Below, piece after piece: positions 1 through 33,872 of a stretch of 33,872 bases of DNA. Where the stretch lies: NCBI GenBank assembly GCA_025966315.1, contig JAOPUZ010000032.1, positions 1-33,872 of the forward strand, written 5' to 3'. Under the pieces are notes generated by a model. It was not told where the DNA came from. It did not search any database and saw nothing but the letters and a program-made list of their open reading frames with translations. Within the stretch, counting starts at the first letter, position 1; each line of letters opens with the position of its first letter. Source of the DNA: Frankiales bacterium (GTDB lineage: Bacteria; Actinomycetota; Actinomycetes; Mycobacteriales; Jatrophihabitantaceae). Position numbers and translations under genes: made by a program.

Positions 1-66
1 GACAGCTACCGACTCAAAGACCGAGACCTCGGACGCGTCCCCACCGCCGCGTCCGACGACAAATAG
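1..66 (+). CDS. C-terminal end of an IstB-like IS21 helper ATPase (partial)
   Basis: An open frame enters from the left edge and ends at TAG (64-66). Only 21 residues are visible, beginning DSYRLKD. The GDSYRL-type ending resembles C-termini of IS21 IstB helper ATPases from memory. The call rests mainly on context: the stop is followed at once by two tandem imperfect repeats, the arrangement seen at IS21 termini. IstB assists the IstA transposase in target capture. The catalytic part lies outside the window, so the identity is tentative. Confidence 0.4.
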   Translation, partial: DSYRLKDRDLGRVPTAASDDK

Positions 67-75
67 AACCGAAGA

Positions 76-126
76 TGGTCAGAGTTCGATTGCCGGAAAC
101 TGGTCAGCTTTCGCTTGCCGTTGACA
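76..126. repeat. Tandem terminal repeats, probable right end of an IS21-family element
   Basis: Two 20-bp copies start at 76 and 101, exactly 25 bp apart. Both begin TGGTCAG and end TTGCCG, with a TTCG in the middle (TGGTCAGAGTTCGATTGCCG and TGGTCAGCTTTCGCTTGCCG). IS21-family elements carry multiple transposase-binding repeats just inside their ends and terminate in CA. A TTGACA at 121-126 would fit the tip. The exact end is not proven because the other end is outside the window. Confidence 0.5.
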
Positions 127-1086
127 CTGGTGTGCCGAATCGACGACGGGGCCTCCGCATCGCTCATTCCCACTGAATATCCTGATGTGCCAGACGGCGT
201 CCCTGAACCGCAACTTTGGTTCGCGCAGACCGTCGCATGGTGGCAGAACCAGCGGGCGAGCCGGGCAGCCGACTTCAACCACGGCGAGCGGCTACTTGCC
301 TTCGGCGCCGGAACAACCTCGTACGGTAAGGACGGCTTCAACCAGATCAGTCGAGCGGCGCACGCCCTGGAACGAAAACAATCCTCGTCGCGAGCGATTG
401 CCGTGCTCGTCGACCCTGACACCGACCTAGCCAACGACGAAAGCGAGTTCCCGGCCTTTGTACTCGTGCAGTTCGCGATCGAAACCGACCGTCTCAACGT
501 AACCGGATACTTCCGCAAGCAGGAGATGCCACATTGGTGGCCCATCAACGTCGCGGAACTCGGCCACCTCCAGAGTGAGGTGATCGCCCGGATATCCGGC
601 CGAACCCTTAAACCCGGCTCAGTCACGACGATCACTAATCAGCCGGTGTCAGGTGGCGGCGTCCCACGTGTCGCGATCCCGGCGCTCGATAGCCGTATTG
701 ACGCTGCAAACGGCATGCTCGACCTCGTGCTCCCACTGTTTCACCCGACTGCGGCCACGAAGACGCAGACCCTGGCTGCCTGGCGACTCGCGTTCGACGA
801 CTGGGCGCCCAGCGCAACAGCTGCAGCCGACGGCGACCCCATGCCCATCGTCGGCCTGCGCGAGCTCACAACCACCTTGAACCAAACAGCGGCGTTGTAC
901 GACAGTAACGTCGTTGGCGACCTGATCGATCAGATGAAGCTGATCACGGCAACATGCGACACCTACGCTAGCGCCAGCGCAAACGATATTTCCCGCACAG
1001 GCGCACGCGCAATTTGGGTCACAGAGGTCACGCAGCTGCGAATACGAATCTTCGAACTCGTTCAGCGGCGACTAGACGAGAGATGA
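115..1086 (+). CDS. Divergent thymidylate-synthase-fold protein lacking the catalytic Cys
   Basis: The 323-residue frame has a region (about 91-152) that follows the ThyA core: SRAIAVLVDP, then EFPAFVLVQF, then DRLNVTGYFRKQEMP and WPINVAEL. In ThyA the matching stretch is PCHxxFQF followed by QRSxD and G-x-P-x-N. The Q-F pair and the P-x-N are kept, but the nucleophilic Cys-His is replaced by Ala-Phe and the RSxD by RKQE. It is therefore unlikely to make dTMP by the normal mechanism; it may bind a nucleotide. The only starts are TTG at 115 or GTG near 130, inside or next to the IS21 terminal repeats, so the native 5' end may have been lost to the insertion. It converges on the Pycsar genes. 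Function unknown; fold assignment moderate. Confidence 0.6.
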   Translation: MPLTLVCRIDDGASASLIPTEYPDVPDGVPEPQLWFAQTVAWWQNQRASRAADFNHGERLLAFGAGTTSYGKDGFNQISRAAHALERKQSSSRAIAVLVDPDTDLANDESEFPAFVLVQFAIETDRLNVTGYFRKQEMPHWWPINVAELGHLQSEVIARISGRTLKPGSVTTITNQPVSGGGVPRVAIPALDSRIDAANGMLDLVLPLFHPTAATKTQTLAAWRLAFDDWAPSATAAADGDPMPIVGLRELTTTLNQTAALYDSNVVGDLIDQMKLITATCDTYASASANDISRTGARAIWVTEVTQLRIRIFELVQRRLDER

Positions 1087-1483
1087 GCAAAGCAGATGCG
1101 CTCCTAAGGTCGTTCAGACTCCCAAACTCGCCACCTTGTTGACCGTCGCCGGGGGGCACGTGGACGAAAGGGGTCTATCGCGTTAACGGACCTCTCTGAC
1201 ATCCGCCCCCTTGACGTATAGAGGTGCCGTTTCCGGACAGTCCCGGCGGTCGACGTGTATCGGAATCTACCCGCTGGCGCCCGGCATGTCGGGACCGTGG
1301 TGGTTACGAAGTGTGAGTGATCTCCGGTGATGCAGTGGGTTTTCCGCCACAGTTCAAAGGGGCCAGCGGCACCGGACGCTTCTACGAATCCGATGCCGAT
1401 GGATGCCATTGGATGCCGTTTGTGTAGTTGTAGAAGCTGCATCGGCTCTATTTATGCGCCAGATGCTCGAGGATTGCAAGCCA
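1087..1483. other. Gene-free gap between convergent genes
   Basis: These 397 bases separate the stop of the TS-like gene from the stop of the nucleotide cyclase. Open frames here are short, basic and have no recognisable motif. I see no strong terminator hairpin, tRNA or repeat. Confidence 0.5.
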
Positions 1484-2209
1484 TCATGTGCAGTTCTCAG
1501 TGTGCCATTCGTCCATCGCCGTATTGATGACGTTGCCCTGATAGGTTCCATCAGCCCGGCGAGTTAGCAGACCCTTGTTGTGATCGTTGAGGTTGTGCTG
1601 GAAGACGCCAGCGATCATCAGCGCGGGCACGCCGTACCCATTCGATCCTGCCGCCGCCAACTTCGCCGCAGCGTTCACGACGTCACCCATGTAGACAACA
1701 TCGTTGATGCCGCTGCCGTTGGATCCCGCCTTGATCATGAGCGCCCGGCCGTACGAGATACCGATGCCAGCCTTGACCGGCGTGTCGTAGCCGGCCTTCT
1801 TCAACTTGTAGTTCAGCGTCTTCATAAGGGAGTTGGCCCTGGCGGCCAGACCAAACACCTCATCCACCTCGGACTTGAGCGAAGTGTTGTAGACGCCCCA
1901 CACGCAATCGCCCACGATGTTGATCTCGCGCGCGAACGTGGTGCTGTTGAAGATGGCCACCATCTCCGAGATGAACGCCCGGTAGAGCTTGGCCAGCGCA
2001 GGCCGGTTGTATTTGCTCGGGAGCGTGGACGATTCCCTTATGTCGATAAACAGCGCCGAGCAGTAGGCATAGAAGCCGTTCGTGTACGTCAGGGTGTCTC
2101 GGTGAGGCAGAGAGTCCTGCTCTTCATAGTTGCCCTGAGGCAGCGCCAGGATCGCGTCGATGCGCTCGAACGAGGTGATGTAGTCGTAGGTGCGGTAGTT
2201 GCTATCCAT
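1484..2209 (-). CDS. pycC: Pycsar nucleotide cyclase (PycC-like, class III cyclase fold)
   Basis: A 241-residue single-domain class III nucleotide cyclase. The first metal-binding aspartate is in LFIDIRESS (D56), the second in VGDCVWGVY (D101), and the C-terminal signature is YMGDVVNAAAKL (D176, N179). The FIDIRxSS form is characteristic of the cyclases in Pycsar antiphage systems, which make cCMP or cUMP from CTP or UTP when a phage infects. I cannot tell which base it uses. The ATG at 2209 is chosen because it overlaps the effector stop by 8 nt, implying translational coupling; an in-frame upstream start at 2236 would lie inside the effector. There is no membrane or sensor domain. The pairing with a DUF5706-type effector makes the assignment strong. 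Confidence 0.85.
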   Translation of the reverse strand: MDSNYRTYDYITSFERIDAILALPQGNYEEQDSLPHRDTLTYTNGFYAYCSALFIDIRESSTLPSKYNRPALAKLYRAFISEMVAIFNSTTFAREINIVGDCVWGVYNTSLKSEVDEVFGLAARANSLMKTLNYKLKKAGYDTPVKAGIGISYGRALMIKAGSNGSGINDVVYMGDVVNAAAKLAAAGSNGYGVPALMIAGVFQHNLNDHNKGLLTRRADGTYQGNVINTAMDEWHTENCT

Positions 2210-2771
2210 GAATCCAGCCCCTTGTCTGAGCCTCAAGAAGGATCACGGTGACGCCGAGGGCCATCAGAGCGCCGACCACCGAAGCGATCGCCAGCGCGGC
2301 CCACTTGTACTTCTTATGGGCGACGTGGGCGTTGGCCCAGACCTGAACCGCCAGCTCGCGGATGATCTGGCTCTTGTCCGCAGTGAGCAGCCTCAGCGTC
2401 TCGTGGTATGTCGTCGGGTCGGGATGAGCCCGAGCGATGTGGTTGAAGTAGAGCGGGCTCGTCGGCTCATCCTGCTGGCGCAACCGCGGCCAGAGCGAAG
2501 CGGCGGCGAACAGCGCTCCGGCGATCACTAGGACCACCGTCACCGCGCCGGCGATCCCGGCCCAGACGTTGACGTGCGGCTTGTCCTTGATGACGTTGAA
2601 CAGCACGCCGCCAATGACGCCGGACGATGCGAGCGCTCCGGCGCCCTTCGTCTCGGCGTGCTGCAGCCAGTCGTTAACCAGGCCGAGCGCTTTCCACGCG
2701 GGATCAGGGTCAGGGTCGTCTGCTGGTTCCGGAACCGGCACAGGGGTCGGTTCATCGGGTGGTTCACTCAC
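2202..2771 (-). CDS. Pycsar transmembrane effector (DUF5706 / PycTM-like)
   Basis: A 189-residue protein with an acidic, proline-rich N-terminus (to about 26), hydrophobic segments at about 46-62, 68-95 and 157-179, and a cytoplasmic stretch between the last two. This stretch carries PLYFNHIA (106-113) and a helix ending in QVWANAHVAHKKYKW (143-157). The YFxxIA and Q-x-x-x-NA-x-x-A-x-KY pattern is that of the Pycsar effector domain. In characterised systems a cyclic pyrimidine nucleotide triggers the membrane protein to disrupt the inner membrane and abort infection. The GTG start at 2771 follows a GGAGG six to ten bases upstream; the longer upstream frame lacks such support. It is first in the operon and overlaps the cyclase start. 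Confidence 0.85.
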   Translation of the reverse strand: MSEPPDEPTPVPVPEPADDPDPDPAWKALGLVNDWLQHAETKGAGALASSGVIGGVLFNVIKDKPHVNVWAGIAGAVTVVLVIAGALFAAASLWPRLRQQDEPTSPLYFNHIARAHPDPTTYHETLRLLTADKSQIIRELAVQVWANAHVAHKKYKWAALAIASVVGALMALGVTVILLEAQTRGWIHG

Positions 2772-3149
2772 GTTTCCTCCAGTGCTCCGGGCAGGAGCGA
2801 TCGAGAGGTGCGAGACCACGCGAGCTGGCTCACGATCGGACTGTCGGTGCCGAAAGTCCGTCACTCGCCTGCTAGGTTCACGGTGGCTACCAACCAACGA
2901 TTCCCGACACGAGGTCACCGGCCTCGTGCCGGGTTTTCGTCCTCAGTGGGAACTCTATCGGCTCCGAACTACACGCCTGTCATTCATCTGTGGACAAACC
3001 TGTGGACGACATGTCGAGAACACTCGCTGCGCGGGTGAGGGAATCGTCCTGAGCCCTGTTGAGCCGCAATACGTCGCTTTTAGCGGTGACGCAGATCACA
3101 CCGTCCTGTGGATAGCGGGCGTCGATGCGGGCTGAGATCGACGGGCGAC
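2772..3149. promoter_or_regulatory. Intergenic region with three DnaA-box-like sites
   Basis: There is no convincing gene here. TGTGGACAA at 2989-2997 is an exact match to the reverse complement of the actinobacterial DnaA box TTGTCCACA. TGTGGACGA at 3001-3009 has one mismatch, and TGTGGATAG at 3107-3115 is one mismatch from the classical TTATCCACA box. The first two lie in tandem, 12 bp apart. It could be an accessory origin, a DnaA-titration site or chance. The Pycsar promoter should also lie near 2780-2900, but I cannot assign -35 and -10 boxes with confidence. Confidence 0.35.
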
Positions 3150-3300
3150 ATGACTTCATCTACGGTCATCCGCGTAAACCGACTCTTCTACGGCGACAAC
3201 CTCGTCGTCCTGAAGCGGACATCGCCAACGAGTCGTTCGACCTGGTGTATCTCGACCCACCGGGTCGAGTTTCCAGACCGGATCTGCGTGACCCACCGCC
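3150..3300 (+). pseudogene. Remnant of a DNA adenine methyltransferase (frameshifted)
   Basis: From ATG 3150 one frame encodes NRLFYGDNLVVLK. From about 3218 the homology continues in another frame as ANESFDLVYLDPP. Together they give the usual start of a type III or orphan N6-adenine methyltransferase: the GDN..VL strand, then NESFDLVYLDPP, the motif IV (DPPF/Y) that flips and methylates adenine. The frame switch, the loss of F or Y after DPP, and the absence of the remaining motifs show it is dead. It lies between defence genes and the tra operon, consistent with a degraded restriction-modification locus. Confidence 0.6.
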
Positions 3301-3850
3301 TTTACGCGACCTGCTTGATATCGCCGGATCACGCGCCTGGCCCCCAGGACGCCGGTCACGTTCAGTGAGCAAGCTGGCCGCCTCCGGGCAGCATCTCAAG
3401 GCCGCGGTTGGACAGATTCCGATGCTCGCCAACAAAAGGACGTGGCGCAGGAGACCCGCGGCCGTCGGCCGACATCAGCGACGAAGACGAACTCGCCGAG
3501 CCTCATGCTCCCCCGCGCTCGAGAGCTCGGATTGGGGGTGCGCCCCGTCTTGGGCTGGGCCAGGTGTTTGACAGGACTGACGACGAAATCGCCGGGGCTC
3601 CGGCGTGTCCGCCACGGCCGTTGGGCACATCGGGCACCGGGGCGCGTGATGCCGACGGATGGCGGTGAACCTCAAGGGGTAGCAGCAGGTGATGGAGCGA
3701 TGCCTCGCGCGATGACCACGGGTTATATGCAGGGGCTAGGGAACGTGCTCGCGCCTGATCTCTTCCTGGTCGGCCCGCAGGGCCTGCCGCCCGCGGCCCG
3801 GTACCCGGTCGAGGCGAGCGAACGGGTACCGGCGTTCCTGCTCCACCTTT
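3301..3850. other. No recognisable gene; probable decayed sequence
   Basis: Several short GC-rich frames are open on both strands, but none carries a domain I recognise. The 5' part may be further decay of the methyltransferase. Near 3745-3850 the sequence runs into the 3' end of the tra operon, and I see no clear terminator. Confidence 0.4.
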
Positions 3851-4414
3851 TTAGGCCTCGCCATGGCGATGCTCAGCCAGTGCGTATTCGTGGTCATGGT
3901 GGATGAGTGATTGGCGTAGGTCGATGGCTTCTTCGTTTTGGTGTTGGAGGTGTTTTGTGCGTCCGGGCCATTCGTCGTGGTTGCGGTCGCAGGCGTCTTT
4001 GCCGAGTCGGGTGGTCATGCGGTCGTGGAATTGGACGAGGCTGTAGCGGTGCCAGTCTTCCATTGGTTGTGGTTCGAGGGCGTGTTCTGCGCGGCGGCGC
4101 ATGACGGCGAGCATGGCGAGTTCGTGGACGATGTGTGGGTGTGCGGGCCAGCAGGCTGGGATCATTCGGTCGCGTTGCCAGCAGTAGTCGTGGTTGAGCC
4201 AGTCGGCGACGCTGTCGAGCCATTGGTAGGTGTCGGTCCGTAGCCGTGGCCCGCAGCTGGCGGGGACCCACGGTCGGGGGAGCGCTGCGGGTGGGCCGAG
4301 TCGTTCTTTGTCTTCGTCGCTGCCGTATTGGGCTTGGGTGAGGTTGTTCAGTGCGGCCCGTACGGATGGCGGTTCGGGCGGGAAGGGCTGGACCAAGAGC
4401 TGGGCGTCGGTCAT
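3851..4414 (-). CDS. Small conserved-type protein, last gene of the tra operon
   Basis: 187 residues with no signal peptide or membrane segment. It is rich in Trp, His and Arg, with clusters such as WLNHDYCWQRDRMIPACWP (about 71-89) and WHRYSLVQFHDRM. The spacing of W, IP-x-CW and HP-x-x-x-x-EL resembles small DUF4913-like proteins of actinobacterial plasmids, but I cannot name the family firmly. It overlaps the coupling ATPase by 4 nt (ATGA), so it is translationally coupled and likely helps conjugation, for example as a coupling-protein partner or DNA-binding accessory. That role is inferred from position only. Confidence 0.65.
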   Translation of the reverse strand: MTDAQLLVQPFPPEPPSVRAALNNLTQAQYGSDEDKERLGPPAALPRPWVPASCGPRLRTDTYQWLDSVADWLNHDYCWQRDRMIPACWPAHPHIVHELAMLAVMRRRAEHALEPQPMEDWHRYSLVQFHDRMTTRLGKDACDRNHDEWPGRTKHLQHQNEEAIDLRQSLIHHDHEYALAEHRHGEA

Positions 4415-5877
4415 GGTGTGCCGCCGGTCTGTTTGCTGAGGCCGTGGACGTGGGCGTGTGCCAGGGCTTGTTCAGCCAGCTGTTTGGCGTTGGTTGTCTG
4501 GCCACGGCGCTGGCTGATTTCGGACAGGACAGTTTCTCGTTCGGCCAGCAGTTTCTTACCTGCTGGGCCTTCGACACAGCGGGCGAGGTCGAGGATGATG
4601 CCGCGGGCGTTTTCGGCGATGAGCAGTGCTTGGCGTTGCGGGAGCCGGCGGATCTCTTCCGGGCGCAGGACGGGTTCCCAGTCGCTGCTGTGCGAGGTGC
4701 CGGATCCGCCGGGCCCGGATGAGCGGGTGGTGCGGGTGACTGTGCGGCCGCCGAGCAGTTCAGACAGGCGCCGGTAGAAGTCCATGTTCTTGCCGCCGCC
4801 GAAGCCGATGAGGTTGTTGGTGAGCCCGAGCAGGGATTCGGCGGCGTCGGTGCCGTAGACCATTTTCAGTTGCCGTTCGTCTTGCGCGGCCCAGATGTAG
4901 CAGATGCCGAGGTCGCGGTCGTTGGCCATGCTGGTCAGCAGCGAGGGCAGCGGCGCGGTCGAGGGCAACTCATCGAGCAGCGCCAGAAACGGCGGGCAGA
5001 GTTTCGAGTGCGGACTGCGGGTGGCCAGGTCGCGTGCGACGTCCAGGACGTGTTCGGCGACCGCGGTCATGAGTGGTGATGCGGCCGAGTAGGGGTCTTC
5101 GCGGCCGAGCAGGTAGAGGGTGCCGTTGTCGCGGATCAGCTGCGCGATGTCGGTCGCGGGCCGGGCATCGCTGGGGGTGCAGCGGGCGCGGTAGTTGGAG
5201 TCGAAGAAGGTGCTCATTGCTTGCTGGATGGTGCTGATGGTGTTGCCGGAGGTCCGTTCGTCTTCGTTGAACAGTGCGCCGTGGAATTGGCCGTCCCAGT
5301 AGGGTTCGGCCATCGGGTGTGTGCTGAGGATTTCCTCGATTTTGTCGGCGTGTTTGCGGGGTTGGGATATCCAGGCCAGGACGTCGTCGAGGTCGCGGCC
5401 GGTGAGGGCCGCGGCGTGCAGCATTGCCTTGAGGACTTTCACGGTTTCTGCGGCGTAGTAGCGGGCGGCGCCGTCTTCGGTGCCGGTGGCCACCGCGCCG
5501 CTGACGGTGCCGGCGGCGAACGCCTTGGCGCGGCGTTCGGCGACGGTCGCGCTGACGCACCCGTCAAGCAGGTCCCACACGAGTTCGGGCGCGCCGGGGG
5601 CCATGTTGAACGGGTCGAGGACGACGACCGGGCCGGTGCGTGCACGATGTTGCAGGGTCAGGGCGAGGTCCTGCAGCTTGGTCAGTGTGGACAGCGCGGC
5701 GCCGCGGTGGCCGAGCAACGCCTGGAACAGCAGGTCCAGCGACTTCCCGGATCCTTGCGCGCCGATCACGCCGGTGGTGCGCGAGGCCAGGATCCACACC
5801 GGTTCACCCTTGGGTTGGCGTGATGTCCCCACTGGCCAGCCGCAGTCGTGGGGATCGAATCTCGTTGTGCCGGTCAT
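4411..5877 (-). CDS. VirD4/TraD-type coupling ATPase (soluble part)
   Basis: 488 residues. Walker A is GAQGSGKS (39-46) and Walker B is FLALLDEL (297-304), followed by a Q-rich sensor stretch (WAAQDERQL). The C-terminal part has the VLRPEEIRRLP and ALLIAENARG pattern of VirD4/TraG coupling proteins, which recruit the transferred DNA and feed it to the secretion channel. There is no membrane segment; the preceding two-TM ORF probably supplies it. The start at ATG 5877 overlaps that ORF's stop as ATGA. The same frame stays open to 6528, but that stretch is antisense-like low-complexity sequence overlapping two better genes. The Walker A is unusual (AQGSGKS rather than PTxSGKT). Confidence 0.85.
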   Translation of the reverse strand: MTGTTRFDPHDCGWPVGTSRQPKGEPVWILASRTTGVIGAQGSGKSLDLLFQALLGHRGAALSTLTKLQDLALTLQHRARTGPVVVLDPFNMAPGAPELVWDLLDGCVSATVAERRAKAFAAGTVSGAVATGTEDGAARYYAAETVKVLKAMLHAAALTGRDLDDVLAWISQPRKHADKIEEILSTHPMAEPYWDGQFHGALFNEDERTSGNTISTIQQAMSTFFDSNYRARCTPSDARPATDIAQLIRDNGTLYLLGREDPYSAASPLMTAVAEHVLDVARDLATRSPHSKLCPPFLALLDELPSTAPLPSLLTSMANDRDLGICYIWAAQDERQLKMVYGTDAAESLLGLTNNLIGFGGGKNMDFYRRLSELLGGRTVTRTTRSSGPGGSGTSHSSDWEPVLRPEEIRRLPQRQALLIAENARGIILDLARCVEGPAGKKLLAERETVLSEISQRRGQTTNAKQLAEQALAHAHVHGLSKQTGGTP

Positions 5878-6368
5878 CGGTGTTTCCGTCTCGGTAGGCC
5901 GAACACCGTGGCGTCCGGGTTCGATGTTCGGTAGAGATCGGGCCGGGTCAGTGCCCTGTTTCGGTAGAGGCGTTGCCGGCCGACGACGGCCCGCACTTCC
6001 TGCCGGGTGGCCATGCCATCGCGGCTGCTGGCCCCGCCGCTGGGACCGCCGGTCTGGCCGGCGTTGCGGACCAGCCAGCCCAGACCGGCCGCGGTCGTGA
6101 GTAGCAGCAGTTCCAGAAAGACGGCCACGGTGTAGACCAGGGCCGTCGGTGGCGCCGACAAGCCCGGTGCGAGCCCGACGCCGGGATGTCCGGCGAGCAG
6201 GCGGACCAGCCCGGGGACAGGGCGGCTGGGCCATAGCCAGCCCTGGCCGTGCAGCACGCCGGCCAGGCCCTGACCGACTCCGAGCAGCAGCACCGCGAAC
6301 ACCAGCATCATCGCGGCCAGCATCAGGATCAGTTGGCCCTGCGGTGCGGGACTGCGTCGCCGGCTCAT
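5874..6368 (-). CDS. Two-TM protein, probable membrane subunit of a split coupling protein
   Basis: 164 residues: a short basic N-terminus, TM helix at about 12-37, TM helix at about 76-101, then a cytoplasmic tail with ATRQEVRAVVGRQRLYRNRALTRPDL. In one-piece VirD4/TraD proteins two N-terminal TM helices and a similar linker precede the nucleotide-binding domain. Here the linker ends and the ATPase restarts in another frame through an ATGA overlap. I infer a natural split into membrane and motor subunits; a frameshift in a formerly fused gene is the alternative. It overlaps the upstream coiled-coil gene by 4 nt. Confidence 0.65.
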   Translation of the reverse strand: MSRRRSPAPQGQLILMLAAMMLVFAVLLLGVGQGLAGVLHGQGWLWPSRPVPGLVRLLAGHPGVGLAPGLSAPPTALVYTVAVFLELLLLTTAAGLGWLVRNAGQTGGPSGGASSRDGMATRQEVRAVVGRQRLYRNRALTRPDLYRTSNPDATVFGLPRRKHR

Positions 6369-7072
6369 CGCCGCGTCCCGCCGGCGTGACTGATATCGGA
6401 CGTGAGCTGGCGGGCGGCGGCGCGGTTCTGCGGGTTCTGCTGGTGGGTCTGGGCCTGGGTGACGCTGTCGGCCGCGCTCTGGCTGGCGGCGGTGCCGGCC
6501 GCGGCCGCGGTGGCCGGGTCCGGTTCACTGATCGAGGCGGGGCAGTCGGCGGCTAGGCGGTGCCGCAACTCTTCGGCCGGGCGCAGGACGGGTAGTTCTT
6601 CCTCGAGCGCGAGCGGGCCGATACGGTCCAGCACGTCGTAGCCGGCCTCGTGGGCCCGGTCGAACGCCGCGGCCAGCTCAGGCCAGTCACTGCCCAACGT
6701 CAACCGGGGATCGACCTGCTCAGCGAAGCGCCCCCACCGCCGTTGCGATTCCCGGGCGCCCTGCTCAGCGTGACGCTGGGCGTCGCGTTGGGCTTGTTCG
6801 GCTTGGCGTTGAGCCTGCTCGGCTTGGCGTTGGGCGTCTCGCGCGGCCTGTTCAGCGTGACGCTGGGCGTCGCGTTGGGCTTGTTCGGCCTGGCGTTGGA
6901 TGTCGCGGTCGATCTGCTGACGGTCGCGGTCGGCTTGCTGTGTCCGCAGCTGTTCTTCGCGGCGGCGTTGGGTGGCTTGTTGCAGGACGGTCTGGCCGGC
7001 GCCGGCGGCGGCCTGGATGAGTGAGGCCGCGGCGCGGGTGCCGTGTTCGGCGGCGGAATCGTGCTCGCTCAT
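6365..7072 (-). CDS. Coiled-coil Gln/Ala/Arg-rich repeat protein of the tra operon
   Basis: 235 residues. Residues about 35-112 form a long charged helix of repeats QRxAEQAxRDAQRH, predicted as coiled coil. A folded-looking middle (about 113-180: RFAEQVDPRLTLGSDWPELAAAFDRAHEAGYDV) and a polar Ala/Gln-rich tail follow. No signal, TM segment or nucleotide-binding motif. It sits between the VirB4-type ATPase and the coupling-protein genes, overlapping both as ATGA, so it may be a cytoplasmic adaptor between the two motors. Similar proteins occur in actinobacterial T4SS loci, but I know no defined function. Confidence 0.7.
   Translation of the reverse strand: MSEHDSAAEHGTRAAASLIQAAAGAGQTVLQQATQRRREEQLRTQQADRDRQQIDRDIQRQAEQAQRDAQRHAEQAARDAQRQAEQAQRQAEQAQRDAQRHAEQGARESQRRWGRFAEQVDPRLTLGSDWPELAAAFDRAHEAGYDVLDRIGPLALEEELPVLRPAEELRHRLAADCPASISEPDPATAAAAGTAASQSAADSVTQAQTHQQNPQNRAAARQLTSDISHAGGTRR
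6765..6900 (-). repeat. Internal 87-bp direct repeat encoding the coiled coil
   Basis: A stretch of about 49 bp starting at 6765 recurs almost perfectly at 6852. The period is 87 bp, equal to 29 codons, so the repeat is in frame and encodes the QRDAQRHAEQ-type helix. Such in-frame repeats can gain or lose units by slippage, changing coiled-coil length without breaking the gene. Confidence 0.75.
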
Positions 7073-8964
7073 GCGGCTTTCTCCTTACGGGTGTGGGGTT
7101 CTCGGTCGAAGCGGGCTGAGGTTTGCTGTCCGCCCCAGGCGCGTTCGACGCTGGTGAGCACGACATCGAACGGGATCCCGGGTTCTTCACTGGACGCTTT
7201 GATCAGGAACTTCCCAGCACCCGGCGGGGGTGTGCGGATCGCGCGGCCCTGGGCGTCGCGCTGCGGGGTCTTCATCGCCGCTTGGGATATCGACCACCAG
7301 CGGCGCAACCGGCGCCGTTCGGCCCAGGTCAGGGTGACGATGTCATCCAGGCGCTGGATCTCTTTCTTGGTGGTGCCGCCGATGATGATCGCGCCGGCCC
7401 GTTCGGCGATGCCGTCGGTGGTGGCGTTGCTGGTGGCGCTGATGTCGAGCACGGAGTGGCTGATCATGATCTGCCCGATGCCCTGGGTGCGGTTGAGGCG
7501 GGTGAGTTCGTTGACCCGTTCCGGGAGCGAGCCGCCCAAGCCCATGACACGCCACAGCTCGTCCAGGATCAGGCAGTACAGGCGCCGCTCGGCCAGCCCG
7601 ACGTCGGCCAGCGCCTGATCGGCCTCGACCTGGGCGTAGGTGTCCCCCCATGCGGCCAGCAGCACCGCGGCCAGGAACCGTGAGTCGCCGGCTTTGATCG
7701 AGGACGTGTCGATGTCCATCGCGCAGGGAAACGGTTGCCGGGTTGTCGGCCGGGCGAACACGTCGCCGAACCGGCCGCCGATCAGTCCGCGCAGCGAGCG
7801 CCGCAGCGGACGGACGAGCTGCTCGTACTCGGCGATCTCCGGTGCGCTCGGGTCATCGGTGTCGGTGGGCCGTTCGAGTTCGAGTTCCTGCCACACCACC
7901 GGGTTCCGGTCGCGGATGAGGCTGATCAGATCAGCGATGACGGGCGCCGGACTCGACACCGCCGCCCCGCCGCCGGCGACGGGGCCAGCGGCGGGGGCGT
8001 GGAACGCGGGTGTGTGCAAATGGCGCAGCGCAGCGGCGAGCACGGACTCTTCGTAGTCGGCGACCGGGGCTTTGCGGGATAGTTCGAGCAACCCGGCCAG
8101 GACGGTGACGGCCCGGGCGATCGCTTCGGCGAACAATTCTTCAGCGGCCAGGCCGAACTGCTCGGCCTGGCCGTGGTGGCCGGCCTCTCGCGTGGCGTCA
8201 GCTGCGAGCCGGATCCGGCGCGCGGCGTCGATCATGCCGCCGGGGTCGCACGGGTTGAACGCCCACCCACCGGAGCGTTTCACTGCCCGGATCTCACCGC
8301 CGAGCTTGAGGACCGCGGCGGTGTAGTCGGGTTTGGTGTCACCGGGGATGAGGACGATGTAGCCCTGGGCGTTCAGGCCGAGCACGATCTTGTTGGCCAG
8401 CGTGGACTTGCCCAGTCCGGGACGGGCCAGGATGAGCACGGACGGGTTGGACAAGAACCCGGCATCGAACCAGTTGATGTGGTCGAAGTAGAACGTCTCG
8501 CCGCTGTCCTGGTGAAACCCGATCGGCGTGCCGACCCGGGGCAGCTGGCCGGGTGCGCCCCAGGGGTAGAGCCCGCACACTTGCCGGGTCGAGCCTCGCC
8601 ACCGTTTCGGGACGGGCATGAACGGGGCCCGGCCGCCGCCGCGTCCGCGCATGCCGCGTCCACCACCGCTCTGGCGGGCGTCGGCTCGCCGCGCGCGCCG
8701 CGTCCGCGTCAACTCAGCGCGGGCCGCCGCATGGGCGTCACGTCGCTGCAAACGGGTTTGCCGTTGCTGCGTCATGGTCGTGGCCTTCAGTTGCCCGGCC
8801 CGGTCGCGGCGCACCTGAATCCGGGACGTCAGATTGACGGGCCAGTGGCGCCGGGCCGCCGGCGGGGCGTCCGGTTCCGCGTCCGCGGCAGCGGCGTTTG
8901 ATGATGTGGCGTTTGGTGATGCGGCGCAGGGCGCGGCGATGGTCGGGGTGCGGTGCCGGCTCAT
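7069..8964 (-). CDS. VirB4-like conjugation ATPase (C-terminal motor half)
   Basis: 631 residues. A basic, low-complexity N-terminus (1-120) is followed by an AAA+/HerA-type ATPase. Walker A is ARPGLGKST (180-188) and Walker B is LYCLILDEL (462-470), followed by the TRxNRTQG and ISHS sensor strands. It matches the ATP-binding protein encoded next to SCO6880-family proteins in actinobacterial conjugation loci and corresponds to the motor domain of VirB4, which powers assembly of the secretion channel. It lacks the VirB4 N-terminal domain, which the upstream gene appears to supply. It overlaps both neighbours by ATGA. An internal ATG at residue 64 is a possible alternative start. Confidence 0.85.
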   Translation of the reverse strand: MSRHRTPTIAAPCAASPNATSSNAAAADAEPDAPPAARRHWPVNLTSRIQVRRDRAGQLKATTMTQQRQTRLQRRDAHAAARAELTRTRRARRADARQSGGGRGMRGRGGGRAPFMPVPKRWRGSTRQVCGLYPWGAPGQLPRVGTPIGFHQDSGETFYFDHINWFDAGFLSNPSVLILARPGLGKSTLANKIVLGLNAQGYIVLIPGDTKPDYTAAVLKLGGEIRAVKRSGGWAFNPCDPGGMIDAARRIRLAADATREAGHHGQAEQFGLAAEELFAEAIARAVTVLAGLLELSRKAPVADYEESVLAAALRHLHTPAFHAPAAGPVAGGGAAVSSPAPVIADLISLIRDRNPVVWQELELERPTDTDDPSAPEIAEYEQLVRPLRRSLRGLIGGRFGDVFARPTTRQPFPCAMDIDTSSIKAGDSRFLAAVLLAAWGDTYAQVEADQALADVGLAERRLYCLILDELWRVMGLGGSLPERVNELTRLNRTQGIGQIMISHSVLDISATSNATTDGIAERAGAIIIGGTTKKEIQRLDDIVTLTWAERRRLRRWWSISQAAMKTPQRDAQGRAIRTPPPGAGKFLIKASSEEPGIPFDVVLTSVERAWGGQQTSARFDREPHTRKEKAA

Positions 8965-10487
8965 GTGTGATCTCGCAGCAGTTCTGGGACCAGCGACAAG
9001 TCAGCGGGCACGCGGCCCAGTCCAAGGTTGATCGCGAAGCCGGCGGCTTGGCCGCCATAGATGCGGTCCAGGGTGAACCGTGAGGACCGGCCGGCGCGCA
9101 GCACCGCGGTGCTCGCCTTCGCGATCTCGTCGGGGTCACCGGTCGGTGAGGTGATGGTGACCATGAGCGAGACGTCGATGACGCCGGCTCCGTCGGCTTC
9201 ATCGGCCGCGGCTTGCCGGGCGGCTTTCAAGGCTGAGGTGTCTTGGGCGTGGGCCAGCCCGGCGCGGCGTTGGACTCGGTTGACCGCGGCTTTGACGTCC
9301 TGGTCCAGGATGTCGCCGCCCTCGGATTCGGGCACCGGCCGGTACATCAGCATCACCCGCTTGAGTGGTGCCTCCCGTATCGGCCGGGTCAGCCGGTCCA
9401 GGACCTGGTCGCTGTGCGCGCCGCCGCGGACCTTCAACGCCTCGAACGTCACCGACACCGCGCCGTCGTGGCGGTAGTCGCTGTGTCCGTCGCGCGCCGC
9501 GGTCGGGCCGCAGTCCGCCCATCGGATCTGCGGCGGGTCGCCGGCGATATCGAGTTCGGCGTGCGCCAGGCGGCTGTCCGGGGTGAACGCTTCCTTCACG
9601 CGGCGGGTTACGGCGTGAGCCGACATCGGGATCGCGGTCGCGGCACCGGACAGGCCCAACTGGACCGACAGCTCCGGCAGCCGCCGCCCGATCTCCTCGG
9701 CCGCGGACCGGGCCCGATCGGCTAGAGACTGTTTCAGTGCGATCCCCAGGCCCGCTTCGGAAAACGTGATCGTGACGTAGCCCAGGGTTGAGGCGACACC
9801 CTGGGACAGTTCCCGCCCGGCGGCGAGCAGGACGTCGCGGGCGAACGGCGCCGCGGCGGGATGGATCAGCCCCGCAACATGCGCGCGGAGCAAAGCGCCG
9901 GTGTCGCGGACCGACTCGATGACCACGCTGACCTGGCGCACCCCACCGACCCGGCCGGCCAGGGCCAGCAACTGTCCCCAGGCCGCGACTTTGAGGTCTT
10001 TGGTCTCCGGGTCGACCAGCGCGCCCCCCTCGGGCACTACTTCGAACATCACCGCCCACTGCCGGGCGCGGGGGATCTGCACCAATGCGAACGGACGCCC
10101 CCAGCCATCGGAGGGAACGCTCCAACATTCCAGCTGCGCCAGCAGCCCGGTCAGGTGCCGCCCGTCGGCCGCGGCGACCCCGGTGATCCCGGTCTGGGCG
10201 CGGGTCGCGCCGCGCCGCTCGGACCGGGCGAAGCGCAGCGCGTTGCTCCACACCGCGTACAGCGTCCGGCCCCGGCGATGGATCAGCATCGGCACCGAGC
10301 CCAGAACCAGTACCCCGGCCAGGGCCAGGCCGTAGACGAATCCGGCTTTCATCATCACGATCACCGCCAGGCCCAGACCGCCCATCCCGATCACAGACGG
10401 CACGAGCTTGAACGGACCGATACCCGGCGACAGCAGCGTCCGGGGCGAGTCGTAGGTCCGGGCGGTGTAGTTCTCGCTGCTGCTCAT
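8961..10487 (-). CDS. SCO6880-family protein (PrgI/VirB3 plus VirB4 N-terminal half)
   Basis: 508 residues. Residues 1-75 hold SPGIGPFKLVPSVIGMGG and two TM helices (about 28-48 and 50-68), the PrgI/VirB3-like part. The remainder is a soluble domain with the QLECWSVPSDGWGRPFAL and YVTITFSEAG patterns of SCO6880-type proteins, comparable to the VirB4 N-terminal domain. No Walker A is present, as expected for this half. It should anchor the VirB4 motor to the inner membrane. It overlaps the ATPase and VirB6-like genes by ATGA. Confidence 0.85.
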   Translation of the reverse strand: MSSSENYTARTYDSPRTLLSPGIGPFKLVPSVIGMGGLGLAVIVMMKAGFVYGLALAGVLVLGSVPMLIHRRGRTLYAVWSNALRFARSERRGATRAQTGITGVAAADGRHLTGLLAQLECWSVPSDGWGRPFALVQIPRARQWAVMFEVVPEGGALVDPETKDLKVAAWGQLLALAGRVGGVRQVSVVIESVRDTGALLRAHVAGLIHPAAAPFARDVLLAAGRELSQGVASTLGYVTITFSEAGLGIALKQSLADRARSAAEEIGRRLPELSVQLGLSGAATAIPMSAHAVTRRVKEAFTPDSRLAHAELDIAGDPPQIRWADCGPTAARDGHSDYRHDGAVSVTFEALKVRGGAHSDQVLDRLTRPIREAPLKRVMLMYRPVPESEGGDILDQDVKAAVNRVQRRAGLAHAQDTSALKAARQAAADEADGAGVIDVSLMVTITSPTGDPDEIAKASTAVLRAGRSSRFTLDRIYGGQAAGFAINLGLGRVPADLSLVPELLRDHT

Positions 10488-11752
10488 GATGAATTCCCGT
10501 CCTCGCCGGCCGCGCCCTGCGCGGCGTTAGTCGCACTCGTCATGGCGTCACTGGCACCGGCCAGCGCCATGCCTGCCGGCCCCGCGCCGGCCGCACCGGC
10601 TCCCGCGGCGGCCGCGTCGCCCGCGGCGTCGCCGGCTCCAAGACCAGCGCCGTCACTGTGCGCGCCAAACCCGGTCGCGGGCGCACCGCCATTCGCTGCG
10701 CCCATCGCCGGGCCGGCCGTATCGGCCCCGCTCACCTCCTCGCCGCCGCCCGCCCCGGTGGCGCCGGTCGCGCCGACGGCTTGGCCCGAGAACTGTTCCG
10801 GCTGACCCACGTCATGGGTTTGGGGGACTGCGCCTGATCCGCCGTCCAGTGACAGCGCGCCGGCCTGCGCGGCGACCGCGCCGGTAGCGGCGAGCATCGC
10901 GATCCCGCCGCCGCCCGCTCCGATCGATGACGTCAGCGGCGCGATCAGTCGCATCAGCGCCGGCAGGGTGAGCACCGCCACGATGAGCAGCAGCAACCCG
11001 CCCACGGTGCCGCCGAACGATGTCGATTGACCTATCTGAGTGAACGCGGTGGCGTAGACGAGCGCGGCCGCCAGTTTGTAGATCGCCCACGACCCGAGCC
11101 AGGACGTGAGCCGGTTGAACCAGTCGCCGCCGGTCTTGGTCATCGCCGCGAAGGCCGAGATCGCCCACACTCCGACCAGCATCACCATGACGGGGGCTCG
11201 GACGAGCTGTAGCGCCGCTTGCCCGAGGGAGGCAACCCCGGCGCCGAGATACAAGACCGCGGCCAGTCCCGCGCCCAGTGCCGGGACCTGGGAACTCGCG
11301 ACAGCCGCTGCGGCCATCCGCTTGCCGATGGCGACGTTGTCCACACCATGATCGAGGACGTATTGGGCCCAGCTGTCACACGCGGCCATCAGCGCCGCGA
11401 CCAGAGTGCTGCCGGCGCCGACGACAAGGGTCGCCATGACCAGCCCTTTCAGCAGTTGCCGGCGGGAGGCGTCATCGTCATAGCGCGCGCTCCACATCAG
11501 TTTGCTGCCGCTGAACACCAGCGCCAGCACCACCGCGGCTGCCTCCAAGGGCACCAGCCATTGCGACAGTTGCTTGACTACCGGGTTGGCGGTGGTGAGG
11601 TCTGGGCTGTCGAGGTTGACCCAGAACGTGCTCAGGTAGGTGATGGATTTGCCGAACAGGTCGAACATCCCGTTCGCTAGCGCGTTCATGCCGCTGTCGG
11701 TGACCTTTTGCGCCGCGCACGACACCGGGTGCAGCACGCAGTTGCCGGCCAT
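10484..11752 (-). CDS. VirB6/TrbL-like multi-pass membrane protein
   Basis: 422 residues. Hydrophobic helices include LVPLEAAAVVLALVFSG, GLVMATLVVGAGSTLV, AGLAAVLYLGAGVASLG, VMVMLVGVWAISAFAAM, YKLAAALVYATAF and LLLLIVAVLTLPALM, giving about six or seven TM segments. The tail (about 290-422) is Gly/Ala-rich and disordered. The central GDWFNRLTSWLGSW between helices is typical of actinobacterial conjugal transfer proteins of this type. VirB6/TrbL forms part of the inner-membrane channel. The ATG at 11752 overlaps the upstream stop as TGATG. Confidence 0.8.
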   Translation of the reverse strand: MAGNCVLHPVSCAAQKVTDSGMNALANGMFDLFGKSITYLSTFWVNLDSPDLTTANPVVKQLSQWLVPLEAAAVVLALVFSGSKLMWSARYDDDASRRQLLKGLVMATLVVGAGSTLVAALMAACDSWAQYVLDHGVDNVAIGKRMAAAAVASSQVPALGAGLAAVLYLGAGVASLGQAALQLVRAPVMVMLVGVWAISAFAAMTKTGGDWFNRLTSWLGSWAIYKLAAALVYATAFTQIGQSTSFGGTVGGLLLLIVAVLTLPALMRLIAPLTSSIGAGGGGIAMLAATGAVAAQAGALSLDGGSGAVPQTHDVGQPEQFSGQAVGATGATGAGGGEEVSGADTAGPAMGAANGGAPATGFGAHSDGAGLGAGDAAGDAAAAGAGAAGAGPAGMALAGASDAMTSATNAAQGAAGEDGNSS

Positions 11753-12546
11753 CAGCTGATCCCGGCGAAGGGCACGTAGCCGGTGAGGTCACTCAGCACC
11801 GGCGGGATGCCTGGCTCGGTGTTGTCGAGGTAGAGCAGCCAGCTCCCGTTCCGCCACAGCCAAGTTCCGAGATTGGCGCGCATCACCCGGTTGCCGTCGA
11901 CGGCGTCGGTGTAGGTGATCACCAACTCGATCAGGGCTTTGCCGGGCGTGTAGTCATCGAAGCGGAACGCGGTCAACTGCGGGCGGACAGTGGCGTCCGG
12001 GGTCGGCGGCTGCGACGTGAGCAGCGACCGGCCCGGGCCGGTCACCAGGGCCCGGCGGACCGCATCCTGACCGACCGGGTTCAGCGACCCGATCCGCATC
12101 CAGGTCTGGCACGCCGCGAGCAGCGCTCCGGTCGCGGTGTCGGTGTAGCCCGTTGGGACGCCGTCGGTGACGGTGCGCGGGCCGGCGGTGGCCGAGGTGG
12201 GCAACGCGACCTGGTCCTGCAGCTGCCAGCCCACGCCAGTCGGGGCACTCGTCAACGCTGTCTGGTCCGCGCCCGGGGGGCCGGGCGGCGCTGGCGCTGG
12301 CAAAGAACCGGAGGATGGCGAGGACGATTCCTCTACGGGAGTGGATGAAACTGCTCGGTTGCTACTGCCGGGTGGTCGAGTGTGGTGATGCGTGATGACG
12401 GTAGTCAGGGTCGCCGCACCCAGCAGGAGAACGATCGCGATCGCGGCGACGCCGGTCCACAGCCGGCCGCCGAACCAGTCGCTGTTGGCGACATCGACGA
12501 AGGAACCCGACTGGTTCTCCTGCTCGTTCCGGTGTCTGCGGCTCAT
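11752..12546 (-). CDS. TcpC/VirB8-like bitopic conjugation protein
   Basis: 264 residues: a cytoplasmic N-terminus of about 30, one TM helix (about 31-52: LWTGVAAIAIVLLLGAATL), a Pro/Ser-rich linker, then an extracytoplasmic domain with ALLAACQTWMRIGS and the TAFRFDDYTPGKALIELVITY strands seen in conjugal transfer proteins of Gram-positive bacteria. VirB8/TcpC proteins organise the outer face of the channel. The start is ATG 12546, because it overlaps the previous stop as ATGA; the frame extends further upstream but only as antisense-like sequence within the previous gene. Confidence 0.75.
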   Translation of the reverse strand: MSRRHRNEQENQSGSFVDVANSDWFGGRLWTGVAAIAIVLLLGAATLTTVITHHHTRPPGSSNRAVSSTPVEESSSPSSGSLPAPAPPGPPGADQTALTSAPTGVGWQLQDQVALPTSATAGPRTVTDGVPTGYTDTATGALLAACQTWMRIGSLNPVGQDAVRRALVTGPGRSLLTSQPPTPDATVRPQLTAFRFDDYTPGKALIELVITYTDAVDGNRVMRANLGTWLWRNGSWLLYLDNTEPGIPPVLSDLTGYVPFAGIS

Positions 12547-13103
12547 GGCAGCAGCGTGTTCACGATGGTGCCTGCGCCGCCGATGAGGACGCAGCCGATC
12601 ATCACGTAGACCAGGCGTTCGCCCATCGGTTCGCCCCGTCGGTGTCGCAGCATCATCAGGACCCCGGTCCAGATGATGCCGAGGAGGCACATTCCTTCGG
12701 CGATATAGGCGGCGACTCCGATCCCGGTCTGTACTCCGCTCAGGCCCGGAACCGTTTCAGCGTCAGAGGTGAACAGGCTGAAGCCGAACATGCTTCCGGC
12801 CAGCGCCGAAGCGCTGGCCACGAGCGCGGCCCCGCCGAACCAGCGTCCCAACGCTTTGACATCCTCGGCGCCGCCACCCTGCTGGAAGTTCAGCACCATC
12901 TGAACCCCGACCCCGAGCAGGGTCGCAATCGCGATCGCGTCACCGATCCACGCGGTGTATCCGATCAGCGTCTGCATCATCCCCAGTCCTTTGACGGCGT
13001 TCGGGTCGCTGGGGTCGCTGTTCAGGCCGCTATCGGCCAGTATTTTCACCGAGCCCGATCCGAGTCGGCCTGCGGCGTGGATCAGTGCGTAGGACGTGCT
13101 CAT
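12543..13103 (-). CDS. Four-TM membrane protein with two VirB2-like halves
   Basis: 186 residues. Four hydrophobic helices (about 46-72, 86-104, 124-150, 160-182) form two pairs, each separated by a short basic loop (NFQQGGGAEDVKALGRWF and LRHRRGEPMGERLVY). Helix, basic hairpin, helix is the layout of VirB2/TrbC pilins, so this looks like a tandem duplication or fusion. The role as a pilin or channel component is inferred from topology and from its place just upstream of the VirB8-like gene. It has no signal peptide. Confidence 0.65.
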   Translation of the reverse strand: MSTSYALIHAAGRLGSGSVKILADSGLNSDPSDPNAVKGLGMMQTLIGYTAWIGDAIAIATLLGVGVQMVLNFQQGGGAEDVKALGRWFGGAALVASASALAGSMFGFSLFTSDAETVPGLSGVQTGIGVAAYIAEGMCLLGIIWTGVLMMLRHRRGEPMGERLVYVMIGCVLIGGAGTIVNTLLP

Positions 13104-13720
13104 GCTGATTGCGCTCCTTCATAGGACGGGCCGGACGTGTCGTGCTCGATGCGGGTGATCAGATCCACCGCGTCACCGGGGGGTGTCGCCCAGTGCTCGT
13201 CGGTGACGGGGTCGGCCAGCCGGTAGGCCTCGACCCAGGGCAACACCCAGGTGCGTGGGAAGACCCCGGAAACTTGCCCGACGATCTCGGACACCATGGC
13301 TTTGGGGAGCCGACCCGGGCCATCGGGAATGAGCAGGCAGCCCGCTAGTTCGGTGCCTGGCGGGGTGTAGCCCGAATGGTGCTGCCGAGCTGCGGCCACC
13401 GCCGCGGACCGGCCCCGGCCATGCGTGCGGGCCACGACCAGCACCGGGCGTCCGTTCGGGACCGGCCACGCCCGGCCCACGTCGCCGGCCACGCAGCCCG
13501 CGGCGGCGAACGTGCGGACTGCGGCCGACACCCCGGCGCCGCCGTGCGCGCCGAGCAGCCACAGCCGTTGCGGACCCGGCACCTGCGGAAGCTGGCGCCA
13601 ACCGAGCAGGGTCGACTCCGCCGGCCGCGGCACCAGGCCCTCGGGCACGAAACGCACCCCCTGCAAACCATGCGGAATCCCGGTCGGAGTCAGGTCTGAA
13701 TCGATCACATCAATCTCCAT
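13100..13720 (-). CDS. DUF6668-like protein with a degenerate P-loop
   Basis: 206 residues. After about 50 residues comes LWLLGAHGGAGVS (53-65), which has the shape of a ParA/MinD P-loop (KGGVGKT) but lacks the lysines needed for ATP hydrolysis. VLVVARTHGRG and LLIPDGPGRLPKAM follow as the expected strands. This fits the DUF6668 family, recurrent in actinobacterial conjugation loci. It may pair with the true MinD-like ATPase encoded upstream in the same operon. The overlap with the VirB2-like gene is ATGA. Confidence 0.7.
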   Translation of the reverse strand: MEIDVIDSDLTPTGIPHGLQGVRFVPEGLVPRPAESTLLGWRQLPQVPGPQRLWLLGAHGGAGVSAAVRTFAAAGCVAGDVGRAWPVPNGRPVLVVARTHGRGRSAAVAAARQHHSGYTPPGTELAGCLLIPDGPGRLPKAMVSEIVGQVSGVFPRTWVLPWVEAYRLADPVTDEHWATPPGDAVDLITRIEHDTSGPSYEGAQSA

Positions 13721-13735
13721 TCCTGCCGTGCTCGC

Positions 13736-14296
13736 TCACCATTGGCCGGCGCTGACCAGCCAGCTGCTGTTCTGCCGGCACACGGTCAGCCAGAACGTCT
13801 GCTGCCCGCTCGAGGCCGGTACTCCCGCCGCGGACGTCGTCACCTGCACCGAGAACCGCAGCGACACGGAGACGCTGCTGGTCGGCGCGTCGGGGACGAC
13901 GCCGCCGGTGATCGGCCCGCACGTCTGACGCGCGCCGCGCTGAGAAATCCCTTGCTGTGCCTGGGTGATCCGCGCCGGGCTCCACCGGTGGGCGCGTGTG
14001 AACTCCGCAGTGGCGTAACGCACCAGCGCCTGGTTGAGACGCTGCCCGTAGGCCGGGCCCCGGCCGCCATACGGACAGACCGCGGCCACAAACGCCCGGC
14101 CCACGCTCACCGCATCCACTCCCGTCAGCGGCGCGGCCGTAGAACCGTCCGACACCGACACCGACACCGACATTGACGGTGCGGTCGGCTGATCCTGATG
14201 GGTCGCGGAACAGCCGGCCAGCACCGCGAGGACGATCGCCAGGGCCCCCGTCACAGCCGCAGCGGGCACCGGATTCCGCCGTGCGCGTCGGCTCAT
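13736..14296 (-). CDS. Lipoprotein of the conjugation operon
   Basis: 186 residues with a lipobox LAGC near residue 29 after a twin-Arg-rich basic start and hydrophobic helix, so it should be lipidated and exposed outside the membrane. A Ser/Thr-rich linker contains alternating Ser-Val residues (SMSVSVSVSD). The mature domain has VGRAFVAAVCPYGG and a terminal TFWLTVCRQNSSWLV, with three or four Cys likely to pair. This resembles VirB8/TcpC-like or NTF2-like extracytoplasmic domains, but I cannot be precise. It overlaps the hydrolase gene upstream; 15 nt separate it from the next gene. Confidence 0.65.
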   Translation of the reverse strand: MSRRARRNPVPAAAVTGALAIVLAVLAGCSATHQDQPTAPSMSVSVSVSDGSTAAPLTGVDAVSVGRAFVAAVCPYGGRGPAYGQRLNQALVRYATAEFTRAHRWSPARITQAQQGISQRGARQTCGPITGGVVPDAPTSSVSVSLRFSVQVTTSAAGVPASSGQQTFWLTVCRQNSSWLVSAGQW

Positions 14297-15432
14297 TCGG
14301 TCACCGGGCTCTGAAACGAGACGTGCACATGATTGGTGTGCGACGCCGACGGGTCACCGGCCAGCGGCGGGCAATAGGAACAACCCATGTATGGCTGTCC
14401 CCACCCGGCACTGTCATCGGGCTGCGGGTGCCGGGCGTCCCAGATCCGGACCTGCCAGATGAGGTAGGCCACGTGCAGCGCCGCCGCGTTCGCCCGGAAC
14501 CACGCCGCGACCAGCCAGCCGTTTGTCAGGTCCTGACCGGCCGCGGCGGCCCCGGTCGTGATCATGAAGTCACACGCCACGCCAGTGCCGTGATCGCCGT
14601 CGCGGTTGCCGTAGCAGCTCACCGACCGGACCTCATCACCCAGAGCGGTCAACGCTTCCTCACGACCGTGCGCGGTGACCTCACGTAGACAGCCACCACC
14701 ATCGGCCACATCGCACGGACCGCCATCAGCCGGCCCCGTATACGGCGCCGGCGCCACGGGCAGCTGCGCGATCGCAACCGGAACCGGGCCGGTCGCATCA
14801 CTGGCCGTAGGTGACCCGCAGGACAGCGCCGCACCGGGTGCTGAATACAACGCTGCAGCCAGCGCGACCCCGGTGGCGTAATTGGCCTTGTAGTTGCCGC
14901 CGACCACGCTCGAACCGTTGTTCAACACCGACGGAGCACCGTCATAGGACGACACCTGCACGTCCTGCGCGGTCACCCACGCCGGCTGGGTCTGCCAGCC
15001 CGCGACGTTGACCATCCTGTCCAGGAACAACCCCGCCGCCCCGGCCGGATCCATCCGCACCGATAACGGCCCCCAGGAATCGCGCTGCTGGAAGATGCCA
15101 CGACTGTCCGGGCCGGCCTGATCTCCGAAACCCACGTTGTGCAAACCCGATTCGGTGACCGCGGTCATCTCCACGATCACCAACGCCACCTGTGGAAGCT
15201 TGCGCGCCAGCACGACCGCGGCCACCGCCCGCGCGTTCGTCTGCGCCTCAGCGTCCAGCGACGACAAGGCAACCACCGGTGTCGTGCTGGCCGCCGCCGT
15301 TGGGGCTGTGACAGAGACCCCGCACGTACCCGCGGTGGCGTCGTCACCGTGACCCAGCAGGACGACCACCACGAGCATCACGCCCATCACCGCCGCCATC
15401 GCCCCAGCGGCAGCCTTCGCGGGCAAGCCCAT
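14293..15432 (-). CDS. Two-domain peptidoglycan hydrolase of the T4SS
   Basis: 379 residues. An N-terminal TM anchor (about 8-27) is followed by a lytic-transglycosylase/lysozyme-like domain: VEMTAVTESGLHNV with a candidate catalytic Glu, then DSRGIFQQRDSWG. The C-terminal domain has CYGNRDGDHGTGVACDFM and ends in HTNHVHVSF, the H-x-x-G-x-A-x-D and H-x-H metal-site pattern of M15/ARB_07466-type cell-wall enzymes. Such enzymes open the cell wall locally for the secretion channel (VirB1/TcpG role). Both active sites appear intact. The ATG at 15432 overlaps the stop of a tiny ORF as TGATG. Confidence 0.75.
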   Translation of the reverse strand: MGLPAKAAAGAMAAVMGVMLVVVVLLGHGDDATAGTCGVSVTAPTAAASTTPVVALSSLDAEAQTNARAVAAVVLARKLPQVALVIVEMTAVTESGLHNVGFGDQAGPDSRGIFQQRDSWGPLSVRMDPAGAAGLFLDRMVNVAGWQTQPAWVTAQDVQVSSYDGAPSVLNNGSSVVGGNYKANYATGVALAAALYSAPGAALSCGSPTASDATGPVPVAIAQLPVAPAPYTGPADGGPCDVADGGGCLREVTAHGREEALTALGDEVRSVSCYGNRDGDHGTGVACDFMITTGAAAAGQDLTNGWLVAAWFRANAAALHVAYLIWQVRIWDARHPQPDDSAGWGQPYMGCSYCPPLAGDPSASHTNHVHVSFQSPVTE

Positions 15433-15503
15433 CAGTCCTGCCCGCCAAACACCGCGCGCCGGGTGCGGCTGGCCTTGAACGGCTGCGGCTGCGGCTCATG
15501 CAT
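15432..15503 (-). CDS. Possible 23-codon coupling micro-ORF
   Basis: ATG at 15503 overlaps the stop of the MinD-like ATPase (TGA at 15498-15496), and its own TGA overlaps the ATG of the hydrolase as TGATG. The 23-residue peptide begins MHEPQPQPFK and is basic. It exactly bridges the only gap in this part of an otherwise overlapping operon, suggesting that it keeps ribosomes moving between the two genes. An in-frame ATG also lies at 15509. No homologue is known to me and a chance ORF is possible. Confidence 0.4.
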   Translation of the reverse strand: MHEPQPQPFKASRTRRAVFGGQD

Positions 15504-16776
15504 CGGCATCGAGCTCGCCCAACACCCACGCCGGATGGACCGGCCATTGGCAGGCCGCATCCCCGCACGCCCCCGAACACACCTCGCCGACGGCGTGCCC
15601 GACGCGCAGCGCGGTGGGCAGATCCTGCCCAAGAGAGAACGTCGCGGGCAGCCGCTCAAACGGCGTTGATATGGCATCGGCGCCGGCCGGGGCGGTGCGA
15701 CCGGTGGCTGGATCTGCAGCTCGCCCCGGTCGCACCGGTTGCGTCCGCGCCGGTGACGGCCCGAGTCCTGGGCGCGGTCCCGTCACCGGCACAGCGACGC
15801 CGGGCTGGCCCGGGTTGCGTGGCCACGCCAGCGGGGCCAGGGAGAAGTTCGCGGTCAGCTGGGCGGTGACTCGTTTGAACGCCAGCCGAGTCGCCGGCAG
15901 CAACGCTGCCACGTCCAGAACGTCGCCGGCGGCGATATGTGGGTCGAAAGGCACCGTCACGAGCCGGTTGTGCCGACCCTGCGTCGGGCCTGACCCGGTG
16001 CGGGCATCGTGTGTGAGCTGACCGAGCCAGCTCAGCATCGGGCTCAGACCGTCCACGTCACCGCCCCCGGGACTGATCACGATCACGGCGCGGCTTACAA
16101 GGTCCCGGTAACGCCCGTCGGCCAGCGACGCCGACCCGCCCCAGCTCGGCATCGGTTCACCGGCTAGGGCCGTCAGCCACTCCACGGTTCGCGTCACCGC
16201 ATCGCGCTGCAGTTGTGTGCAGACCAGCAGTTGATCGGCCGAGTCCAGCGCGGCCCGGCTCACCTCGCCGGTCACCGAGGTCCCCATGTCGCTCACCAGG
16301 ACCTCGGCCGCCCGCGTCACCGACGAGGCCATCGCCGTGTACTGCGCACCCGACATCGCCTCGACCCGGGCCGGGTTCGCATCGGCGTTGCTGAAGACCC
16401 GCATCCGCCCAACCAAATCGCTGTACCGACTCAGCACCGGCCATTCCGGACGCAACGCGTCCCTCAACGCCACATCGGCCAGGTCCAGCCACGGCAACGG
16501 CGCCCCGGAAACGCGGGTCAAACGGTCCCGCAAACTGCCACCATGCGGATCGGCATCCGCCACCGCGACGATCTCACCGCGCGCCGACAACAACGATCCG
16601 CACAACGCCGCCGCCGGCGTCTTACCCACACCGCCCTTCGGGCCGCCGGCGACCACGATCCGCCAAGACCCGCTGAGCAGGGTCGGATCAAGAATCGCCC
16701 CATCCAGTGCGCGTTCTTCCTCCGCCGGCGTTGCGGCGCCGCCGCGTCGGCCGTTCCGCACCGCCCGGCGCATCAC
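15496..16776 (-). CDS. MinD/ParA-type P-loop ATPase of the conjugation operon
   Basis: 426 residues. Deviant Walker A GGPKGGVGKTP (44-54) with both signature lysines, then AVADADPHGG (71-80) as the switch I/A' strand. SDMGTSVTGEVSRAAL follows and VIVISPGGGDVDGL is a later strand. The end includes VPFDPHIAAGDVLDV, the VPFD motif common in ParA-like proteins of actinobacterial plasmids and ESX loci, then a Pro/Ala-rich tail with several Cys. Membership of the tra operon suggests positioning of the secretion machine or DNA rather than plasmid partition, since a separate ParA lies at 24.8 kb. It overlaps the 67-aa gene by ATGA. Confidence 0.8.
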   Translation of the reverse strand: MMRRAVRNGRRGGAATPAEEERALDGAILDPTLLSGSWRIVVAGGPKGGVGKTPAAALCGSLLSARGEIVAVADADPHGGSLRDRLTRVSGAPLPWLDLADVALRDALRPEWPVLSRYSDLVGRMRVFSNADANPARVEAMSGAQYTAMASSVTRAAEVLVSDMGTSVTGEVSRAALDSADQLLVCTQLQRDAVTRTVEWLTALAGEPMPSWGGSASLADGRYRDLVSRAVIVISPGGGDVDGLSPMLSWLGQLTHDARTGSGPTQGRHNRLVTVPFDPHIAAGDVLDVAALLPATRLAFKRVTAQLTANFSLAPLAWPRNPGQPGVAVPVTGPRPGLGPSPARTQPVRPGRAADPATGRTAPAGADAISTPFERLPATFSLGQDLPTALRVGHAVGEVCSGACGDAACQWPVHPAWVLGELDADA

Positions 16777-16976
16777 GCCACCCGCTCCGGCAAGGACTCG
16801 CGGCCACGTCGTGCAGCCCCGACATCCAGATCAAGCATCCCCGCCAACAGGTGCCAGTCCGCCGCATCGGCGCATCGGCCAGCGATGACCAGCGCGCATC
16901 GAGCTGATGCGGCCTGCTCCCATTCTTCAGTCGGGCGCGGACCGGTCATCGGCAGCTCCAAAAACGACACCACCAT
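16773..16976 (-). CDS. Small acidic/hydrophobic protein, 67 aa
   Basis: No recognised domain. It begins MVVSFLELP and contains EEWEQAASARCALVIAGRC and WHLLAGMLDLDVG. The ATG at 16976 has a clear AAGGAG at 16983-16988 with 6-nt spacing, and its stop overlaps the next ATG as ATGA. These two facts, plus its place between two ParA-like genes, are why I call it real. It may be a partner peptide for one of those ATPases. Confidence 0.55.
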   Translation of the reverse strand: MVVSFLELPMTGPRPTEEWEQAASARCALVIAGRCADAADWHLLAGMLDLDVGAARRGRESLPERVA

Positions 16977-16982
16977 CGAAAC

Positions 16983-16988
16983 TCCTTA
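16983..16988 (-). promoter_or_regulatory. Shine-Dalgarno AAGGAG deciding the 67-aa gene
   Basis: The minus strand reads AAGGAG six bases ahead of the ATG at 16976. It overlaps the stop region of the upstream ParA-like gene, so ribosomes finishing that gene sit at the signal. Confidence 0.65.
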
Positions 16989-17771
16989 CAGTTGAGGGGA
17001 ACCGAGACATGGGGCTGATGCTGGACACCGGCACCGATCGCCTATCACCACGTGCTGGTTCAGGGATCGGGGTGCCCGCTGGGGGTCCGCCCCCGTAGAC
17101 GGACCGATCAGCGTTAGCAATTTCGTCCCGGCCCCGATCAGCTCGCAAGGAACAGGTTCGGGGGTAATGCCGTGACGTTCCAGACGCCGACTGACCGGGA
17201 CACGGACAACGAGGCCCTGATCTCGAAGGCACGCCACCCGCGGTCCGACGCCGGCCGTGAGGCCGAGGCGTCGGCGCGGTCCTCCGACCAGCGCCACCGC
17301 TGCCGGCACCCGAGGCAGCCTGGACAGGGCGGTCTCGGCCGCACGTAACCCAGCAACCGTCGCCCGGGCCACGAGCACCAGCAGCGGATCAACGTCGACC
17401 GGCACCACGCCCGGAGCCGCCCAAGCGTCACCGTCGAGCAGCACCAACGCAGCGGCCGGACGCACCGGCGCAGGCGCCGCCGTGCCGTACCGGCGCTGCA
17501 CCAGGACGCGGCCTCGCCGCCCGTAACGCCAACGACGGGTGGCGTCGAGCCCGAGTTGCGCGTCAGCAGCGCACGTCAACCCAGAAAGAATCGGCAGACA
17601 CAGATCGATGACCTGCACTCCGCCAGCCAGCTTCACCAGCGCAGCAGCATCAGCGACGGCCATCACGACCGTTGACGTCCCGACCCCAGCCTGGGCACCA
17701 ACGAACGCCACCACCGCCGAGCCCAGCCACATGCCGTTAGCTGTGGATGCACTCGCGCTGTCGGTGCTCAT
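16986..17771 (-). CDS. ParA/MinD-like protein with degenerate P-loop
   Basis: 261 residues. VAFVGAQAGVGTSTV (21-35) mimics the deviant Walker A KGGVGKST, but the signature Lys and the catalytic Lys are Ala/Gln and Thr. Later strands (VQVIDLCLP, ALVLLDGDAW, PLLVLVARATV) keep the fold. The protein probably binds a partner or nucleotide without normal hydrolysis. It is the first long gene of the tra operon. Together with the DUF6668-like protein it makes two lysine-less P-loop proteins flanking one intact ATPase. Confidence 0.65.
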   Translation of the reverse strand: MSTDSASASTANGMWLGSAVVAFVGAQAGVGTSTVVMAVADAAALVKLAGGVQVIDLCLPILSGLTCAADAQLGLDATRRWRYGRRGRVLVQRRYGTAAPAPVRPAAALVLLDGDAWAAPGVVPVDVDPLLVLVARATVAGLRAAETALSRLPRVPAAVALVGGPRRRLGLTAGVGPRVACLRDQGLVVRVPVSRRLERHGITPEPVPCELIGAGTKLLTLIGPSTGADPQRAPRSLNQHVVIGDRCRCPASAPCLGSPQL

Positions 17772-17808
17772 CCCGCCGCCTGCACGATCTGATCGGCGAG
17801 CAGCAACC

Positions 17809-18015
17809 TCACGTCAGCACTTCCTTCCGAACGAAGTGGTCGCGCGATCCGCCCCCGTTGAACGGACCGAGCAACTTGATCAATGTCGTCGTCGAGAACC
17901 CGCGACCGAACAGTTCGGCGGGAGCGCCACAGAGCGCTGTGACCGCCGACAGCAGGGCAGGACGGGAGGGACGGTTCGCCAACGGTCGACGCGAGAGGGA
18001 CTTGTCCAGCGACAA
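17809..18015 (-). CDS. Doubtful small leader ORF of the tra operon
   Basis: 68 codons from TTG 18015 with the high third-position GC typical of coding DNA here; the product ends GPFNGGGSRDHFVRKEVLT. A second frame (stop at 17768-17770) overlaps the next ATG as ATGA and encodes ADVRLLLADQIVQAAG at its end, so a frameshift could join the two. A third frame is open further upstream from 18110. Either a real short gene is damaged here or this is leader sequence. No homologue recognised. Confidence 0.3.
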   Translation of the reverse strand: MSLDKSLSRRPLANRPSRPALLSAVTALCGAPAELFGRGFSTTTLIKLLGPFNGGGSRDHFVRKEVLT

Positions 18016-18277
18016 CGCCCACGTTCGTCAGGCGTCTGGACGGAGTCCGGTCGGCCGCCTACGTACAGCTCACATGAGTCAGCAGCACTCGCTGTTGGCA
18101 GGTATTTCATGACATACTTCCGGTTCGCTTGGACTCACACGAGGCCGATTGACGCATGTGTCTAACGTCAGTCCGAACTATAGCCATAAGGATCACGTCT
18201 GTGTCAAACCCTTTGGAGCGTCGCTGCTACTTTCGGCCTTGGGGAAGCTGACGGCGGCGAATGGTTAGGGGTAAGTG
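18016..18277. promoter_or_regulatory. Divergent control region between tra operon and XRE operon
   Basis: This is the only gap between the leftward transfer operon and the rightward regulator-integration block, so promoters for both should lie here. A TTGACG begins at 18149, and AT-rich patches with TATAG follow at 18179-18183, but the spacing is not ideal. TCTAACGTC at 18161 is one base from the TCTAACGTT repeat flanking parAB. AGGGG just before 18278 is the ribosome site of the XRE gene. The XRE protein probably binds here. Confidence 0.45.
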
Positions 18278-18766
18278 ATGGCAGACGACAAGGCCGAGGA
18301 GGTGGACGCGTCGGCGCTAACGCTCGACACGTTCGCTGGACGACTCAACTACTTGTTCCAAACCGTGCATCCGAGGGGGCAGCGTCCCTTCAGCTACGAC
18401 CACGTCGCGGAGTCGATTACTAAGGAACGGGGCATCGACATATCTGCGAACTACATCTGGATGCTTCGCTCGGGACGTCGAGACAACCCAACGCTGCGTC
18501 ACATGGAAGGACTTGCGTGGTTCTTCGGAGTCAGCCCGGCCTTTCTCAGCGATGCCGAGGAAGCGGGGCGGGTGCGAGAACAGCTCGACAAACTCAGCAC
18601 CATCGCGGACAGCGGACTGCAGCACGTAGCAATGCGAGGAGGCTCCGTTGGCGACAACACGTTGGACGTCATCCATGCGCTCCTAGATCAAGTTCGACAA
18701 CTTACCGATGGCATGGTGACCGGTCCCCGTGTGCCTGAGAAACCAGACCGTGACGCAAAGGAGTGA
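18278..18766 (+). CDS. EspR-like XRE transcription regulator
   Basis: 162 residues from ATG 18278 (a GTG three bases upstream is also in frame). The N-terminal half, TFAGRLNYLFQTVHP through ANYIWMLRSGRRDNPT to LAWFFGVSPAFLSD, closely follows the HTH of mycobacterial EspR (RLNRLF, YLSQLRSGNRTNPS, LANFFRIKAAYF). The recognition helix is around YIWMLRSGRR. A helical tail (DKLSTIADSGLQHVAMR) probably dimerises. It is the first gene of a four-gene operon with an ImmA-type protease, the classic repressor/anti-repressor arrangement of mobile elements. I infer that it controls the divergent tra operon and/or xis-int. Confidence 0.8.
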   Translation: MADDKAEEVDASALTLDTFAGRLNYLFQTVHPRGQRPFSYDHVAESITKERGIDISANYIWMLRSGRRDNPTLRHMEGLAWFFGVSPAFLSDAEEAGRVREQLDKLSTIADSGLQHVAMRGGSVGDNTLDVIHALLDQVRQLTDGMVTGPRVPEKPDRDAKE

Positions 18767-18775
18767 CGCAGTCCC

Positions 18776-19303
18776 GTGAAGACGACAGAACAGCACCGGC
18801 TTCGACGACGCTGTGACGATTTGCTGCGACAGGTCAGCATTCCTACTCCGTGGGACCTACGGGACTTCCTTGAGAACCTGGGCGAACAGCGCTCTCGGCC
18901 TATCGTGCTGGCCGAAGCACCCGCACTGGCAGATCAGTCCGTCAGCGCACAATGGTGGAAGCAATCCGACGCCGACGTCATCCTTTATGCGCCGACACAG
19001 AGCACCTTCTATCTCGAGCTCAACGTCTTTCATGAGGTCGGGCACATGCTGTGCGGGCACGACAAGCGCTACACGCCCTTTTCGGAGCAGGACATGGAGG
19101 CCCTTACGTCGGCACCTGGTGCGGCCTCGATCATCTTTTCGCGAAGCTCTCGATTCGACTCGGACGAGGAGCGCGAGGCTGAGTTCACGGCCTATCGCCT
19201 CAAGCTCATGATCGAGCGAGGGACAACGGTGGCAGACGACGACCCTACGAACGCTCATATGCGGAAAGCGATGAGACGAGCCCTAGGCAACGCAGACGCC
19301 TGA
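18776..19303 (+). CDS. ImmA/IrrE-type zinc metalloprotease
   Basis: 175 residues from GTG 18776, with AAGGAG at 18759-18764. The zinc motif is HEVGH in NVFHEVGHMLCGHDK, and a downstream Glu in EEREAEFTAYRLKL gives the third ligand (ExxAxxFA-type helix). ImmA of ICEBs1 and IrrE of Deinococcus use this fold to cleave a partner repressor. Immediate linkage to an XRE gene suggests the same here. No membrane segment. The stop overlaps the next ATG as TGATG, so the membrane gene is translationally coupled. Confidence 0.85.
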   Translation: MKTTEQHRLRRRCDDLLRQVSIPTPWDLRDFLENLGEQRSRPIVLAEAPALADQSVSAQWWKQSDADVILYAPTQSTFYLELNVFHEVGHMLCGHDKRYTPFSEQDMEALTSAPGAASIIFSRSSRFDSDEEREAEFTAYRLKLMIERGTTVADDDPTNAHMRKAMRRALGNADA

Positions 19304-20448
19304 TGCTGAGGGACGTCCTCGACAACCTGCAGCTGACCGGCGCGATCGTGGTGTGGGTCGTTACGGTCACTCGCGTCGCAATGATTCGCAAGCCAAGTAG
19401 CCGAGTGCTCTGGTTTGCCTTGTTTGCACTTGCGGTCGGTCAAACACTTCAAGTCGAGCCCGTCTATCGCGCGGTCGACAACGCCGCTGGAACGCCTGGT
19501 GCAGCTGCGCTGGTCAAACACGCAGCCGCCCTGTTCGCTGCTGCAAACACAGCCTCGATTGTCGCAACTCTCGTCGGCGCGAAACCGCGGAATCAGCAAA
19601 GGGCCCGACTCGCCATGGCGGTCGCTCTTATGTTGAGTGTGGTTCCCTGGCTCATCAGACCGCCTGCGGCTGTGCCGCCGAGCCTTCTGCAACGAGCCGA
19701 ATACTACGACTCAACGGCACGCGGCCTGGTCCACTGGATGGCGTTCTTGTCCTATCTCGGCTGGACACTCTGGATCGCCAGCCGCATCTGCTGGCGGTTC
19801 CGACGGATCGAGAGCAACCGCGACAGTCGCATTGGGGTAACCATGGTGGGTGCTGGCACGACGATTGGACTTGGCTACGTGGCCGAGAAGACTTTGACCG
19901 AAGTTGCCTGGGCGAGTGGCCACGGGCCGGCCTTCGTGCTGTTCGATCAGACTGCAGAAGCGATCATTCTCGCCGCATCGGTGTCGTTGATCGCCGTCGG
20001 AACGGCTTACCAAGCAGCAACAACGCGGATCGCGCAGCGCATCGGACATCACCGAGATCACGCGGCCTGGCAACGGATTCGACCACTCGCCCTACGCCTG
20101 CAAGTCGAGTTCCCTGACATTCAGACGCCCGTCGGACTGTCGTCGTCCGAACGACTCGTTGCCGCGTTAGCCACGACCCACGAAGGACTACGACGGCTCA
20201 CCGCCTACCTGCCGCCATCGAGTTTGGCCGAAGCGGCCCTGACCCGGCGGGACTGCGCTGCGCACTGGTTGCACGAGGCCTTGAGCATCAAGGCAGCCGG
20301 TAATCCACCACAACACGCGATGACTGCCTTACCACTGTCCGACAGCGGACTGACCCGCGAGAGTGCCATCGATTTAGCACTCGTGTACCGCGATTCGATC
20401 GAAGCCCGCGAGCGACGCCCCGCTCGCCAATTGGAGTCAAGACGATGA
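19303..20448 (+). CDS. Seven-TM protein, MAB_1171c-like putative transporter
   Basis: 381 residues. Hydrophobic helices lie at about 10-27, 33-52, 66-88, 98-116, 139-160, 178-200 and 213-235. They are followed by a cytoplasmic helical domain (about 236-381) with RIRPLALRLQVEFPDI and LRRLTAYLPPSSL. The organisation and the neighbouring XRE/ImmA genes match the group annotated as MAB_1171c-family putative transporter in actinobacteria, whose substrate is unknown. The soluble domain could alternatively make it a sensor that signals to the protease or regulator. It overlaps the oxygenase gene by ATGA. Confidence 0.65.
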   Translation: MLRDVLDNLQLTGAIVVWVVTVTRVAMIRKPSSRVLWFALFALAVGQTLQVEPVYRAVDNAAGTPGAAALVKHAAALFAAANTASIVATLVGAKPRNQQRARLAMAVALMLSVVPWLIRPPAAVPPSLLQRAEYYDSTARGLVHWMAFLSYLGWTLWIASRICWRFRRIESNRDSRIGVTMVGAGTTIGLGYVAEKTLTEVAWASGHGPAFVLFDQTAEAIILAASVSLIAVGTAYQAATTRIAQRIGHHRDHAAWQRIRPLALRLQVEFPDIQTPVGLSSSERLVAALATTHEGLRRLTAYLPPSSLAEAALTRRDCAAHWLHEALSIKAAGNPPQHAMTALPLSDSGLTRESAIDLALVYRDSIEARERRPARQLESRR

Positions 20449-21275
20449 CGAATACTCCGGATCCCGTCGCGCTGGCAAGGGCCCACGAGATCTACCGGTA
20501 TGCAGCCATGTTCGATCTGGTTCGCGATTTTCGCGTCGGGCTCAACCTCGCGTTCTATCGCACGTTCGCTGTGCCTCGGATAGCCGAGCTGCTCGTCAGG
20601 ACGGGCGAGATGCAGCGGCAGCCGCACAAGCGCTCGATGGACACCGGTCTTTTCATGTACGAGTTGATCGAAGCCGGTTTCGAGAGCGAGCGAGGGCTGC
20701 GGGTCGTCGACGCCTTGAACAAGATGCATCAGCGATGGCCCATCGATCCAGAGGACTACCGGTATGTACTGCTGACTTTCGTCGTGGTGCCTACGCGCTG
20801 GATCAACAGCTATGGACCACGACCGCTCTCGGACCGTGAGACCGACGCGATTCTCTACTTCTACCGCGAGCTCGGCCGGCGAATGGCCATCGTCAACTTG
20901 CCCGCGACCTACCAAGACGCCGAGCAGATCTTTGACGAGTACGAGCTAAAGAACGTCCGATTCAGTTCGGCCGGCCAGGCTCTGATGCAAACGACCGAGG
21001 ACGTGATGGCCCGCCAACTCCCCGGACCTCTCAAGTCGGCGGGCAGATTGCTGACCCGGCTAATTCTCGACGACTATGTGGCGCGAGCCATCGGGCTCAA
21101 GCCGGCGCCGCGAACAGGGCAGGCGCTTATGCGCGCGGTGGCGCGGATTCGGCGACGCCGCAACGCTCGGAGGACGCCGCGGAACGAGAGCTGGTTCCAG
21201 CCGGGACGAAGGGTCGATGGCGTCTATCCCGGTGGCTACGAATTCGAAGAGCTTGGACCTCCCAATCTGGACTAG
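20445..21275 (+). CDS. MpaB/rubber-oxygenase-fold (DUF2236) putative haem oxygenase
   Basis: 276 residues. RSMDT gives R63 and T67, and NKMHQRW gives H95. The spacing R-x3-T then a His about 28 residues later matches Arg164/Thr168/His198 of the latex-clearing protein Lcp, where the His binds haem. PEDYRYVLLTFVVVPTRWI and YFYRELGRRMAIVNLP are further hallmarks of the MpaB/rubber oxygenase domain (PF09995). Known members cleave isoprenoid or polyunsaturated chains oxidatively. The C-terminus is basic (IRRRRNARRTPR). There is no signal peptide, so it is cytoplasmic or membrane-associated. Its place in an XRE-ImmA-membrane operon suggests making or destroying a lipophilic signal, which is inference. 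Confidence 0.75.
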   Translation: MTNTPDPVALARAHEIYRYAAMFDLVRDFRVGLNLAFYRTFAVPRIAELLVRTGEMQRQPHKRSMDTGLFMYELIEAGFESERGLRVVDALNKMHQRWPIDPEDYRYVLLTFVVVPTRWINSYGPRPLSDRETDAILYFYRELGRRMAIVNLPATYQDAEQIFDEYELKNVRFSSAGQALMQTTEDVMARQLPGPLKSAGRLLTRLILDDYVARAIGLKPAPRTGQALMRAVARIRRRRNARRTPRNESWFQPGRRVDGVYPGGYEFEELGPPNLD

Positions 21276-21342
21276 TGTTAGATACGGTGTCAACTGTAGT
21301 TAGATAGACGGCTAACGACGGCTACCTGACAGGGGGCACCAC
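21276..21342 (+). promoter_or_regulatory. xis-int control region with GTTAGATA direct repeat
   Basis: GTTAGATA occurs at 21277-21284 and again at 21299-21306, 22 bp apart or about two helical turns, between the oxygenase stop and xis. This is a plausible operator for the XRE regulator or for Xis itself. AGGGGG at 21331-21336 is the xis ribosome site. No clear -35/-10 pair is visible. Confidence 0.45.
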
Positions 21343-21552
21343 ATGGAAGAGCTCGGCGAGCCACTGCTCACCGTCGAGGAGGCAGCGAGCAGGTTAAATA
21401 CCGGCGTCCGATTCCCGCGCCGGCTGATCGCCGAACGGCGGATCGCGTACGTCAAGGTTGGGCGACACGTGAGAATCCCTGCGGCCGCCCTAGCCGCGTA
21501 CATCGATTCCGCTACCGTGAGTCCGGTTCAAGCAGCAACCCGGCGAAGGTAG
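21343..21552 (+). CDS. xis: Excisionase (MerR-like/HTH_17 DNA-binding protein)
   Basis: 69 residues. LTVEEAASRLN is the first helix-turn of an HTH_17 excisionase; RFPRRLIAERRIAYVKVGRHVRIP is the usual second half, where R-x-I-P-x-x-x-L closes the winged motif. Such proteins bind the att arms and bias the integrase towards excision. It ends two bases before the integrase start, so the two are co-translated. Confidence 0.8.
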   Translation: MEELGEPLLTVEEAASRLNTGVRFPRRLIAERRIAYVKVGRHVRIPAAALAAYIDSATVSPVQAATRRR

Positions 21553-21554
21553 TT

Positions 21555-22904
21555 TTGGTGGCAAAGCGACGCATGTTCGGCTGGGTGAGAGCCCTCCCAT
21601 CGGGACGCTTCCAAGCGTCTTATCTTGGCCCCAATGGAGCGAGGCGCGTTGCGCCCTCGACGTTTGCGACCAAGGGTGACGCAGATATCTGGTTGACAGT
21701 AGTTCGCGCCAGCATCATTGCGGGAAATTGGCGCGACCCCGAGGCGGGGCGCCAATTTTTTGGACAGTACGCACAGACGTGGATTGCGCAGCGGCCCGGT
21801 CTGAGGCCACGAACAATCGATCTCTACGAGTGGCTATACGGTCGGCATCTGGAGACCACCTTCTCAAGGGTTGCGCTGGAGGATATGACCCCAGTACTCG
21901 TGCGGGATTGGTACCACCAGCTCTCCGTCGATGGAGTCTCGCAGTCGATGAGAGCAAAGGCTTACCGACTGTTACGAGCCGTGCTCAACACTGCGGTTGA
22001 TGACGGCACGATCGATCGGAACCCGTGCCGGATCCGCAGCGGCGGCAAGGAGGGCGCGGGCGAGCGGCCGACGCTGAGCATCGAACAGGTCTTCGCGCTC
22101 TGTGAAGCAGTACCGCCGCGGTTCGCGACCTTTATTGCCCTAAAAACCTTCGGCAGCTTGCGCTGGGGGGAAATCACTGCCCTTCGGTGTAGCGACGTCG
22201 ACCTCGCCACTGGGGTCCTATTTGTCCACGCCGCATGGGTGGAACGTTCCACCGGCGCTATGGAGCTTGGTCCGCCAAAGTCTCCCGCCAGCATCAGAGC
22301 TATCGCTCTGCCGCTGCCCGTTGTGGATATGCTGCGACAGCACCTTGCCGCCTTCGTTGAAGACGGTCCTGACCCACTGATCTTCACCGGCCCGAGCGGC
22401 CGGCCGCTTCGTCGCAGCAACTTCAACAAGGCCGTCAATTGGGCTACTGCTGTGGCTAGCATCGGTGTGCCTCACCTGCACCTGCACGATTTACGGCACA
22501 CTGGAAATACGCTTGCCGCCGGAACACCCGGCACGTCAACGCGAGACCTGATGGAGAGGATGGGCCACGAAACGATGACCGCAGCCCTCATCTATCAGCA
22601 CGCCACCCGGAAGGCCGACCGTCGTATTGCCGAGGCGCTCGGGGTCGTCATCGCCGAGTCCGCGCCTGCGCCGTCCGGGGCCGTTACAGCACGCGAACAG
22701 CACGCGACCGTCGGCAGGTCCTCCGTGAATCCCTACCGAAGCGCTGCACGCCCCGTATTACGGGGCCTTCGTCCTGGAGCGGGTGACGAGAATCGAACTC
22801 GCACTGTCAGCTTGGGAAATCTAGCGTTTTCGGCTGGGAATCACCTAGAGGTGGCCAAATCCGGCGTTCTCGATGATGAGAACACCTCCGGTGAGTCACC
22901 TTGA
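21555..22904 (+). CDS. int: Tyrosine site-specific integrase
   Basis: 449 residues from TTG 21555 (GTG 21558 is equally good). An Arm-binding N-terminus (1-65) and SAM-like core-binding domain (about 66-160) precede the catalytic domain. R203 (SLRWGE), K242, H311 and R314 (HLHDLRHTGN), H338 (MGHET) and nucleophile Y347 (ALIYQHAT) are all present. It catalyses integration at, and with Xis excision from, a tRNA-Gly gene. From about residue 407 the frame runs through the tRNA core (DENRTRTVSLGN), so the last ~40 codons would differ between the free and integrated states. The C-terminal 90 residues are beyond the catalytic domain and probably dispensable. Confidence 0.9.
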   Translation: MVAKRRMFGWVRALPSGRFQASYLGPNGARRVAPSTFATKGDADIWLTVVRASIIAGNWRDPEAGRQFFGQYAQTWIAQRPGLRPRTIDLYEWLYGRHLETTFSRVALEDMTPVLVRDWYHQLSVDGVSQSMRAKAYRLLRAVLNTAVDDGTIDRNPCRIRSGGKEGAGERPTLSIEQVFALCEAVPPRFATFIALKTFGSLRWGEITALRCSDVDLATGVLFVHAAWVERSTGAMELGPPKSPASIRAIALPLPVVDMLRQHLAAFVEDGPDPLIFTGPSGRPLRRSNFNKAVNWATAVASIGVPHLHLHDLRHTGNTLAAGTPGTSTRDLMERMGHETMTAALIYQHATRKADRRIAEALGVVIAESAPAPSGAVTAREQHATVGRSSVNPYRSAARPVLRGLRPGAGDENRTRTVSLGNLAFSAGNHLEVAKSGVLDDENTSGESP

Positions 22905-22947
22905 TTTACCCCTATTTACCGTTGCTTACAGCACGCGAACAGCACGC
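22684..22947. other. attP: attP: tRNA-Gly 3' fragment flanked by arm-type repeats
   Basis: On the minus strand 22818-22775 reads as the 3' part of tRNA-Gly(CCC): anticodon-loop TTCCCAA, stem GCTGA, T-arm GCGAGTTCGATTCTCG and acceptor CACCCGCTCCA. The 5' side (22819 on) does not pair with the anticodon stem, so this is not a whole tRNA gene. A perfect 22-bp direct repeat lies on both sides, at 22684-22705 and 22926-22947; each copy contains two ACAGCACGC units 11 bp apart. Core plus symmetric arms is the layout of an integrase attP. A GC-rich hairpin (about 22749-22766) lies just beyond the tRNA 3' end and would act as a terminator on the minus strand. Confidence 0.8.
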
Positions 22948-23469
22948 CAGCCGCCCGTCGGCTCAATCACTTATCGCGGCGACCGCCTGGTGGCCAGCGC
23001 CTCCCGTGAAGACCCCGGGCGGTGATCGCCAAGCCCGATAGTCCAGAAGCCACAAGAGCCGCAGCTGAGAGGTCGTCGCGACCCTGCTGCGCACCGGTAT
23101 GACTCTCGGCAGTTCACAGGCAGGAAGTGCCTCGAAATGCCGAAAGCCGCCCCTCAACTTTGGCGAGTGCAGGGCGGCCGGTGGCGCATACAAAACCTTG
23201 TTCGGTGCCGAGCGTACCTGATCGCTCCCTCGCCGCAAGTGCCCACGCGGGTCGCGTGGTCATTTCGCGCGCCCATTTGACGGTCTGTGCGGCCTCGGCA
23301 CCTCCCTCAGCCGGAGGCTCTTTGTGCTGCCCCCTTCGTTCTCGATCCAGGCGCCATTCAATCGCTACGCGCGTTGCGTAGCGCGCTCAGAGATCCCGCC
23401 CTCTGACGTCGCCCGTAGGCACGCCCAAACGCGCGAAGTCGCGGCAGCTTCACGCGGGCCGGAAATGCG
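22948..23469. promoter_or_regulatory. Intergenic region before rep, with a perfect hairpin
   Basis: About 520 bp without a supported gene. CGCTACGC at 23363-23370 and GCGTAGCG at 23376-23383 form an 8-bp perfect stem with a 5-nt loop about 90 bp before the rep start. It could be a Rep-binding operator or double-strand origin element. The remainder shows no clear repeats. Confidence 0.45.
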
Positions 23470-24750
23470 GTGACGGAAGCTGGACTGTCTACCAGCGGGT
23501 GGTGGAAGAACCGCCTTGACTTGCTGCCTGTTGCAGACCATCCGACGCTGCTAGGCGAGTCGTCCGAGCTTTCAGTCGACCAGCTTGACAGGCTTGCCGA
23601 CGCCTCGGCCCGCATAGAATTCGCGGCGCTGCACCAGTCGCAGCGTGGTTGGGCGTGGAACGTTTCCCCTGGTGCGTATAGGCATTGTCCAGCGTGGTGG
23701 GGTCGACGTCGTTGGCTCGAAGAGATCGATCGAATACTGGCCAGCGATGCTGGCGATGAGGTCCGCCGGCGGCTGGTCTCGACACGCTGCTGCCAGGCGG
23801 TCGCGGCCGCGTTAGCAGATAGTGCGGATTGGCGGACCGGACGGAACGCGATGCCCGGCGTCGACCAACTCGTCAAGATCACCGGGTGGTGCCGACGCAG
23901 CGTCCAGTACGCCCTGGACGCACTGGAGCAATTGGGTTGTGCCCGCAGGGTTGCTCAGGGCCGGAATTGGCTCAGCCGCACGGAGCGGCTGCAGCTGTGG
24001 GCCCGCGGTTCGCAGGCGCGGTCGTACCGTGCCATATGGGCGCTGACCGAGCGAGTGCGCGTTGTGGACAAGCCGCGGCCGCAACCTTCAGCCACTTGCA
24101 CCCTTCCCACAGGGTTAGTAGATAGTTCTTCTTCCTCGTCTTTAGATGTTGGTAGTACTTCAGAAAGCACGTCGAAGTACGACTGTGGACGATCCCGATC
24201 CGTCGGCCTACCGGCCCAAAGACAGGAGGAGGCGGCTCCGCCGCCAGCATCAACAACAGCCCGCAGACGTGGACAGTGGGAAGACGGGCTCATCCAGGTC
24301 GTCGTCGACCTGCAGCGGGCCCTACCCGCCCAGCTACGAGGTGAACGACCCGGCAGACTCGCCGGGAGTCTCAACCGCTTCTACCGGCACGGCTGGACCG
24401 CCCTCGGCCTTGAAGCAGAGATCCGCGAGCTATACACGCGCAAACAGCGCCCACTCCCCTATCGCCGGCCTGAGCGCCCGTTCGCCTGGCTCGCTGCGGT
24501 CCTGCGCGAGCTCGACCCCGAAGAGAACCCAGACCTCTACGGTCCAGTCGACCGACACAACACCGCAATATCGTCCGAGACGCCCTGCCAGCACGGCGTC
24601 GATGGCGGCGAACAGGTGCAATACAAGACGGGACGTATGCGCTGTCCGCTCTGCCGCGCCGAGCATCGCATTGTTGTCAGCAATTGCAGCTCATTGCTGG
24701 GCGCCGTCGAGCCCTCGGCCGATGACATTGGTGTCATTCTAACGCTGTAA
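23470..24750 (+). CDS. Putative plasmid replication initiator with winged helix
   Basis: 426 residues from GTG 23470. Residues 128-175 (GVDQLVKITGWCRRSVQYALD and LEQLGCARRVAQGRNWLS) form a winged helix-turn-helix. A Ser-rich linker (about 217-236) is followed by a helical domain with RPFAWLAAVLRELDPEENP and a C-terminal CQHG...CPLC candidate zinc site. No rolling-circle HUH or polymerase motif is visible. I call it Rep-like because it sits directly before parAB and near an attP in a plasmid-type block, and because the C-terminal PFAWLAAVLREL segment recurs in actinobacterial replication proteins as I remember them. A transcription regulator is the alternative. Confidence 0.55.
   Translation: MTEAGLSTSGWWKNRLDLLPVADHPTLLGESSELSVDQLDRLADASARIEFAALHQSQRGWAWNVSPGAYRHCPAWWGRRRWLEEIDRILASDAGDEVRRRLVSTRCCQAVAAALADSADWRTGRNAMPGVDQLVKITGWCRRSVQYALDALEQLGCARRVAQGRNWLSRTERLQLWARGSQARSYRAIWALTERVRVVDKPRPQPSATCTLPTGLVDSSSSSSLDVGSTSESTSKYDCGRSRSVGLPAQRQEEAAPPPASTTARRRGQWEDGLIQVVVDLQRALPAQLRGERPGRLAGSLNRFYRHGWTALGLEAEIRELYTRKQRPLPYRRPERPFAWLAAVLRELDPEENPDLYGPVDRHNTAISSETPCQHGVDGGEQVQYKTGRMRCPLCRAEHRIVVSNCSSLLGAVEPSADDIGVILTL
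24063..24192. other. Candidate replication origin inside rep
   Basis: TGTGGACAA at 24063-24071 is a perfect DnaA box and TGTGGACGA at 24184-24192 a one-mismatch copy. Between them, 24110-24180 is strikingly AT-rich for this sequence and encodes the Ser-rich linker. Boxes on either side of an easily melted stretch are what a DnaA-assisted plasmid origin looks like. Confidence 0.35.
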
Positions 24751-24790
24751 CGTTTGAGCGTGTTGCCGTTTAAACGCTATAACGTTATAG
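24722..24790. repeat. parS: Upstream parS/operator repeat cluster
   Basis: ATGACA-TTGG-TGTCAT (24722-24737) is an inverted repeat, followed by TCTAACGCT (24738-24746), GTAACGTTT (24747-24755) and the perfect 14-bp palindrome CTATAACGTTATAG (24777-24790). The palindrome ends seven bases before the parA start, ideal for autorepression. The TAACG core recurs after parB. Confidence 0.65.
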
Positions 24791-24797
24791 TGGTTTT

Positions 24798-25508
24798 ATG
24801 CCGAAAAAGGTCGTCGTCGGATCACGTAAGGGCGGGGTCGGGAAAAGCACCATGGCCTACGAGGTGGCCTATGTGCTGGGAGCCGTCCTGGTTGATTTCG
24901 AGTGGGACGGCGACAGTGTCAGCCGCCGTTGGGGTTATCGACACGAGGAGCGTGCGACGGACCCGCTGATGGCGGCTCTGGACAAGGGCCGAACACCGCG
25001 AGTCTTGAAAGGCTTTCGTAAGCCCGATCTGGTTCCGGGTAGCCCGCTGCTCTTGGATGCCACGTTGACCCCGGATGAGTTTGCTGATGCCATCGCAAAG
25101 TGGGCCGAGGAGTGGGGCCGTGATTTGGTGGTGGATACCCATCCTGGAGCGAGCGCGTCGGCGCACGGGGCGATGTCGGTCGCGGACGTCATCTGCGTGC
25201 CTACCGGGCTCAAGACCGGTGACCTGAATGGCACGGAGCAGATGGTCAAGGAGATGCTGGACTATCCGCTGGTGATCGTTCCCAACATGGTTCGGCGTGT
25301 ACCGCCTGCAGCGGAGATTAAGCGACTCACCTCGATTGTTGAGGGAACACCCGTCCGGGTCGGACCACCGATCCCTTTTGTGGGTGCGGTTGAGGTCCGC
25401 AAGCGGCGCATCGCCATGACGGCAGAAAATCCGGTACCGCGAGCCATCCTGAAGGTGGTCGACGCGTACCGCGATCTGGGAGCATTCGTGCAGGAGTACG
25501 TGTCGTGA
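24798..25508 (+). CDS. parA: ParA-type partition ATPase
   Basis: 236 residues. Deviant Walker A SRKGGVGKST (8-17) with both lysines intact, AVLVDFEWDGDSVSRRWG as the switch I strand, and DLVVDTHPGAS as Walker B. There is no N-terminal HTH, so it is the short ParA class in which the partner (ParB) represses the operon. It segregates the plasmid by surfing on the nucleoid. The start at ATG 24798 lies just after the TAACG repeats. It overlaps parB by ATGA-type overlap (GTGA). Confidence 0.85.
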   Translation: MPKKVVVGSRKGGVGKSTMAYEVAYVLGAVLVDFEWDGDSVSRRWGYRHEERATDPLMAALDKGRTPRVLKGFRKPDLVPGSPLLLDATLTPDEFADAIAKWAEEWGRDLVVDTHPGASASAHGAMSVADVICVPTGLKTGDLNGTEQMVKEMLDYPLVIVPNMVRRVPPAAEIKRLTSIVEGTPVRVGPPIPFVGAVEVRKRRIAMTAENPVPRAILKVVDAYRDLGAFVQEYVS

Positions 25509-25969
25509 GCGACGGTCTGGAAGCCTTAGCGAAGCAGCGGGAAAGGGCGCGGACGTCGGCCAGGACGATCCCTCCATCACGCAGTGTCCGCAAAACCGAT
25601 CGCCAGCCCGACGGGCCGTCCATCATCCCGGGAAAGACCGATACGGCCCTCACAGAGCCGGAGCCCTCGACCAGCCTGAAGCGCGATGCGGACGCCGGCC
25701 CAGCTGCGCCGGCGGCCGAGATGGCCACCGAAACATCTGACGAGCTGACACGCTCGTCCATCTACCTCGACGCGGCCGCGGATGACTATCTCGAAGCCGT
25801 TCGACGCGTCGGCCGGAAGTCGAAGCCCAAAGTCGACGCTTCGCGCAGCGCGGTCGTACGTCTAGCTCTCGCGCGACTTTCATCCGAGCTGACTCCAGAA
25901 GAAGCCTTAGCGGAATTACGGAAGCGAGTTGCAGAAAGCAAGCAAACACTCGGCCGCAAGCGACTCTAA
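25505..25969 (+). CDS. parB: Small ParB/RHH-type centromere-binding protein
   Basis: 154 residues. The first 80 are polar and disordered (ParA-stimulating N-terminus). The C-terminal part, RSSIYLDAAADDYLEAVRR followed by SRSAVVRLALARLSS, has a beta strand plus two helices like a ribbon-helix-helix, typical of partners of short ParA proteins. GTG 25505 overlaps the parA stop. It would bind the TCTAACGYT repeats on either side of the operon. Confidence 0.7.
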   Translation: MSDGLEALAKQRERARTSARTIPPSRSVRKTDRQPDGPSIIPGKTDTALTEPEPSTSLKRDADAGPAAPAAEMATETSDELTRSSIYLDAAADDYLEAVRRVGRKSKPKVDASRSAVVRLALARLSSELTPEEALAELRKRVAESKQTLGRKRL

Positions 25970-26003
25970 CGTTCCAACGTTGTAATGCTCTAACGCTACT
26001 AAG
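25964..26003. repeat. Downstream parS-like repeats
   Basis: TCTAACGTT (25965-25973), CCAACGTTG (25974-25982) and TCTAACGCT (25989-25997) follow one another across the parB stop. They are the same units seen before parA, so ParB sites flank the operon on both sides. Confidence 0.6.
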
Positions 26004-26027
26004 CTCAAGCCAGCGCAGAGAAATGAA

Positions 26028-26465
26028 ATGACGATACTGACCGCAGCGGTAGAAGCTGCCGATCCGCCGCGGACGTGGCTGTGGGCAAGCTGGACGCACT
26101 GCGACACGTGTGCGATGGCCGAGACCGGCACCACCCGAGGCTGGGCCGACACCACTTACGCGGGCGAGGACTACGACCCGATCGAGTGGTGCCGCGAGCA
26201 GGGCCACGACGTCTCGGCCGGCGCGGGCCTCTTCCGAGAACAAGACGCGGCCACCGCGGCCGCGATCGAGAGCTGGTGGGAAGCACAAGCCCACGCCGAA
26301 GAAACCACGCGGCGCCTTGACGCCGGCGACATCGTCGTCGCCCGGGCACATGCCCGACGCGCCCGAAGCCTCGCGGTGCAGTACAACGATTTCACCTACT
26401 GGCGCATCTCCCCGACCCCACCAGCGAGCACGGAGTCCGAGGCAGAGCCGGCGGCAACGCGCTAG
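26028..26465 (+). CDS. Unknown protein, 145 aa
   Basis: From ATG 26028, shortly after the parS-like repeats. It has WLWASWTHCDTCAMA near residues 17-31 and an alpha-helical middle (AATAAAIESWWEAQAHAEETTRRLD), then ARAHARRARSLAVQYNDFTYWR. The Cys-x-x-Cys and Trp content suggest a small metal or redox-stabilised domain, but I recognise no family. No signal or TM. The next coding segment overlaps its end in another frame. Confidence 0.55.
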   Translation: MTILTAAVEAADPPRTWLWASWTHCDTCAMAETGTTRGWADTTYAGEDYDPIEWCREQGHDVSAGAGLFREQDAATAAAIESWWEAQAHAEETTRRLDAGDIVVARAHARRARSLAVQYNDFTYWRISPTPPASTESEAEPAATR

Positions 26466-26476
26466 CCGACCAAGCC

Positions 26477-26800
26477 CTGCTGAACGAGCACGGCTGGAGC
26501 ACGGCCGAGGACGGGTGCGGGATCTGCGGCTGGAATTCCGACGCCGCGCGCATTGGCCAGGTCATCGCGGGCCGGCAGATCCTCCAGTCCCCGCCCTACC
26601 CGTGGGACGTGTACCAGCCCCTCGTCGACTCCTACGCCGACGTTGAGGTGTGGATCTGTCGAGACGAGCCCTCCTGTCGTGAGCGCTCCACCGCCTTCAG
26701 AACCGAAGGCGTCCCCGCAGCTGAACGGGAACTCATCGAGTTGCACGATCGCACGAACGTCATCCCGCTCCGGCCACGAACCCCACCCGCCGGGCAATGA
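26477..26800 (+). CDS. Unknown small protein with CxxC, start uncertain
   Basis: The frame reads NEHGWSTAEDGCGICGWN, then YPWDVYQPLVDSYADVEVWI and FRTEGVPAAERELIELHDR to its stop at 26800. The coding quality begins before 26480, but the only ATG/GTG/TTG in frame is GTG 26609, which would omit the CGICGW motif. Candidates are a CTG at 26477 or 26480, or a frameshift from the preceding gene, whose end overlaps. The C-x-x-C followed by a later C-x-x-x-x-x-C suggests zinc binding. No family recognised. Confidence 0.45.
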   Translation: MLNEHGWSTAEDGCGICGWNSDAARIGQVIAGRQILQSPPYPWDVYQPLVDSYADVEVWICRDEPSCRERSTAFRTEGVPAAERELIELHDRTNVIPLRPRTPPAGQ

Positions 26801-27071
26801 TCGGTTCCTTCGCTGCTGGTCCTGCTCCCACGCAGCCTCGCGCCCGTAAAGCACCCGAACCCCCCAGCCCGCCGCATCAGACTGAACACCACCCCCGGGT
26901 TGGGGCGCTGTCGGCACCCGACGTACGCGGCCCGGCCGGGATGGAACGTCGAATCACCCAAGGTCGTCGGTAGCGTCGTGGCCAGAGCCCCGGTTGGCAA
27001 CCGGGGGCCGACCGGCGAGAACGATCCGGATCCGGATCCGGATTGGGCTGATTTTGGGAGGGCGGGATTCT
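26801..27071. other. Gap with an ATCCGG microsatellite
   Basis: No gene. Three perfect ATCCGG units run from 27024 to 27041, just before a GGGAGGGCGG that can serve as the ribosome site of the next gene. Confidence 0.5.
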
Positions 27072-27470
27072 GTGACTGATGTGCCTCAGGAACCGCCGGG
27101 CGGTGGCCGCCGATTCGCTCGCCGGGGCCGTGCTGATCCTGCGGTCGGGCCTCAGCTGTCGGCACTAGAGCCCGCCCATCCGATGGGTGATGCGGACCAG
27201 CCGGTCGGACCGTTGTTCTATGGGCCGGCGGGGCCTTATGACGCCGAAGCTGAAGCGACCGGCGCGATCGTGCAGCCGGCCGAGGGTGAGCGGCCCCGCC
27301 AACTCAACCTCGCTCGGCTGCAGACCGCGGCTGATCGGGCCGGCGTGCGACTGGGCAGCTACGACACGCGGGTCCTCCGCTGGCTGGCCGAGCAGGACCC
27401 CGCCGTCGTTGAGGTGATCGCAGCAATGATCGACCGGGCCGCAGGAACGAACGACGACACCTACCGCTGA
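27072..27470 (+). CDS. Unknown protein with helical C-terminal domain
   Basis: 132 residues from GTG 27072 (preceded by a G/A-rich ribosome site). The N-terminus is Pro/Gly/Arg-rich and disordered. The C-terminus (LNLARLQTAADRAGVRLGSYDTRVLRWLAEQDPAVVEVIAAMIDRA, given in pieces: LNLARLQTAADRAGV, YDTRVLRWLAEQ, VEVIAAMIDRA) is a compact helical domain. This layout is common for small plasmid proteins, but no function is known to me. Confidence 0.55.
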   Translation: MTDVPQEPPGGGRRFARRGRADPAVGPQLSALEPAHPMGDADQPVGPLFYGPAGPYDAEAEATGAIVQPAEGERPRQLNLARLQTAADRAGVRLGSYDTRVLRWLAEQDPAVVEVIAAMIDRAAGTNDDTYR

Positions 27471-27500
27471 GGATCTGCCGGCCCTTTGGGGGAAGGCCAT

Positions 27501-27790
27501 GATCCCGAGCCACTTTTTTATTGTCTCGATAACGACCGTTTTCTTGTCAGACCTCGGCTGTGACGCTCGGCGAAGTTGTCACCGGTAACGCTGGAGAAGT
27601 TGTCACCGCCCGTCCATGTTCGGTAGGCGATCGGCTTGTGGGACGGGTATTTCCGGTGATCTCCTTGGCGGAGGGGATTCGGCAGATGCCCGTGCTTTGG
27701 ATCCCGCGCTGGTGACAACTCGACGGTTGACCGTGCGGTCTGACAAGAAAACGTTGGTTATTGAGACACCAAAAAAAGTCGCTCGGGATC
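27501..27790. mobile_element. 290-bp miniature element with ~53-bp imperfect inverted repeats
   Basis: 27501-27553 and the reverse complement of 27737-27790 match over about 53 bp with few differences: GATCCCGAGC then a T-run, GTCTCRATAAC and CGTTTTCTTGTCAGACC. The length and the GTCTC...TTGTCAGA form resemble Tn3-family ends, suggesting a Tn3-derived inverted-repeat miniature element. The interior has no gene. I see no 5-bp target duplication, so the limits are uncertain. Confidence 0.55.
27562..27607. repeat. IS21-like terminal repeats nested in the miniature element
   Basis: Two copies ending GAAGTTGTCACC lie at 27562-27583 and 27587-27607, both beginning with ACGCT. An inverted GGTGACAAC sits at 27711-27719. 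Tandem repeats with GTGAC/GTCAC cores are typical of IS21-family ends, so an IS may have inserted here and decayed or been deleted. Confidence 0.4.
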
Positions 27791-27975
27791 CCGCGCAAGA
27801 AAAAATCGCGGTCGTCTTCTCGTGGATGAGCAGGTAGGGGCTGTCAACGCGTTTTGCTGAGCGGGCTGCGGGGGGCATTGGACCATGTGGTGGTGACCAG
27901 TGATCAACGGTCCAGCTAAAGTAGCGTTGGGGTTGTTGCTCGGGTCGCGGGGGTCGTTGTCCGATGGCACCGGAC

Positions 27976-28245
27976 TTACTCGCGTAGGTACTGGTACACC
28001 GTCTCCCGGCTGATCCCGAACTCGCGCGCCACTCCCGCCTTCGCCTCACCGGCCGCAGCGCGGTGCCGCAGATCGAGAATCTGGCTGCTGGTAAGGGATT
28101 TCTGGCGGCCTCGGTAGACGCCGCGGTTCTTGGCCAACGCGATCCCTTCGCGTTGGCGTTCCTTGATGAGCGCTCGTTCGAACTCGGCGAAGGCACCCAA
28201 CACCGACAGCAGCAGCGTGCCATCGGGAAGTGGTCCACCACATGG
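27976..28245 (-). pseudogene. C-terminal piece of a serine resolvase
   Basis: The minus strand reads PDGTLLLSVLGAFAEFERAL, then KERQREGIALAKNRGVYRG and a C-terminal HTH (AGVAREFGISRETVYQYLRE). This is the second half of a Tn3-type/Hin-like serine recombinase. The catalytic N-terminal domain is absent immediately upstream; the sequence there changes to an unrelated frame and is then broken by the ISL3 element. A matching N-terminal piece lies at 30.8-31.1 kb on the same strand. Confidence 0.7.
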
Positions 28246-28316
28246 GCATAGACCTGTCCATGCTCCAGACCATCGACCACAAGAACGGTGATGTCCTGGA
28301 TTCCACGAGGATTACG

Positions 28317-29741
28317 GGCTCTTCCGGATTGAGGGTGTAGCGCTCGGCGCGTCGGTCACTGGGTGAGGGTCGAGGTCTTCCGATGATGGGAGTTCTCACA
28401 CAACCCGTCCGGAAGACCTCGACGTGCCTAACGCTACTTTCTCCTGCCCTGATTTGACCACGTTCTGCCGCCTGGACCAGCTGGGTCTGCAGGTCCTCGG
28501 GCAACGACTCGAGCCCGGCGCGGCGGTGCTGGCGCAGGGTCGAGCCGGGCGAGTTCGACCGGTGGTGTCGGCGTTGCGGGGGCGAAGGGGTCGCGCGTGA
28601 CAGCGTCACGCGACGTCTGGCGCACGAGCCGTTCGGGTGGCGGCCAACGACGCTGCTGGTCACGATTAGCCGCTACCGGTGCGCCTCGTGTCGACACGTG
28701 TGGCGGCAGGACGCCGGCCGGGCGGCCGAGCCGCGGGCGAAGCTGTCGCGGCGTGCGTTGCGCTGGGCGTTAGAGGCGATCGTGTGTCAGCACCTGACCG
28801 TGGCTCGGGTCGCCGAGGCGCTCGCCGTTTCGTGGAACACCGCCAACGCAGCCGTGCTGGCCGAAGGACGGCGGGTGCTGATCAACGATCCGGATCGGTT
28901 CGACGGCGTCAGCGTGATTGGCGTCGATGAACATGTGTGGCGTCACACGCGTCGCGGCGACAAGTACGTCACGGTGGTCATCGATCTCACGCCGGTGCGC
29001 GACGGCACCGGGCCGGCGCGTCTGCTGGACATGGTCGAGGGCCGCTCGAAACAGGTGTTCAAGGACTGGCTCGAAGCCCAGACAGCCCAGTTCCGTAACG
29101 GGATCGAAGTCGTCGCGATGGACGGGTTCACCGGCTTCAAGACCGCGGCGAGTGAAGAACTGCCCGACGCGGTCGCGGTGATGGACCCGTTCCATGTCGT
29201 CGCCTTGGTCGGCGACGCCGTCGATCGATGCCGACAGCGGGTCCAGCAACACACCTGCGGGCATCGCGGCCGGACCGGTGATCCGCTCTACGGCATCCGC
29301 CGTGTGCTGCGCACCGGCGTCGAGCTGCTCACCGACAAACAACACGCCCGCATAGTCGCGGTGTTCGCCGACGAGCGGCATGTCGAGGTCGAAGCCACCT
29401 GGGGCATCTACCAGCGCATCGTCGCCGCCTACCGCGATCCCGACCGCGGCGCGGCCAAGGCCGCGCTCACGAAGATCATCACCACGATCAGCAAGAACGT
29501 GCCGACCGAACTGAGCGAGCTGACCACCCTCGGCAACACCCTGAAACGCCGCGCCGCCGACGTGCTCGCCTACTTCGACCGGCCCGGCACCAGCAACGGA
29601 CCCACCGAGGCCATCAACGGCCGCCTTGAACACCTCCGCGGCTCAGCCCTCGGCTTCCGCAACCTCACCAACTACGTCGCCAGATCTCTACTCGAAACCG
29701 GCGGATTCAGACCACGACTACACCCTCGATCCGGATGAGCC
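28317..29741 (+). mobile_element. ISL3-family insertion sequence with 8-bp target duplication
   Basis: The element is 1,425 bp. Its 24-bp ends (28317-28340 and the reverse complement of 29718-29741) read GGCTCWTCCGGATYGAGGGT... with two mismatches. GGATTACG occurs at 28309-28316 and again at 29742-29749, an 8-bp target duplication as expected for ISL3 transposition. The target was already decayed sequence near the resolvase remnant. Identical duplications imply a recent insertion. Confidence 0.9.
28424..29738 (+). pseudogene. ISL3-family transposase, frameshifted near its 5' end
   Basis: GTG 28424 opens a frame PNATFSCPDLTTFCRLDQLGL that ends prematurely. From about 28530 the protein continues in another frame (EFDRWCRRCGGEGVARDSV, CASCRHVWRQ zinc-binding region) to the DDE domain: D in VIGVDEHVWRH, D in VAMDGFTGFK and E in TEAINGRLEH. 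The frame difference equals a 2-nt loss (or 1-nt gain) close to CTGGCGCAGG, where a Cys codon of the first zinc motif would be expected. Unless translated by frameshifting or from an internal start, the transposase is incomplete. Confidence 0.8.
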
Positions 29742-29812
29742 GGATTACGTCTTCAACAAGCAGCCATGAGGTGAGAGCTTTGCCCTCCAAGACTGGGACG
29801 CAGCGGCGTGAG

Positions 29813-30282
29813 CTACGGGCAGTCGGTCTGCATCGCAACAACGGACGCACTCTGGATGTTGCCGTTTACCATCCAGTCAGAGCTGCCGACGTAGCCGACT
29901 AACTTCGTGGCGTCATCGAGCAGATGGCCATATTTGGTCGGGTCGCCCGATCCAGCCAGCACCGCGTCATGACTCATTGCCTCGACCTCGGCAAGAAGAG
30001 TTGGACTGTGCGGGGTGTTCATGAGCATGTCGTTGTGGAACTTCTGGAACCCCGCGCAGGTTGCGATCGCTGCTTGAGCGGAGTTCATTGCTAACTGGCT
30101 CTTGGTCGGCACTGGCCCGCTGCTACGTGTGTGGCTCGTGGTCGGTAGCTGCGTCTGCTCGGAGCGAGACGCCGACACCGAATGGACAGCAGAGCTTGTG
30201 GATGCAACCCGCGTTGAGAGCACGCCGCTAGCCCAAGCGAGCACGCAACCAGCACGGAGGCCGCGATCAGTCTGCGGTTCAT
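29813..30282 (-). pseudogene. Frameshifted lipoprotein gene
   Basis: ATG 30282 starts a lipoprotein signal, MNRRLIAASVLVACSLGLAAC, whose lipobox LAAC is clear. Directly after it coding continues in a different frame as STSSAVHSVSASRSEQTQL, then KSQLAMNSAQAAIATCAGFQ and WMVNGNIQSASVVAMQTDCP. The two frames differ by one base. The mature part is a helical domain with Cys in CAGF and near the end; no family recognised. It could be a sequencing error or a true mutation. Confidence 0.6.
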
Positions 30283-30387
30283 ACGCCGAATAGTCCCATG
30301 CGGGCGTCCGTACTGCCTCTAATGACGGGCGCATCAGGTGTCACGCGAGTGTCGCCAGCGCCACCGAGATCTACTTTCGTATGGACG

Positions 30388-30720
30388 CTAAATCGTCCAT
30401 GTCACGCGACAGTTTCCGCAGGTGGCAATAGTCGCGGCCTCTTTGCGAGACAACCCGGTCGCTAGGACGGACAGGCCGACAGTGAGCACGGCCCCCGTCG
30501 CCTTACCGCCACTGATGCCGCGCTTAACCTTCACTCGCTTGGTAACCACGCGCCCCCGAGTCTGGCAATGCGGGCACAGGATCTGCGCATCTCCTGACTT
30601 GGACACGATCTTTCCTGCACGACTGGCAAGTCGAGACTGTTTCGGCCCGTGCCGAGGGCAGTACGAGGTGCCGTCAACACGCGGCTCGGTGCAAGGTCCG
30701 ACTGCACACGTAACCGTCAC
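30388..30720 (-). CDS. Zinc-ribbon protein with a hydrophobic glycine-rich hairpin
   Basis: 110 residues if it starts at GTG 30720 (the frame is open to ATG 30780, but that part looks like resolvase junk). It has CAVGPCTEPRVDGTSYCPRH, a four-ligand Cys/His cluster near the N-terminus, then CPHCQTRG and a terminal CGNC making a second ribbon. Between the ribbon halves lies GISGGKATGAVLTVGLSVL, an apolar stretch. It is a membrane-touching or nucleic-acid-binding candidate; small proteins of this pattern occur in actinobacteria and their phages without known function. Confidence 0.6.
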   Translation of the reverse strand: MTVTCAVGPCTEPRVDGTSYCPRHGPKQSRLASRAGKIVSKSGDAQILCPHCQTRGRVVTKRVKVKRGISGGKATGAVLTVGLSVLATGLSRKEAATIATCGNCRVTWTI

Positions 30721-30776
30721 GCGCTGATAGTGACACGTACTAAGCGGGCCACGCCAGTTCGTCTCGTCCTTTTTCG

Positions 30777-31085
30777 TCATCGCGGTGTCCTCGCCGGTGA
30801 ACCTGACGAATTCGACCCCGGACGCCCTTCGCGGTGAGCACCCGCACGATGGCGCGCAGGTCGTCGAGGTTGCGGGCCGGCCGGTCCATCGAGTGCACGA
30901 TCACGGCGTCACCCTCGCGGACGAAGCCGAGCAGAGCCTCCAGCTGCGGCCGATGCGCGTTCCTCGCCCGAGGCGTGATCGGTGAACAGCCGGTCCAGTG
31001 CGACGCCGTCGAGTTGCCGGCCGGCATTTTGGTCGAGGCTGCTGACACGGCTATAGCCGGCCCGTTGACCGCTGATGATGCGCAT
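30777..31085 (-). pseudogene. N-terminal piece of a serine resolvase, multiply frameshifted
   Basis: From ATG 31085: GYSRVSSLDQNAGRQLDG (the S of SRVSS is the nucleophile region), then a frame change at about 30970 to RPQLEALLGFVREGDAVIVHSMDR and NLDDLRAIVRVLTAKGV, then another to VEFVRFTGEDTAM, where homology stops at about 30777. The missing continuation is what the fragment at 27976-28245 encodes. Same strand, correct order. Confidence 0.7.
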
Positions 31086-31413
31086 CCCACCCGAAGTGTC
31101 AGGCTGAAACCTGAGACCCTGAACGGCAAGTGTCAATCAATTACGGTTGCGGCTCTAATCTGACGCTCTGCGGGATTGGTACCTGACGTCAGGCTGGGGT
31201 GTACCCCAATCCGACAACACGAACCCGCCCAAGCCACCGAACTCATCGCCCCGACCCGCTCCACGAACACCGACGCGTTGACCGGTCGACTATCGGAACG
31301 GCCGGGCAACGCGTCTCGTAAATGCACTGTCAGGCCGATGAGCGGCTCTAACGATCTGCCGCGCGTGGCCCTGCCGATCTTCGGTCGGCCTGCCGGGCCC
31401 TGCGGGCCGACGG
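31086..31413. other. Region upstream of the broken resolvase, with a palindrome
   Basis: No supported gene. CCTGACGTCAGG (31182-31193) is a perfect 12-bp palindrome with related TGTCAGG and CTGACG words nearby (31095-31190), a possible old res site. A minus-strand frame across 31133-31459 has no recognisable domain. Confidence 0.4.
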
Positions 31414-31872
31414 TCATTTCAAATGGCGGCGTAGGAGTACGCCGGGCTCGTCTCGGCATACTCGATTGCCCTCGTCGTCGATGTATCGCACCATGTCGAC
31501 GTATGGCCCGACAGGGCGATAACCGAGCCGTTCGTAGAGTGCGCGCGCCCGTGGGTTGACGTCATCTACGGCGAGCTCGATGATGTGGTGCTCGCGGGCG
31601 AGCGCCTGGGTCTCGGCTGCCCATATCAATGCAGTACCTACGCCCTTGCCGCGATGCGCTGGATCGACGGAGACCAGCCACAACCACGCCGCATCGCGTC
31701 GCTGCTTGAAGTCCAACACTGCTTTTCCCCGGACCTGGCCACACTCTTCGGCGATGAGCATCAACGAGTCGGGGGCCGACGCTGCTGAACACCACTGATC
31801 GCGTTGGCTGCGGCCCGTCGCCCACGTCATCGCATCTACATCATCTGGCGAACCAAGCCGAACAGAGACCAC
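31414..31872 (-). CDS. GNAT-family N-acetyltransferase
   Basis: 152 residues. WLVSVDPAHRGKGVGTALI is motif A with the acetyl-CoA pyrophosphate loop R-G-K-G-V-G; LAVDDVNPRARALYERLGY is motif B with the catalytic-side Tyr. It transfers an acetyl group from acetyl-CoA to an amine. The substrate cannot be read from the sequence; antibiotic, peptide or protein amines are all possible. It is a single gene among mobile-element debris. Confidence 0.85.
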   Translation of the reverse strand: MVSVRLGSPDDVDAMTWATGRSQRDQWCSAASAPDSLMLIAEECGQVRGKAVLDFKQRRDAAWLWLVSVDPAHRGKGVGTALIWAAETQALAREHHIIELAVDDVNPRARALYERLGYRPVGPYVDMVRYIDDEGNRVCRDEPGVLLRRHLK

Positions 31873-31989
31873 GCGGAGAGCCTAGAAGAGACCAGCGAAC
31901 ATCCTCAAATTGCCGCATACAGCGGACGTTCAATGAGCGATCGGTCTACGGGACACCAGCGGCGTGATCAGGCGAGCTGAATGGCGCCA

Positions 31990-32022
31990 GGGTTTCCGGG
32001 CAGTCACGATTCCCGGAAACCC
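31990..32022. repeat. 11-bp perfect inverted repeat before the recombinase gene
   Basis: GGGTTTCCGGG (31990-32000) and CCCGGAAACCC (32012-32022) flank an 11-nt spacer about 50-60 bp ahead of the recombinase start. It may be the recombinase's own binding site/operator. A terminator is less likely because no T-run follows. Confidence 0.6.
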
Positions 32023-32080
32023 CGCCCGCAATGATGCCCGGCAGAGCAGGCTCAACCGGTACAGTGCTGCGGTGGCCAGG

Positions 32081-32668
32081 ATGCTCGTCGGATACGCCCG
32101 CTGCTCGACCGACGCCCAAGACCTCACCGCACAACGTGACGCGCTCACCGCGCTCGGGGTGAAGCCGAGCCGGATCTATGTCGACCACGGCCTGACCGGT
32201 ACCAACCGAGCCCGGCCGGGCCTGCGGGAAGCACTGGCCGCGTGTCGATCCGGCGACTCCCTGGTGGTGACGAAGCTGGACCGGCTCGCCCGGTCGTTGA
32301 CCGACGCCCGTGACATCGTCGCCGAGCTGACCGAGGCCGGGGTCAAGCTGAACATCGGTGGCTCGATCCACGACCCGACCGATCCGGTCGGCCGGCTGCT
32401 GTTCAACGTCCTCGGGATGATCGCCGAGTTTGAGTCAGACCTCATCCGGATGCGAACTCGTGAGGGCATGAAGGTTGCGAAGGCCAAGGGCCGGCTGCAT
32501 GGCAAGCCGCCCAAGCTCAAACCCGCCCAGGAAGCCCACCTGGTCCAGCTGTGGCGCGACGGCAAACACACCAGCGCCGAGCTGGCCGAGCTGTTCGGCG
32601 TTGCCCGCTCAACTGTCTACCGCGCCGTCCAGCGCGCCGGCGAACCGAAACCAGCGCGTCGCGTGTGA
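32081..32668 (+). CDS. Intact serine recombinase (resolvase/invertase family)
   Basis: 195 residues from ATG 32081 (GTG 32072 also possible). MLVGYARCSTDAQDLTAQRDAL holds the nucleophile Ser of the YxRxS motif (shown in two pieces: MLVGYARCST, DAQDLTAQRDAL). VVTKLDRLARSL is the second catalytic motif, and NVLGMIAEFESDLIRMRTREG the long E helix. A C-terminal HTH (SAELAELFGVARSTVYRAV) completes a Hin/Tn3-type enzyme of normal length. It performs site-specific inversion or resolution. Its stop overlaps the next GTG (GTGA). It is divergent in sequence from the resolvase fragments nearby. Confidence 0.85.
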   Translation: MLVGYARCSTDAQDLTAQRDALTALGVKPSRIYVDHGLTGTNRARPGLREALAACRSGDSLVVTKLDRLARSLTDARDIVAELTEAGVKLNIGGSIHDPTDPVGRLLFNVLGMIAEFESDLIRMRTREGMKVAKAKGRLHGKPPKLKPAQEAHLVQLWRDGKHTSAELAELFGVARSTVYRAVQRAGEPKPARRV

Positions 32669-33192
32669 GCAACCACGTTTTCGTCGACGAGTCCAAGCGC
32701 CGGGACTACCTGCTCGTCGCGAGCGCCGTCGTAGCTGGAGACCTTGATCCCATGCGCAGAATGCTGCGCGGGTTGGTATTGCCCGGCCAGCGACGGCTGC
32801 ACATGAAGGACGAGAGCGAGTCTCGTAAGCGGTCGATCGCCACGCTGATCGCGGGCAGCGGCATCCAGGCCACGATCTACAACGCCGGACGCAGCCACGG
32901 CACCGAGTGGGAACGTCGCAGCGCATGCCTGCGGGCGCTCGTGGCCGACTGCGCCCAGCGTGGCGACACGATGCTGATCCTCGAGCAGGACGACACGCTG
33001 ATCGCCGCCGACCGCAAGCTTCTTTACCGGGCCGCCCGGGATGAACGCTGCCCGGACCTGCGATACGAGCACCGGCGAGCATCGGTCGAGCAACTGCTGG
33101 CCCTTCCCGACGCGATCGCGTGGTGTTGGGCCAAGGGCGGCGACTGGCGGCGACGGGTCGAACCTGTCGTCACAGAGGTAAGAGCAGTCTGA
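32665..33192 (+). CDS. DUF3800-like protein coupled to the recombinase
   Basis: 175 residues from GTG 32665, overlapping the recombinase stop. It starts NHVFVDESKRRDYLLVASAVV, then GQRRLHMKDESESRKR, TMLILEQDDTL and LPDAIAWCWAKGGDW. An FVDES strand at the very N-terminus followed by further acidic residues in strands is the layout of DUF3800 and related RNase H-fold proteins. This recombinase plus small acidic-strand protein pair recurs in actinobacteria in my recollection. Its function is unknown; a nuclease role is inference. Confidence 0.6.
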   Translation: MSNHVFVDESKRRDYLLVASAVVAGDLDPMRRMLRGLVLPGQRRLHMKDESESRKRSIATLIAGSGIQATIYNAGRSHGTEWERRSACLRALVADCAQRGDTMLILEQDDTLIAADRKLLYRAARDERCPDLRYEHRRASVEQLLALPDAIAWCWAKGGDWRRRVEPVVTEVRAV

Positions 33193-33374
33193 CCCCAGGA
33201 AATCGCGAAGCCCGAGCGCCACGGTCGTCCGGCCGGGTCTCGGGCTCACTTCCACGCAGCTACTGCCACGGGCAAGACCCAGTGTAGGGCACATTCCGCC
33301 GCGACGTCACCGCTCATCGAGCAGCAAGATCATTCTCGCCGCGAACGGCTGTTCCATTGTTCCTCACCCCCGTA

Positions 33375-33756
33375 CTACTGAGACCCCGCGTCGTCGGTCG
33401 GCGGCGTCATCTCAGGAAGCGGGGTGCCGGGTGCTGCTCGGTAGGCCGTCTTGCCACCTGTCGGCAGTCGATCGAGCAGCTGAATGTAGAAGTACCCGTC
33501 GCCGTGTGGACGGATCGCCACCGTCGGGTCGGGATCGGTCGGCCGTACGCAGCGCAGCCGCTTCAGAGCTGATTTCGGCCTCGGCCGCGTAGTAGCGAAT
33601 CGGTCCTACGTCAACTGGGACATCGCCGATCTGCACTCGCACGGAGGGGGCCTCGGCCGCGAAGGCGAAGCGGTTGGCTGTGCCGATGTCGGCCAGGAAC
33701 TCTGGCACTCGGACCGCATCGAGGTGGAGGGTCATCGTTCCGCGCATCCAGGCCAC
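33375..33756 (-). pseudogene. Unknown gene, 5'-truncated and frameshifted
   Basis: Frame one (GTG 33756 or ATG 33747/33735) encodes TLHLDAVRVPEFLADIGTAN and VRVQIGDVPVDVGPIRYYAA. Near 33545-33570 coherent coding passes to another frame, VRPTDPDPTVAIRPHGDGYF and YIQLLDRLPTGGKTAYR, ending at TAG 33375-33377. The two halves look like one beta-rich protein with a one-base lesion. Its 5' end abuts an IstA fragment, so the start is probably lost. Family not recognised. Confidence 0.5.
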
Positions 33757-33872
33757 CTGGTCACCCTCGATTCGAGCAGCTCATCGAACAACGTCGAGGC
33801 CCACAGATGCGGATCATCATGAAGCCGCCGGGCGCAATACGCGGCGAACGGCTCGAACAGATCCGGGTCGCT
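33732..33872 (-). CDS. IstA-like IS21 transposase fragment (partial)
   Basis: The minus strand enters from the right edge with DPDLFEPFAAYCARRLHDDP, then HLWASTLFDEL. This resembles the N-terminal helical region of actinobacterial IS21 IstA transposases (FEPFxxYxxxRLxDDPHLWAxTLxDEL). After FDEL the similarity stops and the frame ends in TGA 33734-33732, so the copy is truncated within the window. Its relation to the IstB-like end at position 1 cannot be decided here. Confidence 0.45.
   Translation of the reverse strand, partial: SDPDLFEPFAAYCARRLHDDPHLWASTLFDELLESRVTRWPGCAER

What the first reader, a model, noticed from the sequence alone, without database searches (positions are those of the whole stretch)
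18278..21275. XRE - ImmA protease - seven-TM protein - haem-oxygenase-fold operon
Four translationally linked genes sit between the transfer operon and xis-int. XRE plus ImmA is a proven switch in ICEBs1. Here it is joined to a MAB_1171c-like membrane protein and an MpaB/Lcp-fold enzyme with conserved R63/T67/H95. A lipid- or isoprenoid-derived signal, made or destroyed by the oxygenase and moved or sensed by the membrane protein, could release the repressor and trigger transfer. I know of no description of this as an ICE control system, and it is the best candidate for a new system here.
Basis: partly seen in the sequence, partly recalled or inferred. Interest (0 to 1): 0.8.

Follow-up and report, generated by a model that had tools for sequence, protein, structure and literature searches.

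The report
Seven-helix protein, protease, repressor operon
This mobile element carries a copy of a widespread but apparently undescribed bacterial gene set (a DNA-binding repressor, a protease, a seven-helix membrane protein shaped like a receptor, and an interchangeable enzyme) that looks like a chemical-sensing switch and may control when the element leaves the chromosome.

Summary
The set is not peculiar to ICEs. It is one copy of a common actinobacterial unit: M78-like protease plus 7TM protein with a DUF6545-type tail, usually an EspR-like XRE in front, and an exchangeable enzyme behind. The 7TM family is in 62 of 296 sampled genomes of the class; protease-7TM adjacency holds in 64 of 80 class loci, with the XRE too in 40 of 80. 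The enzyme varies (PAP2-like, FAD monooxygenase-like, MpaB, others) but follows the 7TM tree: 14 changes, 49 when shuffled. XRE genes of the family share an upstream palindrome. The 7TM model resembles GPCRs and rhodopsins, with non-significant scores. Most copies are far from integrases, and 18 related xis-int loci lack protease and 7TM genes. Here, the xis promoter carries a partial XRE-type palindrome that 17 scored relatives lack. Best reading: a ligand-gated, BlaR1-like switch, possibly captured to control excision.

The parts
18278..18766 (+). EspR-like XRE repressor (P0001, 162 aa)
   Evidence: PDB EspR entries 4ndw, 3r1f, 3qf3: E 8e-18 to 1e-17; no Pfam hit
18776..19303 (+). ImmA/IrrE-like (M78) metalloprotease (P0002, 175 aa), HEVGH
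   Evidence: Pfam M78 E 0.031, below cut-off; invariant H86 E87 H90 R123 E132 E136 in 54 sequences; model's best fold match PprI 8sln, prob 0.89, E 0.066
19303..20448 (+). Seven-helix membrane protein of the MAB_1171c kind with a diverged DUF6545-type C-terminal domain (P0003, 381 aa)
   Evidence: NF042915 E 1.3e-25, below cut-off; AlphaFold2 pLDDT 88.6; the 50 listed Foldseek hits are GPCRs and rhodopsins, E 0.045 or worse; DUF6545 matched in relative L041, not in P0003 itself
20445..21275 (+). MpaB/Lcp-type oxygenase (P0004, 276 aa)
   Evidence: PF09995 E 1.9e-17; R63/T67/H95 8 of 8 in 7TM-linked relatives
18159..18166 (-). GTTAGACA word, candidate operator in the XRE control region
   Evidence: one of 3 GTTAGAYA in the window, 0.32 expected; chosen after looking
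21277..21284 (+). GTTAGATA word, candidate operator in the xis control region
21299..21306 (+). GTTAGATA word, second copy in the xis control region
21288..21305 (+). Partial copy of the family XRE palindrome (TGTCAACTGTAGTTAGAT)
   Evidence: 9.03 bits with a matrix trained without the window; 7th best in the window, so not significant window-wide
21343..21552 (+). Excisionase (xis)
   Evidence: TIGR01764 E 3e-16, PF12728 E 3.2e-11
21555..22904 (+). Tyrosine integrase
   Evidence: PF00589 E 2e-12
22777..22821 (.). att core matching the 3' end of tRNA-Gly(CCC)
4411..6528 (-). TraD/TraG-type coupling protein
   Evidence: PF12696 E 2.3e-25
12543..13103 (-). TrbC/VirB2-type pilin
   Evidence: PF04956 E 4.9e-10

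Best explanation
The four genes are one copy of an autoregulated, ligand-gated actinobacterial module. The EspR-like XRE represses its own operon at an upstream palindrome. The 7TM protein (outside N-terminus, cytoplasmic tail) senses a lipophilic small molecule and passes the signal to the cytoplasmic M78-like protease, which cleaves or disables the XRE. This derepresses the operon, including an enzyme (here an MpaB/Lcp-type oxygenase) that modifies the same ligand or its precursor. In logic this is BlaR1-BlaI-BlaZ (recalled) with sensor and protease on separate proteins. In this element the module lies next to xis-int and the XRE may also repress xis, so the same signal would free the element to excise. 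Shown by computation: the operon, the recurring protease-7TM unit, the kept protease residues, the family palindrome, the enzyme-7TM lineage match. Inferred: ligand sensing, protease activation, XRE cleavage, control of xis.
For: Gene order: ImmA-like gene upstream on the same strand (within 900 bp) of 154 of 186 7TM genes and EspR-like XRE (within 2.2 kb) of 115 of 186 (includes places fetched twice and loci cut by contig ends); by enzyme type both are present in 36 of 38 PAP2-type and 6 of 8 MpaB-type cases. Reverse: 34 of 37 matches of the protease model lie within 1 kb of a 7TM gene (the model was built from 7TM-linked proteases, so it favours these). Enzyme coupling: 71 of 158 downstream ORFs overlap the 7TM stop by exactly 4 or 8 bp; enzyme label changes 14 times on the 7TM tree, minimum 9, shuffled mean 49.1, 0 of 200 as low. 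Autoregulation: AGTTGAC upstream of 46 of 138 XRE genes, 3.6 in shuffles; palindrome YGTCAACTNNAGTTGACR at 10 bits or more in 73 of 137, 0 of 138 shuffled (the 137 are also the training set); 61 of 85 strong sites in the 250 bp upstream of XRE. Receptor topology. HExxH in 170 of 170 protease ORFs. Link to xis: GTTAGAYA; such a private shared word in 4 of 393 random region pairs; xis-promoter site 9.03 bits, 17 scored relatives at most 5.5.
Against: The XRE is not a constant part: the tight order XRE-ImmA-7TM is in 40 of 80 class loci, and of the 20 FAD-type cases only 5 have both XRE and protease detected; the U328 (5) and U401 (4) types have no XRE detected. The window copy is deviant: its 7TM protein has AATTHE where relatives mostly have RREIRD; the D is kept in 79 of 83 class-sample relatives, the E in 48 of 83, and its tree branch is very long. 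Its own XRE promoter lacks a good family palindrome (best 4.0 bits). The xis-promoter site is only 7th best in the window, below the mean top score of shuffled windows, 12.1 bits, and GTTAGAYA was noticed by eye before testing. No ligand, cleavage or binding has been measured. Fold matches of the 7TM and ImmA models are not significant (best E 0.045 and 0.066). Six of 40 7TM genes in 16 genomes have no such protease within 1 kb.
Confidence: 0.5

Rival explanations
1. Pheromone circuit: the enzyme makes rather than removes the signal, and the 7TM protein senses it, so the module is a quorum or mating switch like RapI-PhrI with ImmA-ImmR in ICEBs1.
For: Enzyme type follows the 7TM lineage; in ICEBs1 a sensor-pheromone cassette raises ImmA activity (passages of PMC6540685).
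Against: Several enzyme types look degradative (amidase, amidohydrolase, alpha/beta hydrolase, beta-lactamase family); none of the four genes here is an evident exporter, apart from the 7TM protein's NCBI name.
Confidence: 0.2
2. Cargo: the cassette is an ordinary chromosomal stress or metabolic module that landed next to xis-int and does not control the element.
For: 18 related xis-int loci have no protease or 7TM gene upstream; two of them have an XRE-model match alone (L365 E 2e-5, L359 E 7e-3). Most copies are not near integrases; P0003 has lost conserved residues.
Against: xis has its own control region with an XRE-like site that 17 scored relatives lack; GTTAGAYA confined to the two control regions.
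Confidence: 0.35
3. Phage-defence or toxin-antitoxin-like unit with a variable effector (Xre-COG2856 or CapH-CapP type).
For: Xre-COG2856 pairs were proposed as TA-like three-component systems (passages of PMC2701414); P0001 matches capH weakly, E 0.0018.
Against: No other PADLOC match at E up to 0.1; the downstream genes that could be named are metabolic enzymes rather than toxins; two 7TM queries matched no phage record.
Confidence: 0.1
4. The MAB_1171c-like protein is a transporter, as its NCBI name says, and ImmA/XRE respond to the cytoplasmic level of its substrate.
For: NCBI name; a MAB_1171c knockout lowers biofilm mass by about half and that paper calls the protein transport-related (passages of PMC8707978).
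Against: Seven long helices with outside N-terminus by charge and a cytoplasmic tail; the 50 listed Foldseek hits are receptors and rhodopsins, though not significant.
Confidence: 0.2

Closest known systems
ICEBs1 ImmR-ImmA with RapI-PhrI (passages of PMC6540685)
   Same: XRE repressor plus M78 protease beside xis and int on an integrative element; a sensor cassette raises protease activity
   Different: XRE is EspR-like; the sensor would be a 7TM protein with an enzyme instead of RapI-PhrI; the module is mostly not near integrases
BlaR1-BlaI-BlaZ (recalled)
   Same: Proposed logic: membrane sensor, metalloprotease, repressor and the enzyme acting on the signal, in one autoregulated unit
   Different: Sensor and protease are separate proteins of other folds; the enzyme is exchangeable
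EspR, a nucleoid-associated protein of M. tuberculosis (PDB 4ndw, 3r1f, 3qf3)
   Same: HTH and C-terminal region align over about 125 residues
   Different: Here in an operon with a protease; the family palindrome is found mainly upstream of the XRE genes themselves within the stretches scanned
Xre-COG2856 pairs (Makarova 2009, passages of PMC2701414)
   Same: XRE plus M78 protease pair, proposed to control an unknown third component
   Different: Third and fourth components are a 7TM protein and a metabolic enzyme, not RelE or PIN toxins
MAB_1171c family NF042915 / DUF6545
   Same: P0003 matches NF042915 along nearly its whole length
   Different: Below the curated cut-off; conserved C-terminal motif lost

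Membership tests
EspR-like XRE | Alignment over HTH and C-terminal region | tested here: met
   E 8e-18, residues 14-140
EspR-like XRE | Genome-wide nucleoid binding | not testable with these tools
   No binding data
M78 / ImmA-IrrE protease | Pfam PF06114 gathering score | tested here: not met
   14.5 bits, cut-off 22
M78 / ImmA-IrrE protease | HExxH and downstream Glu | tested here: met
   HEVGH at 86-90, E132 and E136 invariant in 54 sequences; which Glu binds zinc not tested
M78 / ImmA-IrrE protease | IrrE/PprI-like fold | tested here: inconclusive
   Best PDB match PprI, prob 0.89, E 0.066, TM 0.38 of the query; IrrE at ranks 3 and 5
MAB_1171c (NF042915) | Curated score cut-off 100 bits | tested here: not met
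   90.2 bits, E 1.3e-25
MAB_1171c (NF042915) | Seven helices plus DUF6545 tail | tested here: inconclusive
   Seven long helices and a helical tail in the model; P0003 itself has no Pfam DUF6545 match and the tail motif is diverged
MPAB_Lcp_cat (PF09995) | Gathering score | tested here: met
   64.5 bits, cut-off 23
MPAB_Lcp_cat (PF09995) | Haem binding and oxygenase activity | not testable with these tools
   Candidate ligands R63/T67/H95 8 of 8 in 7TM-linked relatives; H95 22 of 22, R63 19 of 22, T67 14 of 23 in broader relatives; role of these residues recalled
ICEBs1-type ImmR/ImmA control of an ICE | Module next to xis-int on a conjugative element | tested here: met
   transfer ability itself not tested
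ICEBs1-type ImmR/ImmA control of an ICE | Repressor sites at both its own and the xis promoter | tested here: inconclusive
   GTTAGAYA in both; family palindrome at xis only, 9.03 bits against 4.0 at XRE
ICEBs1-type ImmR/ImmA control of an ICE | Protease cleaves repressor and frees excision | not testable with these tools
   needs bench work
GPCR / rhodopsin fold | Significant structural match | tested here: inconclusive
   Listed Foldseek hits are receptors and rhodopsins, prob up to 1.00, but E at least 0.045 and TM-scores 0.19-0.55

The most novel reading that the evidence does not exclude
Actinobacteria carry a large family of GPCR-topology seven-helix receptors that signal by switching on a partner metalloprotease which destroys an EspR-like repressor. 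Each receptor lineage has its own cognate enzyme that makes or removes the ligand, and here an integrative conjugative element has captured one such receptor circuit to decide when to excise.
Probability: 0.3. Interest if true: 0.88.

Novelty: new variant of a known kind. Interest (0 to 1): 0.62.

Why it matters
What activates ImmA/IrrE-type proteases is known for only a few members (recalled). A unit in which such a protease is usually paired with one membrane protein and one matched enzyme gives a direct handle on that question, and offers a candidate family of bacterial small-molecule receptors, common in antibiotic-producing genera. If the element uses it, lipid or isoprenoid signals could control gene transfer in actinobacteria. 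Papers outside that library were not searched.

Tried and rejected
ICEBs1-style ImmR as the identity of the XRE: rejected, it is EspR-like. A general ICE control system: not supported by the integrase neighbourhoods. Plasmid or phage spread: P0003 matched no plasmid or phage; the more central 7TM protein of L057 matched one Streptomyces plasmid and no phage. A window-wide claim for the palindrome: rejected, the xis site ranks 7th in the window and shuffled windows give a mean top score of 12.1 bits. My first MpaB model was poor because some training rows were short; a second model from P0004 relatives was used from then on. The near-invariance of the EIRD motif in the named loci is partly by construction, since the pattern that fetched them contains it; I recounted in 83 7TM genes of the class sample, where it is weaker. 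A first wording that XRE-ImmA-7TM is in most class loci was wrong; the recount gives 40 of 80. Single-protein search of genome contigs with P0003 found nothing. A complex prediction of 7TM with ImmA was not on offer.

Limits of the counts: the 182 loci include several places fetched twice (for example L057 and L244), loci cut by contig ends, and loci fetched through P0004, which inflate the MpaB count. MpaB follows none of the 7TM genes of the class-wide regions L032-L111 and one of the 80 named loci (L281). The enzyme clusters rest on a mechanical choice of the downstream ORF by third-position GC and length, and most cluster names on one or two scanned members; PAP2 and FAD types were scanned more fully. 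50 of the 158 downstream ORFs are singletons. Of the many integrase relatives listed I fetched 19 loci plus the start of contig C66; L355 begins at xis and L373 holds an integrase fragment, so 18 could be judged upstream. These 18 include L371 (second integrase of one genome) and L372 (the window's own genome). 17 xis promoters were scored; L360 gave no xis match, and the xis start was assumed about 215 nt before its stop. One search gave 47 protease matches in 22 genomes; I dropped 10 from the six genomes not searched for the 7TM family, leaving 37. Integrases were searched in 14 genomes; one search uses only integrases picked by me as lying on a 7TM contig. The integrase model's control, 19 of 19 loci, is lenient, since those are relatives of P0006, which is in the model.
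Full report
What is there. Four + strand genes fill 18278-21275 with a 9 bp gap, a 1 bp overlap and a 4 bp overlap. They lie between transfer genes on the other strand (TraD/TraG-type coupling protein, TrbC/VirB2-type pilin) and xis-int. The 3' end of int carries a 45-base stretch like the 3' end of a tRNA-Gly(CCC) gene found intact on contig C66, next to a 99% copy of the int end. So an integrative element is well supported, although what lies to the right of that core in the window (tandem element, circular form or chromosome) is not settled.

The four proteins. P0001 is EspR-like (E 8e-18). P0002 falls below the M78 cut-off, but 170 of 170 ORFs that match its subfamily model contain HExxH, six residues are invariant in 54 aligned sequences, and its AlphaFold2 model (pLDDT 82.1) has PprI as best PDB match and IrrE at ranks 3 and 5, none significant. 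P0003 matches the MAB_1171c family below its cut-off. Its model (pLDDT 88.6) has seven long helices and a helical tail, positive charges lie in the loops expected to be inside, and the 50 Foldseek hits listed are GPCRs and microbial rhodopsins, with weak E-values (0.045 at best) and TM-scores of 0.19-0.55. P0004 is an MpaB/Lcp-type protein with R63, T67 and H95 invariant in the 8 members that follow a 7TM gene; among 30 broader relatives H95 is constant where aligned (22 of 22), R63 in 19 of 22 and T67 in 14 of 23.

A widespread unit. The 7TM family is found in 62 of 296 genomes of the class, with up to six copies in one genome, and in none of 14 control genomes. I took 80 regions around these hits, 20 further regions and 80 named loci (at least 454 relatives found, including two Chloroflexi MAGs). 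In the 80 class loci the protease directly precedes the 7TM gene in 64 and the tight order XRE-protease-7TM is seen in 40. Over all 182 loci and 186 7TM genes, the protease lies upstream on the same strand in 154 and the XRE in 115. The XRE depends on the type: XRE and protease are both present in 36 of 38 PAP2-type and 6 of 8 MpaB-type cases, but in 5 of 20 FAD-type cases and none of the U328 (5) and U401 (4) types. So the protease-7TM pair is the core, and the EspR-like XRE is a usual but not constant partner; whether other regulators replace it was not examined. In reverse, 34 of 37 matches of the protease model in 16 genomes lie within 1 kb of a 7TM gene, and 34 of 40 7TM genes have the protease within 1 kb; the model was built from 7TM-linked proteases, which favours this result.

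An exchangeable, matched enzyme. 158 of 185 7TM genes have a downstream ORF, and 71 of the 158 overlap the 7TM stop by exactly 4 or 8 bp. Main clusters: PAP2-like (38; 15 of 16 scanned match PF01569 at E up to 0.01), FAD monooxygenase-like (20; 19 of 20 match QhpG and 18 of 20 the geranylgeranyl reductase family at E up to 0.001, far below cut-offs in the one member whose scores are shown), MpaB (8, six of them fetched through P0004), amidohydrolase (5), amidase (3), SDR (3), and single cases such as a methyltransferase and a beta-lactamase-family protein. 50 ORFs are singletons, and several scanned ones match no Pfam family. On a tree of 87 7TM proteins ten enzyme labels need 14 changes (minimum 9; shuffled mean 49.1; 0 of 200 shuffles as low). 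So receptor and enzyme are inherited as matched pairs with occasional swaps. MpaB needs 4 changes, 3 of them forced by well supported branches, which suggests repeated recruitment, though the window row sits on a very long branch and the tool warns about such joins.

A family operator. Without prior assumption, AGTTGAC is enriched upstream of XRE genes (46 of 138, 3.6 in shuffles). A motif trained on 137 upstream regions without the window, seeded with that word in several arrangements, scores best as the palindrome YGTCAACTNNAGTTGACR, also when symmetry is not imposed. It reaches 10 bits in 73 of 137 regions and 0 of 138 shuffled ones, and 61 of 85 strong sites lie in the 250 bp upstream of XRE. 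The positional count is partly circular, since those regions were the training set. The module is therefore probably autoregulated and mostly local.

Does it control this element? For: GTTAGAYA occurs three times in the window, 0.32 expected, all in the XRE and xis control regions; such a private word is found in 4 of 393 random region pairs; the xis promoter holds a 9.03-bit partial palindrome, while 17 related xis promoters reach 5.5 at most. Against: the site is 7th best in the window; the window XRE's own promoter reaches only 4.0 bits; GTTAGAYA was chosen after looking; 18 related xis-int loci have no protease or 7TM gene in the upstream stretch fetched (about 7 to 9 kb), and only two show an XRE-model match (L365 E 2e-5, L359 E 7e-3); and only 6 of 38 7TM sites in 14 genomes are within 10 kb of an integrase (four separate loci, the window included; about 1.0 expected by uniform chance). 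That is a mild excess, not a rule, and short contigs hide some neighbours. The integrase model finds 19 of 19 relatives of this integrase, a lenient control.

Mechanism. The simplest account is a ligand-gated operon: 7TM protein senses, protease acts, XRE falls, enzyme rises. BlaR1-BlaI-BlaZ (recalled) is the nearest logic; ICEBs1 ImmR-ImmA with RapI-PhrI (passages of PMC6540685) is the nearest case on an integrative element. Whether the enzyme removes or makes the ligand is open. The enzyme set (PAP2-like, isoprenoid-type oxygenase and reductase-like, hydrolases) fits lipophilic ligands; the hydrolases lean towards removal. This is inference from family names.

A caution about the window copy. 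Its 7TM protein has AATTHE where relatives mostly have RREIRD (D kept in 79 of 83, E in 48 of 83), so signalling through the tail may be altered or lost here. A family member with the standard motif is the better subject for a first test.

Novelty. Ten literature searches that ran gave no description of the module; one paper in that library names MAB_1171c, a knockout study that I read in passages. Parts and logic are known kinds; the combination, its scale and the receptor-enzyme matching appear new. I rate it a new variant of a known kind. The recount of the XRE narrows the three-gene claim to some enzyme types; since the window's MpaB type is among those with the XRE, I left the odds as they were.

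Noticed in passing
22666-22821: The end of int plus a 45-base tRNA-Gly(CCC) 3' end also occurs at the start of contig C66, there followed by the intact tRNA gene; in the window other DNA follows. Circular attP form or two tandem elements would explain it.
   Followed up: partly
28698-29738: ISL3-family transposase to the right of the integrase (PF01610, E 1.9e-55).
   Followed up: no
24798-25508: ParA-like ATPase gene beyond the att core (best match E 4.3e-6, just under cut-off), perhaps part of a second element.
   Followed up: no
L077:6372-11870 and L080:6369-11926: Two XRE-ImmA-7TM modules in tandem, each pair 5 to 9 kb from an integrase in one genome.
   Followed up: partly
L056:680-6010: PAP2-type module about 1 kb from a divergent tyrosine integrase gene, a second case beside an integrase.
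   Followed up: partly
L057:8182-8784 and relatives (A5): The PAP2-like proteins read SRVxLRDHTxAQ in consensus, with Q where the PAP2 signature (recalled) has the catalytic D, so they may not be ordinary phosphatases.
   Followed up: no
L074:8110-9207: Beta-lactamase-family protein (PF00144, E 1.9e-67) overlapping the 7TM stop by 4 bp, one of several different enzymes in that position.
   Followed up: no
L085-L101, FAD-type loci: Most FAD-type copies have no EspR-like XRE detected beside the protease (both in 5 of 20); another regulator may take its place.
   Followed up: no
L296, L304: Relatives of the 7TM protein in two Chloroflexi MAGs, outside Actinomycetota.
   Followed up: no
window 1-33872: GC content is 59-63% across the cassette and int but 66-73% across the transfer genes, which suggests separate origins.
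   Followed up: no
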